Assembly (NCBI GenBank): GCA_003154775.1
Contig: PMES01000126.1
Location: 13,185-64,852, forward strand
Origin: Acidobacteriota bacterium
Lineage (GTDB): Bacteria > Acidobacteriota > Terriglobia > Acidiferrales > UBA7541
Direction of reading: 5' to 3'
Length of the DNA: 51,668 nucleotides
Under the pieces are notes generated by a model. The model was not told where the DNA came from, did not search any database, and saw only the letters and a program-made list of their open reading frames with translations. Positions 1 to 51,668 of the stretch are shown here, one piece after another (position 1 is the first letter of the stretch; every line of letters starts with the position of its first letter). The translations under genes and the position numbers were made by a program.

Positions 1-23
1 GGCTTGCCGCCGCTTTTACGGGG

Positions 24-82
24 GTCGGAGCTTTAGCTCCGACAATAAGTGCTTGGGTGTGATTGGGCTTTAGCCCCTGAGG
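24..82. repeat. Bipartite REP-like unit (A + 18 nt + B)
   Basis: Palindrome A, gtcggagctttagctccgac (24-43), is followed after 18 bases by palindrome B, gggctttagccc, in an attggg...cctgagga context (62-82). The same A-18-B layout recurs at 9052-9110 and 6043-6101. Bases 1-18 end another dispersed palindrome (ggcttgccgccgctttt, family F), so the window opens inside a repeat cluster. Confidence 0.85.
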
Positions 83-191
83 AAATGTTCTGACGCATTT
101 TCCCGGGGCTGCTCTTAGCCCAACGGCCTCCTCTCGCGGGCTTTGTTCTTGCCCGCAGCCCCGTGCCGTGTACTATGCAAGGAGTGCCTTC

Positions 192-1397
192 GTGCACGAA
201 AAATTCATAGCCCGCCAGCCCATCTTTGATCTGCGCCTGCGGGTCTTCGCCTACGAACTGCTCTTCCGTGGCGGCCCGCAAAATGCCTTTCAGCCCTACG
301 CCAACGCCTCCGCCAGTGTCATCGCCGATTCCATCACCTTGTTCGATCTCCAGCTTTTGACCGGCCACGCCCGCGCCTTCGTCAATGTCGACGAGCTGGC
401 CTTGCGCCTTGGCGCTCCCCGTCTGCTGCCCCCGAATCGCATTGTTGTGGAGATACTGGAAACCGTTCAACCCACGGACGAGATTCTTGCCATCTGCCGC
501 GAGCTGCGCGATGCCGGCTACTTCTTTGCCCTCGACGATTTCGTGGACGCCCCGCACTCCCGCCCCTTCGTCGAGCTGGCTCGCTTCCTCAAGGTCGATT
601 TCCAGTTGCTTGATCCCGATGCGCGGAAATCCCTCGCCGCCAAATACCGCAGCCCGAATATCTCCCTCCTCGCCGAGAAAGTCGAAACTCAGCGCGACCT
701 CGATGAAGCCCGCAGCCTCGGCTTCACCTATTTCCAGGGCTACTTCTTCTGCAAGCCTTCCATGATCGAAACGCGCGAGATTCCCGGCAATAAGCTCGTT
801 CAGCTCCAGTTGCTCAACGCCGTCGCCGCCTCCGATCTGGACTTCAATCGCATCGAAGGACTCCTCAAGCTGGAACCTTCCCTGCTCTACCGCCTTCTCC
901 GCTATCTGAATTCCCCCGCAATCGGCCTCCGCAGCGAAGTCCACAGCGTTCGCCAAGCCCTCACCTTGTTCGGTGAACGCGAGTTCCGCCGCTGGCTCTC
1001 CGTATTCGCCGTCATCGCCTTAAGCAGCGGCAAACCTCCGGAGCTGATCCGCACCGCTCTCACGCGCGCCTATTTTTGCGAGGAGATTGCCCGGCCCGCC
1101 GGCCTTCCAGATCAAAGTTCCAGCCTCTTCCTCATGGGCCTTCTCTCTGTCGCCGATGCCCTGCTCGATAAGCCCATGGACGAGGTCTTGCTGCAGCTCC
1201 CCGTCTCCCAGGACGTCAAAGCCGCTCTCTGCGGCGGCCAGAACCGTTTCCGCGACGTCTACGAAGTTCTTCTCGCCATGGAGCGTGCCGAGTGGCAAGA
1301 ACTCGGCGAATGCGCCGCCCGCCTCGGCGAAATTGAAGAAAAACTTCCCGATACCTACAAGCTCGCCATCCAGCGCGCCGCCGCCCTCACCTTCTGA
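192..1397 (+). CDS. EAL-HDOD signalling protein (YuxH-like)
   Basis: A protein of about 401 aa with an N-terminal EAL-type domain (residues ~1-190) and a C-terminal HDOD domain (~195-395). The family signature ARQPIFD near the start and YELLFR in place of the EAL tripeptide are visible. VEILE, ALDDF, EKVE and QGYFF follow at the expected spacings. I chose the GTG at 192 because AAGGAG lies 7 bases upstream; an in-frame GTG at 168 would add eight unconserved residues. EAL-HDOD proteins usually act in signalling, and whether this one hydrolyses cyclic-di-GMP cannot be told because the EAL core is atypical. It has no operon partner. A GGEEF protein and two PilZ-like proteins encoded 14-25 kb away suggest a shared signalling theme. 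Confidence 0.85.
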   Translation: MHEKFIARQPIFDLRLRVFAYELLFRGGPQNAFQPYANASASVIADSITLFDLQLLTGHARAFVNVDELALRLGAPRLLPPNRIVVEILETVQPTDEILAICRELRDAGYFFALDDFVDAPHSRPFVELARFLKVDFQLLDPDARKSLAAKYRSPNISLLAEKVETQRDLDEARSLGFTYFQGYFFCKPSMIETREIPGNKLVQLQLLNAVAASDLDFNRIEGLLKLEPSLLYRLLRYLNSPAIGLRSEVHSVRQALTLFGEREFRRWLSVFAVIALSSGKPPELIRTALTRAYFCEEIARPAGLPDQSSSLFLMGLLSVADALLDKPMDEVLLQLPVSQDVKAALCGGQNRFRDVYEVLLAMERAEWQELGECAARLGEIEEKLPDTYKLAIQRAAALTF

Positions 1398-1480
1398 TCC
1401 ACCAGCCCTTCTCCTGTTTCGTCTTTCGCCTTTCCTTTCGCCTTTCCTTTCGCCTTTGTCCTCTCTCCTCGCTCCGCCCC

Positions 1481-1510
1481 TGTAGCTCAGGCCTTCAGGC
1501 CTGAGGCTTT
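1481..1510. repeat. Dispersed palindrome family D
   Basis: tgtagctcaggccttcaggc plus ctgaggcttt forms a palindrome centred on ggccttcaggcc. Other copies are at 8950-8980, 29766-29795 (imperfect) and 36450-36480 (inverted, between rpsK and rpsD). Confidence 0.8.
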
Positions 1511-1530
1511 TTCTTGGGTTTCTCTAGCTT

Positions 1531-1569
1531 TTGTAGTGGCCGACCTTCAGGTCGGTTCTTGGGTTTCTC
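1531..1569. repeat. Dispersed palindrome family E
   Basis: tgtagtggccgaccttcagg followed by tcggttcttgggtttctc; the core ccgaccttcaggtcgg is palindromic. Copies at 29811-29850 (near-identical including the tail), 22299-22327, 37701-37731 (inverted) and a diverged one at 11187-11216. Confidence 0.8.
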
Positions 1570-1662
1570 CTTCTCATGGACGGCCCGTCTTTCTGTTTAT
1601 CCTGAGCCTCGAAGGGCCTGCCGCCGTAGGAGGCAGGCCGTCCGCTCTCGGGTTGCCTTTCT

Positions 1663-1693
1663 TGGAGTGCGGCGGCTTGCCCCCGCTTTTACA
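1663..1693. repeat. Dispersed palindrome family F
   Basis: tggagtgcggcggcttgccc then ccgctttt; the core gcggcggcttgccgccgc is seen intact at 22231-22258 and 29932-29951, and the 3' half opens the window at 1-18. On the minus strand these read as the peptide GGKPPHSK, which makes false reading frames. Confidence 0.8.
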
Positions 1694-1851
1694 TCTGCAC
1701 CCGCCCTCGGCAAACTCTAATTCATCTCCCGCCCGCCATCCCCGCGCCTTTCTCTTCTCTGTGCTCTCTGTGTTCTTCTCTAGGTGAACTCTGTACTACT
1801 AACCCTCAAATTCGTTGTGCACCGCGCAAAAATGTCGCTCCCTTCACCATC

Positions 1852-1937
1852 CAGCGCCGTAGGCGCACCACAAGTTAGCCCAGCCCGTCAGGGCTGGGAT
1901 GCGAACCAAAAAAATGGAGCACCGTAGGTGCGGCACA
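1852..1937. repeat. Composite three-hairpin repeat G (copy 1)
   Basis: An element of about 86 bases with three short hairpins in fixed order: gcgccgtaggcgc, then agcccagcccgtcagggctggga, stated here as stem agccc(a)gcc/gggctgg, then gcaccgtaggtgcggcac. Copies 2 and 3 are at 30705-30792 and 31625-31712. The middle stem differs between copies, yet both sides still pair. Confidence 0.8.
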
Positions 1938-2104
1938 CTGTGTTATCGTCCCCCTTCTTTCCCTCTTTGCTTCTTTGCTTCTCTATTTCTTCTTCCCTCT
2001 ACTCCACTCGCCACGCCCATTTCTCCCCCATCGCGCGCTACCCTCGCGACGAATCCTCTTCTTACATGTGGATTTTCACCAACCAGGCAGGCCAACAACC
2101 ACCT

Positions 2105-2836
2105 TCACGCGCGCTCCAGCGCCGCTCCCGCGGAATCCCTTTTGTTCTCGCACTCGTGCGCCAGGAACACGATCAGCCGCGCCGTTTCCTCGATTCCCAT
2201 TGCCGTGTTGTCCAGCAGCACTGCGTCCGCGGCGCGCACTAGCGGCGAAACTTTTCTCTCCCGGTCGCGTTTGTCTCTCTCGCGCACTTCCTGCAAGACT
2301 TCCAGCAGCGAAAAGTTCTCGCCCTTTTCCTGATGCTCTTTCCAGCGCCGCTGGGCTCTCGTTTCCGCCGAAGCCTCCAGAAAAATCTTCAGCTCCGCCT
2401 TCGGAAAAACCACCGTGCCGATGTCGCGCCCCTCCATCACCACGCCGCCGCCCTGTCCCGCGCGCTGCTGCTCCGCCACCAGCACCTCGCGCACCCCCGC
2501 GATCGTGGCCAGCCGCGAAGCCGCTTGCGCCACCTCCGCCTTACGGATCTCCTCGGTCACTTCCCGCCCGTCCAAAAATACGCGATTCTTCAATCCCGCG
2601 GTTTCCTGCTCCCGCGTGGGCGGCTTCAGCTCAATCTGCGTCTCCCGTGTTAGCGCTTCCAGCGCCGCCTCATTTTCGATCGGAATCTTGCGCTCCAGCG
2701 CCTTCAGCGCCACCGCGCGGTACATTGCTCCGCTATCCAGATACAGGTAGCCCAGCAGCGCCGCCGTGCGCCGCGCCACCGTACTCTTCCCGGACCCCGC
2801 CGGCCCGTCAATCGCAATCGTCAGCCGTGCGCTCAT
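2105..2836 (-). CDS. cmk: Cytidylate kinase
   Basis: 243 aa, the usual size for bacterial Cmk, which phosphorylates CMP and dCMP with ATP in the cytoplasm. The P-loop GPAGSGKST is at residues 11-19, followed by the substrate-loop motif DSGAMYRA and EGRDIGTVVFP in the core. The ATG at 2836 gives the standard MSARLTIAIDGPAG start; the in-frame ATG at 2896 would add 20 residues encoded by low-complexity repeat DNA and is unlikely. fabI lies upstream in the same direction, separated by about 160 bases of heptad-type repeats, so co-transcription is possible but not tight. Confidence 0.95.
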   Translation of the reverse strand: MSARLTIAIDGPAGSGKSTVARRTAALLGYLYLDSGAMYRAVALKALERKIPIENEAALEALTRETQIELKPPTREQETAGLKNRVFLDGREVTEEIRKAEVAQAASRLATIAGVREVLVAEQQRAGQGGGVVMEGRDIGTVVFPKAELKIFLEASAETRAQRRWKEHQEKGENFSLLEVLQEVRERDKRDRERKVSPLVRAADAVLLDNTAMGIEETARLIVFLAHECENKRDSAGAALERA

Positions 2837-2883
2837 TTCGGCAATTCCCGCTTTCCAGTTTTTCCCGCCTTCCTGCATCTGCT

Positions 2884-2919
2884 TTCCAATTTCCAATTTC
2901 TATTTTCTATTCTCTGAGT
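2884..2919. repeat. Heptad array (TTTCCAA/TTTCTAT type)
   Basis: Read on the plus strand, TTTCCAA TTTCCAA TTTCTAT TTTCTAT TCTCTGA runs with a 7-base period just upstream of the cmk start on the minus strand. It forms a low-GC island in a GC-rich context. Confidence 0.65.
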
Positions 2920-2963
2920 TCCGGGCTTCCTGATCGCCGATCTCCCTCAGGCATGCCTTTCTC

Positions 2964-2996
2964 TAGCCACTAGTCACTAGCCACTAGCCACTTCCT
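2964..2996. repeat. Heptad array (ACTAGYC type) at the fabI stop
   Basis: ACTAGTC ACTAGCC ACTAGCC ACTTCCT, period 7. The array abuts the fabI stop codon (complement of 2996-2998). Nearly the same array abuts the mutL stop at 3943-3970. Confidence 0.85.
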
Positions 2997-3760
2997 CAAA
3001 ATCCCATAATGTTATATCCGCAATCCACGTACAGCGTCTCGCCTGTAATCCCCGAGCTCGCCTCCGAAAGCAGAAACACCGCCGTGCTGCCCACTTCCGC
3101 CGGGTCCACGTTGCGCTTCAATGGCGCCCGCTCCGCATGCGCTCTCAGCATCTCGCCCAGTTGCGAAATCCCCCGCGCCGCCAGCGTCTTGATCGGCCCC
3201 GCCGAGATCGCGTTCACCCGTATGTTCTTCGCCCCCAGCTCGCTCGAAAGGTACCGCACCGTCGCTTCCAGCGCGGCCTTGGCCACGCCCATCACGTTAT
3301 ACTTCGGCACCACTTTTTCCGCGCCGTAATACGTCATGGTCACGATGCCGCCGCCCTCCGTCATCAAGGGCACCGCCGCTCGCGCCACCGCGATCAGCGA
3401 GTACACGCTGATGTCGTGCGCGATCCGGAACCCTTCGCGGCTTGTGTTGACGAATTCCCCCTTCAGCTCCTCCGCCGGCGCATACGCCACGCTGTGTACC
3501 AGCCCGTGCACCACCCCGTAGCGCCCCTGCAACTCCGCAAACAGCTTCGCAATCTCCTCGTCCGACGAAACGTCGCACATGAAGCCTTCCGACCCGGGCA
3601 AATCCGTAATCAGGTCTTTCGCTTCCTGCGCCAGCCGCTCATTCTGGTAGGTGATCGCCAGCCGCCACCCCGCTTCGTGCAGCTTCTGCGCGATGGCCCA
3701 CGCGATGCTCCTCTTGTTCGCCAGGCCAAAGATCACCGCCGTCTTCTGTGTCTCGCTCAA
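2996..3760 (-). CDS. fabI: Enoyl-ACP reductase (FabI type)
   Basis: 254 aa SDR-fold enzyme of the last step of each fatty-acid elongation cycle, reducing trans-2-enoyl-ACP with NAD(P)H. It has the divergent FabI nucleotide loop (GLANKRSIAWAIA, residues ~12-24) instead of the usual TGxxxGxG. The catalytic pair is seen in YNVMGVAKAALE (Tyr-x6-Lys). The C-terminus GETLYVDCGYNIMG is typical of FabI. It reads away from mutL with 210 bases between them, filled by heptad arrays; its stop codon lies on the edge of the next array. Confidence 0.95.
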   Translation of the reverse strand: MSETQKTAVIFGLANKRSIAWAIAQKLHEAGWRLAITYQNERLAQEAKDLITDLPGSEGFMCDVSSDEEIAKLFAELQGRYGVVHGLVHSVAYAPAEELKGEFVNTSREGFRIAHDISVYSLIAVARAAVPLMTEGGGIVTMTYYGAEKVVPKYNVMGVAKAALEATVRYLSSELGAKNIRVNAISAGPIKTLAARGISQLGEMLRAHAERAPLKRNVDPAEVGSTAVFLLSEASSGITGETLYVDCGYNIMGF

Positions 3761-3796
3761 TGTTCCCCTCAGCCGAAAGTCTAAGCGTCTTGCTTC

Positions 3797-3845
3797 CTGA
3801 TCGCTGATCTCTGATAACTGATATCAGACATCAGTTATCAGGAGT
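3797..3845. repeat. Opposed heptad array (CTGAnnn / nnnTCAG)
   Basis: CTGATCG CTGATCT CTGATAA CTGATAT then CAGACAT CAGTTAT CAG. The two halves are inverted: ctgataactgat (3811-3822) pairs perfectly with atcagttatcag (3830-3841). It lies between mutL and fabI. Confidence 0.85.
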
Positions 3846-3936
3846 CCACCTGCAACGGAATTCCCCGAAGTCTATCAGCCCTGGCTCTCAACTCGCCACT
3901 TCCCCGCCTCGCGAGCCAACTCACGTCCCCTCTGCT

Positions 3937-3970
3937 CTAGCCACTAGTCACTAGCCACTAGCCATTTCCT
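3937..3970. repeat. Heptad array (ACTAGYC type) at the mutL stop
   Basis: ACTAGTC ACTAGCC ACTAGCC ATTTCCT (3943-3970), touching the mutL stop codon. Close copy of the array at the fabI stop (2964-2996). Confidence 0.85.
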
Positions 3971-5982
3971 CATATCCTATGAAACGCCTTCTCAATCTCC
4001 TTCACCGAATACCGCAGCACCACCGGCCTCCCGTGCGGACAGCTCATCGGGCAATCCGTCTTCGCCAGCGCCGCCAGCAGCCATTCCATCTTCGTCTGGT
4101 CCAGCGGCATGTTCACCTTGATCGCCGCGTGGCACGCCGTGGACGCGGCAATTTTCGCCTGCAGCGTATCGATTGAAATCGCGGCGTTCTCCCGTTCCAG
4201 TCCATCCAGTATCTCCGTCAACAACTGCTCCGCATCGCTCGCCGCAATTCCGCCGGGCACCGCCTGTATGGCCACGCTCTTCGGCCCCATCGGTTCCACT
4301 TCAAATCCGTTCGCCGCCAATTCTTCCCCGATCTTTTCGTAAATCACCAGTTGTCGCGGCGATAGCTCGATCACCATCGGCATCAGCAGCCTCTGCGCTT
4401 CCACTTTCCCCGCCCGCCGCGCTTGCAAATGCTGCTCAAATAAAACGCGCTCATGCGCCACGTGCTGGTCCACGATCCACAATCCCTCGCCATTCACCGC
4501 CACGATGAAGCTGGCGTTCACTTGTCCCAGCGGCTTTAAATCCGCAATCTGCTCGGGACGCGGCAGCGTTGCCGGCGCCTCCGTGCTGCCGCGTGAAAAA
4601 TTCTCCGCCCAATTCGCCGCCGGTGCCGCTGTTCCCATCCCCGCACCAGGGCTGAACGACGCGCCCGGCTCAAACGGAAATCGCTGCGGCACCGGTTGCT
4701 GCGGCGCCGCAGTCAAATCGAATCCCCCGCCCGAGGCGTAGTCCGATCCCACACCGGACCCAACCCCCAATTCCTCCATCGGCGGAATAATCGCGCGCGG
4801 CGCGCCTTCTGCGTCCCGGTCGGGTCTGCGGGACACCCCCGAATTCGCATTCGCCTCGGCGAATCCTCGCGCGAACGAGCCCGGCGGCGCCACGGGATTC
4901 GGCGCCATCGTCGCCGCCGCCGCAAAACTCGCGATCGGCCGCGTGTTCATCAGCGCCTGGCGAATGGCGTCGCGCGTGAAGTCATGCACAAATTGCGACC
5001 TCCGGAAACGCACCTCGATTTTCGCCGGATGCACATTCACGTCCACTTCGTCGTATGGCATCTCCAGAAACAGCAGCGTCGCCGGAAAAACATTCGGCGG
5101 CAATATATTTCGGTAGGCCTCATGAATCGCGTGCAATATCAACCGGTCCCGCACCAGCCGCCGGTTCACAAACACGTAAATCCCATTCCGGTTCAGCCGC
5201 TGGATTTCCGGCCGCGACGTAAACCCCGCCACCGTCAGCGTCGCCGACTCTTCCCCCGCCTCCATTTCCGGCTCCGTGATCGCCGCGCGAAACGCCGCGG
5301 ACACCGGAGCAATTTCCACCAGCTCGTCCAGCGCCTGCTTTCCAAATAACTGGTATACGCGGTCGGCCAGCTTTTCCGCCGGCGCGCAATTCACAATCTC
5401 CTGCGTCGGCGTGGTCAGCGTGAACTGCTTCCCCGGATTCGCCAGCGCGTAGTGTGTCACCAGTGAAGCGATGTGCCCCAGCTCCGTTGTGTCCGACTTC
5501 AGGAATTTCCGCCGCGCCGGCATACAATAAAACAGGTCCGCCACGCTGATCGTCGTTCCCGCAGGCAGCCCCGCGGGCTTCACGTTCACCAGTTTTCCGC
5601 CCGCAAACTCCACCCGCGTGCCCTCGGCTTCATTGGCGTCCCGCGTTTCCAGCAACAACCTCGAAACCGCCGCGATCGATGGCAGCGCCTCCCCGCGAAA
5701 TCCCAGCGTCGCAATCGAGAGCAAATCCTCCGCCGTGCGCAATTTGCTCGTCGCGTGCCGCTCAAACGCCAGCAGCGCATCGTCGTGCGCCATTCCGTGC
5801 CCATCGTCAATCACGCGGATCATCCGCTTCCCGCCCACTTCCGTCTCAATGCGCACGGAATTCGCGCCCGCGTCCAGCGCGTTCTCCAGCAACTCCTTCA
5901 CCACCGAAGCCGGCCTCTCCACCACCTCGCCCGCCGCGATCTTGTTCGCCACCGCCTCCGGCAATATCCGTATCCTGCTCAT
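3970..5982 (-). CDS. mutL: DNA mismatch repair protein MutL
   Basis: 670 aa. The N-terminal GHKL ATPase shows ENALDAGA (motif I), DDGHGM (II) and GFRGEAL (III) in residues ~35-105, followed by the S5-like transducer domain. A Gly/Pro-rich linker spans roughly 340-475. In the C-terminal domain, DQHVAHERVLFE fits the DQHA(x2)E(x4)E endonuclease motif apart from Ala to Val, and CPHGRP near the end is the zinc-site motif. This is therefore probably a nicking MutL of the kind found in species without MutH. The start ATG overlaps the stop of the upstream RAYT frame (ATGA), but that overlap looks accidental because the RAYT tail is repeat DNA. Confidence 0.95.
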   Translation of the reverse strand: MSRIRILPEAVANKIAAGEVVERPASVVKELLENALDAGANSVRIETEVGGKRMIRVIDDGHGMAHDDALLAFERHATSKLRTAEDLLSIATLGFRGEALPSIAAVSRLLLETRDANEAEGTRVEFAGGKLVNVKPAGLPAGTTISVADLFYCMPARRKFLKSDTTELGHIASLVTHYALANPGKQFTLTTPTQEIVNCAPAEKLADRVYQLFGKQALDELVEIAPVSAAFRAAITEPEMEAGEESATLTVAGFTSRPEIQRLNRNGIYVFVNRRLVRDRLILHAIHEAYRNILPPNVFPATLLFLEMPYDEVDVNVHPAKIEVRFRRSQFVHDFTRDAIRQALMNTRPIASFAAAATMAPNPVAPPGSFARGFAEANANSGVSRRPDRDAEGAPRAIIPPMEELGVGSGVGSDYASGGGFDLTAAPQQPVPQRFPFEPGASFSPGAGMGTAAPAANWAENFSRGSTEAPATLPRPEQIADLKPLGQVNASFIVAVNGEGLWIVDQHVAHERVLFEQHLQARRAGKVEAQRLLMPMVIELSPRQLVIYEKIGEELAANGFEVEPMGPKSVAIQAVPGGIAASDAEQLLTEILDGLERENAAISIDTLQAKIAASTACHAAIKVNMPLDQTKMEWLLAALAKTDCPMSCPHGRPVVLRYSVKEIEKAFHRI

Positions 5983-6806
5983 GAATTCCCTTCTTTAGGG
6001 TGTGCCACAGCAGTATCTGGATTCTTAGTTGGGGCACAGGGGGTCGGACCTTCAGGTCCGACATCACCGCCATGGCTGCGAACAGGCTTTAGCCCCTGAG
6101 GAATTGACCCCTCAGTGCAGCCACCGCGGGTCGGAGCTTTAGCTCCGACTTTTGCAGTTTCTTTAGGAGGCAGGGGCTTCAGTTTACCCTGAGCTTCTAA
6201 GGTCTCCTGGGTCGCAGGAGAAGTGTTGGGGGTTGGACCTTTAGGTCCCGCTCCCGCAGTTTCTTTAGGAGGCAGGGGCTTCAGCCCCTGCGCAACAGTG
6301 CCAACAAATTGGGCTTTAGCCCCTGAAGCCAGGTTTCGATATTTCTCCGGCATTCCATCCAAACAAAACTTCTGATTTGCCGATGAATACACCCAATCCT
6401 CAACTCGTTCGCAAAGTCGCGCCTTCACAGGATTCATCTGAATGTACTTCGCCTTTGCCTTCCAATCGTCCAGATCCCTTATCGTCCAATCGTGAAAGCC
6501 CACCTGCCATATCTCCATTTTCCCGCCGCGCTCTTTATGTATCCGATGCGAACTCCGGCCTTTAATCAATTGCATCGCTTTTTCGAGACTCGTTTCGGGT
6601 CCAGGAGTCAGCAGTAGGTGCAAATGGTCCGGCATAATGACAAAGCTATGAAGCAAGTACGCCCCAGAATCCCGGTAATGAAAGAGAGTGTTGAGCATGA
6701 TCTCTGCAACTTCAGTGACCTGGAAGAGGCTGCGCCCCTCCCAGCATTTTGTAGTCACGAAGTAGGAGGCGCCAGGAACTGTTCTATGTCCGGGCGTTGA
6801 CATCAC
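5979..6806 (-). CDS. REP-associated tyrosine transposase (RAYT), repeat-extended
   Basis: 275 aa frame. Residues 1-160 form a Y1_Tnp/RAYT domain. HLHL follows MPD at residues 61-64 (metal-binding His-x-His), and Tyr121 in YIQMNPVKARL is the likely catalytic tyrosine. RAYTs are single-copy HUH nucleases linked to REP palindromes, which they are thought to mobilise. Residues ~161-275 match no domain. They are translated REP palindromes: GAKAQ, AQGLKPLPPKET (twice, the first copy intact) and VGAKAPTRG come from repeats at 6043-6328. The natural stop seems lost, so the frame runs to the mutL ATG. Inverted REP copies lie just upstream at 6814-6877, flanking the gene. Whether the protein is active cannot be judged. 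Confidence 0.85.
   Translation of the reverse strand: MMSTPGHRTVPGASYFVTTKCWEGRSLFQVTEVAEIMLNTLFHYRDSGAYLLHSFVIMPDHLHLLLTPGPETSLEKAMQLIKGRSSHRIHKERGGKMEIWQVGFHDWTIRDLDDWKAKAKYIQMNPVKARLCERVEDWVYSSANQKFCLDGMPEKYRNLASGAKAQFVGTVAQGLKPLPPKETAGAGPKGPTPNTSPATQETLEAQGKLKPLPPKETAKVGAKAPTRGGCTEGSIPQGLKPVRSHGGDVGPEGPTPCAPTKNPDTAVAHPKEGNS
6043..6101. repeat. REP unit in RAYT tail (A' + 18 nt + B)
   Basis: Palindrome gtcggaccttcaggtccgac (6043-6062), 18-base spacer, then the ggctttagcccctgagga half-element (6081-6101). Against the copy at 24-82, stem bases have changed on both sides and still pair. Confidence 0.85.
6130..6293. repeat. REP cluster in RAYT tail
   Basis: Palindrome A (6130-6149), then the spacer ttttgcagtttctttagg and a half palindrome aggcaggggcttcag (ends ~6183) whose second arm is replaced by unrelated sequence. 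A second A-like palindrome follows (6232-6251), with a similar tttctttagg spacer and the full palindrome aggcaggggcttcagcccct (6269-6288). Confidence 0.8.
6306..6328. repeat. REP palindrome B at the end of the RAYT domain
   Basis: aaattgggctttagcccctg plus aag. It marks the junction where the conserved transposase domain ends and the repeat-encoded tail begins. Confidence 0.8.
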
Positions 6807-6813
6807 AACCTCC

Positions 6814-6884
6814 CTTCAGGGGCTAAAGCCCAATTCGCCGCCGCCATTTACGCCGGGGCTGGAAGCCCCGGCCTCCTAAGGAAA
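6814..6884. repeat. Inverted REP pair upstream of the RAYT gene
   Basis: cttcaggggctaaagcccaa (6814-6833) and cgccggggctggaagccccg gcctcctaaggaaa (6851-6884) are inverted relative to the copies in the RAYT tail and to those at 11254-11317 and 15361-15425. The gene is therefore bracketed by oppositely oriented repeats. Confidence 0.8.
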
Positions 6885-6906
6885 AAACCAAGAGGCCAAC
6901 TTAAAC

Positions 6907-8937
6907 TCAGGAGTCCAGTTTTTCGACCGCAATATTAACGCCTGGCTCGACCAGGACCTGTGTATCGGTCTGACATGAACCGCATCTGAATCGCTGACTG
7001 GCCCCGCCAACCTCCGAGAACTTGTAGCCCGCAAGTTTCCAACGTGCGCCGCAAGTGCCACAAGTCACGACACGCTCCCAAGGTATTGCAATATTCAATT
7101 CCTCAAGCTGAATCTGGTCGACCGCTGACGGCGATTCCGCCATCAAATCCACCGCCGCCGTCGTCTTCGCAAACGCAATCACTTCGCGTATGGACTTCTC
7201 CCCCGCCAGCAGCATCGTCACGCGGTCCAGCCCCAGCGCAATTCCCCCGTGCGGAGGCGTGCCATACGTCAGCGCGTCCAGGAAAAATCCAAATCGCCGC
7301 CGCAATTGCTCTTCCGTCAATCCCAGCGCCTTGAACAGCCGCTCCTGAACATCCTGCCGGTGAATTCGGATGCTCCCCGAGCCCAGCTCCACGCCATTCA
7401 ACACCAAATCGTAGCCCTTCGAGCGCACCTCCCACGGCGCGCTCTCCAGCTTCTCCAAATCCTCGTCCACAATCCCCGTGAACGGGTGCTGCGCGCTCAC
7501 CCAAGTCTTGTCCGTCTCGCTCCATTCAAACAGCGGAAAATTTGTAAGCCAGAGAAACTCCCAGCGCTTTGGATCATATTCATTTGTGTAATCCTTGAGG
7601 CGGTTCCTGAGAAGGTCGAAACAACGATGCACAAGATACTTATGTTTCGGATCGTTCTCGCCTCTTAAGGCACCAAGAAAGAGAATGTCGCCCTTCGTTG
7701 CCCCAGTTTTATTCGCCATCGCTTCGGCAAGCGCAGGACTTCGCAATATTTGCTGCTGGTCTCCAACCAGACACCAGTCAACGAAGAGTGCTGGTTTCCC
7801 TAGACTCCTGCTTCGTGCCGAGACTTCAGGAATGTTTTTGTCAGCCTGTTCTACGACGGTCTGAACAATATTCTTGATCGCCGTTTTGGATAGCGAATTC
7901 GGGATGCGCAAGTTTTGCTGAGAAAAATGAAAGCCAACAAGCGGGCAGGAGATGCCGAGAGTTGCAATCAAGCCCGCCGAAACCATCTCGTCAAGCGGAA
8001 TGATACTAGCTTTGTATCTCAGATCAGGCTTGTCGCTACCATAGCGGCACATTGCCTCTTCATAAGTCATTTTTTGAAATGGGGCTCCCACCACAATCGG
8101 AGCGTCGCCCTCCCGAATGTCCCGAAACTCATTTGCTACCGCGCACGCCCGCACCATCACATTCTCGATCACGCTGAAAATATCTTCCTGCCGCGGAAAC
8201 GACATCTCCACGTCCAACTGCGTGAATTCCGGCTGCCGATCCGCGCGCAAATCCTCGTCGCGGAAGCACTTCACAATCTGGAAATACCGGTCCAGCCCGC
8301 CAATCATCAAAATCTGCTTGAAAATCTGCGGCGATTGCGGCAACGCGTAAAATTTCCCGTGATGCACGCGGCTCGGCACCAGGTAATCGCGCGCGCCTTC
8401 CGGCGTCGAGCGCGTCAGCATCGGCGTCTCCACCTCGATGAACCCCATCTCGTCCATCGTCTTGCGCATTTCCAGCAGAATCTTGTGCCGTAGCGCCAAG
8501 TTACGGTGCGGTTTCGGCCGCCGCAAATCCAGGTACCGGTAGCGCAGCCGTGTCTCTTCCGACGCGCTGATTTCCTGCTCGATCGGAAACGGCGGCGTCT
8601 TCGCGTTGTTCAGGATGTGCAGCTTCATCGCCACCAGCTCCACTTCGCCCGTCGCAATTTCCGCATTCGCCCTTTCGCGCTTCGTGATTCTTCCTTCCAC
8701 GGCCACCACGAATTCGCTACGCGCCTGCTCCGCCTTCGCGTGCGCCTCCGGCTGCGTCTCTTTGTTGAACACCACTTGCACGATTCCCGAGCGGTCGCGC
8801 ACATCCAGAAACAGCAAATTCCCCAAATCGCGCCGCCGGTGCACCCAGCCCATCACCGTCGCATCGCGCCCCGCATCCGACGCGCGCAGCGCCCCGCAAT
8901 AATGTGTCCGCTTCAAATTCCCCAAAAAGTCCAGCAC
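6907..8937 (-). CDS. aspS: Aspartyl-tRNA synthetase with C-terminal zinc ribbon
   Basis: 676 aa against the usual ~590 for the bacterial enzyme. An OB-fold anticodon domain ([11 protein letters not shown], residues ~30-40) is followed by class II motif 2 ([18 protein letters not shown]) and motif 3 (GIALGLDR). The bacterial GAD insertion (~300-430) is present but divergent. After the normal end ([12 protein letters not shown]) comes a tail of about 55 residues with CGTC and CGSC pairs 25 residues apart, a zinc-ribbon pattern not usual for AspRS. The tail (~6907-7100) and the GAD region (~7550-8110) look poorer in GC than the catalytic core. hisS lies upstream in the same direction, with a repeat-filled gap of about 200 bases. 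Confidence 0.93.
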
Positions 8938-8949
8938 GTTATTCCCACC

Positions 8950-8980
8950 TGTAGCTCAGGCCTTCAGGCCTGAGGTTTTC
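8950..8980. repeat. Dispersed palindrome family D
   Basis: tgtagctcaggccttcaggc continuing into ctgaggttttc, 12 bases upstream of the aspS start codon on the minus strand; near-identical to 1481-1510. Confidence 0.8.
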
Positions 8981-9051
8981 CACAGCGCCATAAAAATCTC
9001 CTCGATAGAGCACGGCCTCACAGCTTGCCGAAAAAATACGCAATTTAGGGG

Positions 9052-9110
9052 GTCGGAGCTTTAGCTCCGACATTAAGTGCCTGGCTCGCATTGGGCTTTA
9101 GCCCCTGAGG
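9052..9110. repeat. Bipartite REP-like unit (A + 18 nt + B)
   Basis: Same layout as 24-82: A at 9052-9071, an 18-base spacer, then attgggctttagcccctgag (9090-9109). It lies just 3' of hisS. Confidence 0.85.
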
Positions 9111-9140
9111 ATTTCTCTCCCTCGCCGTTCCGTCCTCGAA

Positions 9141-10838
9141 TCAATTCCGCCCCTTCCGCAAAAATTCCAGCAACCCCTCTTCGCTGTACTTCCCCTGCGT
9201 CCCATCCGCCAGCGTCTTCAGTGTCCACTGCCCGCTCGCCACTTCATCCTCGCCCAAAATCAGCGCGTACCGCGCGCCCAGCTTATCCGCCTGCCCCAGC
9301 GCTTTGCCAAACTTTTGCTCCACCGGCGGCAGCTCCACGCGAAATCCCGCTTGCCGCAAATCCCGCGCCGCGCGAATCGCCGTCGCCTCAGCGGTTTTCC
9401 CCATCCAAGCGACATAAACATCGCATCCGCTCTTCCCGCTAGCCACTCGCTGCCCCGCCCCGACCCGGTCGGGGTCGCCACTAGCCACTTCTTTTCTCGC
9501 TTCCTGCAGCGAAAGGATCACGCGGTCCTCGCCAATCGCAAATCCGATGCCCTTCGTCGGCGGCCCGCCCAGCAATTCCACCAGCCCATCATAGCGCCCG
9601 CCACCGCACACGGCATTCTGCGAACCCAAGCCCCGCGCGGTAATCTCAAACGTCGTCCGCATGTAGTAGTCCAACCCGCGCACCAGCCGCCAATTCTCCC
9701 GGTACGCCACGCCGCGCATTTCCAGTTGCCTTTTCACTTCCGCGTAGTGCTTCGCGCAATCCGCGCACAGGTGATCCCCAATCCGCGGCAGCTTCTCGAT
9801 AATCCCTTGCTCGCTTTCCAGCTTCGAATCCAGCACCCGCAACGGGTTGGTCTCAATCCGTCTCTTGCTGTCCTCGCCCAACTGGCCTTTCACAGTTTCT
9901 AGCGCGGCTTTTAGCTTTTCGACGTATGCGCGTCTGCAAACATTCTTGCTATCAACGGGAGGCTCACTGTGGCCAATCGAATTAATGTCCAGTTGCACGC
10001 CTTCCAATCCCAGCCGCGCGAAAAACGCCATCACCATCTCAATCACTTCCGCGTCGGTTGCTGCATCCTTCTTACCAGCCACTAGCCGCTCCGCCCCGAC
10101 CCGGTCGGGGTCGCCACTAGCCACTTCTTTCCTGACCGCCTCCAGCACCTCCGCCCCAATCTGATAAAACTGCCGGTATCTCCCCTTCTGCGGCCGCTCC
10201 CGCCGGAACATCGGCCCCATGTAGTACAACTTCACCGGCTGCGCCAAAGCATGCATCCCGTGCTCAATGTACGCCCGGCAAACGCTCGCCGTCGCCTCCG
10301 GCCGCAACGAGACTGAGACATTCCCGAGCCTTATCAGGCTGGCCATAGTCCGGCACTTATCAACAAGCGTTCTGTATTCAGTGAAGATCTCGGCGGAGCC
10401 CTGCTGGGATTCTTGAGGCAAGCTCTGAGTGACTTTCCTAAGCTCGTCAAATATAAACAAAAGGTTGGCTACTTTCTGCTGATTCTCTTCCGTCCGCGGA
10501 ATATCACCCTTGTCAAACGCATCCTTGATTCTGTAGACAGACTCGCCGACGTTCTCTGTCAGTTCAGGGGATGGATGTGCGTCTAATGAAGCATCAACGG
10601 CAAAAAATTCTTTGGCGGGATCGAACGAGTACATCTCCTTGCCCACTACTTCAGTTCGAGACCCCACCGCCCTTGCAAACAACTCCGTCGGCTCAAAAAT
10701 CGGCAGCCGTATCTCCCCAAATCCAAACGACCCAAACACCTCGCGCGCCGTCTGCTCCACCCGGTTCCACAACTCCGTCTCCGGCGGCAGCAAATCCCGC
10801 GTCCCCTTAATCGCCTGAAATTTTCGTTTTTCCGCCAT
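9141..10838 (-). CDS. hisS: Histidyl-tRNA synthetase with in-frame repeat insertions
   Basis: 565 aa; bacterial HisRS is usually ~420-430. Class II signatures are intact: KGTRDLLPPE (N-terminus), RPEATA, FRRERPQKGRYRQFYQIG (motif 2), GLDYYMRTTFE and CGGGRYDGL. The extra length is in three places. About 100 residues (~75-174) separate KEMYSFDP from VSLRPEATA. Two copies of the peptide RKEVASGDPDRVGA, starting at residue 236 and again near 447, are encoded by palindromic repeats. No frame is broken and the catalytic blocks are untouched, so the protein is probably functional. The start is the ATG at 10838, next to a heptad-like array. Confidence 0.93.
   Translation of the reverse strand: MAEKRKFQAIKGTRDLLPPETELWNRVEQTAREVFGSFGFGEIRLPIFEPTELFARAVGSRTEVVGKEMYSFDPAKEFFAVDASLDAHPSPELTENVGESVYRIKDAFDKGDIPRTEENQQKVANLLFIFDELRKVTQSLPQESQQGSAEIFTEYRTLVDKCRTMASLIRLGNVSVSLRPEATASVCRAYIEHGMHALAQPVKLYYMGPMFRRERPQKGRYRQFYQIGAEVLEAVRKEVASGDPDRVGAERLVAGKKDAATDAEVIEMVMAFFARLGLEGVQLDINSIGHSEPPVDSKNVCRRAYVEKLKAALETVKGQLGEDSKRRIETNPLRVLDSKLESEQGIIEKLPRIGDHLCADCAKHYAEVKRQLEMRGVAYRENWRLVRGLDYYMRTTFEITARGLGSQNAVCGGGRYDGLVELLGGPPTKGIGFAIGEDRVILSLQEARKEVASGDPDRVGAGQRVASGKSGCDVYVAWMGKTAEATAIRAARDLRQAGFRVELPPVEQKFGKALGQADKLGARYALILGEDEVASGQWTLKTLADGTQGKYSEEGLLEFLRKGRN
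9433..9495. repeat. In-frame palindromic element inside hisS (copy 2)
   Basis: The palindrome ccccgacccggtcgggg (9458-9474) is flanked by ctagccact-type heptads (tcgccactagccacttcttt, 9475-9494). Read on the minus strand it encodes KEVASGDPDRVGA between the catalytic and anticodon-binding parts of HisRS. Confidence 0.9.
10073..10130. repeat. In-frame palindromic element inside hisS (copy 1)
   Basis: The same palindrome (10094-10110) with the same right flank, tcgccactagccacttcttt (10111-10130), and a left flank containing ccactagcc. Read in the same frame as the other copy, giving KEVASGDPDRVGA just after motif 2. Confidence 0.9.
10317..10616 (-). other. ~100-codon extra segment within hisS
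   Basis: Codons ~75-174 of hisS have no counterpart in the standard HisRS layout, where KEMYTF is followed within a few residues by the LRPEGTA block. The segment looks poorer in GC than its surroundings and encodes a polar, helix-prone stretch. I do not recognise a domain in it. Confidence 0.6.
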
Positions 10839-10847
10839 GTCCTCTAG

Positions 10848-10949
10848 TCACCAACCACTCGTCACTTCACCGATGTTCACCGCCGACGCGTCAATGTACG
10901 CGGACGCGGCAATCTCCGGCCACTTCCCGCGATACGCCCGAATGTCAGG
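10848..10949 (-). pseudogene. Possible 5' remnant of a gamma-carbonic anhydrase-like gene
   Basis: The minus strand encodes IRAYRGKWPEIAASAYID followed by ASAVNIGEV, resembling the first ~27 residues of gamma-class carbonic anhydrase / PaaY-like left-handed helix proteins. It then stops after TSGW, where a heptad-like array (10841-10870) begins, 10 bases before the hisS ATG. No start codon precedes it at the expected place (GAC rather than ATG before ATT). It looks like a fragment cut at the repeat. The match is by memory of the family pattern only. Confidence 0.45.
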
Positions 10950-11186
10950 AACGCGCTTCAAGGACGCCCAAGATTCCCCGTAAGTGATTGCAGGGCCACA
11001 CGATAGCCAACCCCTGCGCCATCCGCGCACCTTCCGCGAATACCCCACCATAGCATCCGCTTCCCCCCAATGACAAGGAATCACCCAGCCTCAGCGTCGG
11101 CTCACTCCCCGCTCAGTGGCAATTTTTCTCTTTGGGTGTGCACGACTTCACAGCTTGCGGAGAAAGTCTTTCTTTCAAGAAATCTT

Positions 11187-11317
11187 TTGTAGCGGCCGCC
11201 TTCTGAGGCGGGCGCCTTTGATACGACGAAAAGCAAATCCCGCTGTTTCTTTAGGAGGCCGGGGCTTCAGCCCCGGCGTAAGGTCTCAACACAAATGGGC
11301 TTCAGCCCCTGAAGAAA
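11187..11317. repeat. REP cluster between hisS and mrp
   Basis: A diverged family E copy (11187-11216) is followed by palindrome C, ggaggccggggcttcagccc cggcgta (11254-11280). After a short spacer comes palindrome B, aaatgggcttcagcccctga ag (11294-11315). The C-spacer-B order matches 15361-15425. The rest of 10950-11355 holds nothing I recognise. Confidence 0.8.
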
Positions 11318-11355
11318 CTCTTTCCCTTGCCCTGCACAGGAGACAGGCCTTTGCC

Positions 11356-12198
11356 TCAATCGATCTCCACCGTCGGCCCAACCGACGTTCCCGCCAGCTC
11401 AGCCAGCCGCGCCACCACCGCCTTGGTCACGCGGTACAAGCTCTGCGCCGCCGGCGCCGATTCGCCCTGCGCCGCCACCGGTTTCCCCGTGTCTCCGCCG
11501 AGTCGAATCCGCGGATCAATCTCCACTTCGCCGAGCACCGGCACACCATATTCCGCCGCCGTCTTCGCTCCCTCGCCGTGCCCGAAAATATCCACGGCCT
11601 TCCCGCAATGCGGGCAGTGGAACGTGCTCATGTTCTCCACCACCCCAAGCACTTCCACATTCACCTGGCGGAACATCTCAATCGCTTTGCGCACGTCCGC
11701 CAGCGCCACCGTGGACGGCGTCGTCACCACCACCGCTCCCGTCACCGCCACCGTCTGGATCAGCGTCAGTTGCACGTCGCCCGTCCCCGGCGGCAGATCA
11801 ATCACCAGGAAATCCAGCTCGCCCCAGTCCACGCTGCGCAAAAATTGCGTGATCACGCTATGCAGCATCGGCCCGCGCCAGATCACCGGCTTGTCCCCGG
11901 GATTCAGCAGCCCCATCGAAATCATCTTCACGCCCTGCGCATCAACCGGCATAATTCTCTGCTGCGGCGTCGCCATCGGCTCGCTCGTGGACCCCAGCAT
12001 GATCGGCACATTCGGCCCGTACACGTCCGCGTCCAGCAATCCCACCGTATAGCCGAGCTTCCCGAGCCCCAGCGCCATATTCACCGCAACCGTGGTTTTC
12101 CCCACGCCGCCTTTTCCGCTGGCGACCGCAATCAGATTTTTCACTCCCGGAATCGGCTGGCGTTCCGGCGTTTGTCCCGGCATTGTCCCCGGTGGCAT
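11356..12198 (-). CDS. Mrp/ApbC-type Fe-S carrier ATPase
   Basis: 280 aa P-loop ATPase of the Mrp/NBP35 family, thought to carry and deliver iron-sulphur clusters. The deviant Walker A SGKGGVGKTT is at ~28-37, DADVYGPNVP just after it, and DLPPGTGD further on. The bridging-cluster motif CPHC follows ENMSTFH near residue 197. The usual N-terminal MIP18/DUF59 domain (~90 residues) is missing; the protein begins with a Pro-rich leader of about 18 residues. secA lies 92 bases upstream in the same direction, separated by a pyrimidine repeat. Confidence 0.9.
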   Translation of the reverse strand: MPPGTMPGQTPERQPIPGVKNLIAVASGKGGVGKTTVAVNMALGLGKLGYTVGLLDADVYGPNVPIMLGSTSEPMATPQQRIMPVDAQGVKMISMGLLNPGDKPVIWRGPMLHSVITQFLRSVDWGELDFLVIDLPPGTGDVQLTLIQTVAVTGAVVVTTPSTVALADVRKAIEMFRQVNVEVLGVVENMSTFHCPHCGKAVDIFGHGEGAKTAAEYGVPVLGEVEIDPRIRLGGDTGKPVAAQGESAPAAQSLYRVTKAVVARLAELAGTSVGPTVEID

Positions 12199-12238
12199 TT
12201 ATCTATTTCCTTTCCTCTTCGTCCTTATGTGCATACTT

Positions 12239-12283
12239 CGTCCTTTACTTCCTTTATTTCCTTTACGTCCTTTGCTTCCTTGC
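12239..12283. repeat. 9-base-period pyrimidine array
   Basis: cgtccttta cttccttta tttccttta cgtcctttg cttccttgc in a row between secA and mrp; on the transcribed minus strand it is purine-rich. Confidence 0.8.
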
Positions 12284-12290
12284 TTCATCT

Positions 12291-15272
<2,982 letters not shown>

Positions 15273-15360
15273 GAACGCTTATTTGTTTCCTGTCCTTGTT
15301 TTGCCGTGCTTTGACGCCGGCAGTCCCGCTACCACAGCGCCGAACAACTCTTTCTCTGTA

Positions 15361-15425
15361 GGAGGCCGGGGCTTCAGCCCCGGCGTAAACCCAACAAAAA
15401 CCAATGGGCTTTAGCCCCTGAAGAA
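15361..15425. repeat. REP pair (C + spacer + B) upstream of secA
   Basis: ggaggccggggcttcagccc cggcgtaa (15361-15388), a 13-base spacer, then caatgggctttagcccctga agaaa (15402-15426). Same arrangement as 11254-11317. Confidence 0.85.
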
Positions 15426-15499
15426 AGCCGTTCCGCTGTCTTACGGAAACTTGCGGTTGCTCGCACAAGCCATTCCATTCATCCTTGTGCAAACACTTT

Positions 15500-15529
15500 A
15501 TTGTAACTGGTTGGATGCGCCCGCGCCAA
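15500..15529 (-). promoter_or_regulatory. Candidate secA promoter
   Basis: On the minus strand TTGGCG (15529-15524), 18 bases, TACAAT (15505-15500). Transcription would start about 220 bases before secA and read through the REP pair at 15361-15425. Found by inspection only. Confidence 0.35.
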
Positions 15530-15530
15530 G

Positions 15531-15625
15531 ATTCGCCACGTGGCGTTAGCCACAATTTTCTTCGCAAGGGCACGATTTCACTCGTGCCATAAAGGTCCGG
15601 GAAACAAGGGGCTTTAACCCGTGAG
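15531..15625. repeat. Short palindromes 3' of the diguanylate cyclase gene
   Basis: Three hairpins in a row: cgccacgtggcg (15533-15544); ggcacgatttcactcgtgcc (15569-15588), followed by ataaa; and a decayed family B copy, aggggctttaacccgtgag (15607-15625). Confidence 0.65.
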
Positions 15626-15665
15626 ATCGCCACCGCGGGCAGTCAAAGCAGTCATCGGTCATTCA

Positions 15666-18600
15666 CTACACAATCTGCACCAGCTCCGGCGGGCAATTCC
15701 GCAACCTCTCCATCGACACACTCTTCTCCGACTTCTCAATCGCCGCCGCCGGCACCATCCCAAAGCTTCGATTCCGCCCCTCGCGTTTCGCCAGGTACAG
15801 CGCTTTGTCCGCCAGTTCGATCACGTTGTCAATCGACAGCAGCCCCACGTCATCCCGCAGCCATGGGAACGGCGCCCATCCGATCGAACACGTCTTGTGA
15901 ATCTGCACCCCGTTCCCCACGTCGAACGGCAACTCCCGAATCGCTTCCAGCACGCGGTTGCACAGCAGCCCCGCGTTCTCCCGGTCCGTCGTCCGGCACA
16001 CCAGCAAAAACTCTTCCCCGCCCCACCGCACCAGGTCGTCTGATCGCCGCATCACCGATCCAATGCGCTTCGCCACCTCTTGCAGCAGGCGATCCCCGGC
16101 CGCATGCCCCATCTCATCATTCACGCGCTTGAACCGGTCAATGTCTACCAGCACAAAGATCAATTCCTGCTTCGGCCCTGATGGCGCATCCGATTCCGGC
16201 GAGCGCAGGTGCGAACGCAAAGCCTGCGCGACGTCCGTCGGAATCGTCTCGTAAAAATACCGCCGGTTCCGCGTTCCCGTCAGCGGATCGGTCAGCGAAA
16301 TCTCTTCCAATTCCTTGTTCTTCTGCAGCAACTCCGCGTTCCGCTGCGCCACCGCCTGTTCCAATTCCAGTCGGCGCCGGTTCAGCGCTCGCGTGCGCTG
16401 CGCTACAAACACCCATAAGCCCAACAGCAGCAGCACTCCGCCCGCCGCCCTCGCCCACCACGTCTGCCAGATACTCGGCAGCACCCGGAATCGGAAACGC
16501 GCCTGTGTCGGCTCCACCCCTGAATTCGGTTTCTGGCACTTCACCCAGAACTCGTATTTCCCCGGCGGCAGTCCCCCGTACTGCACCTCGCGCAGTTGTG
16601 TCTCCGTCGCTTGCTGTTCCAGCCCGTTCAATTTGTAAACGCAGGAGATGCGCTCCGGCGTATCCAGCACCAGCGGCGAAAATTCCACCGCCAGCGTTCC
16701 TCCGGACGACGCCACTTCCGGCACCTCCGTCATCCGTCGCTCTTCTCCTCCCAGCATGATCGACGTCAGCACCACGCTCGCCCGGCTCTCCGCTGGCGCG
16801 CGCTCCGGCGGCTGGTAGCGCGCCAGCCCTCGCGATGTCGCAATCACAAAATTTCCGTCCGCCTCTTCGCGCACCCCTGTCCACGGGCTGATGTCGTCCC
16901 AGATCAGTCCATCCGCGTGGCTCATTCGCTGCACATGTCCGTCGGGCGAAAGCACGGCGATTCCGTCCGTCCCGTTGAACCAGATGCGGTTCTTGGAATC
17001 GCGCGCCACGATCGACCAATCCCAGTAGTGACTCTCAAACCGCGGCGTGCCTTTCGCGTCCAGCAGAATATGCGTCACGCTCACCACGTCGTTGTAGGCG
17101 ATCCACACTTCATTGTCGTTGACCGCCATCACGCTCGAAATCGTCTGCCCCCGCAGTCCATCCTCCGAGCGGATTGTCTTCCAGTTCTTCCCGTCATAAC
17201 GGTACACTGCCCCGGGACCCGCGGCCCACAACACTCCGCTCGGCGCGAAGGAAATAACTTCGATGTCGTTTGTAATTTGCCCCGGCAATGGAATCTCCAC
17301 GGGAGTAGGCGTGGCTTTACGCGGATCGAACCGCAGCAGATGCGCCCGCGCGGTCGCCCAAACGCTGCCGTCCGGCGCCGTGAGTATCGAAACGAACGAC
17401 CGCCCATGGTAGGAAGGTATCTTCGTCGTGCTGAAATTCCTGGTGTCAATGCGGAGCAGCGCGCCCGTCCCTGTCAGCGCCCACACCGAACCGTCTCCTG
17501 CCAGTTGCATCTGCCGGATTTCGTCCTTTGTCTGCCCTTGCAAAATGGGCACTTGCTCCCACCGCTTTCTCCGTCCATCCCAAATACCGATGCCACGCCC
17601 TGTGCTGACCCACAGCCGCCCCTGATGATCTCGCAGCGTTGACCACGTCGCGTTGTCCGGCAGGCCCTCCGTCGTCGTCCACGCCGACCATTCATGCACG
17701 CCCGGCAGCCTGTCCAGCCCCGTGCCCGATCCCGCCACCCACAGCGTCCCTTCCCGGTCTTCCAAGGCACTTTGCACGTTGTTGCTGGCTATGCCCTGTT
17801 GGGCCGTCAATACCCTCCAGCGCTTGCCTTCCTGCCAAAACAATCCCGCCGAGGACGGCACCAGCAGCCGCCCCTGCCGGTCCAGGCTTGGTTTGCCTTC
17901 TTCTTCGTGCGCCGTTCCAATCCCGGCCGATTCGAAGCGTATCTTGTGCAGCCACGGATCGATTTGCGCCAGCCGCGCCACCGTCCGCAGCCACAGCGTC
18001 CAATCGCCGTCGAACACCAGCGCCACCACACGCTCCTTCGGCACCTGGATTCGCGGATCCACCTCGATCGTCGTCGCTCCTCTGGCAATATGCGCCAGAT
18101 GCGTGCCATAGGTGAACCAGATGGAATCGTCAGCGCCCCGCGCGATCCCCGCCGCATTCTCCACCTTGCGTTCCCCGGTTCCCAGAATCACTGCTTCTGC
18201 CGGTTTTTTCGGATCGATGCGCAAAATACCCTGCTTGAACAGCACCACATACGCCGTTCCCTCGCTGTCCACCGCGAAGATCTGGCTTCCGATTCCCAAC
18301 GGCATGGCCGATTCCGGAATCGCCAGTTTCTCGAACTTTCCATCTTTGTAGTGCGCAATTCCCCGGCTCCCTGCAAACCACGGCGTGCCATCGGGTGCGA
18401 TCAGCAGGTCGAGAATGTAGTGCCCGGTCACGCTCTCGACCTCCGTCATCTTTTTCGCGCGCGCGCCGTCATACCGGTAGAGCCCGGTCTGCGTCCCAAT
18501 CCATAAGAACCCCTGGGCGTCCTGACCCATCGCGGTCGCGGTCACGACACCCAGCCCATACTGCTCTTCCAGTCGTTGTACGGTGTAACGCGGATTGGCG

Positions 18601-18710
18601 GGAAACGATACGCCGCGCTCTTGTGCCCACGCCCCAGGCAATAGTCCAGCGGCTGCGCAGACTAGCGCTATCAGCCGACGATTGAATCCCTCGGGCACAG
18701 TGGCACTCAC
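15666..18710 (-). CDS. Propeller-sensor diguanylate cyclase
   Basis: ~1010 aa. A signal peptide (LIALVCAAAGLLPGAWA) leads into a periplasmic region of two-component-regulator propeller repeats such as GFLWIGTQTGLYRYDG. A Y_Y_Y domain (~680-740) and one TM helix (AAGGVLLLLGLWVFVA, ~755) follow, then a coiled-coil linker and a C-terminal GGDEF domain. The active site reads RWGGEEF, and the inhibitory I-site RRSD stands exactly five residues before it. It is therefore probably an active cyclic-di-GMP synthase with product inhibition, sensing an extracytoplasmic ligand. The GTG at 18698 (V5), with AGGTGA 7-8 bases upstream, may be the true start rather than the GTG at 18710. Two PilZ-like genes lie upstream in the same direction. 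Confidence 0.93.
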   Translation of the reverse strand: MSATVPEGFNRRLIALVCAAAGLLPGAWAQERGVSFPANPRYTVQRLEEQYGLGVVTATAMGQDAQGFLWIGTQTGLYRYDGARAKKMTEVESVTGHYILDLLIAPDGTPWFAGSRGIAHYKDGKFEKLAIPESAMPLGIGSQIFAVDSEGTAYVVLFKQGILRIDPKKPAEAVILGTGERKVENAAGIARGADDSIWFTYGTHLAHIARGATTIEVDPRIQVPKERVVALVFDGDWTLWLRTVARLAQIDPWLHKIRFESAGIGTAHEEEGKPSLDRQGRLLVPSSAGLFWQEGKRWRVLTAQQGIASNNVQSALEDREGTLWVAGSGTGLDRLPGVHEWSAWTTTEGLPDNATWSTLRDHQGRLWVSTGRGIGIWDGRRKRWEQVPILQGQTKDEIRQMQLAGDGSVWALTGTGALLRIDTRNFSTTKIPSYHGRSFVSILTAPDGSVWATARAHLLRFDPRKATPTPVEIPLPGQITNDIEVISFAPSGVLWAAGPGAVYRYDGKNWKTIRSEDGLRGQTISSVMAVNDNEVWIAYNDVVSVTHILLDAKGTPRFESHYWDWSIVARDSKNRIWFNGTDGIAVLSPDGHVQRMSHADGLIWDDISPWTGVREEADGNFVIATSRGLARYQPPERAPAESRASVVLTSIMLGGEERRMTEVPEVASSGGTLAVEFSPLVLDTPERISCVYKLNGLEQQATETQLREVQYGGLPPGKYEFWVKCQKPNSGVEPTQARFRFRVLPSIWQTWWARAAGGVLLLLGLWVFVAQRTRALNRRRLELEQAVAQRNAELLQKNKELEEISLTDPLTGTRNRRYFYETIPTDVAQALRSHLRSPESDAPSGPKQELIFVLVDIDRFKRVNDEMGHAAGDRLLQEVAKRIGSVMRRSDDLVRWGGEEFLLVCRTTDRENAGLLCNRVLEAIRELPFDVGNGVQIHKTCSIGWAPFPWLRDDVGLLSIDNVIELADKALYLAKREGRNRSFGMVPAAAIEKSEKSVSMERLRNCPPELVQIV

Positions 18711-18960
18711 CTACACGAAGGCTTTTAGCCTGGGCGGGCTAGTTTAAGGGCTCTTTGCTTCGTGTTCCGTGTAGGTTAGGGGATACAAATGCGGCAGGTA
18801 AATCCCACAAAAGTACCGCCGTATAGTACTTGCGAATAGTTACGCTTTGGATAGCAAGCCGCGATTTTCCACCTCGCGCGCGCTTCCGCTCCCGCCAATT
18901 CTCGCTGCGCGTAGCTCGCTCTTCGGTCGTCGCGGGCGCTTGGTCTTCGCCACTCTGCGC
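18711..18960. other. Spacer between the cyclase and PilZ-like gene 1
   Basis: 250 bases without a gene. A weak inverted repeat, acctacacgaag (18719-18730) against cttcgtgttccgtgtaggt (18758-18776), lies just ahead of the cyclase start on the minus strand. No convincing promoter hexamers were found. Confidence 0.4.
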
Positions 18961-21831
18961 TTACTTGCTCATGTTCTCCATGAGCAGCTTCCGGAACTTG
19001 CCCCGCTCGTCCAGGCTCATGTCCACAATCTCAAACGACATGTCCTGCGCGCGGTAATCTCGCATCAGCGCCGTGGCCTGCACGTTTCTCATGCCCACCT
19101 GCATCTTCATTTTCACCTGCGTTCCCGGAGCCAGATGCATGTTCGTGGTCGCCAAGCCTCCAGTCAAGCTGGCCATTTTGATTTCCAGTCTGCAATTCTG
19201 CTTCAGATTCGTGCTTACCGCCGGCAGCGTCTTCTGCAGCCGCACCCGCGTGTGACGCCGCTGCCGTACAAATTTAGAGTTTACAAGCGTATCCAGGGGC
19301 GCCAGCGTCAGCTCCGCCCGTTCAATGCCGCTGCCTGGCATGAATTCGCGCGCCCATTCCGGCTCCAGCTTCTCCAGCACCTGCAGCGCCGTGATGCGCA
19401 GTTCCTGCGGGTGCTGCCATCCGAACACCTTGCGCGATTCCGCAATCCGTTTCAGCGTGCTGACCGCCTCCACCGCGTGCAACCGCCCCAGCGCTTCGAT
19501 CGCCTTCACCCGCAGATACGCTGCGGCGTGCAGCGGCAAGTCGCCATCCGCAATCGTCAACAGCCGCCCCAGTGCCTCGCGGTCTCCGGTCATCCCGATT
19601 TCGTCCACCACCAGCGGCATCACCAGCGGGTCCACATGATCCAGCACCGCCAGCAGTATCCGGCAGCGCCCCGCCGCCCCGCTCGCCGAAATCTGCCGCA
19701 CCACGCGGTCTTGCGCCGCCCGCGGAAAATTGTCAATGCGCCCCGGCAGAAACACTTCCGCGGCTTGTGGATCGAGCTTCGCCAGCAAGCCCACCATTTC
19801 CACCGCTTCCGCGATCGCCCCGCCTCGCACGATGCTGCGCAGGTACTGCAGCGCCTCCTCGCCCAGGTCGTTCGCCAGGTTGGCCACGTTTTCCAGATCA
19901 TCCCGCAACTGGCACCGGTTGAATCGCGACGAAATCTGTTCCATCGCCGTCTGCGGCAGTTGCCTCAATACCCCCGTCAGCCCCGCCGAAATCTCCCGGG
20001 CCCGCAGCGCTTCTTCCACGAACTCCGGTACGCGCTCTTCAATTCCCATCTTCGCGCGCAGCGTTTTCGCGATTCCCGGCCGCTGCCCTTCCACTCCGTT
20101 CAGCAAATTCAGGGCCTCCTGCATCGCCGGAAAACACCGCTGCGCCGCCGCCTCCTGGCTCAGCCGCACGAACGCCGCGCTCACCAGCGTCTGCAAATCC
20201 TGGTCCTGCTCCACGCCCAGCCGCAGCCCTACGTGGCGCAGCGCGTCCGCCAGCAGCTTCGGATCCGCCTGCGCATACAATCCCGCCATTTCCGAAAGTC
20301 CCGTCGCCGCGCGTTTCCGCGCATCCGGCTCCTCGCTGTCCGCGCACTTCGCGTAATTCTGCAGGATGCTGATCGCTTCCGCCACGTCCCCATGCTCCAT
20401 CAGCTCCGCAACGTACGATTGCACGTTCTTCGGCGGGATGCACCACGCCTCATCCGACAGCAGCACTTCCCTCTTCGCTGTTTCCGGCACGCTCGACCAG
20501 AACACCCGGTCCAATATCTCCCGGTGCGACTCCACCAGGATTCCCGCTTCCGCCATCGTGTCTTCGTGTTGCCCAAGGATCTTTCGCAGCCCCTCGATTT
20601 CCTGGTTCATGCGGTCCAGCATCTGCCGCACCGCGTTCACTTTCACTTCCCCGCGCTCAAAGCGCTCCATGGCAAAGCGGATCGACAGGTGCTCCGCCAA
20701 CTTCACTAGCACGGCCTGGTCCAACTTTTTGCCTTTTCCCTGCTCCGCAATCCCCGCCAATGCCTGCCGCAGCGTGTCCTGCGCCCCCACCGGCAACTGC
20801 GCCACTTGCGTTTGAAATTCGACTACGGCTCCCGCCGGATTCTCCCCGGTTCCCAGCTTTCCAAACGTCGTCAGGGCTTGCAGGATTCGGTACACCTCCT
20901 CATCATCCGGAATCCCCGTTCCGTAACCAGCCCCCTCGCCCCTGCCCGTCCCCTTGCCCGCTCCAAAGCCCCCACCGGTTCCTATTCCCCCGCCAACACC
21001 GCCGCCCGCCGCCACCCCGGTTCCCGCGCCACCCATCGCAACGCCTGTTCCTCCGCCAATTCCTCTCCCCGTGCCCGTTCCTGCCCCTGTGCCATTTCCG
21101 ATTCCCGCGCCGCCACCTGTTCCCGTTCCGCCGTTACCAGGACCGCTCCCCGTCCCGTTTCCCGTGCCGCTCCCCGGCCCCGCACCAGGTCCCGCGCCCG
21201 TCTCCGATCCCTCCGCCGCGGCAATCAATTCAAGCAGTTTCTGCGGGTCGTTCAGCATCTTCGTGAACCGCACCCGCTCGTCGCCAAGCGATGCGGCCGC
21301 TATCTGTGCCGCCATGCTCGCGTCCTTCAGCCGCGAATCCGTCGCCACGAAACAAATCTCGTTCACCCGGATGCCGCGCGCATCCGCAATCGCCTCTTTC
21401 AACTGCTCTGCCAATTCCGAGGGTTTGGCCTTGCCGGTGGGAAATGCGTGCATCAACTTGGCCAGTTCGTATTCCGTCACTTCCGGCGTGAATTGCACGC
21501 TCGCCAACCCTGCCGCGGAAAGCAATTGCGCGAACTGCTTCTCCGCCGGTGCGCCTTCCAGCGGCACTCCATCCAGCAGCAGTTGCGCGCCCGTCGCCCC
21601 CAGCAACAGCCCGGAGTCGCTCCCCTCCGGAATCGCCATGCGCAGCTCTTTCCACGCCACCTCCAACTGCTCCACCGTGCGCGCGTGGTCGTACCCGTAT
21701 AGCCGCGCATACTTCAGCAGTATATTGAGGCTGCGAACAAATGCCCGGCCCGCTGTCGTCTTTGGGTCCGTCTTCATCCCTATCCCGTCCGCCTCGTGTC
21801 GATAGTCCTTAAGGCCAGTCGCCTGGGACAT
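18961..21831 (-). CDS. Gly-rich-linker, helical-repeat, PilZ-like protein 1
   Basis: 956 aa. A conserved N-terminal module (~1-205, containing RAFVRSLNILLKYARLYG) is followed by a Gly/Thr/Ala-rich linker (~210-325). A long all-helical region (~330-830) resembles HEAT-type repeats, and a PilZ-like domain lies at the C-terminus (~850-956). The PilZ arginine motif is present (RQRRHTR, RxxxR), but the second motif is only partly kept (MASLTGG for D/NxSxxG). No signal peptide or TM segment is seen, so it is probably cytoplasmic. The neighbour at 22381-25713 is a paralogue along its whole length. Alignment to it suggests the start may be M19 (21777). A role as a cyclic-di-GMP-responsive scaffold is inferred from the PilZ-like domain and the adjacent cyclase gene. 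Confidence 0.8.
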   Translation of the reverse strand: MSQATGLKDYRHEADGIGMKTDPKTTAGRAFVRSLNILLKYARLYGYDHARTVEQLEVAWKELRMAIPEGSDSGLLLGATGAQLLLDGVPLEGAPAEKQFAQLLSAAGLASVQFTPEVTEYELAKLMHAFPTGKAKPSELAEQLKEAIADARGIRVNEICFVATDSRLKDASMAAQIAAASLGDERVRFTKMLNDPQKLLELIAAAEGSETGAGPGAGPGSGTGNGTGSGPGNGGTGTGGGAGIGNGTGAGTGTGRGIGGGTGVAMGGAGTGVAAGGGVGGGIGTGGGFGAGKGTGRGEGAGYGTGIPDDEEVYRILQALTTFGKLGTGENPAGAVVEFQTQVAQLPVGAQDTLRQALAGIAEQGKGKKLDQAVLVKLAEHLSIRFAMERFERGEVKVNAVRQMLDRMNQEIEGLRKILGQHEDTMAEAGILVESHREILDRVFWSSVPETAKREVLLSDEAWCIPPKNVQSYVAELMEHGDVAEAISILQNYAKCADSEEPDARKRAATGLSEMAGLYAQADPKLLADALRHVGLRLGVEQDQDLQTLVSAAFVRLSQEAAAQRCFPAMQEALNLLNGVEGQRPGIAKTLRAKMGIEERVPEFVEEALRAREISAGLTGVLRQLPQTAMEQISSRFNRCQLRDDLENVANLANDLGEEALQYLRSIVRGGAIAEAVEMVGLLAKLDPQAAEVFLPGRIDNFPRAAQDRVVRQISASGAAGRCRILLAVLDHVDPLVMPLVVDEIGMTGDREALGRLLTIADGDLPLHAAAYLRVKAIEALGRLHAVEAVSTLKRIAESRKVFGWQHPQELRITALQVLEKLEPEWAREFMPGSGIERAELTLAPLDTLVNSKFVRQRRHTRVRLQKTLPAVSTNLKQNCRLEIKMASLTGGLATTNMHLAPGTQVKMKMQVGMRNVQATALMRDYRAQDMSFEIVDMSLDERGKFRKLLMENMSK

Positions 21832-22380
21832 CCTCTCTAGTACCGTAGGGCTCTTGTCTGAGCCTCACAATGGTACGGTCGTCCCATGTGAGCAGTCCGT
21901 CATCGCGCCATCAGGACAGTTCGCGTACCAGCCCTCTCGGACAACTTTCTTCGCTCAAGGTACAGGTGTGATTGCGCGCCGCCACTCTTGCTCAGGGCGA
22001 GTCTTCACGCTTCGCCTGCCCGCCTCTGCCCGGCAGGAGCCCTGCAGCCTTTCACTCGACTCTGCCCTCTGTGGCACAGTCACTTTTGTTTACCCTGAGC
22101 CGCGAAGGGACTGTGCTCTTGGGTTGGCCGTTGTAGATTCTCACTTCCAATTCAAGCTAATTTTTCTTCCGGGAGAGATGTTGGCAGGGTTTGCGCGGGG
22201 ACGGCAGTTGCTGGACGCGGCCGAGCATTTTGGAGTGCGGCGGCTTGCCGCCGCTTTTGCGCCGTAAGCAGCTCCGCGAGAGTCTCTTTCTCTGGCGGAT
22301 GTAGTGGCCGACCTTTAGGTTGGTTTCTAATGACACCAAACCCTCATCCCGGCACGCCCTCAAATTTTTTCTGTTTGCTC
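21832..22380. other. Repeat-containing spacer between the two PilZ-like genes
   Basis: About 550 bases with no credible gene. It contains a tttaccctgag/cgcgaaggg element (~22088-22115), an intact family F palindrome (22231-22258) and a family E palindrome (22299-22327). Confidence 0.6.
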
Positions 22381-25300
22381 TTACTTCATCATCGCCACGC
22401 GGCTCTGCCGGCGGCTGCGATTTCCCACATTCGAGGGCATCGGCAGTCCTCCGAGTTCCAACAGCAGTCTTCTCAGCCGTGAGCGTTCATCCAGATCCAT
22501 ATCCACAAACTCGAACGCCATCGCCTGCGGCCGCGCGCCCCGCACGATGGCTTGCGCGCGGATGTTGCGTACGCCGTGGGAAATCTTCAGCGTCAGCAAC
22601 GACCCCGGCGCCAGATGCCGGCCCGCCGCTCCAATTCCGCCGCTCATGTTCAATTCCGGAATCGTCAGCCGGATATTGTCGCGCAAGTTGGTCGTCACCG
22701 CCTGGACGGGCCGCGACAGTTTTAACCGCGCATACCGCCGCTGCCGGATCACCGGAGCGTTGGGCTCCGGATCGATCGGCTCCATCACCAGTTCCTTCCG
22801 GTCCAGCCCGCTCGCCGAAATCTTCTCCATTGCCAGCGTTGGCTCGATCTTCTGCAACGCCTGCGCCGCCGCGATCCGCAGTTCCGTCGGATACGTCCAC
22901 CGCCACACCTGCTTGGCCTCCAGGATGTGCTGCAACGCCGCACTGGCCGCGCTCGCTCGCAGTCTTCCCACGGCCTCGATCGCCTTGATCCGCGTGAATC
23001 CTGGCGTCGTTTCGTCTTGCGTCAATTCCACAACCTTCTCGATGCACTCCGGCCGCAAGCTCATCCCCATTTCGTCCAGCGCCAGCGGTCGAATCAGCGG
23101 ATCCAGCGAGTCGTACAGCATCGCCAACAACCTCGCCCTCTGCTCCGCCGGCGTCGAGGATAGCTGCCGCACGGCCCGGTCATGCGAAGTCCGCGGCCAC
23201 TGCGCCAGTCGCGCCGGCAGTATTCTCTCCACCGCCTCCGGCGACAATTGGCTCAACAGCCCGATCACTTCCGTGGCTTCGTTGGCCGGCGCGCTTTGCA
23301 GCGTTTCGATCAACCGCTGCACCGCCTCTTCGCCCAGTCCGTGCACCACCTGCCCCAGCAATTCGCAATCTTCCCGGAACCCGCAATTCGAAAACCGCTT
23401 GGTCACATAGTGCAGCGTCGCCTTCGGCACCAGCGCCAGGATATCCAGCAACCCATCGGGGATCTGTCCCGTGCGCAGCGTATCCTCGATGAATTCCGGC
23501 AACCGCTCTTCCGTCGCGATTCTCTGCCGTATCGCGTTCGTCGTCCCCGGCCGCACCGCTTCCACGTTGTCCAGCGACGCCAGCGCCTGCTGCATCGCCG
23601 GATAAAATTTCTTCGCCCCGGCTTCCTGGCTCATGCGCACAAACGCCGCTCCGATCAGCGTCTGCAGGTCTCCTTCGCGTTCCACCGCCAACTGTTTCCC
23701 CAGCCGTTGGATCACGTCGATCAGCGCGCTCCCATCGCCGCTGCCGTAAAATTCCGCCAGGTCCGATAATCCGATCGCTGTCGTTCGCCGCGCTTCCGGC
23801 GCTTCCAGCGCGATGCACGCCGCATACTTTGTCAGGATTTCGTTGACCGTCTTCAATTCCCCGCGCCGCAGCATCTCTTCCAAAAAACCCCGCACATTTC
23901 GCGGCGGCACGCACCACGCCTCATCCGACGTCAGCACTTCCTTCTTGTTCTCTTCCGGCACCTGCTGCCAGAATTCCTGGTCCAGTAATTCCGTGTACGA
24001 CTGCACCGAAACCCCCGCGCTGGCCATCGCTTCTTCCTGCGCTCCCAGGATTTTCCGCAGCGCTTCGATCTCCGAGTTCATCCGGTCCATCAGTTGTTTC
24101 ACCGCGTTTACGCGCAATTCCCCGCGCTCGTAACTGTCCAGCGCGAACCGGATCGCTATGTGTTCCGCCAGCTTCAGCAGCATCGGTTTGTCCGGCGCGT
24201 CCGACGGCGCCTGCGCCGCCAGCCCCGCCAGCGCTTGTTGCAAGGTGTATTGCGCGCGCACCGGCATCGCCGTCAAGCGCGACTGGAACGTCGCGGTGTC
24301 CATGCGGCTCTCGGGATCCTTCCGCGATTTTCCCAGTTGCGCGAACAACGCGATCATCGACCGCACTTCTTCTTCGGCTACCGCGTAGGCTCCGCCGCCG
24401 CCGCCTCCTCCACCCATCCCTGCGGGTCCCACTCCTCCTGCGCCCGCAACTCCTCCCGCCATCGTGTCGCGCAACATCGCCGAAGCTGTGCGCCACTTCC
24501 CTGGTTCTCCACCCTGCCCAGTTCCCCCACCGCCTCCGCCAGCCCCACCTGCACCTCCGCCAAATCCTCCGCCCGGTCCTCCGCTCCCTCCACCGGGTCC
24601 TCCACCACCTGGACCACCACCTCCTGGTCCGCCGCCGCCCGGTCCGCCAGGTCCGGATCCTCCGCCAAATCCTCCACCGCCCCCTGGCCCACCCGGTCCA
24701 GATCCTCCCCCAAATCCTCCGCCCGGTCCCCCACTTCCTCCACCGGGTCCTCCACCACCTGGACCACTGCCCCCTGGTCCGCCACCTCCTGGACCGCCCG
24801 GTCCGGATCCACCGCCAAATCCTCCACCGCCGCCTGGCCCACCCGGTCCGCTTCCACCACCGAATCCTCCACCGCCGCCAGTTCCTTCACCCGTGCCGCC
24901 TCCGCCACCGGAGCCTGTTCCCCCTCCACCGCCGCCAGGGCCTCCTACACCTCCACCACCGGCGCCTGTTCCTCCACCACCGCCTCCACCCGCGGCCTTC
25001 CCCGCTTCCCATAAACTTCCGCCCGCACCCGTGCCGCCGCTCCAGCTCGAGCCCGCTCCGCTTCCCGATCCTCCTGTGCCTCCGCCTGGCCCGCCACCGC
25101 CGAATCCTGGTCCAAAACCTCCGCCGCCTCCGCCACCGCCGCGCGAACTTTCTGCCGCCAGGATCAGTTGCAACAATTTATTCGGGTCTTCAAAAATATC
25201 GCGCAGTTTGTCGCCGCCGGCGCCCAGCACCTTGGCCGTTAATTGCGCCGCCACCTTGATTCCCGCCACGGAGCTGTCTTCCGCAACAAACCGAATCTCG

Positions 25301-25713
25301 TTGATCCTGATGCTCGTGTCTCCCGCCATCGCCGTCTTCAGTTGTTCCGCCAGTTGGCTGGGTTTTGCGTTGCCGCTCGGAAACGCGCGCACAAAACGCG
25401 AAAACTGTGGTTGTGTCAGATTCTTCGCGAAGTGAATGCTGGCGATTCCGGACGTCGTCAGCAGTTGCGCAAAACTCCGCTCGCCCGCGGCCGATCCCAG
25501 CGGCACGCCGTCCAGCAGGATCTGCGTTCCTGAAGCTCCCAGCAACACGCCGGTTTCGCCGCTTTCCAGCAGCGCCGCGTGCAGTTCTTTCCACGTCGTT
25601 TCAAATTGCGCGGTCGTGCGCACGTGTCCGAACTCGTACAAACGCGCGAATTTCAGCAGAATGTTCAAACTGCGAACAAACGCCCGCGCCGATGATCGTG
25701 TGTCGCTCGCCAT
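22381..25713 (-). CDS. Gly-rich-linker, helical-repeat, PilZ-like protein 2
   Basis: 1110 aa paralogue of the protein at 18961-21831, with the same order of parts. The N-terminal module (~1-188) contains RAFVRSLNILLKFARLYE. The linker (~190-445) is almost only Gly, Pro and Ser, built from imperfect duplicated blocks. A helical region contains SDEAWCVPPRNV (the sister has SDEAWCIPPKNV). The C-terminal PilZ-like domain has RQRRYAR and NMSGG. The spacing of the second PilZ motif is off by one from the canonical pattern, so cyclic-di-GMP binding is uncertain. The linker alone is about twice the length of that in the sister, which explains most of the size difference. The start ATG at 25713 fits the paralogue alignment. 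Confidence 0.8.
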   Translation of the reverse strand: MASDTRSSARAFVRSLNILLKFARLYEFGHVRTTAQFETTWKELHAALLESGETGVLLGASGTQILLDGVPLGSAAGERSFAQLLTTSGIASIHFAKNLTQPQFSRFVRAFPSGNAKPSQLAEQLKTAMAGDTSIRINEIRFVAEDSSVAGIKVAAQLTAKVLGAGGDKLRDIFEDPNKLLQLILAAESSRGGGGGGGGFGPGFGGGGPGGGTGGSGSGAGSSWSGGTGAGGSLWEAGKAAGGGGGGGTGAGGGGVGGPGGGGGGTGSGGGGGTGEGTGGGGGFGGGSGPGGPGGGGGFGGGSGPGGPGGGGPGGSGPGGGGPGGGSGGPGGGFGGGSGPGGPGGGGGFGGGSGPGGPGGGGPGGGGPGGGGPGGGSGGPGGGFGGGAGGAGGGGGGTGQGGEPGKWRTASAMLRDTMAGGVAGAGGVGPAGMGGGGGGGGAYAVAEEEVRSMIALFAQLGKSRKDPESRMDTATFQSRLTAMPVRAQYTLQQALAGLAAQAPSDAPDKPMLLKLAEHIAIRFALDSYERGELRVNAVKQLMDRMNSEIEALRKILGAQEEAMASAGVSVQSYTELLDQEFWQQVPEENKKEVLTSDEAWCVPPRNVRGFLEEMLRRGELKTVNEILTKYAACIALEAPEARRTTAIGLSDLAEFYGSGDGSALIDVIQRLGKQLAVEREGDLQTLIGAAFVRMSQEAGAKKFYPAMQQALASLDNVEAVRPGTTNAIRQRIATEERLPEFIEDTLRTGQIPDGLLDILALVPKATLHYVTKRFSNCGFREDCELLGQVVHGLGEEAVQRLIETLQSAPANEATEVIGLLSQLSPEAVERILPARLAQWPRTSHDRAVRQLSSTPAEQRARLLAMLYDSLDPLIRPLALDEMGMSLRPECIEKVVELTQDETTPGFTRIKAIEAVGRLRASAASAALQHILEAKQVWRWTYPTELRIAAAQALQKIEPTLAMEKISASGLDRKELVMEPIDPEPNAPVIRQRRYARLKLSRPVQAVTTNLRDNIRLTIPELNMSGGIGAAGRHLAPGSLLTLKISHGVRNIRAQAIVRGARPQAMAFEFVDMDLDERSRLRRLLLELGGLPMPSNVGNRSRRQSRVAMMK

Positions 25714-25866
25714 TCTCTGCGATTTTCGCTCTGCCTTACCTTCTTACTACACTAGGACGCAACACGCACGGAAACAAGCGCCGCGCAAGCCTTTGTCACC
25801 TTCTCACTAACACAACTGCCCTTTCCGCACATCCTTCCTTCCCCCCTTGAAAACACGGAACTTGAG

Positions 25867-25896
25867 TTGCTCGCGCTGCCATCTTGCCAGTACAAT
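25867..25896 (+). promoter_or_regulatory. Candidate promoter of the gene at 25909
   Basis: TTGCTC (25867-25872), 18 bases, TACAAT (25891-25896). Start of transcription would fall within a few bases of the ATG, giving a near-leaderless message. Confidence 0.35.
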
Positions 25897-25908
25897 CATC
25901 CTGTTGCG

Positions 25909-26598
25909 ATGGCCGACAATACTCCACCCACCCGTTTTCGGCCGGACATGCCGATTATCCCCGGCGTCACAGGGGCGTCCTCCAAGCTTCCGCGCCGCAA
26001 TCCACTTTTGCCTCTGGTGATTGGCTTTCTCATCCTTGGCGTACTCCTTATCCTCGGCGGCCGCTGGCTCAGCCATAATAAGCCTTCTGAACTCGCTCGT
26101 GTCGAACCTCCGCCCCAGATTGAAGTCCCTGCTCCCGCTCCGGATCCCTCCGCATCTCTCCCTCACGCCACCGAGGGCAATCCCGCCATCGCCGAAATTT
26201 CCGATCTCGCCAAGCCCTGGTCTTCCGCCGATTTCTTCATTCGCAACCGGCTCTCCGGCGAAAACATCCCTGCCACCGTCGTTCGTCTTCCGGGAGGTTC
26301 CGCCAACTCACCTTACGGCTACTGGGCTTTTTCTCGCAGAGCCCTCTACGGCTCCTGCCAACTCGAATACATCACCGACCTTGAAAAGTTGAAAACAGAA
26401 TACGGCTTTCGCGCTCCCAATCATCCCCTCGTCGGCAATCCTTGCAGCCACACACTCTACGATCCCCTGAAAACTGCCAGCCTTCCCGGCAACATCTGGA
26501 TTCGCGGCGCCATCGTTCAGGGCAGCGACATTCGCCCGCCCTTTGGCGTCCAACTCCAAATCCAGGGCAAACAAATCCTCGCCATCCGCTCCGAATAA
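25909..26598 (+). CDS. Membrane-anchored hypothetical protein
   Basis: 229 aa, function unknown. A short basic cytoplasmic N-terminus is followed by one TM helix (LLPLVIGFLILGVLLILGG, ~38-56) and a Pro-rich extracytoplasmic stretch (~70-95). A C-terminal domain contains two cysteines about 30 residues apart (GSCQLEY and NPCSHTLYD). The ATG at 25909 is preferred over an in-frame start at 25867, which would add 14 residues from promoter-like DNA. It is divergent from the PilZ-like gene 2, 195 bases away. Confidence 0.7.
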   Translation: MADNTPPTRFRPDMPIIPGVTGASSKLPRRNPLLPLVIGFLILGVLLILGGRWLSHNKPSELARVEPPPQIEVPAPAPDPSASLPHATEGNPAIAEISDLAKPWSSADFFIRNRLSGENIPATVVRLPGGSANSPYGYWAFSRRALYGSCQLEYITDLEKLKTEYGFRAPNHPLVGNPCSHTLYDPLKTASLPGNIWIRGAIVQGSDIRPPFGVQLQIQGKQILAIRSE

Positions 26599-26634
26599 CT
26601 CCCCCTCGCTGGCTCTGCTCTCTGGAAAACCAAC

Positions 26635-26768
26635 TTGTCATCCCGACCGAAGTGTTGCGCCGTTTGCGGCACGTAGCGGAGGGATCGCGGCACAATCCCC
26701 TCCACCCTCTCAACCCACGGTTCCTCGTAACTTTGTCATTCCGAGCGGAGCCTGCGAAGCGAGCTACG
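26635..26768. repeat. Two family H elements (gtcatyccga...)
   Basis: ttgtcatcccgaccgaagtg (26635-26654), with its partner gcggagggatcgcgg to ~26690, and a shorter copy tttgtcattccgagcggagc (26733-26752). Other members: 29974-30021, 31473-31558, 34331-34435, 43296-43418. Confidence 0.7.
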
Positions 26769-26825
26769 CTTTTCCATCGCGCCTTTTGTGCGATGAATCT
26801 CTCTTCTCTCTGTGCCCGGCGTTTA

Positions 26826-26886
26826 CCCCAACCCGGTCGGGGTGTTCGTCCCTCTGTGACCGGCGCCTGCCCCGACCCGGTCGGGG
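26826..26886. repeat. Two copies of the ccccgacccggtcgggg palindrome
   Basis: ccccaacccggtcgggg (26826-26842) and ccccgacccggtcgggg (26870-26886). The second lies 3 bases beyond the stop of the hydrolase gene. This is the same 17-base palindrome found in frame inside hisS; a variant is at 29878-29894. Confidence 0.85.
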
Positions 26887-26888
26887 CG

Positions 26889-27881
26889 TTATTTTTCTCT
26901 TTCTTTTAACCCTACGCAAAACTCCACAACTCTCTCCTCCGCCCAAAACCTCTCTGCTCCCGCCCACCTGGAAATAAACCCGCAATGTCCTCCATGCTCC
27001 GGCGCCACAAACCGCACATTCGGATTCTCCCCCACCTTCGCCCGCAAAAACGACTCATACGGCACAAACGGATCATCTTGCGCCGTGATCAGCAGCAACG
27101 GCACGCGCACCTGGCCAATCACTTTCTTCGCGCCCGCCGCTTCGTAATATTCCTCCGCATCCTTATACCCGAACGCGGGCGCCGTGATCGCATCGTCAAA
27201 TTCCCGCACCGTCCGCACCCTCCCCATCCCATTCCGCGAATACCGCTCCGGATACAACTCCGCCTTCCGCCGGTAGCGCGCCATCAGCCCCTCCACAAAA
27301 TGCCGCTCATACAAATAATTCTCCATCTTCTCCAGCGCATCAGCGCAAGCCGCCAGGTCCATCGCCGGGCAAACCGCAGCCACGCCCCGCAACTCTTTTG
27401 GCGCCGCTTCGCCGAACTCTCCGGCCATCTTTGTCACCAGGTTTCCGCCCATCGAGTAGCCCACAAAGAAAATCTGCTGGAATCCTTCAGCAATCAACTC
27501 CAGCAGCACCGCGCGGTAATCCCCGCTCAGCCCACTGTTGTACAGCGTCGGCGTTAACCGCTCCGTCCCGCCGCAATTCCGCTGGTTCATGCGCACCGCA
27601 TGAAATCCCCGCGCGTACGCCTTGTCCGCAATGCCAATCGCGTAGTTCGATTCGCTCGAACCCTCCAGCCCGTGCACCGTCACGATCACCGCCGCATCTT
27701 TCCGCTTGCCCGGCTGCCAACTGCATATCCCCTTCAGTTGCGTCTCCCCATCCACCCGAAACAGCCGTTCTTCCGGCTGCGGCAGCAAGAACTTCCTCTT
27801 CAAAAACGCCCCCGCAATCGTCTGCAGATGCCCGCTCCACAGCAGCCGGTGCGCCTCAAATTCCCTCGGTTTCTCGGTCAT
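26889..27881 (-). CDS. YheT-type alpha/beta hydrolase
   Basis: 330 aa, the usual size of the YheT/UPF0017 family. Visible motifs are VTVHGLEGSSES (oxyanion region), MNQRNCGGTE and the nucleophile elbow GYSMGGN (Ser). The acid lies in TAQDDPFVP (Asp) and the catalytic His in EHGGHCGF. Physiological substrate unknown; ester or thioester hydrolysis is inferred from the family. It is divergent from guaB. Confidence 0.9.
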   Translation of the reverse strand: MTEKPREFEAHRLLWSGHLQTIAGAFLKRKFLLPQPEERLFRVDGETQLKGICSWQPGKRKDAAVIVTVHGLEGSSESNYAIGIADKAYARGFHAVRMNQRNCGGTERLTPTLYNSGLSGDYRAVLLELIAEGFQQIFFVGYSMGGNLVTKMAGEFGEAAPKELRGVAAVCPAMDLAACADALEKMENYLYERHFVEGLMARYRRKAELYPERYSRNGMGRVRTVREFDDAITAPAFGYKDAEEYYEAAGAKKVIGQVRVPLLLITAQDDPFVPYESFLRAKVGENPNVRFVAPEHGGHCGFISRWAGAERFWAEERVVEFCVGLKEREK

Positions 27882-27962
27882 ATCTCCTCTTTATCAGGTC
27901 GCGCCACTTCCCTCACCCGCACTTGCCGAGCGGACTCTACCTCGGTTTTCCCGCCCTTCAAC

Positions 27963-27992
27963 TTGACCCCTCCCCCCTCTCACCCCTAAAAT
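27963..27992 (+). promoter_or_regulatory. Candidate guaB promoter
   Basis: TTGACC (27963-27968), 18 bases, TAAAAT (27987-27992), a good sigma70-like pair in an otherwise C-rich region. It predicts a leader of about 120 bases before guaB. Confidence 0.55.
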
Positions 27993-28035
27993 TACTGTTT
28001 ACACCGTGATGCTTTGTTTCATTCTATTGAATTCT

Positions 28036-28066
28036 TCTCGCGGCCCAGCGGCCACCCGCTGGGCTG
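28036..28066 (+). promoter_or_regulatory. Strong hairpin in the guaB leader
   Basis: gcggcccagcgg, a ccac loop, then ccgctgggctgcgc give a GC-rich stem of about 11 base pairs, followed by tgtttctgg. It sits between the candidate promoter and the guaB ribosome binding site. It could be an attenuator or a stability element; no known riboswitch pattern was recognised. Confidence 0.5.
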
Positions 28067-28120
28067 CGCTGTTTCTGGGCGCACCCGCTCCCGCGCCACT
28101 CACTCTCTCGCGAGGTTCTC

Positions 28121-29581
<1,461 letters not shown>

Positions 29582-30160
29582 GTTCCCAATAGCGCAGGGC
29601 GATTCTGAGAGCTCTACGGCTTTTCTCTTGGGTTTGCATTTGTACTGGCCGACCCCGCGCCCCGCGGGGTCGCTTCTTGGGTTCGCCCTTGTAGGGGCGC
29701 AGCATCGCTGCGCCCCTTCTCGGCAAGATCGCCACTTTGTCCGGCCTTTCCCTCGGGTTTCCCTCTGTAGCTCAGGCCTTCAAGCCTGCCGCTTTTTCCT
29801 GGGTTCGCCATTGTAGTGGCCGACCTTCAGGTCGGTTCTTGGGTTTCTCTTGCTCGTGTAGGGGCCGCCTGGCGTTTACCCCGACCTGGTCGGGGACGCG
29901 GCCCGCTCTTGGGTCGCGTTTCTTGGAGTGCGGCGGCTTGCCGCCGCCTTTCCGCCCGCGCCCATTCTCCAACCTGTCATCCTGAGGCCCCCGCCTTCCG
30001 GGGCCGAAGGACCTCAGCTTCAAATGTATCCGCGATCCGTCTTCTCTCTTCGCTTTTCGCTTTTCGCTCTTCGCTCTTCGTCCTTCGCTTCCCCTTCACA
30101 CCCAAACTGCAATCCCTCCCCGCTTCGTTTACAATTAAATTGGAACTGATTTCCTAACGA
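29582..30160. repeat. Repeat-filled spacer between guaB and the VanZ-like gene
   Basis: At least six elements in 580 bases: gaccccgcgccccgcggggtc (29644-29664); aggggcgcagcatcgctgcg cccct (29694-29718); family D (29766-29795); E (29811-29850); a variant ccccgacctggtcgggg (29878-29894); F (29932-29951); H (29974-30021). A (TTCGnnn)6 heptad array follows at 30049-30090. No gene. Confidence 0.75.
30049..30090. repeat. Heptad array (TTCGnnn)6
   Basis: TTCGCTT TTCGCTT TTCGCTC TTCGCTC TTCGTCC TTCGCTT, six perfect-phase heptads, again four fixed plus three variable bases. One direction only. Confidence 0.85.
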
Positions 30161-30715
30161 ATGCCCTCCACCGAACCCCGGCGCAATCCTCGCCCCGCCC
30201 CCACCCTCGACGAGGTCCGTTACCGCGTCCCTCCCAAATCCATGATTCCCGCCTGGCTCCGCACCTGGTGGCCCGCCCTGCTTTGGAGTGTTGTTATCTT
30301 CACTGCTTCCACGGACACTTTTTCCTCCCAACACACAGCGGGCGTATTCGCCGCCATCCTGCATTGGTTCGCGCCATCCCTCAGCGAAACGACGTTTGAA
30401 ACCATCCACCTCTTCATCCGCAAGTCCGCGCATCTCACCGAATACTTCATCTTCTATTTGTTGCTCTACCGCGGCATTCGCGGCGCGCGCATCGGCTGGC
30501 ACTGGTCCTGGGCCTTCGCCGCATGGTTCATCGCCGCTGCCTACGCCGCCCTCGACGAAATCCATCAATCCTTCGTCGCCTCCCGCACCGCGTCCGCTCG
30601 GGACTCCCTCCTCGACTCCGTTGGCGCCCTCGTCGCCCTCCTCGTCCTCTTCTTAATCCACCGCCTCCGCCGCCCCCCTCCGACGTCTGATCACCCCTCC
30701 TTAACAGCGCCGTAG
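30161..30715 (+). CDS. VanZ-like membrane protein
   Basis: 184 aa. Several hydrophobic segments begin at PALLWSVVIFTAS, with the family's hallmark blocks KSAHLTEYFIFYLLLYR and ALDEIHQSFVASRTASARD and a final TM segment (LLDSVGALVALLVLFLI). VanZ-like proteins are integral membrane proteins; one is linked to teicoplanin resistance in enterococci, but most, including stand-alone genes such as this, have no assigned function. An AT-rich block with TACAAT at 30130-30135 may be its -10 element. Confidence 0.85.
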   Translation: MPSTEPRRNPRPAPTLDEVRYRVPPKSMIPAWLRTWWPALLWSVVIFTASTDTFSSQHTAGVFAAILHWFAPSLSETTFETIHLFIRKSAHLTEYFIFYLLLYRGIRGARIGWHWSWAFAAWFIAAAYAALDEIHQSFVASRTASARDSLLDSVGALVALLVLFLIHRLRRPPPTSDHPSLTAP

Positions 30716-30792
30716 GCGCACCACAAGTTAGCCCCGTCCGTAAGGGCGGGGATCCCGAGCAGCAAGAACCCAGAGCGCCGTAGGTGCGGCAC
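30705..30792. repeat. Composite three-hairpin repeat G (copy 2)
   Basis: cagcgccgtaggcgcaccac, then the middle stem ccccgtccgtaagggcgggg, then gagcgccgtaggtgcggcac. It begins inside the 3' end of the VanZ-like gene, so the last codons and stop overlap the repeat. Confidence 0.85.
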
Positions 30793-30860
30793 TTCCTCTC
30801 TCTCCGCCCTATACCTAACCTTCCACTTAGCCGCCTCCCAATAATATATTCATTTTTCTC

Positions 30861-30890
30861 TTGACAACTCTATAACTACTGTGGCAAAAT
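30861..30890 (+). promoter_or_regulatory. Candidate promoter of the gene at 30974
   Basis: A consensus TTGACA (30861-30866), 18 bases, CAAAAT (30885-30890), in a marked AT-rich island. The leader would be about 75 bases. Confidence 0.5.
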
Positions 30891-30973
30891 TCCCCCGTTG
30901 AGAAGTGCGCCTCGCCTTTTTTCCTTAGGCCCGGCTCTTCCCCACAATCCTAAATTTCCTTTCTGGAGTCTCT

Positions 30974-31435
30974 ATGTCTTCCAACGATTCCGAAGACCGC
31001 GCATCTCTGTGTGCTTTCACCTTTGCTGATGGTCGTCACTGCCGCCTGCCTCGCCCCTCTCCCAACTCCCAATACTGCCACCACCACCAGCGCAAGCTCC
31101 GCAATCTCCGCGAACACGATGATACCGCCCGCAACATCGCTTTGCCTCTCATCGGCGAAGTCATCGCCCCCTCTTCCCTCAATTTCGCCGTCGCCCGTCT
31201 TTTCGCCGCGGTTGCCGAAGGCCGCATCTCCTCCAAAACCGCCAACACCCTCACCAATCTTGCCAAAGTTCTCCTGAAGACCATCCCCAACGCCCAGCGC
31301 GAACTCCTTCTCACCACGCGCAATCCCGCCTGCTGGGACGACGTCGTCCGCCAAATCTACGGCCTCCCCGATCCCGACGCCACTCCTCCCGCTCTTACTC
31401 CGAACCCCTCCTCCGACGACCCCGAAACCACTTGA
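30974..31435 (+). CDS. Small Cys/His-motif hypothetical protein
   Basis: 153 aa, function unknown. The N-terminus holds Cys13, Cys23, Cys35 and His36-His38 (CAFTFADGRHC, then YCHHH), which could bind one zinc ion. The rest is helical with a Pro/Asp-rich acidic tail. I associate this N-terminal pattern (C-x-F-x-F-DGR-x-C ... C-x-x-H) with acidobacterial hypotheticals; that is from memory. TGGAG lies 5-6 bases before the ATG and a good -35 element lies upstream, so it is probably expressed. Confidence 0.75.
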   Translation: MSSNDSEDRASLCAFTFADGRHCRLPRPSPNSQYCHHHQRKLRNLREHDDTARNIALPLIGEVIAPSSLNFAVARLFAAVAEGRISSKTANTLTNLAKVLLKTIPNAQRELLLTTRNPACWDDVVRQIYGLPDPDATPPALTPNPSSDDPETT

Positions 31436-31442
31436 TCACCGT

Positions 31443-31558
31443 CCAGCGCCGGAGGCGGACCACCCTGTCCAGATTGTCATCCCGAGCGGAGTGGCCCGAC
31501 TTTCTCTTCCGCGCCGCATTCTGGCGCGTCGGGCCGCGCAGTCGAGGGATCCCTCCAC
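31443..31558. repeat. Partial G element plus family H element
   Basis: cagcgccggaggcggaccac (31443-31462) is the first arm of a G repeat. It is followed by attgtcatcccgagcggagt (31473-31492), whose partner gagggatccctcc closes at ~31558. Between them gtggcccgac/gtcgggccgcg can pair. Confidence 0.7.
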
Positions 31559-31624
31559 CACCTTACTCTTTTCTATGCTCGATCCTCTTTTCGCTTAGCC
31601 TCGGTCTAAATCCTCCCCCATTCC

Positions 31625-31712
31625 CAGCGCCGGAGGCGCGCCACAAGTTAGCCCCGTCCGTAAGGGCGGGGTTCCCGATCGACAAGAAACCAGAGCGCCG
31701 TAGGTGCGGCAC
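31625..31712. repeat. Composite three-hairpin repeat G (copy 3)
   Basis: Nearly identical to the copy at 30705-30792, less than 1 kb away: cagcgccggaggcgcgccac, ccccgtccgtaagggcgggg, gagcgccgtaggtgcggcac. Confidence 0.85.
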
Positions 31713-32337
31713 TTCCTCCCTCCCAGCGCCCCAAGCGCCCCACCTTGTAGTGCGGGAGCTTGCTTACCCTGAGTTCTTTCGCGAAGGGCTCCCGCTTTTG
31801 CCGTCCGAACCCCAACTCCGAAACGTTGCGTCATTTCTAGCTGCCGACCTCGCAAAATCTGCCGAGGCCCGCCGCACTCCAAAAATGCAATCACATCCAA
31901 TTTCCAGCGCAAACCACGTATTCTCAACACTTGCGCAGCGAGCTGTTCTATCTCCTCTGCCCTCAACACATGCGCATCTCTCTCATTCCAAACCACCTAT
32001 AACCCCTGCATTCCCCACACTTACAAACCTCCTTTCCTCTAACCCCTTCCTCTGCAACACTTGCGAAAAAATCGTCACGCTGTCGGCGCGCCGACAGAAT
32101 CACCTCCGCTCAATACCTCTGGTGCACGTCCTGAAGTCGTATACACTCCGAATCCGCAACGTCACCAAATGCAAAGTTATTCAGCCCGGGCCGTTCGCCA
32201 ACAAGTGACTCCTATTGAACAGCTTTAAAAATCCGTCTGTGTCACTTTAAGCGCGTCGTGTAGCCTTTCAATCCGCGCAACCCGCCGAAGCAAAGCAACA
32301 TCGGGCAAGCGAAGGATGATCTGGCAAGGTAATAAAG
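31713..32337. other. Gene-poor stretch with a perfect 18-base dyad
   Basis: No credible gene on either strand. It includes a gagttctttcgcgaagggctc hairpin (near 31780) and three loose copies of ctcaacacttgcg-like words (31932, 31964, 32052). The perfect palindrome ctgtcggcgcgccgacag lies at 32080-32097. The leader of the YXWGXW gene must lie at its right end, but no clear promoter was found. Confidence 0.5.
32080..32097. promoter_or_regulatory. Perfect 18-base palindrome
   Basis: ctgtcggcgcgccgacag, fully self-complementary with no loop. That suits a dimeric protein site better than a terminator. No other copy was noticed in the window. Function unknown. Confidence 0.4.
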
Positions 32338-33459
32338 ATGCGTATTCGCAGCTCCGTTCGATATCTGCTTTTCCTTTTTGTGATTCTGGCCGTACCGGCC
32401 ACTTTGTTCGCGCAGTTCGGCGTTTCCATCACGGTTGCTCCACCAGAATTGGTGGTGTACTCGCAACCTATCTGTCCTCAGGAAGGTTATCTGTGGATGC
32501 CCGGTTACTGGGCTTACGGCCCGGATGGCTATTTCTGGGTGCCCGGCACATGGGTCGAGCCGCCCGACGTTGGCTTGCTATGGACTCCAGGTTACTGGGG
32601 TTGGGGTGGCGATGCCTATGCTTGGAACGACGGCTACTGGGGCCCCACCGTCGGCTTTTATGGCGGCGTTAACTATGGCTATGGCTACGGTGGTTCCGGC
32701 TACGAAGGCGGATACTGGAGAAACAACCAGTTCAGCTACAACAGATCCGTGAATAACGTAGATGAGCGGAACTTTCACAACACTTACGATAAGCCCGTAC
32801 GCAACGAAAGGGCGGGAAACAACGTCAGCTACAACGGCGGAACCGGAGGAACAACCGCTCGAGCGAGCGCGGCAGAAGAGACTGCAGGTCATGAGCGTCA
32901 TATTCCGGCGACGGCCGCACAAACAGGACATCAAAAGGCCGCCAGCGGCAACCACGAATTGTTGGCGTCCGTGAATCATGGCAAGCCGCCAATCGCCGCA
33001 ACATCCAAACCGGGAGAGTTTACCGGCAAGGGTGTGGTGGCAGCCAAGGGTGCTGCGCCTGAGAACAAGGCGGCTGAGACTAAGGCCACTGAGAATAAAG
33101 CCGCCGCAACTCGCACGAGTGAGAACAAGGCCGCTGCGAATAAAGCCGCTGCAACTCGCACGAGTGAAAACAAGGCCACTGAGAATAAAGCCGCTGCAAC
33201 TCGCACGAGTGAGAACAAGGCCGCCACTCAGAGAGCGGCACAGCCCGCTCCGTCACATGCAAAGACCGCCGCAGCGCAACCGGCGGCCAAACCCGTTCGC
33301 ACAAACACTAGCTCACAACCGTCACATCAGGCGGCTCCTCGCGCGGAAAGCGCGCCGAAGCCTGCCGCACAACATCAGACTGCGGCGAAGCCCGCAGCAG
33401 CCGCGCCAAGGTCCGAACCGTCGCATCAGAGTCAGCCTAGCGCGGAGAAAAAGCCCTAA
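32338..33459 (+). CDS. Secreted YXWGXW-repeat protein with Lys/Ala-rich tail
   Basis: 373 aa. A signal peptide (LLFLFVILAVPATLFA) precedes aromatic YXWGXW-type repeats at ~45-115 (GYLWMPGYW, GYFWVPGTW, LLWTPGYWGWG, AYAWNDGYWG) and a Gly/Tyr-rich stretch. A long Ala/Lys/Thr/Glu-rich tail follows, with three tandem copies of a 15-residue unit (AATRTSENKAA core). The family is secreted or cell-surface with no defined biochemical role. AAGG stands ~9 bases before the ATG. The tail's charge and repeats suggest a disordered, wall- or matrix-interacting region, which is inference. Confidence 0.85.
   Translation: MRIRSSVRYLLFLFVILAVPATLFAQFGVSITVAPPELVVYSQPICPQEGYLWMPGYWAYGPDGYFWVPGTWVEPPDVGLLWTPGYWGWGGDAYAWNDGYWGPTVGFYGGVNYGYGYGGSGYEGGYWRNNQFSYNRSVNNVDERNFHNTYDKPVRNERAGNNVSYNGGTGGTTARASAAEETAGHERHIPATAAQTGHQKAASGNHELLASVNHGKPPIAATSKPGEFTGKGVVAAKGAAPENKAAETKATENKAAATRTSENKAAANKAAATRTSENKATENKAAATRTSENKAATQRAAQPAPSHAKTAAAQPAAKPVRTNTSSQPSHQAAPRAESAPKPAAQHQTAAKPAAAAPRSEPSHQSQPSAEKKP
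33081..33228 (+). repeat. 45-base tandem repeat inside the YXWGXW gene
   Basis: gcaactcgcacgagt recurs exactly at 33106, 33151 and 33196, a 45-base period (15 codons) kept in frame, with small differences between units. Confidence 0.9.
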
Positions 33460-33483
33460 TCCCGGCAAGACTGCGGGGTTCCA

Positions 33484-33654
33484 TTAGGACCGAATACACA
33501 ATGGGCATAGGGGGGAGCGGTCGCCCGCTCTCCCCTGCTGATGGCCTGACCTGGAACGACGATCCACGACGCCTCGCGTCGCTTGCGAATTGTCAGTTGA
33601 TCCCACAACCTCAAAGGTCTCATGGCACTTGTTGCATTTAATTGTCTTCTGCAT
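33484..33654 (-). CDS. Small zinc-ribbon-like protein
   Basis: 56 aa from the ATG at 33654, which has AGAAGGG ~7 bases upstream. CNKC near the N-terminus (MQKTIKCNKCHETFEV) and CPLC near the end could form one zinc site. The middle is rich in Arg, Ser and Asp. An in-frame ATG at 33729 would add 25 residues and overlap the region toward the terminator, which is less likely. Function unknown; it lies between the YXWGXW gene (opposite strand) and the end of the ribosomal cluster. Confidence 0.55.
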   Translation of the reverse strand: MQKTIKCNKCHETFEVVGSTDNSQATRGVVDRRSRSGHQQGRAGDRSPLCPLCIRS

Positions 33655-33738
33655 GAAGTTGCCCTTCTTTAGTAGATACTTTTGACTAATGGGCCGAGTG
33701 AACCACCGCTCACTTCCGCGCCTTGCCACCCTCCGCGC

Positions 33739-33814
33739 AAAAACAAAACGCCCGCCGCGGTTTCCCGGAGCGGGCGTCGCATCTCATCCAGGGTCCGCCT
33801 CGACGCGGACCCTG
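33739..33814 (-). terminator. Double-hairpin terminator of the ribosomal cluster
   Basis: Reading on the minus strand after rplQ: hairpin one, cagggtccg/cggaccctg (33814-33789). Hairpin two follows, stem gcgggcgt/acgcccgc (33777-33748), and then TTTTGTTTTT. The second is a textbook intrinsic terminator for the whole S10-spc-alpha transcript. Confidence 0.9.
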
Positions 33815-33824
33815 CCAATCCGTC

Positions 33825-34244
33825 TTAGCTCTTCGCCTCGACGGCCTCTGCCACCTTGCTCTTCTCTTTCTTTTCCTTTTTCTTGAATTCGTAGCTCACC
33901 AGCTCCAGGATCGCCACCTTCGCTCCATCCCCCACGCGGTTGCCCGCTTGGATGATGCGAGTATAGCCGCCCGCGCGATCCGCAAACTTCGGCGCGATCT
34001 CGCTGAACAGCTTCTTGGTGATCGCCGGGGTCATAAGGTACGCCGCCGCCTGCCGCCGCGCTGCCAGCGTGTCTTTCTTCCCGAGCGTGATGATCTTCTC
34101 CGCCACCGGCCGCGTCGCTTTCGCGCGCGTCAGCGTCGTCTTGATGCGCCCGTGCTCGAACAGGTTGGTGACCAGGTTGCGCAGCGTCGCGCGACGGTGC
34201 CACGGATTGCGCCCCAGTTTTGATCCCGACTTCAGGTGTCTCAT
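33825..34244 (-). CDS. rplQ: 50S ribosomal protein L17
   Basis: 139 aa, starting [18 protein letters not shown], the family's invariant N-terminus, and ending in a Lys/Glu-rich tail. It is the last gene of the alpha part of the cluster and is followed directly by the terminator. A gap of about 300 bases with mobile-looking repeats separates it from rpoA, so it may have its own processing or promoter. Confidence 0.97.
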
Positions 34245-34260
34245 CGTCTCTTCCTTCTTG

Positions 34261-34435
34261 GGAGGCCGGGCATTAGCTCCGGCATCTGGCTACCGCTCAA
34301 ACCGGGTTTTAACGTTTCCGGAAAACCCAGCAATTGTCATTCCGAGCCCCGCTCGCTTTTTGAGCGGGGTGAGGAATCTGCTTTTCCCTGGTCTCTTGCG
34401 GGAAGCAGATCCCTCGCTCCGCTCGGGATGACAAT
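34261..34435. repeat. Decayed C palindrome plus family H inverted-repeat element
   Basis: ggaggccgggcattagctcc ggc (34261-34283) is a degenerate palindrome C. At 34331-34435 an element of about 105 bases has matching ends: caattgtcattccgagc and gctcgggatgacaat. It also carries an inner hairpin ccccgctcgctttttgagcggggt. It separates rpoA and rplQ. Confidence 0.75.
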
Positions 34436-34503
34436 AAATTCTCGGGACAGCTATGGACTACTGTTCCCCCGCGAACTGCCTAACGCAGCGGGAAATGCGC
34501 TTT

Positions 34504-34545
34504 ACTCTTAACTGTCAACTGTGAACTGATAACTGAAAACTTTCT
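34504..34545. repeat. Heptad array (ACTGnnn) 3' of rpoA
   Basis: ACTCTTA ACTGTCA ACTGTGA ACTGATA ACTGAAA ACTTTCT, period 7, ending 6 bases from the rpoA stop. A single half-array without its opposed partner. Confidence 0.85.
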
Positions 34546-34551
34546 CCCGGC

Positions 34552-35586
34552 TCACAGCCCAACGGTATCTTCCGAAGTCGTCGGCGGCATTGCCGTCTGG
34601 CTCGGCAGCGGCGGCCAGATGATACGGCCGTGCTCGTCGAACTTCATGCCCAGGCCAAGTCCCATCTTCACCAGAATGTCCTTGATCTCGTTCAGGGATT
34701 TCCGGCCGAAGTTCTTGGTCTTCAGCATTTCGTTTTCGCTCTTCTGCACCAGCTCCCGGATGGTCTGGATGTTGGCGTTCTTCAGGCAGTTGTAGCTGCG
34801 CACCGAAAGCTCCAGCTCTTCCACGGAGCGGTCCAGGTGTTCCAGCCGCGGATCGTGTACGATGTCCTGCGGCATCTCTACGTTTTCCACCGGCTCCTCG
34901 AAGTTGATGAAGATGCTCATGTGGTCCTTCACCAGCTTGGCCGCCAGCCCGATGGCGTCCTGCGGCGTGATCGCGCCGTTGGTCCACACTTCCATCATCA
35001 GCTTCTCGTAGTCCGTCATCTGTCCAAGGCGCGCCGCTTCCACCGAGTAGTTCACCTTGCGCACCGGCGAATGCACGCTGTCCACGGGAATGTACCCGAT
35101 GGGCAGGTCCTCGTCGTAGTTGCGGTCCGCCGCCACGTAGCCGCGCCCGTTCTTCACGCGCATTTCGATCGGCAGCTTCCCGCCTTCGCTCACCGTGGCG
35201 ATGTACACGCTCTTGTCGAGCACCGCGAAGTCCGCGTCTTCCTCGATCTGCGCGCTCGTCACCACGCCCGGTTGCTCCACGTTCACGTAGATGGTCTTCG
35301 GCAGGTCGGTATTCAGCTTGATGGGCACCTGCTTCAGGTTCAGGATGATGTCCGTGGCGTCTTCCACCACTCCGGGAATCGAAGAAAATTCGTGCAGCAC
35401 GCCTTCGATCTTCACCGCGGTGATGGCCGCGCCTTCGATCGAGCTCAACAGCGCGCGCCGCAACGCGTTTCCTACCGTGGTACCCCAGCCCCGTTCAAAC
35501 GGCTGTGCCGAAAACCGGCCATACCGCTCCGTCAGCGATTCCAGTTCGGACGCAAGACGCTTCGGTTTCTGAAATCCCTTCCACAT
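34552..35586 (-). CDS. rpoA: RNA polymerase alpha subunit
   Basis: 344 aa. N-terminal dimerisation and assembly domain ([20 protein letters not shown] near residues 34-53, RGYVAADRN) and C-terminal domain (~260-325; [19 protein letters not shown]), which contacts UP elements and activators. The ATG at 35586 ([11 protein letters not shown]) is the conserved start; an in-frame ATG at 35709 would add 41 residues read partly from repeat DNA. Upstream neighbour rpsD is 184 bases away, the gap holding an opposed heptad array. Confidence 0.97.
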
Positions 35587-35674
35587 CGTGTTCCTTCCTT
35601 CCGTGACCGGCGTCGCCGGCCACTCAAACCTAACCTTCCCTCGACCGCGTTTACCGCCAATCCCGCAGAGTCCC

Positions 35675-35775
35675 CAGTAATCAGTTTTAAGTCCTAAGCC
35701 CCAAATCATAAGTCTTAAGCCATCAGCAAGCGGTTCTTCAACTGAAAACTGACAACTTAAAACTTACAACTTACT
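35675..35775. repeat. Opposed heptad array between rpsD and rpoA
   Basis: Left half CAGTAAT CAGTTTT AAGTCCT AAGCCCC AAATCAT AAGTCTT AAGCCAT CAG. Right half (35741-35775) ACTGAAA ACTGACA ACTTAAA ACTTACA ACTTACT. The right half contains the rpsD stop codon (complement of 35771-35773). Confidence 0.85.
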
Positions 35776-36403
35776 TCGAGTACAGTTCGACGATCAGCTG
35801 TTCGTTGATCGGCGGCGTCTGCACGTCTTCGCGCTTCGGCAGGGCCACCACCTTGGCCTTGAAGTGCTCGCGTTCCTGCTCCAGCCACGGCACCAGGCTC
35901 TGGCTCTGCGCCACGTTGCGCGCTTCCAGCACCATGGCGTTCTGGTGCATCTTTTCCTTGATGGCGATCTCTTCGCCCACGTTCACCTGGTACGACGGGA
36001 TATTCACCTTCTTCCCGTTTATACGCACGTGTCCGTGCAGCACCAGTTGCCGCGCCTGCGAACGCGAAGAGGCCAGGCCCGCGCGCCAGACCACGTTGTC
36101 CAGGCGGCGTTCCAGCATGATGATCAGGTTTTCGCCCGTCGGCCCCTTGGCGCGCTCCGACTTCTCGAAGTAATTGCGGAACTGCCGCTCCAGCAAGCCG
36201 TACGTGCGCTTGACCTTCTGTTTTTCGCGAAGCTGCAGGCCGTAACCCGCAATCTTCGCGCGCCGCGATTGTCCGTGCTGTCCCGGCACGAAGTTGCGCT
36301 TCTCAATCGCGCACTTGTCCGTGAAGCACCGCAATCCTTTTAGAAATAGTTTCTGCCCTTCCCTGCGGCATAGGCGGCAGACTGCATCTCGGTGTCTTGC
36401 CAA
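35771..36403 (-). CDS. rpsD: 30S ribosomal protein S4
   Basis: 210 aa, a primary 16S rRNA binder in small-subunit assembly. Zinc-type (C+) N-terminus: Cys9, Cys12, Cys26 and Cys31 in CRLCRREG ... CFTDKC. The S4 RNA-binding fold is visible at RLDNVVWRAGLASSR. In many bacteria S4 represses its own operon; no leader site was recognised here. The stop codon is inside a heptad array. Confidence 0.97.
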   Translation of the reverse strand: MARHRDAVCRLCRREGQKLFLKGLRCFTDKCAIEKRNFVPGQHGQSRRAKIAGYGLQLREKQKVKRTYGLLERQFRNYFEKSERAKGPTGENLIIMLERRLDNVVWRAGLASSRSQARQLVLHGHVRINGKKVNIPSYQVNVGEEIAIKEKMHQNAMVLEARNVAQSQSLVPWLEQEREHFKAKVVALPKREDVQTPPINEQLIVELYSK

Positions 36404-36449
36404 CTTCTGTTCTCCCTTCGCGAAACTCTCTCAAAAAATCTTCTTTGAA

Positions 36450-36480
36450 AACCCTCAGGCCTCAAAGGCCTGAGCTACAA
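36450..36480. repeat. Family D palindrome (inverted) between rpsK and rpsD
   Basis: accctcaggcctcaaaggcc tgagctacaa, the inverse of the 1481-1510 type, 10 bases after the rpsK stop on the minus strand. Confidence 0.75.
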
Positions 36481-36490
36481 ATCGTGAGCA

Positions 36491-36946
36491 TCAAACGCGG
36501 CGGCGCTTTGGCGGACGGCAGCCGTTGTGCGGGACCGGCGTGACGTCGCGGATGGACACAATGTGCAATCCCGCCGCCGCCAGCGCGCGCACCGCCGATT
36601 CGCGGCCGGAGCCCGGCCCCTTCATCTTCACTTCCACGCTCTTCATTCCGTACTGGTCGCGCGCCGTGCCCGCCGCTGACAAGGAAGCCTGCTGCGCCGC
36701 GTACGGCGTGCCCTTGCGCGAGCCCTTGAACCCGATCGCTCCGGCCGATGACGCGCACAACACGCGCCCGTCCGGATCCGCAATCGTGATCTGCGTGTTG
36801 TTGAAGGAAGCGGCCACGTGCACAATGCCGTGCGGCACGATGCGCTTCTCGCGCTTCTTCTTGAACTCTTTCTTCTTCTTGCTCGCTGCGGGTTTCGCCG
36901 GCGCTGCTGTTGCGTCCGGTGCCGCGTTTTTCTTCTCTTTTGCCAC
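36491..36946 (-). CDS. rpsK: 30S ribosomal protein S11
   Basis: 151 aa, ~20 more than usual because of an Ala/Lys-rich N-terminal extension (residues ~1-32). The conserved part has [20 protein letters not shown] and ends [18 protein letters not shown]. It forms part of the platform of the 30S subunit and lies between rpsM and rpsD as in the standard alpha operon. Confidence 0.97.
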
Positions 36947-36974
36947 GTTTCACTCCGTTTTGCTGCGCAGTTCC

Positions 36975-37069
36975 AAGTAATAAGTCTTAAGTTCTAAGAT
37001 CCAAGTACTAAGTTTCAAGTTCCCAGTAGTGAAGCTTTCCTACTTAATACTGAAAACTGACAACTGAAA
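36975..37069. repeat. Opposed heptad array between rpsM and rpsK
   Basis: Left half: AAGTAAT AAGTCTT AAGTTCT AAGATCC AAGTACT AAGTTTC AAGTTCC CAGTAGT (36975-37030). Right half: ACTTAAT ACTGAAA ACTGACA ACTGAAA (37042-37069). It starts 11 bases past the rpsM stop on the minus strand. Confidence 0.9.
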
Positions 37070-37079
37070 ACCGTTTCCG

Positions 37080-37469
37080 CTAGCCCTTCTTGCCCTTGAT
37101 CTGTTTCTTGCCGGCAACCGCGCCGCGCCGTGGACCCTTCCGCGTGCGCGCGTTGGTGTGCGTGCGCTGCCCGCGTACCGGCAGGTTGCGCCGGTGGCGG
37201 ATCCCGCGGTACGCCTGCACTTCGATCAGCCGGCGAATGTTCATCTGGATCTCCTTGCGAAGATCGCCTTCCACGCGCCCTTCCTGCTCGATGACCGTGC
37301 GGATGCGGTTGACTTCGTCTTCCGTCAGGTCGCGGATCTTCTTCGTGAAATCCACATTGGCCTTTTCGGAAATATCCTTCGCGCGCACCTGCCCGATGCC
37401 GTAGATCGAGGTCAGCCCGACCCACAAGCGCTTCTGCGGCGGAAGATCAACACCAGCGATACGTGCCAT
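37080..37469 (-). CDS. rpsM: 30S ribosomal protein S13
   Basis: 129 aa. [20 protein letters not shown] opens the protein. Helix-hairpin motifs and the basic tail [17 protein letters not shown], which reaches the subunit interface and P-site tRNA, are present. First gene of the alpha segment. Confidence 0.97.
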
Positions 37470-37491
37470 GATTTCTCCAATCCTTTCAAAA

Positions 37492-37573
37492 CAGTTCTAA
37501 GTTTTAAGTTTTAAGTCCTAGGTAAAAACCCAGGCCTTACTTATTACTTATTACTTAAAACTTATAACTGCCT
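37492..37573. repeat. Opposed heptad array between rpmJ and rpsM
   Basis: Left: CAGTTCT AAGTTTT AAGTTTT AAGTCCT AGGTAAA. Right: ACTTATT ACTTATT ACTTAAA ACTTATA ACTGCCT. The halves pair over most of ~32 bases (cagttctaagttttaag with cttaaaacttataactg). The right end touches the rpmJ stop. Confidence 0.92.
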
Positions 37574-37686
37574 CATCCCTGCCGCTGCTTGTGCTTCGGG
37601 TTGACGCAAATCACCCGGACCACCCCGCGGCGATGGATCACCTTGCACTTGTCACAAATCTTTTTCACGCTTGCCCGTACTTTCAT
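37573..37686 (-). CDS. rpmJ: 50S ribosomal protein L36
   Basis: 37 aa: begins [20 protein letters not shown] and ends [13 protein letters not shown]. The zinc-binding set Cys11, Cys14, Cys27 and His32 is complete (C+ form). Too short for most gene finders, but unmistakable, and in the usual place between infA and rpsM. Confidence 0.97.
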
Positions 37687-37700
37687 GCTGCGTTGCTCCT

Positions 37701-37731
37701 CATTGGCCACCTGAAGGTGGCCGCTACAAAA
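37701..37731. repeat. Family E palindrome (inverted) between infA and rpmJ
   Basis: cattggccacctgaaggtgg ccgctacaaaa; core ggccacctgaaggtggcc. Located in the 53-base infA-rpmJ gap. Confidence 0.75.
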
Positions 37732-37739
37732 CCTTGCCG

Positions 37740-38003
37740 CTACTTATACCGGTACACGATCCGGCCGCGCGTCAAATCGTACGGCGAAAGCTCCACCGCC
37801 ACTTTATCGCCCGCGAGAATCCGGATGAAATTCTTGCGCATCTTCCCGGAGACATGCGCCAGCACCCGGTGCTTGTTCTCCAGTTCCACGCGGAACATCG
37901 CGTTCGGCAACGGCTCAATCACCGTCGCCATTACTTCAATGGCATCCTCCTTCGGATTTCCGGAGTCGCCCTTCTCTTTTTTCTGGTAAGGCTGCTTGGC
38001 CAT
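37740..38003 (-). CDS. infA: Translation initiation factor IF-1
   Basis: 87 aa, with a ~15-residue Lys/Gly-rich extension before the S1/OB core ([44 protein letters not shown]). It binds the ribosomal A site during initiation. Position between map and rpmJ is standard. Confidence 0.96.
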
Positions 38004-38018
38004 ATGCTCCCGTGTTCC

Positions 38019-38097
38019 AAGTTCTTAGTAATAAGTTCTAAGTTTTAGGTAAAACCCGGTTTACTTAGAACTTATAACTTAGTACTTAAGACTTCGT
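38019..38097. repeat. Opposed heptad array overlapping the map 3' end
   Basis: Left: AAGTTCT TAGTAAT AAGTTCT AAGTTTT AGGTAAA. Right: ACTTAGA ACTTATA ACTTAGT ACTTAAG ACTTCGT (38063-38097). The right half encodes the last residues (EVLSTKL) and the stop codon of map. Confidence 0.92.
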
Positions 38098-38872
38098 TCC
38101 CCCACGCCGGCCCGGTCATCTCTCTCGGCCGCGTCAGAATCCACGGGCCGTTCGCCGTAACCGCCACGGTGTGCTCGAAATGCGCCGAAGGACTTCCATC
38201 GGCTGTTTCCGCCAACCACTCGCCGCGCATCGCCACTTCCGGACGGCCGGCGTTTACCATCGGTTCGACGGCGATCACCATGCCTTCCTGCAAGCGCGCC
38301 CCGCGTCCCGGCTCGCCGTAGTTCGGCAGGTTCGGCTCGTCATGCATCTTCGTGCCGATGCCGTGCCCCACGAACTCCCGCACCACCGAATAGCCGTGCT
38401 GCTCGACCCAACTCTGCACCGCGTGCCCCACGTCGCCCAGCCGGTTCCCCGGGCGCATCTTGTCGATCGCGCGGTCCAGCGATTCCCGGGTCACATCCAG
38501 GAGCTTCTGCAACTCCGGGCTGATCTTCCCCACCGGCACGGTCACCGCCGAATCGCCGTAATACCCGTCCACTTCCATGCCGAAATCGAGCGACACGATG
38601 TCGCCTTCGCGCAATTTCCGCTTGGGCGACGGTATCCCGTGAACGATCTCGCTGTTCACCGACGTGCACAACACGCAGGGATACCCGCGATACCCTTTGA
38701 ACGCCGGCCGCCCCGGCCCTTTCGCGATGATCTCCTCGGCGCTCTTCTCGAGGTCCATCGTCGTCAGCCCCGGCTGCACCTGCGCCCGGAGCGCGTTCAA
38801 AACTTCGTGAACCACCTGGCCCGCGCGGTACATCTTTTCGAGTTCGCTGGCGCTGCGTAATTGAATCGCCAT
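38072..38872 (-). CDS. map: Methionine aminopeptidase type I
   Basis: 266 aa metalloenzyme that removes the initiator Met. Metal ligands are visible in order: Asp in LDFGMEVDGYYGDSA (two Asp), His in FVGHGIGTKMHDEP, and Glu in AVEPMVNAG and HFEHTVAV. It lies 4 bases from adk. The C-terminal EVLSTKL and the stop come from heptad-repeat DNA, so the tail probably differs from that of relatives. Confidence 0.95.
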   Translation of the reverse strand: MAIQLRSASELEKMYRAGQVVHEVLNALRAQVQPGLTTMDLEKSAEEIIAKGPGRPAFKGYRGYPCVLCTSVNSEIVHGIPSPKRKLREGDIVSLDFGMEVDGYYGDSAVTVPVGKISPELQKLLDVTRESLDRAIDKMRPGNRLGDVGHAVQSWVEQHGYSVVREFVGHGIGTKMHDEPNLPNYGEPGRGARLQEGMVIAVEPMVNAGRPEVAMRGEWLAETADGSPSAHFEHTVAVTANGPWILTRPREMTGPAWGNEVLSTKL

Positions 38873-38876
38873 TTCC

Positions 38877-39572
38877 TTACCGCACTCCGCCGATCCCTGC
38901 CAAGCTCTCGAACATCCGCTGTTTCACTTCCTCGAAGCTCTTGTCCGCGTCGATGTCGTGCAGAAACCCCAACCGCCGGTAATACTGCACCAGGGGCGAG
39001 GTCTGCTTCTCGTACGCGTGCAAGCGCTCGCGGATCACGTCTTCGCGATCGTCCGGCCGCTGAAACAATTCGCCGCCGTCGTTATCGCAAATCCCTTCGA
39101 CCTTGGGCGGGCGCTCGTAAATATTGTAAATCTCCCCGCCCACCTTACAGGTCCTCCGCCCGGTCAGCCGCCGCATCAGCACCGACGATCCGATCACCAG
39201 GTGCAGCACGAGCGGTTGATGGAACCCATGCTGCTTCAGCAACTCACCCAGATACTTCGCCTGGGTCACCGTCCGCGGAAAACCGTCGAACATAAATCCG
39301 TGGCTGCAATCCGGCCGCTCGATGCGTTCCGCGACCATCTTCAGCACCAGCGAGTCCGGCACCAGCTCGCCCCGCTCCATGATCGGCTTGGCCTGCAAGC
39401 CGAGCGTCGTACCTTTGCTGACATGCTCCCGCAGCATGTCCCCGGTCGAAAGATGCGGTATGCCGTACGCCTTGGCCAGCTCTTTCGCCTGGGTACCTTT
39501 TCCCGATCCCGGGGGCCCCAAAAAAATGACCGCGCGGTCGAGTTTTGCATCGGGACGCTCTTCCAGCGCCAC
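38877..39572 (-). CDS. adk: Adenylate kinase
   Basis: 231 aa. P-loop GPPGSGKGTQAKELA (~19-33), AMP site STGDMLR, and the long LID domain between TGRRTCKVGGEIYN and QRPDD. The LID has only two Cys (TCKVGG, GICDND), so it is not the four-Cys zinc form. It balances ATP, ADP and AMP. Tightly packed between secY (12 bases) and map (4 bases). Confidence 0.96.
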   Translation of the reverse strand: MALEERPDAKLDRAVIFLGPPGSGKGTQAKELAKAYGIPHLSTGDMLREHVSKGTTLGLQAKPIMERGELVPDSLVLKMVAERIERPDCSHGFMFDGFPRTVTQAKYLGELLKQHGFHQPLVLHLVIGSSVLMRRLTGRRTCKVGGEIYNIYERPPKVEGICDNDGGELFQRPDDREDVIRERLHAYEKQTSPLVQYYRRLGFLHDIDADKSFEEVKQRMFESLAGIGGVR

Positions 39573-39584
39573 GGTTCGTCTCCC

Positions 39585-40979
39585 TTAACGACGGCCGCGC
39601 ATACGTCCCTTGCGCGCGAAACCCTCGTAGTTCCGCATGACGAGCTGTGCCTCGAGCTGCTGCACCGTGTCCATCGCCACGCCCACCACAATTAGGAGCG
39701 AAGTACCGCCAAAATAAAACGCCACATTGAGCCCGTTCAAAATCCAGCCGGGGAAGCGCCGGTCAAACCAATCGCCTCCCATCCACCACGGCAAGTGATT
39801 CAGGTGAATACCCGCAATCATCCATTCGGGCAAAAGGCAGACGATGGCGAGATAAACCGCGCCGATAAACGTCAGCCGCTTCAGGATCAGGCTTACATAT
39901 TCCGAAGTGGTGCGCCCCGGGCGTATGCCGGGAATGAACCCGCCGTTCTTGCGCATGTTGTCCGCAAGCTCCGTCGGATTGAAGACGATGCCCACGTAGA
40001 AAAACGCGAAAACCACGATCAGCGTCACGTAGACCGCGGTGTACAGCGGTTCTCCCCAGCGCAACGTGTTCGCAATCGATTTTACGAACGGCCAGCGCGT
40101 GCCCAGCATCAGCGCGGCGGTGGCCGGAAACGCCAGCAGCGAACTCGCGAAGATCGGCGGAATCACGCCGCCGGAATTCACGCGCAGCGGAAGGTACGTG
40201 GATTGCCCGCCCATCATGCGGCGGCCCACCACGCGCTTGGCATACTGCACCGGAATGCGGCGCTGCGCGCCTTCCACGAAAACGATGAACGCCACCACCG
40301 CGATCATCAACGCAAGAAGCCCGAGAATCGCCACCGGGGTGAACGCGCCCCACGCCTGCGTCCTTGCCTTGTCCCACAAATCGCCGATGGCGCGCGGCAG
40401 CCCCACCACGATGCCCACAAAGATGATCAGCGACATGCCATTGCCGATGCCGCGTTCGCTGATCTGCTCGCCCAGCCACATGATGAACGCCGAGCCGGTG
40501 GTCAGCGTGAGAATGGTCATGAGCACAAAACCCAAGCCCGGGTGATATACCAGGTTCGCCTGCGTCTGAAGGGTGCTGGCAATCGTGGACGACTGGATGA
40601 GGCTGAGCACAATCGTCAGGTAGCGCGTGTACTGCGTGATCTTCCGCCGGCCCAGCTCGCCTTCCTTCTGCAACCTCTCCAGGTACGGAAACACCACGGT
40701 CATCAACTGCAGGATGATGGACGAGGTGATGTACGGCATGATGCCCAACGCGAAAATCGTCACGCGACGGAAGTTGCCGCCGCTGAACAGATCGAAAATG
40801 CCGAGGACGGAGCCGGCCGCCTGCTCCATAATCCGACGGAGTTCTTCCGCGTTGATGCCCGGCGTCGGAATGTGCGCGCCTAGGCGGTACACCGCCAGCA
40901 GCCCCAGCGTGAAGAACAGCCGGTTCCGCAGATCCTCGATCCGGAAGAGATTCGCGAATGCGTTCAAGAAACGATTCAT
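39585..40979 (-). CDS. secY: Protein translocase channel subunit SecY
   Basis: 464 aa with ten expected TM helices. N-terminus FRIEDLRNRLFFTLGLLAVY; plug and TM2 region GGNFRRVTIFALGIMPYI; ITQYTRYLTI; QRRIPVQYAKR in the cytoplasmic loop; C-terminus AQLVMRNYEGF. It forms the channel driven by SecA (12291-15272). It is the last gene of the spc segment, before adk. Confidence 0.97.
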   Translation of the reverse strand: MNRFLNAFANLFRIEDLRNRLFFTLGLLAVYRLGAHIPTPGINAEELRRIMEQAAGSVLGIFDLFSGGNFRRVTIFALGIMPYITSSIILQLMTVVFPYLERLQKEGELGRRKITQYTRYLTIVLSLIQSSTIASTLQTQANLVYHPGLGFVLMTILTLTTGSAFIMWLGEQISERGIGNGMSLIIFVGIVVGLPRAIGDLWDKARTQAWGAFTPVAILGLLALMIAVVAFIVFVEGAQRRIPVQYAKRVVGRRMMGGQSTYLPLRVNSGGVIPPIFASSLLAFPATAALMLGTRWPFVKSIANTLRWGEPLYTAVYVTLIVVFAFFYVGIVFNPTELADNMRKNGGFIPGIRPGRTTSEYVSLILKRLTFIGAVYLAIVCLLPEWMIAGIHLNHLPWWMGGDWFDRRFPGWILNGLNVAFYFGGTSLLIVVGVAMDTVQQLEAQLVMRNYEGFARKGRMRGRR

Positions 40980-41001
40980 ACCAATTCCTCGGGAAACCCG
41001 A

Positions 41002-41478
41002 TTACGCTACCACCTCGAATGTGCCTCCGGCCTTGGCGATCTTTTCCTTGGCCGACGCGCTGAATGCTTGGGCGTGAATGGTGAGCTTGGTCTTCAGCTC
41101 GCCATCGCCCAAAACCTTGATGGGATCCTTGGCGCGGCGCACAAAGCCGTGCGCGCGCAGAAGCTCCGGCGTCACCGTCTCGCCCGCAGGGAACACGTTG
41201 AGTTCCTCGAGGTTGACGATGGAATATTGCACGCCGAACGGATTGTGGAACCCGCGCTTCGGGATGCGCCGGTGCAACGGCATCTGCCCGCCTTCAAAGC
41301 CGCGCCGCCGCGAATAGCCGCGCCGCGACTTTTGGCCCTTGTTGCCCTTTCCGGAGGTTCGCCCGAGCTTCGAGCCGATGCCGCGGCCCACGCGCACTTT
41401 CTTCTTGCGCGAGCCTTTGGGCGGCCCGAGGTTCGACAATGAAACCGTGTTGTGTTCCTGCTTGCCCTTGTCTGCCAT
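41002..41478 (-). CDS. rplO: 50S ribosomal protein L15
   Basis: 158 aa. Gly/Arg/Lys-rich N-terminal half ([38 protein letters not shown]) and a C-terminal globular part. 3 bases after rpmD. Confidence 0.97.
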
Positions 41479-41481
41479 GAA

Positions 41482-41688
41482 TTACTCCACCACTTCCACG
41501 AGGTGCCGCACCTTGTGAATCATCCCGCGGATGGCCGGCGAATTCTCCCGTTCGACCACCTGCTGCATGCGGCGCAAGCCCAATCCGCGAATCGTCGCGC
41601 GCATATCGTCGGTGCAGCTGATAAAGCTGCGCACCCACTTGATCTTTACCGTTGCGGCGCTGTTCGCGCCCTTTTTTTCGCCTGCCAT
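41482..41688 (-). CDS. rpmD: 50S ribosomal protein L30
   Basis: 68 aa. Core KIKWVRSFISCTDDMRATIR and LGLRRMQQVVERENSPAIRG. It is followed by rplO after 3 bases and preceded by rpsE at similar spacing. Confidence 0.95.
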   Translation of the reverse strand: MAGEKKGANSAATVKIKWVRSFISCTDDMRATIRGLGLRRMQQVVERENSPAIRGMIHKVRHLVEVVE

Positions 41689-41691
41689 GAA

Positions 41692-42261
41692 TTATTCCCC
41701 TGCCGCCTTCTCGGCCTTGGGCGGCTTCCCGCTCACTTCCTCGATGGTCTTCGAGCGCGTCTCGGCCACTTGCCCAACATCCTTCAAGCTCAATAGCGCC
41801 GCAAAGGTGGCCTTGACGACGTTGTGCGGGTTGGACGTGCCCAGCGACTTCGTGAGCACGTTGGTGATGCCCGCAACCTGCATCACCTTGCGCACCGGGC
41901 CGCCGGCAATCACGCCGGTGCCTTCCGACGCGGGCTTCAGCAGCACCTGCGCCGAGCCATACCACCCGGTGACCTGGTGCGGAATGGTGGTGCCCTTCAT
42001 GTTCAGCTTGATCAGATTCTTTTTGGCCTGCTCGATGCCCTTCTTGATGGCCATGGGCACTTCGCGGGCCTTGCCCATTCCGAAGCCCGCGTGACCCCGG
42101 CTGTCGCCCACAACGACCAGCGCCGAAAAGCTCAGGTTCTTGCCGCCCTTTACGACTTTGGTGACGCGGTTGATCGCCACGACGTCATCCTTCAAATCGG
42201 AAAGGTTCACGTTCAGGACGCGCCGCACTGCCAAACTATCCCGCAAAAGTTGCTTCGACAT
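41692..42261 (-). CDS. rpsE: 30S ribosomal protein S5
   Basis: 189 aa. The S5 N-terminal dsRBD-like domain is seen in [20 protein letters not shown] and [20 protein letters not shown]; the C-terminal domain carries [21 protein letters not shown] tail of ~10 Lys/Ala residues follows. Functions in decoding fidelity. Confidence 0.97.
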
Positions 42262-42264
42262 AAG

Positions 42265-42645
42265 TTAGAACTGTAACCCCGCTTCCCGCGCCGCATCCGC
42301 GAGCGCCTTGACGCGGCCGTGATACTTATAACCGCCGCGGTCGAACACCACTTTCACCACTCCCGCCGCCTTGGCGCGCTCGGCAACAATCTTGCCGACG
42401 GCCTTTGCCGAGGCGATGTTGCCTCCGCCCGTGAGGCCCTTCTTCACTTCCTTGTCGATCGAGCTGGCCGAAACCAGCGTGCGGCTGCTGCGATCGTCAA
42501 TCACTTGCGCGTAGATGTGCCCGACGGAACGGTACACGCTCAATCGCGGGCGCTCCGCCGTGCCAGACACCTTCGTGCGCACGCGCGCATGCACCCTCTG
42601 GCGCTGCTCATCCCGGGACAACTTGCGAACTGGTGCCGATGCCAC
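42265..42645 (-). CDS. rplR: 50S ribosomal protein L18
   Basis: 126 aa from a GTG start. AAGGAG (complement of 42654-42659) lies 8 bases before the GTG at 42645. The in-frame ATG at 42714 would add 23 unconserved residues and lies only 3 bases past the rplF stop. Core [20 protein letters not shown] and [20 protein letters not shown]. Binds 5S rRNA. Confidence 0.93.
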
Positions 42646-42717
42646 TGTCGTTTCTCCTTCAATCCGTTTCAGGCCCTGATCCGGAAACCTGCCAAGCCCG
42701 AAAAAAACACTCATGCA

Positions 42718-43266
42718 CTACGCCGCAGCGCCTGCTTTCGCGCCGGCCTTGCCCGCCTTCTTCTTCAAACGCTCGCCGGTGATGCGGATGCCCTTCTGCT
42801 TGTAAGGATCCGGCGGACGCAGCGAGCGAATGTCCGCGGCCACCTGGCCGACTTGCGCCTTGTCCGCGCCGCTCACCACGATGTGCGTCTGCTTTTCTAC
42901 CGAAATCTGAATGCCCTCGGGAATCTGAAACTCGATGGGGTGCGATTTGCCGAGCGCGAACGCCACCATCTTGCCCTTTAGTTCGGCGCGGTAACCGACG
43001 CCCACGATGTCCAGATCCTTCTTGAAGCCCTGGGTGACGCCATGAACCGCGTTGGCCAGCAGCGCGCGCGCCAGGCCGTGCAATGCGCGATGTTCTTCAT
43101 TATCGCGGATCGCCGTAAGCACGCCGTCCTTCTGCTCCAGCTTGATCTGGCTCGGCACCAGCACGAAGAGTTTCCCCTTGGGGCCTTGCACTTCCACTTT
43201 GCCGCCGCTGGTATTAATCTTCACGCCTGCCGGCACGGGAATCGGTTTGCGACCAATACGTGACAT
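42718..43266 (-). CDS. rplF: 50S ribosomal protein L6
   Basis: 182 aa, two L6 repeats. [15 protein letters not shown] at the start, [20 protein letters not shown] and [15 protein letters not shown] in the second half. The Ala/Lys-rich tail is typical. The gap to rpsH holds a 123-base inverted-repeat element. Confidence 0.97.
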
Positions 43267-43295
43267 CGTCTACGTCCTTATCTTGATCTCGATCG

Positions 43296-43418
43296 CGTTG
43301 TCATCCTGAGACCATCCGATGGGGATGGGCGAAGGACCGCAACGCCAAACTCCTGCCACCGCTCGCCGTTGAGATCCTTCGGTCCGGCAAACACCGCCGG
43401 CGCCTCAGGATGACAACG
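43296..43418. repeat. Family H element with perfect terminal inverted repeats
   Basis: cgttgtcatcctgag at 43296-43310 and its exact inverse ctcaggatgacaacg at 43404-43418 bound a 123-base insert between rpsH and rplF. The inner part also pairs (gaaggaccgcaacg region with gagatccttcggtcc). It looks like a MITE-sized element. Confidence 0.85.
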
Positions 43419-43432
43419 AACTACAAAATCCA

Positions 43433-43831
43433 CTACCACACTTCGCACAAAATCTCGCCGCCCAACTTGGCCTTGCGCGCGGAGCGCCCGGTCATCAAAC
43501 CCTTCGGCGTGGTCAGGATGCTGATGCCCAACCCGCCAACCACCGGTTGAATGTCGCCGGCGCCCAGATAGCAGCGCTGGCCGGGCTTGGAGATGCGCTT
43601 CATCCCGGTGATCACGCTGCGGCGGTCCGGCGTGTACTTCAGGAACACCCGGAGGGTTTTGCGCGCCTTGTTTTCGTCCACCATCTTGTAGGTCGAGATG
43701 TAACCCTCTTCCTTCAGGATGCGGGCGATCTCGATCTTCAACTTGGAGACCGGAACGTCCACGCGCTGGTGCTTCGCCGCCGTGGCGTTGCGCAGTCGCG
43801 TCAGAAAATCGGCAATCGGATCCGTCTGCAT
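43433..43831 (-). CDS. rpsH: 30S ribosomal protein S8
   Basis: 132 aa. MQTDPIADFLTRLRNA start, and ISTYKMVDE and GISILTTPKGLMTGRSARKA near the end. S8 often represses the spc operon by binding mRNA; no site was sought beyond inspection. 7 bases from rpsN. Confidence 0.97.
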   Translation of the reverse strand: MQTDPIADFLTRLRNATAAKHQRVDVPVSKLKIEIARILKEEGYISTYKMVDENKARKTLRVFLKYTPDRRSVITGMKRISKPGQRCYLGAGDIQPVVGGLGISILTTPKGLMTGRSARKAKLGGEILCEVW

Positions 43832-43838
43832 AGTTCTC

Positions 43839-44024
43839 CTACCAGCTTGCTTTCACGACTCCAGGGATCTCTCCCTTGAGCGCCATGCCGCGGAAACAGA
43901 TGCGGCACATTTGGAATTTGCGGATGTAGCCGCGCGCGCGGCCGCAGCAACGGCAGCGGTTGCGCACGCGCACCTTGAACTTGGGCTTCTTCAGCATCTT
44001 GGCGATTTTTGCGGTGCGTGCCAT
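43839..44024 (-). CDS. rpsZ: 30S ribosomal protein S14, type Z
   Basis: 61 aa short zinc form. Cys24 and Cys27 ([12 protein letters not shown]) and Cys40 and Cys43 (CRICFRGMA) make the zinc site. Its ATG follows the rplE stop with no gap (TAAATG). Confidence 0.96.
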
Positions 44025-44582
44025 TTATTGTGCCGCTCCTTTTTCGCGCAAGGGAAAACCGAGCCCCTTGAGCAGTTCGCGGCCCTCTTCGTCGTTGCGG
44101 GCCGTGGTGGTCAACGTAATGTTCATGCCCTTGATTTTGTCCACGCGCGTGTAATCGATCTCCGGGAACACCAACTGGTCCTTCAGCCCCAGGGTGTAAT
44201 TGCCGCGGCCATCGAAGGCGTTCGCGGGCAATCCGCGGAAGTCGCGCACGCGGGGCAGCACCACGTTGCACAGCCGGTCGAGGAATTCGTACATCTTTTC
44301 CCCGCGCAGCGTCACCGCGCAGCCGATGGGCATGCCCTTGCGAATCTTGAAATTCGCGATGGACTTCTTCGCCCGCGTGATCATGGCTTTCTGGCCGGTG
44401 ATCTGCCCGAGCTCCACCGCCGCCGTGTCCAGCAGCTTGACGTTCTGGCTGGCCTCGCCGAGACCTATGTTGACGGTGATCTTGGAAACTTTCGGCACCG
44501 CCATGATGTTCTTCCAGCCAAAACGCTTCATCAGCGCCGGCACCGTCTCCTTGCTGTACTTTTCATGCAATCGGGTCTTCAT
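44025..44582 (-). CDS. rplE: 50S ribosomal protein L5
   Basis: 185 aa. [38 protein letters not shown], and [20 protein letters not shown] are family blocks. It binds 5S rRNA and contacts P-site tRNA. Confidence 0.97.
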
Positions 44583-44606
44583 GCCTGCTTCATCCCTTCC
44601 GAATCC

Positions 44607-44960
44607 TTACTTGTCCAGCGTGGCGCCGCAACGCTTGCACGCGCGCACCTTGCTGCCGGACGGCAGCGTCTGGTGGCCGATGCGCGCGTGCTTGCCGCAG
44701 CCGCTGCAGACGATCTGGACGTTCGACGCGTGGACCGGGGCTTCCTTCTCCACGATTCCCCCCTTGATGTTCTTGGCCGGGTTGGGCCGCGTGTGGCGCT
44801 TGATAATGTTGGCGTGCTCCACGATCAGCGTGTTTTTCCGCGGATTGACGGAAAGGACGCGGCCGCTCTTGCCGGCATCGCGGCCGCTCAGCACGCGCAC
44901 GGTGTCGCCCTTGCGGATGCTGATGGTGAACCGCTTGATCCTGCCTTCTGTGCGTGCCAT
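44607..44960 (-). CDS. rplX: 50S ribosomal protein L24 (four-Cys form)
   Basis: 117 aa. KOW domain (ISIRKGDTVRVLSGRDAGKS, near residue 12) and a C-terminal part carrying two CxxC pairs, CSGC and CKRC, so this L24 probably binds zinc. 3 bases after rplN. Confidence 0.96.
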   Translation of the reverse strand: MARTEGRIKRFTISIRKGDTVRVLSGRDAGKSGRVLSVNPRKNTLIVEHANIIKRHTRPNPAKNIKGGIVEKEAPVHASNVQIVCSGCGKHARIGHQTLPSGSKVRACKRCGATLDK

Positions 44961-44963
44961 CGC

Positions 44964-45332
44964 TTACCAGACCTCCGGAGCCAGCGATACGATTTTGGTG
45001 AACTTCTTCTCGCGCAGCTCTCTTGCCACGGGACCAAATACGCGCGTCCCCACCGGCTCGCCGGTATCGTCGATGAGCACCGCGGCGTTGTCGTCGAAGC
45101 GGATGTACGTGCCGTCCTTGCGGCGGTGTTCCTTGCGCATGCGCACGATGACGCACTTCACAACCTTGCCTTCCTTGATCTGGCTTTCCGGCGTCGCTTC
45201 CTTCACCGACGCGGTGACGATGTCACCCAGCCCGGCCTTCAATCCCACGTCGCCACCGAGGGGGAGAATGCACATGAGCTTCCGCGCTCCGGAATTGTCG
45301 GCCACCGTCAGCCAGGTTCGCATCATAATCAT
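44964..45332 (-). CDS. rplN: 50S ribosomal protein L14
   Basis: 122 aa. It begins [20 protein letters not shown], where the usual start is MIQxxTxLxVADNSGA, and contains [20 protein letters not shown] and [13 protein letters not shown]. Interface protein of the 50S subunit. Confidence 0.97.
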
Positions 45333-45350
45333 GTTTGCGCTCCTGTCCCC

Positions 45351-45644
45351 TTACTTCCCCGACGCCTTGCGCGTCAGCACTTCCTTCAAACGCCAGCGCT
45401 TCAGGCGCGAGAGCGGCCGGGCCGACACGATGGTGACGGTGTCGCCCTGCTTGGCTTCGCGCTTTTCATCGTGCGCGTAGAACTTCTTCGAGATGCGCAC
45501 CACGCGGCGGTACTTGGGGTGCTGCACCAGCCGCTGCACCTCGACCACAATCGTTTTTCCCATCTTCGCGCTGGTAACCTTGCCGACGAGTTCGGTCTTC
45601 TTGCCGCGCTCGGCCACCGGTGCGCTTTGCGTTTCCGTTGTCAT
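45351..45644 (-). CDS. rpsQ: 30S ribosomal protein S17
   Basis: 97 aa. ELVGKVTSAKMGKTIVVEVQ, KFYAHDEKREAKQGDTVTIV and RPLSRLKRWRLKEVL are diagnostic. Its ATG overlaps the rpmC stop by one base (TAATG), which implies coupled translation. Confidence 0.97.
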   Translation of the reverse strand: MTTETQSAPVAERGKKTELVGKVTSAKMGKTIVVEVQRLVQHPKYRRVVRISKKFYAHDEKREAKQGDTVTIVSARPLSRLKRWRLKEVLTRKASGK

Positions 45645-45874
45645 TACGCCTTACCTGCCTTCGCCGGCTTTGCCCCGGCGGTCAATTCCTGTTGGCGCAA
45701 GAGGGTCTTCACCCGCGCCAGATCCTTCTTGGCTTCGCGGAGCCGCTTGAGCGCTTCCGCCTGGCCCGTGCCTAGCTGGAACCTCAGCCGGAAAATCTGC
45801 TCCGCCAGATCCTTTTCGCGCGCCTGCAATTCGGTCACGCCTTCTTCGCGGATTTTCTCGATTCGCCGCGGCAT
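45644..45874 (-). CDS. rpmC: 50S ribosomal protein L29
   Basis: 76 aa, two long helices: [20 protein letters not shown] and [20 protein letters not shown]. The C-terminus has an extra Ala/Lys tail (KPAKAGKA). Near the exit tunnel; 2 bases after rplP. Confidence 0.95.
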
Positions 45875-45876
45875 CG

Positions 45877-46293
45877 CTAGATTCCTCCCGTGCGAGAGAC
45901 GAATTTCGTCGGAATGGGCAGCTTGTGCCCCGCCAGCCTCAGCGCTTGGCGCGCCGTCGCTTCGTCAATTCCCGCCATTTCAAACATGATCCGTCCGGGC
46001 TTCACCACCGCCACCCATTTTTCCGGGGCGCCTTTGCCCTTGCCCATGCGGGTTTCCGCGGGCTTCTTGGTGAAAGGCTTGTCCGGGAAAATGCGGATCC
46101 ACAGCTTGCCGCCGCGCTTGATGAACCGCGTGATAGCCACGCGCGAGGCTTCGATCTGGCGGTCGGTGATCCAGGCATTTTCCATGGCCTTCAGGCCGTA
46201 CTCCCCGAAGGACAACTTGCCGCCGCGCCAGGCCTTGCCTTTGCGGCGGCCGCGCTGCTGCTTTCTGTACTTCACCTTCTTCGGCATCAACAT
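45877..46293 (-). CDS. rplP: 50S ribosomal protein L16
   Basis: 138 aa. [40 protein letters not shown], and [20 protein letters not shown]. Two start codons are possible (MLMPKK), and the second Met matches the usual MLxPKR pattern less well; either changes two residues. Confidence 0.97.
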
Positions 46294-46357
46294 CGTTGTC
46301 TTCTCGCTTCCCTAATTCCCGTTCAACAATCCCCGCTCAAGCGTTTTCCCGCCCGGC

Positions 46358-47032
46358 TCAGGCGACGCCAACGGCCGCGGGCTTGTCATCCGGCCGCTTC
46401 GTGCGCTGGGGAACGTTTTCTCCCTGGTAAATCCAGCACTTCACGCCAATCACGCCGTAGGTGGTGTTCGCTTCGGCGGTGCCGTAATCGATGTCCGCGC
46501 GCAGCGTTTGCAGCGGCAGCCGGCCCTGCAGGTACCACTCTTTGCGCGCGATTTCCGCGCCGTTCAAGCGCCCGGCCACGCGCACCTTGATGCCCTTACA
46601 GCCGAAACGCAGCGCTGAATCCACGGCCTTGCGCATCGCGCGGCGGAAGGCCACGCGCTTTTCCAGTTGCAGCGCAATCGATTCCGCCACCAGTTGCGCG
46701 TCCAGTTCCGGCCGGTGCACTTCCACGATGTCAATGTGTACTTCGCGCTTGGTGCGCTTGCTGACTTCCTGCTTCAGCTTGTCGATTTCCGCGCCCTTGC
46801 GGCCGATGATGATTCCCGGGCGGGCGGTGGCGATGCGCACCACCAGTTTGTTGGCCGCGCGCTCGATATCGATGGAGCTGATGCCGGCGCTCTTCAGGCG
46901 GGCCTTCAATTCCCGGCGCAGCTTCACATCCTCGTGCAGCAGCTCCGCGTAATCGCGGTCGGCATACCAGCGCGACTTCCAGGGCTTGTTGTAGCCCAGA
47001 CGAAACCCGTACGGGTGCGTTTTCTGTCCCAT
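46358..47032 (-). CDS. rpsC: 30S ribosomal protein S3
   Basis: 224 aa. [20 protein letters not shown], the KH domain around [17 protein letters not shown], and the C-terminal block [15 protein letters not shown]. Its ATG overlaps the rplV stop by one base (TAATG). Confidence 0.98.
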
Positions 47033-47541
47033 TACTTCTTTCCCTTCTTCGCGGGAGACTGCTTCCCGGTCAAAGCCTTGCGAACGCGGCGCGCAGTGCC
47101 CCGAACGCCCTTCTGCGCTTCGGCTTCGGCGATGTTCGCGGCCACGCGCTCAGCGGCGGCCACGTGGTGCTCGCTTACGCCCACCCAGATGTGCGCGGTG
47201 CGCTTCTGGTAGCGGAATGCGCGGCCCATGGGCGCGGGGCGCAAACGCTTCCAGCGCGCGCCTTCGTTCACGAAACACTTGCTGACGTAGAGCTGGTCCA
47301 CGTCGAGCGGCGAGCCGGAATCTTCCGCCTTGCGCTCGGCATTGGAGATGGCGCTGCGCAGCACCTTCTCGATATGTTTGGCGGCGCGCTTGGGCGTGAA
47401 GCGCAGCGACTGCAGCGCATCTTGCGCCTTCTGCCCGCGAATCAAATCGATAACCAGGCGGGCCTTCTGCGGCGACATGCGCACATGGCGCGCGATCGCG
47501 TGAGCTTCGATGGAACCGGGTCGTGTCAGTACGTCAGCCAT
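47032..47541 (-). CDS. rplV: 50S ribosomal protein L22
   Basis: 169 aa, longer than the usual ~110 through a Lys/Arg/Ala-rich C-terminal tail (~125-169). Core [29 protein letters not shown], and [16 protein letters not shown] [18 protein letters not shown]. Its hairpin lines the exit tunnel. Confidence 0.96.
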
Positions 47542-47544
47542 GGT

Positions 47545-47904
47545 TTATGCCTTCGGCGCTGGTGCTGCTGCTGGTGCCGCGCCGCCTCCTGCCGCTCCTG
47601 GCGCTCCCGCTCCCGGAGCCACACCGGCGGCCCTTTCGAGCGCCGCCTTGACGGCGTGGCCCTTGAAGCTGCGCGTCGGCGAAAACTCCCCGAGCTTGTG
47701 GCCGATCATCTGTTCGGTCACATACACGGGAATGAACTTCCTGCCGTTGTGCACGGCGATCGTGTGGCCGATCATGTCCGGCACGATCATGGAGCGCCGC
47801 GACCACGTCTTCAGAACCTTCTTCTCGTTGCGCGCGTTCAGCGCTTCCACCTTGTCTTTCAGGTGGCCATCCACGAACGGCCCCTTCTTCAGTGAGCGTG
47901 CCAT
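47545..47904 (-). CDS. rpsS: 30S ribosomal protein S19 with Ala/Pro/Gly tail
   Basis: 119 aa from ATG 47904 ([15 protein letters not shown]); an in-frame start at 48054 would add 50 residues belonging to another frame. Conserved [20 protein letters not shown] and [18 protein letters not shown]. After the normal end near residue 90 there is a low-complexity Ala/Gly/Pro tail of about 28 residues. GGAGG lies 11 bases upstream, inside the last codons of the preceding 101-aa gene. Confidence 0.96.
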
Positions 47905-47911
47905 TGCTTGC

Positions 47912-48217
47912 TTATTCCTCCACGCGGCGCAAACGCCCCCACGGGGCGTGCCGCATCTTCTTAAACCCACGCACCGGACCGGGCACACGGTGCGACCTCG
48001 GACAGAACGGGCAAACAAAGCGCGTGCCCAGCGCGTTGGGAATACGTTCCACAATCACCGCCCAGCCCGGCTTGCACAACTTGTACAGCACCGGTTCGGG
48101 TGGTGCCACCAGCTTGGCCGCGGGTTTGGCCACGGGTTTCAATGCCGCCCGCTTGACGGCGCGTTTCACCGGGCGTGTCCGGCGTCCTGCGGTTCGTGTT
48201 GATCGTGTCGCTCGCAT
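47912..48217 (-). CDS. Unknown 101-aa basic protein in the S10 operon
   Basis: A frame of 101 codons between rplB and rpsS, which are normally adjacent. GGGGAGG stands 7 bases before the ATG at 48217, a strong ribosome binding site. The stop is 7 bases before the rpsS ATG, and its final codons contain the rpsS ribosome binding site. The N-terminal ~38 residues are Arg/Lys/Ala/Pro-rich and likely disordered. The C-terminal half is more ordered, with Cys48, Cys69, Cys72, His75 and His90 ([10 protein letters not shown]), a possible zinc site. Size, charge and position suggest a ribosome- or rRNA-binding protein. I recognise no family. Confidence 0.7.
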
Positions 48218-48388
48218 GTTTTCGCCTCCCCGGCCCGTTCTGCCATCACAGGCCAAGAATTGCGTCCGTTGCTTGCCTTACCTTGGGCGCTCTCGTTCAG
48301 GATCGCGCCCTGTTCTGCACCACGTTTGTACTGCCCCTCTCCGCCCGGAAAATCCAGAACGGAGAACCTGCCACCAGAAACTTCTGCC

Positions 48389-49207
48389 CTACTTCCGCCG
48401 CTGGACAATCATGCGATCGGTGCGCTTGTTGCCGCGCGTCTTCTTGCCCAACGTCGGAAACCCCCATGGCGTCTGCGGGTGATTGCCCTTAACGCGGCCT
48501 TCACCGCCGCCGTGCGGGTGATCCACGGGGTTCATGGCTACGCCGCGAACCGTCGGCTTAATCCCGCGCCAACGCGTGCGCCCGGCCTTGCCGTAGGTTT
48601 CGTTCTCGTGGTCGAGATTACCCACCTGCCCCACCGTCGCCTTGCAATCGAGGGAGAACTTGCGAACTTCACCGGAAGGCATTTTCACCAGCGCGAGATC
48701 GCCTTCCTTGCTGAGCAACTGCGCCGAAGCCCCGGCGGTGCGCACTGCCTGGCCACCGCGGCCGGGGTACAGCTCAAGATTGTGCACCATCGTGCCGGGA
48801 GGGATGTTGCGGATCTTCAGGGCATTGCCGGGAAGAATGTCCGCAGCCTCGCCCGTCGAAACGGTGGCGCCGACTTCCAGTCCCACGGGATGCAGGATGT
48901 AGCGTTTGTCGCCGTCCGCATAGTGCAGCAGGGCGATGTTGGCGCTGCGGTTGGGATCGTATTCGATGGCGACCACCTTGGCGGGCACGCCTTCTTTATC
49001 GCGGCGGAAATCGACGGTGCGGTACTGCCGCTTGTGACCGCCGCCACGATGCCACACCACGATTTCGCCGTGGTTGTTGCGTCCGCCAGAGCGTTTTTTC
49101 GGCTCGAGCAGCTGCTTTTCCGGCGTCTGCTTGGTGATATGGCTCTTGTCGACCACGGTTATGAAGCGGCGTGACGCCGTGTATGGATTAAAGCTCTTGA
49201 GTCCCAT
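48389..49207 (-). CDS. rplB: 50S ribosomal protein L2
   Basis: 272 aa. [20 protein letters not shown] start, [20 protein letters not shown], and near the C-terminus [18 protein letters not shown], including the conserved His needed for peptidyl-transferase assembly. It ends 171 bases before the unknown gene; that gap shows no clear feature. Confidence 0.98.
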
Positions 49208-49268
49208 CTCTGCCTCTATCTTCCAAATCTTCCCGCCACCGTGGCGGACTTCCCAACAGCTCCCAGGT

Positions 49269-49565
49269 CTACAGATTCTCGGCGTACTCGATCATCTTCT
49301 CGCCCTCGGCGAGCTTCACGTACGCCTTCTTCCAGTCGCGGCGATAGCCTTCGTTCTGGCCGCGGCGGCGCATCTTGCCGTGAAAATTGGCGGTGCGCAC
49401 AGCGGCCACTTTCACCTTGAAGATCTGCTGCACGGCTTCCTTGATTTCGGTCTTGGTGGCGGCCGCGGCAACCTCAAACACCACGGTGTGCTGCAATTCC
49501 TTCACGCCCAGTCCCTTTTCCGTGATGATGGGACGCCGGATAATCTGATAGTGAGGGGCTGCCAT
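49269..49565 (-). CDS. rplW: 50S ribosomal protein L23
   Basis: 98 aa. [19 protein letters not shown], and [20 protein letters not shown] in the conserved loop. Docks SRP and trigger factor at the exit tunnel. 3 bases after rplD. Confidence 0.96.
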
Positions 49566-49568
49566 GGC

Positions 49569-50345
49569 TTACTCCTTCCCCTTCTTGGCGGCCGGCTTTT
49601 TTGCCGCTGCCGGCTTTTTTGCTGCTGCGGCTTTCGGCGCTGCCTTGGGCGCCGCTTCTTTTTTCGGCGCGGGCGCGGGCGCGATCGTTTCCACATGCGG
49701 CGCTTCGATGGGCTGGCGATCCGGATCGAGCGTGTGGGTCAAGCGGGCAATCGCATCCTTGGAAACCACCAGGCGATCGTGGCGCAACACATCGTAGGGC
49801 TGCAGCGCGTTGCTCGCGGTAAGCTTCACGCCTTCCAGATTGCGGCTGGCGAGTTCCAGATTGCGGTTCTCGCCGTGGGCCACAAGCAGCGCAGTCTTCT
49901 CGGCATTCAGCTTTTCGAGCGCGATGCGCAGCGTCTTGGTCTTGTGCGTATCCAGCGACCACGCGTCCACGATCGTCAGCTTCTCCTCCGCCAGCTTCGC
50001 GGACAGCGCCGAACGCAGCGCGCCAAGCAACATCTTCTTCGGCAGCGCGTACGCATACGACCGCGGCTTCGGGCCGTGCACCGTGCCGCCATGGCGCCAC
50101 AGAGGCGAACGGATCGAGCCCACGCGGGCGCGGCCGGTGCCTTTTTGCCGCCAGAGTTTGCGGCCGGCGCCGCTGACCTCGCTCTTGTCCTTGGTCTTGG
50201 CTGTGCCGCTGCGCAGCCCATTGAGGTACCACCGCGAAGCCTCGTGCAGCAGGTGCCGATTGATCTCCGCACCAAAGACCGCGTCCGCCAGTTCGACCTG
50301 GCCGACTTTCTTCCCTTCCAGATTCACCACATCTACGACCGGCAT
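49569..50345 (-). CDS. rplD: 50S ribosomal protein L4
   Basis: 258 aa. The tunnel loop KLWRQKGTGRARVGSIRSPL WRHGG is diagnostic. About 45 residues of Ala/Lys/Pro repeats (KKPAAAKKPAAKK) are added at the C-terminus. In enterobacteria L4 represses the S10 operon; the leader is outside this window. Confidence 0.97.
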   Translation of the reverse strand: MPVVDVVNLEGKKVGQVELADAVFGAEINRHLLHEASRWYLNGLRSGTAKTKDKSEVSGAGRKLWRQKGTGRARVGSIRSPLWRHGGTVHGPKPRSYAYALPKKMLLGALRSALSAKLAEEKLTIVDAWSLDTHKTKTLRIALEKLNAEKTALLVAHGENRNLELASRNLEGVKLTASNALQPYDVLRHDRLVVSKDAIARLTHTLDPDRQPIEAPHVETIAPAPAPKKEAAPKAAPKAAAAKKPAAAKKPAAKKGKE

Positions 50346-50419
50346 GGCTTTTTCTCTCTCGATCCCGCTGTTACCGCGTTTTGTTTCCTAAAATCGTTTC
50401 TTGCTTCGCGCTCGTGTTA

Positions 50420-50458
50420 TCAGTCATCAGTTTTCAGTTAGAGACAGAAGACTGATTA
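50420..50458. repeat. Opposed heptad array at the rplC stop
   Basis: TCAGTCA TCAGTTT TCAGTTA (50420-50440), a short turn, then ACTGATT ACTTGCC. The second half contains the rplC stop codon (complement of 50456-50458). Confidence 0.85.
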
Positions 50459-51109
50459 CTTGCCCTTCTTCGCTCCCTTGTGAGCCTTGCGGATGAAAAT
50501 GTACAGCCCGCTGGGCCCTGGCACCGATCCCCGCACCAGCAGCAGGTTTTCGTCGGTGTCCACCTTGATCACTTTCAGGTTCTTCGCGGTGACCCTGGCG
50601 TTGCCCATGTGTCCCGGGAAGTGCTGGTTCTTCCACACGCGCGACGGATACGAACTGCCGCCGATGCTGCCAGGCGCGCGATGAAACATCGAACCGTGGG
50701 TGGCGTCGCCGCCGGCATAGTGCCAGCGCTTCACGCCGCCCGCGAAGCCGCGGCCCTTGCTGACGCCGGTGACATCCACCAGCTCGCCAGCCTTGAAATT
50801 CTCCACCAGGACGCGATCGCCAACCTTGGTTTCATCCTTCGATTCGGCGATGCGCACCTCCCGGAGAACCTTGACGGGCGCCACGTTGGCCTTCTTGAAG
50901 TGCCCGGTCAACGCCTTGTTCACGCGCTGCGGCTTGATGAATTCCACCAGGCCGAGTTGCGCGGCGTCGTAGCCGTCCTTTTCCTTGGTGCGGCGCTGCA
51001 CCACGACGCACGGGCCCGCCTGCAGCACGGTTACGCCGACGAGGTTGCCGTCGGCGGCGAAGATCTGCGTCATGCCCAGCTTGATTCCGATAATTCCGTC
51101 GACTGCCAT
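50456..51109 (-). CDS. rplC: 50S ribosomal protein L3
   Basis: 217 aa. [17 protein letters not shown] at the start, [20 protein letters not shown] and [18 protein letters not shown] in the conserved loop near the peptidyl-transferase centre. Its last base pairs overlap a heptad array. Confidence 0.98.
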
Positions 51110-51199
51110 GATCCTTTTCTCTCTCTCGCAGCTTGCCTCGAGGGTATTGGCTGCGCCGTGCGCTAAAGTTTGCTCGCTACTTGCCCGCTCTTACGGATA

Positions 51200-51284
51200 T
51201 CAGTTATCAGCGATCAGATATCAGGAACCCACTTCGAGTTCGTACGGCTTGCGATTCCTGATTACTGATATCTGATATCAGTGC
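51200..51284. repeat. Opposed heptad array between rpsJ and rplC
   Basis: Left: TCAGTTA TCAGCGA TCAGATA TCAGGAA (51200-51227). Right: CTGATTA CTGATAT CTGATAT CAGTGCT (51258-51284). About 30 bases past the rpsJ stop. The halves are inverted and could form a long stem with a ~30-base loop. Confidence 0.88.
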
Positions 51285-51314
51285 TCAACCTTCCTCTACC
51301 ACAAACACTAAACC

Positions 51315-51644
51315 TTACTTCGTCGCGTGGCCGAAGGCCTTGATTTCCACGTCCACGCCCGGGGGCAGATCGAGCTTCATCAGCGCGTCCACGGTATCGG
51401 GTGTGGGTTCCAGAATATCGATCAGCCGCTTGTGGGTGCGCATTTCGAATTGTTCGCGCGACTTCTTGTCCACGTGCGGCGAGCGCAACACCGTCCAGCG
51501 GTTGATGGTCGTGGGCAAAGGAATCGGGCCGGCTACATCGGCGCCGGTGCGCTTGGCGGTTTCCACGATTTCCCGCGTGGACTGGTCTAGAATCCTATGA
51601 TCGTAAGCCTTGAGGCGGATGCGAATTTTGTCTCCTTGTCTCAT
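51315..51644 (-). CDS. rpsJ: 30S ribosomal protein S10
   Basis: 109 aa. [40 protein letters not shown], and [18 protein letters not shown]-type block with [20 protein letters not shown]. First gene of the S10 cluster; also the NusE partner of NusB in antitermination. Confidence 0.97.
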
Positions 51645-51648
51645 GGCG

Positions 51649-51668
51649 TTACTCGATGATCTCCGCGA
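51649..51668 (-). CDS. tuf: 3' end of a gene, probably tuf (EF-Tu)
   Basis: The last codons on the minus strand read AEIIE then TAA, 4 bases before the rpsJ ATG. EF-Tu usually ends (T/A)EIIE and tuf often precedes rpsJ, so this is probably the tuf stop. Only five residues are visible. Confidence 0.5.

Follow-up and report, generated by a model that had tools for sequence, protein, structure and literature searches.

Introduction

How new peptide segments enter old proteins is an open question, for which the palindromic inserts of Rickettsia are the standard case. RPE-1 of Rickettsia has a length of roughly 100–150 bp. For cyanobacteria, Elhai is said to have described in 2008 small dispersed repeats of 21–27 nt which are structured, often embedded in tandem heptamers and subject to nested insertions. 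Coding palindromic repeats are cited for Rickettsia, Wolbachia and Methanocaldococcus jannaschii, and in the excerpted text of the same source the RPE and the Wolbachia palindromes are dispersed, lie in frame in housekeeping genes and fall into non-structured protein segments (PMC2996958). REPs have been found inside ORFs of several species, among them those of tRNA synthetases and DnaE2 and genes with two inserts (PMC3733652, section 15), and some of them occupy roughly corresponding positions in a pair of species, as in recB of two xanthomonads (PMC3733652). The heptameric repeats of Xanthomonas and Nostoc form dispersed 7-bp tandem arrays, mostly intergenic with a minority in genes (PMC4692102). 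From the ORF REPs with their tRNA synthetases and double inserts, and from the coding palindromes of Rickettsia and Wolbachia, it follows that the kind of insert described below is already known.

Here we describe an uncultured soil lineage in which loops of histidyl-tRNA synthetase (HisRS), PrmC, LeuRS and a second DnaE contain repeat-derived segments with hairpins nested in heptads, one linker having been hit independently in several species. As in Rickettsia and Wolbachia, the repeats are dispersed and lie in frame within housekeeping genes and non-structured segments, but the core in hisS has only 17 bp and is nested in heptads, the phylum is a different one and the same linker is hit elsewhere by heptads alone. 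The unit of 17–25 bp is also much shorter than RPE-1, RPE being compared by description only. With the GTAG/CGTC REPs it shares the form of short hairpins in ORFs, and one host form of the palindrome comes with GTAG; however, the hisS copies have no GTAG beside the hairpin, none of the transposase genes scanned in this genome is flanked by the palindrome, and the word ‘heptamer’ is absent from the main text of PMC3733652. The cyanobacterial repeats are similar as short structured repeats in tandem heptamers (in hisS twice, with other elements at rsmH and prmC), but the phylum differs and the inserts here lie in coding frames of conserved genes, the likeness being one of description. The units of Xanthomonas and Nostoc differ in being G-rich (GGGAATC, GGGGA(C/T)T) and were studied as G-quadruplexes, nested hairpins being unmentioned in the excerpted text of PMC4692102. 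The initial annotation of the locus had likened the hisS inserts to the in-frame palindromes of Rickettsia; the kind indeed matches, but its known occurrence extends far outside Rickettsia and covers tRNA synthetases as well as genes hit twice (PMC3733652). Neither a heptad composite in genes of this phylum nor a linker that several species have used independently was found in the open-licence literature searched.

Results and Discussion

The stretch of DNA analysed (51,668 nucleotides, hereafter the window) corresponds to positions 13185–64852 of contig C147 in the draft genome of a soil Acidobacterium (4.63 Mb, 150 contigs). Its hisS gene (Table 1) encodes the only HisRS match in the genome and was identified with the TIGR00442 profile (418 bits, cut-off 287). 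RRERPQKGR, LVRGLDYY and GFAIGEDR, which we take to be the class II motifs, are all present, and the nearest named relatives are Candidatus Acidiferrum typicum and other Acidobacteria, mostly gp2 or Acidiferrales assemblies.

Table 1: Features of the window discussed in the text (positions count from the first nucleotide of the window).
Feature	Position	Strand	Remarks
Heptad array CTAGCCACTAGTCACTAGCCACTAGCCACT	2963..2992		adjoins stop codon of enoyl-ACP reductase gene; no palindrome
hisS, histidyl-tRNA synthetase	9141..10838	minus	565 aa, single open frame
Other flank of site III palindrome	9437..9457		heptads CGCTAGCCACTCGC and TGCCCCG
Codons for KEVASGDPDRVGA, site III	9456..9494	minus	residues 449-461
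Palindrome CCCCGACCCGGTCGGGG, site III	9458..9474		exact; linker from catalytic to anticodon-binding domain
Heptad flank TCGCCACTAGCCACTTCTTT, site III	9475..9494		
Other flank of site II palindrome	10077..10093		degenerate heptad stretch AGCCACTAGCCGCTCCG
Codons for KEVASGDPDRVGA, site II	10092..10130	minus	residues 237-249
Palindrome CCCCGACCCGGTCGGGG, site II	10094..10110		exact; loop after QIGAEVL
Heptad flank TCGCCACTAGCCACTTCTTT, site II	10111..10130		identical to that of site III
Dispersed palindrome	26826..26842		intergenic, one mismatch
Dispersed palindrome	26870..26886		intergenic, exact, GGCGCCTG before it
Dispersed palindrome	29879..29895		centre T, behind GTAGGGGCCGCCTGGCGTTTA

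Within hisS, an essential gene, the 17-bp palindrome CCCCGACCNGGTCGGGG occurs twice, and as the initial annotation had noticed, both copies including their flank (9458–9494 and 10094–10130) are exact and identical in strand and frame. Sites II and III thereby have 37 identical bases in common (palindrome and TCGCCACTAGCCACTTCTTT) at a spacing of 636 bp. The palindrome had also been regarded as the inserted unit, which is incomplete: what has been inserted into hisS is a composite, in which the palindrome is nested inside a heptanucleotide array (CGCCACT/TAGCCAC), and relatives are found which have the heptads alone. On the minus strand the heptads of hisS translate as ..VASG... An array of CGCCACT units is open in all six frames, as is the 17-mer itself, and an array of TAGCCAC has stops in all six.

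To place the inserts we compared HisRS with its relatives, the common form of which has a GGSDAP-type site II together with a site III of about 11 residues. The peptide KEVASGDPDRVGA is absent from all 29 aligned relatives (57 other genomes had a HisRS match) and also from all 45 HisRS loci aligned from 80 fetched ones, a set that overlaps the 29. The inserts in hisS are therefore derived, as had been proposed. Against the closest relative (77–79% identical), HisRS of the source genome is longer by 10 aa at site II and by 16 aa at site III; the site II loop of this relative in turn exceeds the common short form by 11 aa. Since this loop is already longer in near relatives, only part of the site II segment is repeat-derived, and as the relatives are at least 20% diverged, the exact borders of the inserts and any target duplications are only suggestive.

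At site III, exact heptad arrays without the palindrome are present in four of the 29 relatives and in both orientations, giving the peptide SPLATRHSP in L034 and L038 and VASGEWR in L018 and L040; L018 carries further heptads in its site II loop, and L034 has some at site I. In a phylogeny of the HisRS core from which the loops were left out, the five carriers at site III (including the source genome) require five changes, all five of them forced by well-supported branches, although such counts do not separate gain from loss. L043, the sister of L040, was considered as a further carrier and rejected, as it shows a trace (GVASEDPR) with no exact heptad unit in its DNA at site III; counting it would give six carriers and five changes, four of them forced. 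VASG alone is not diagnostic, because a native EVASG(Q/E)W segment exists in the anticodon-binding domain of HisRS. Comparable peptides of repeat origin at this position in some related species suggest that housekeeping proteins are extended by dispersed repeats time and again.

We therefore consider it probable that composite repeat DNA, a heptad array with a nested 17-bp palindrome, has extended HisRS in frame at two of its loops, and that the resulting peptides are tolerated rather than selected. The likely order is that heptad arrays were first seeded into loops in which additional residues do no harm, that one of these arrays was then entered by the palindrome, and that the composite was finally copied to the other array of hisS by recombination or gene conversion. 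We infer this order, as well as the copying, the neutrality of the peptides and the mobility of the palindrome. That orientation and frame are common to both sites and their flank is unique among all copies of the palindrome in the genome favours copying over two separate events, this shared context being the whole of the argument for copying within hisS.

The palindrome belongs to a larger family. Allowing three mismatches or fewer, we found ten strand-matches in the window, representing five sites, while 100 shuffles of the window gave 0.47 matches on average and four at most, none reaching ten. Among the additional intergenic copies of the initial annotation, those in the region 26826–26886 exist (one with a mismatch, one exact) and the one given at 29878–29894 had to be moved by one position to 29879–29895. 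When the centre base is left free, the whole genome contains 94 sites (57 with a C/G centre and 37 with A/T), compared to none for the reversed pattern as control, so the element is dispersed, as had been stated. Of 37 genomes from the same family 27 contain it, and of 24 more distant ones none does. Nearly everywhere it is nested in another repeat, as 89 of the 94 palindromes are flanked on one side by the host-repeat sequences GGCGTTTA or GGCGCCTG (two mismatches at most). These hosts are arrays of the CTCTGTG type (42), a GTAG-type hairpin (26) and a TCCTGAGG..CGAAGGAT hairpin (21), a cruder rule applied to the same 89 giving 46, 23 and 20. The five without such a flank comprise the two hisS copies, two apparently truncated ones and one interrupted by a gap in the assembly. 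Lacking the GGCGTTTA-type flank, the hisS copies thus differ from a simple duplicate of the intergenic element. GCCACT within 25 bases after the palindrome on either strand is seen among the 94 only for the two hisS copies, and a search of 61 genomes for this pattern returned four places, the two in hisS and two in G005, the matched letters of which are not heptad arrays. That a GGCGTTTA flank would interrupt the hisS frame was considered and rejected, as the frame in use would stay open.

A stop-free frame of at least 200 codons runs over 42 of the 94 palindromes, and at least three of the 94 are in frame in conserved genes, three having been recognised among the 14 longest frames inspected. 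The third of these copies lies in the second dnaE, where the GTAG-type flank is kept. The family is hence found both between genes and in frame within genes, as is the case for RPE. For hairpins in general, 16 stretches of 20 kb together with the window contained 222 perfect ones (stem of at least 7, loop of 0–7) and three block shuffles 208, 181 and 172, which is no strong excess.

Could the palindrome alone be the mobile element, an analogue of RPE or REP moved by a transposase, which jumped into hisS twice with the heptads being incidental? Its 94 dispersed copies, compared to 1 to 19 in the other 26 carriers and no more than 19 in any of the 60 other genomes, would fit, as would its nesting in several host repeats, the GTAG found within 26 bases of 23 of the 89 flanked copies as in GTAG REPs, and the in-frame copy with a GTAG-type flank in the second dnaE. 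The genome also has ten matches to Y1 transposases, one of which is the gene of a REP-associated tyrosine transposase at a distance of 2.3 kb from hisS (window 5979–6806, minus strand, between mutL and aspS; NF047646, 125 bits, cut-off 80). However, when all ten matches were scanned (one with an internal stop, one at a contig end, the stretch being shorter where a contig ends), no Y1 transposase (RAYT) gene was flanked by the palindrome and the 17-mer was near only one of them, 1.0 and 1.8 kb away, leaving mobilisation of the 17-mer by a RAYT unsupported. As the hisS copies moreover have no flank of the kind seen on 89 of the 94, and heptads alone are found at site III in four relatives, we regard two jumps of the palindrome by itself as unlikely.

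With respect to the protein, site II maps between chain positions 133 and 138 of E. coli HisRS (1kmm_A) and site III near positions 321–329, which is the link to the anticodon-binding domain. Both sites had been expected in exposed loops between conserved blocks. The structure model (mean pLDDT 76.5) predicts coil at both; residues 247–249 and 454–469 have a pLDDT below 50, though low pLDDT is no proof of exposure. A third insertion of about 100 aa (window 10320–10616, residues 75–173) lies between EMYSF and SLRPEAT; it consists mostly of confidently predicted helices, is very variable in length among relatives and absent in some, and in L034 it has a heptad peptide at its end.

Both composites fold well as RNA, one with −27.9 kcal/mol (z −1.9, 8 of 200 shuffles equally good) and the other with −30.5 kcal/mol (z −3.0, none of 200), as one would like to see if the hairpins had been retained for an action on the hisS mRNA or its translation such as pausing, stability or regulation. 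But the palindrome itself accounts for the fold and all 29 aligned relatives do without the composites, which makes such a role very unlikely. We give still less credence to a misjoining of repeat copies into hisS during assembly, even if a draft in 150 contigs and identical 37-bp stretches 636 bp apart invite the thought, because the frame is open through both copies, their flanks are unique hisS sequence and heptad inserts occur in the same linker of four other assemblies. Least credible are ancient native loops resembling the repeat by chance: the longer site II loop of the nearest relatives makes this partly valid for site II, but it is contradicted for site III, and 37 identical bases at both sites, a peptide found in none of 29 relatives and 94 copies in the genome speak against it.

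Composite lengthening of loops, our preferred reading, also fits into a wider picture, as short in-frame repeat inserts are not an oddity of hisS alone: leuS, prmC and the second dnaE have comparable ones. The heptad pattern GCCACTHGCCACT gave 20 matches in 13 clusters in the source genome (control: 2), and upon inspection of the two longest frames of each cluster at least five of the 13 proved to be in frame within conserved genes, namely hisS (two), leuS, prmC and the second dnaE. A sixth at the 5′ end of rsmH, which may precede the start codon, has another hairpin nested in its heptads. In prmC (L224:3800-3915) a 116-bp element with inverted ends (TTCATCAATG here, TCTCATAAAT(G/A) in a copy from G005) is located between heptads and in frame just before FDLIVCNPPYVG, and similar copies exist elsewhere in the source genome, in G005 and in G035. 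The PrmC loop before NPPY has 80 residues between the anchors compared to 30 in the closest relative, and other relatives show different repeat-like peptides in this loop (VGAQHAAPLQ, PLATRHSPL, SGEWRVASGERK). In leuS (L222:1919-3451) the in-frame insert consists of heptads and, after them, the further palindromes CCCACCCTTAGATACCAAGGGTGGG and GCACAGTCAAGAGTGACTGTGC, and the second dnaE (L223:721-4341) has heptads and CGAAACTCGAAAGG-type repeats in one loop and the 94-copy palindrome in another, different repeat-like peptides standing at both of these loops in relatives. Relatives either lack the segments of leuS, prmC and the second dnaE or have other repeat-like peptides there, a repeat origin of these being judged by look except for the heptad peptides and the prmC element.

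A 5-mer of an array peptide was found in 20 of 188 loop sequences from four proteins (four of the 20 from the source genome), compared to a mean of 0.29 and a maximum of five in 200 sets of shuffled peptides, the motifs and loops having been picked after inspection. Outside the loops such 5-mers were present in nine proteins: six LeuRS have SPLAT at nearly one position, which is probably native (one of them also has SRVTS), two PrmC have ATRHS, and HisRS of L043 has the native VASGEW in its anticodon-binding domain.

It is also conceivable, although we are inclined to doubt it, that heptanucleotide arrays are a genus-wide vehicle by which the loops of housekeeping enzymes grow and at the same time a frame-safe landing pad for mobile hairpins. 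Because a CGCCACT array has no stop in any of its six frames, it may enter genes in either orientation and then receive hairpins. If true, this would explain the varied elements nested within the heptads of hisS, prmC and at rsmH as well as the repeat strikes on the same loops across species. With dozens of genomes of one genus, it should be possible to count and date such insertion events and to ask whether heptads are needed for entry.

Several repeat families are present in the window. Several TTYA-loop palindromes lie in the DNA for the C-terminal part of the REP-associated transposase, beyond the matched residues 7–141, and Y1-transposase matches 2–2.5 kb from hisS also occur in G004, G005, G008, G020 and G039. 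More small intergenic palindromes, for example CTCAGGCCTTCAGGCCTGAG, GTCGGAGCTTTAGCTCCGAC and CATCCTGAGG..CGAAGGACCTCAG, are found at window positions 8950–9120 and 29760–30010.
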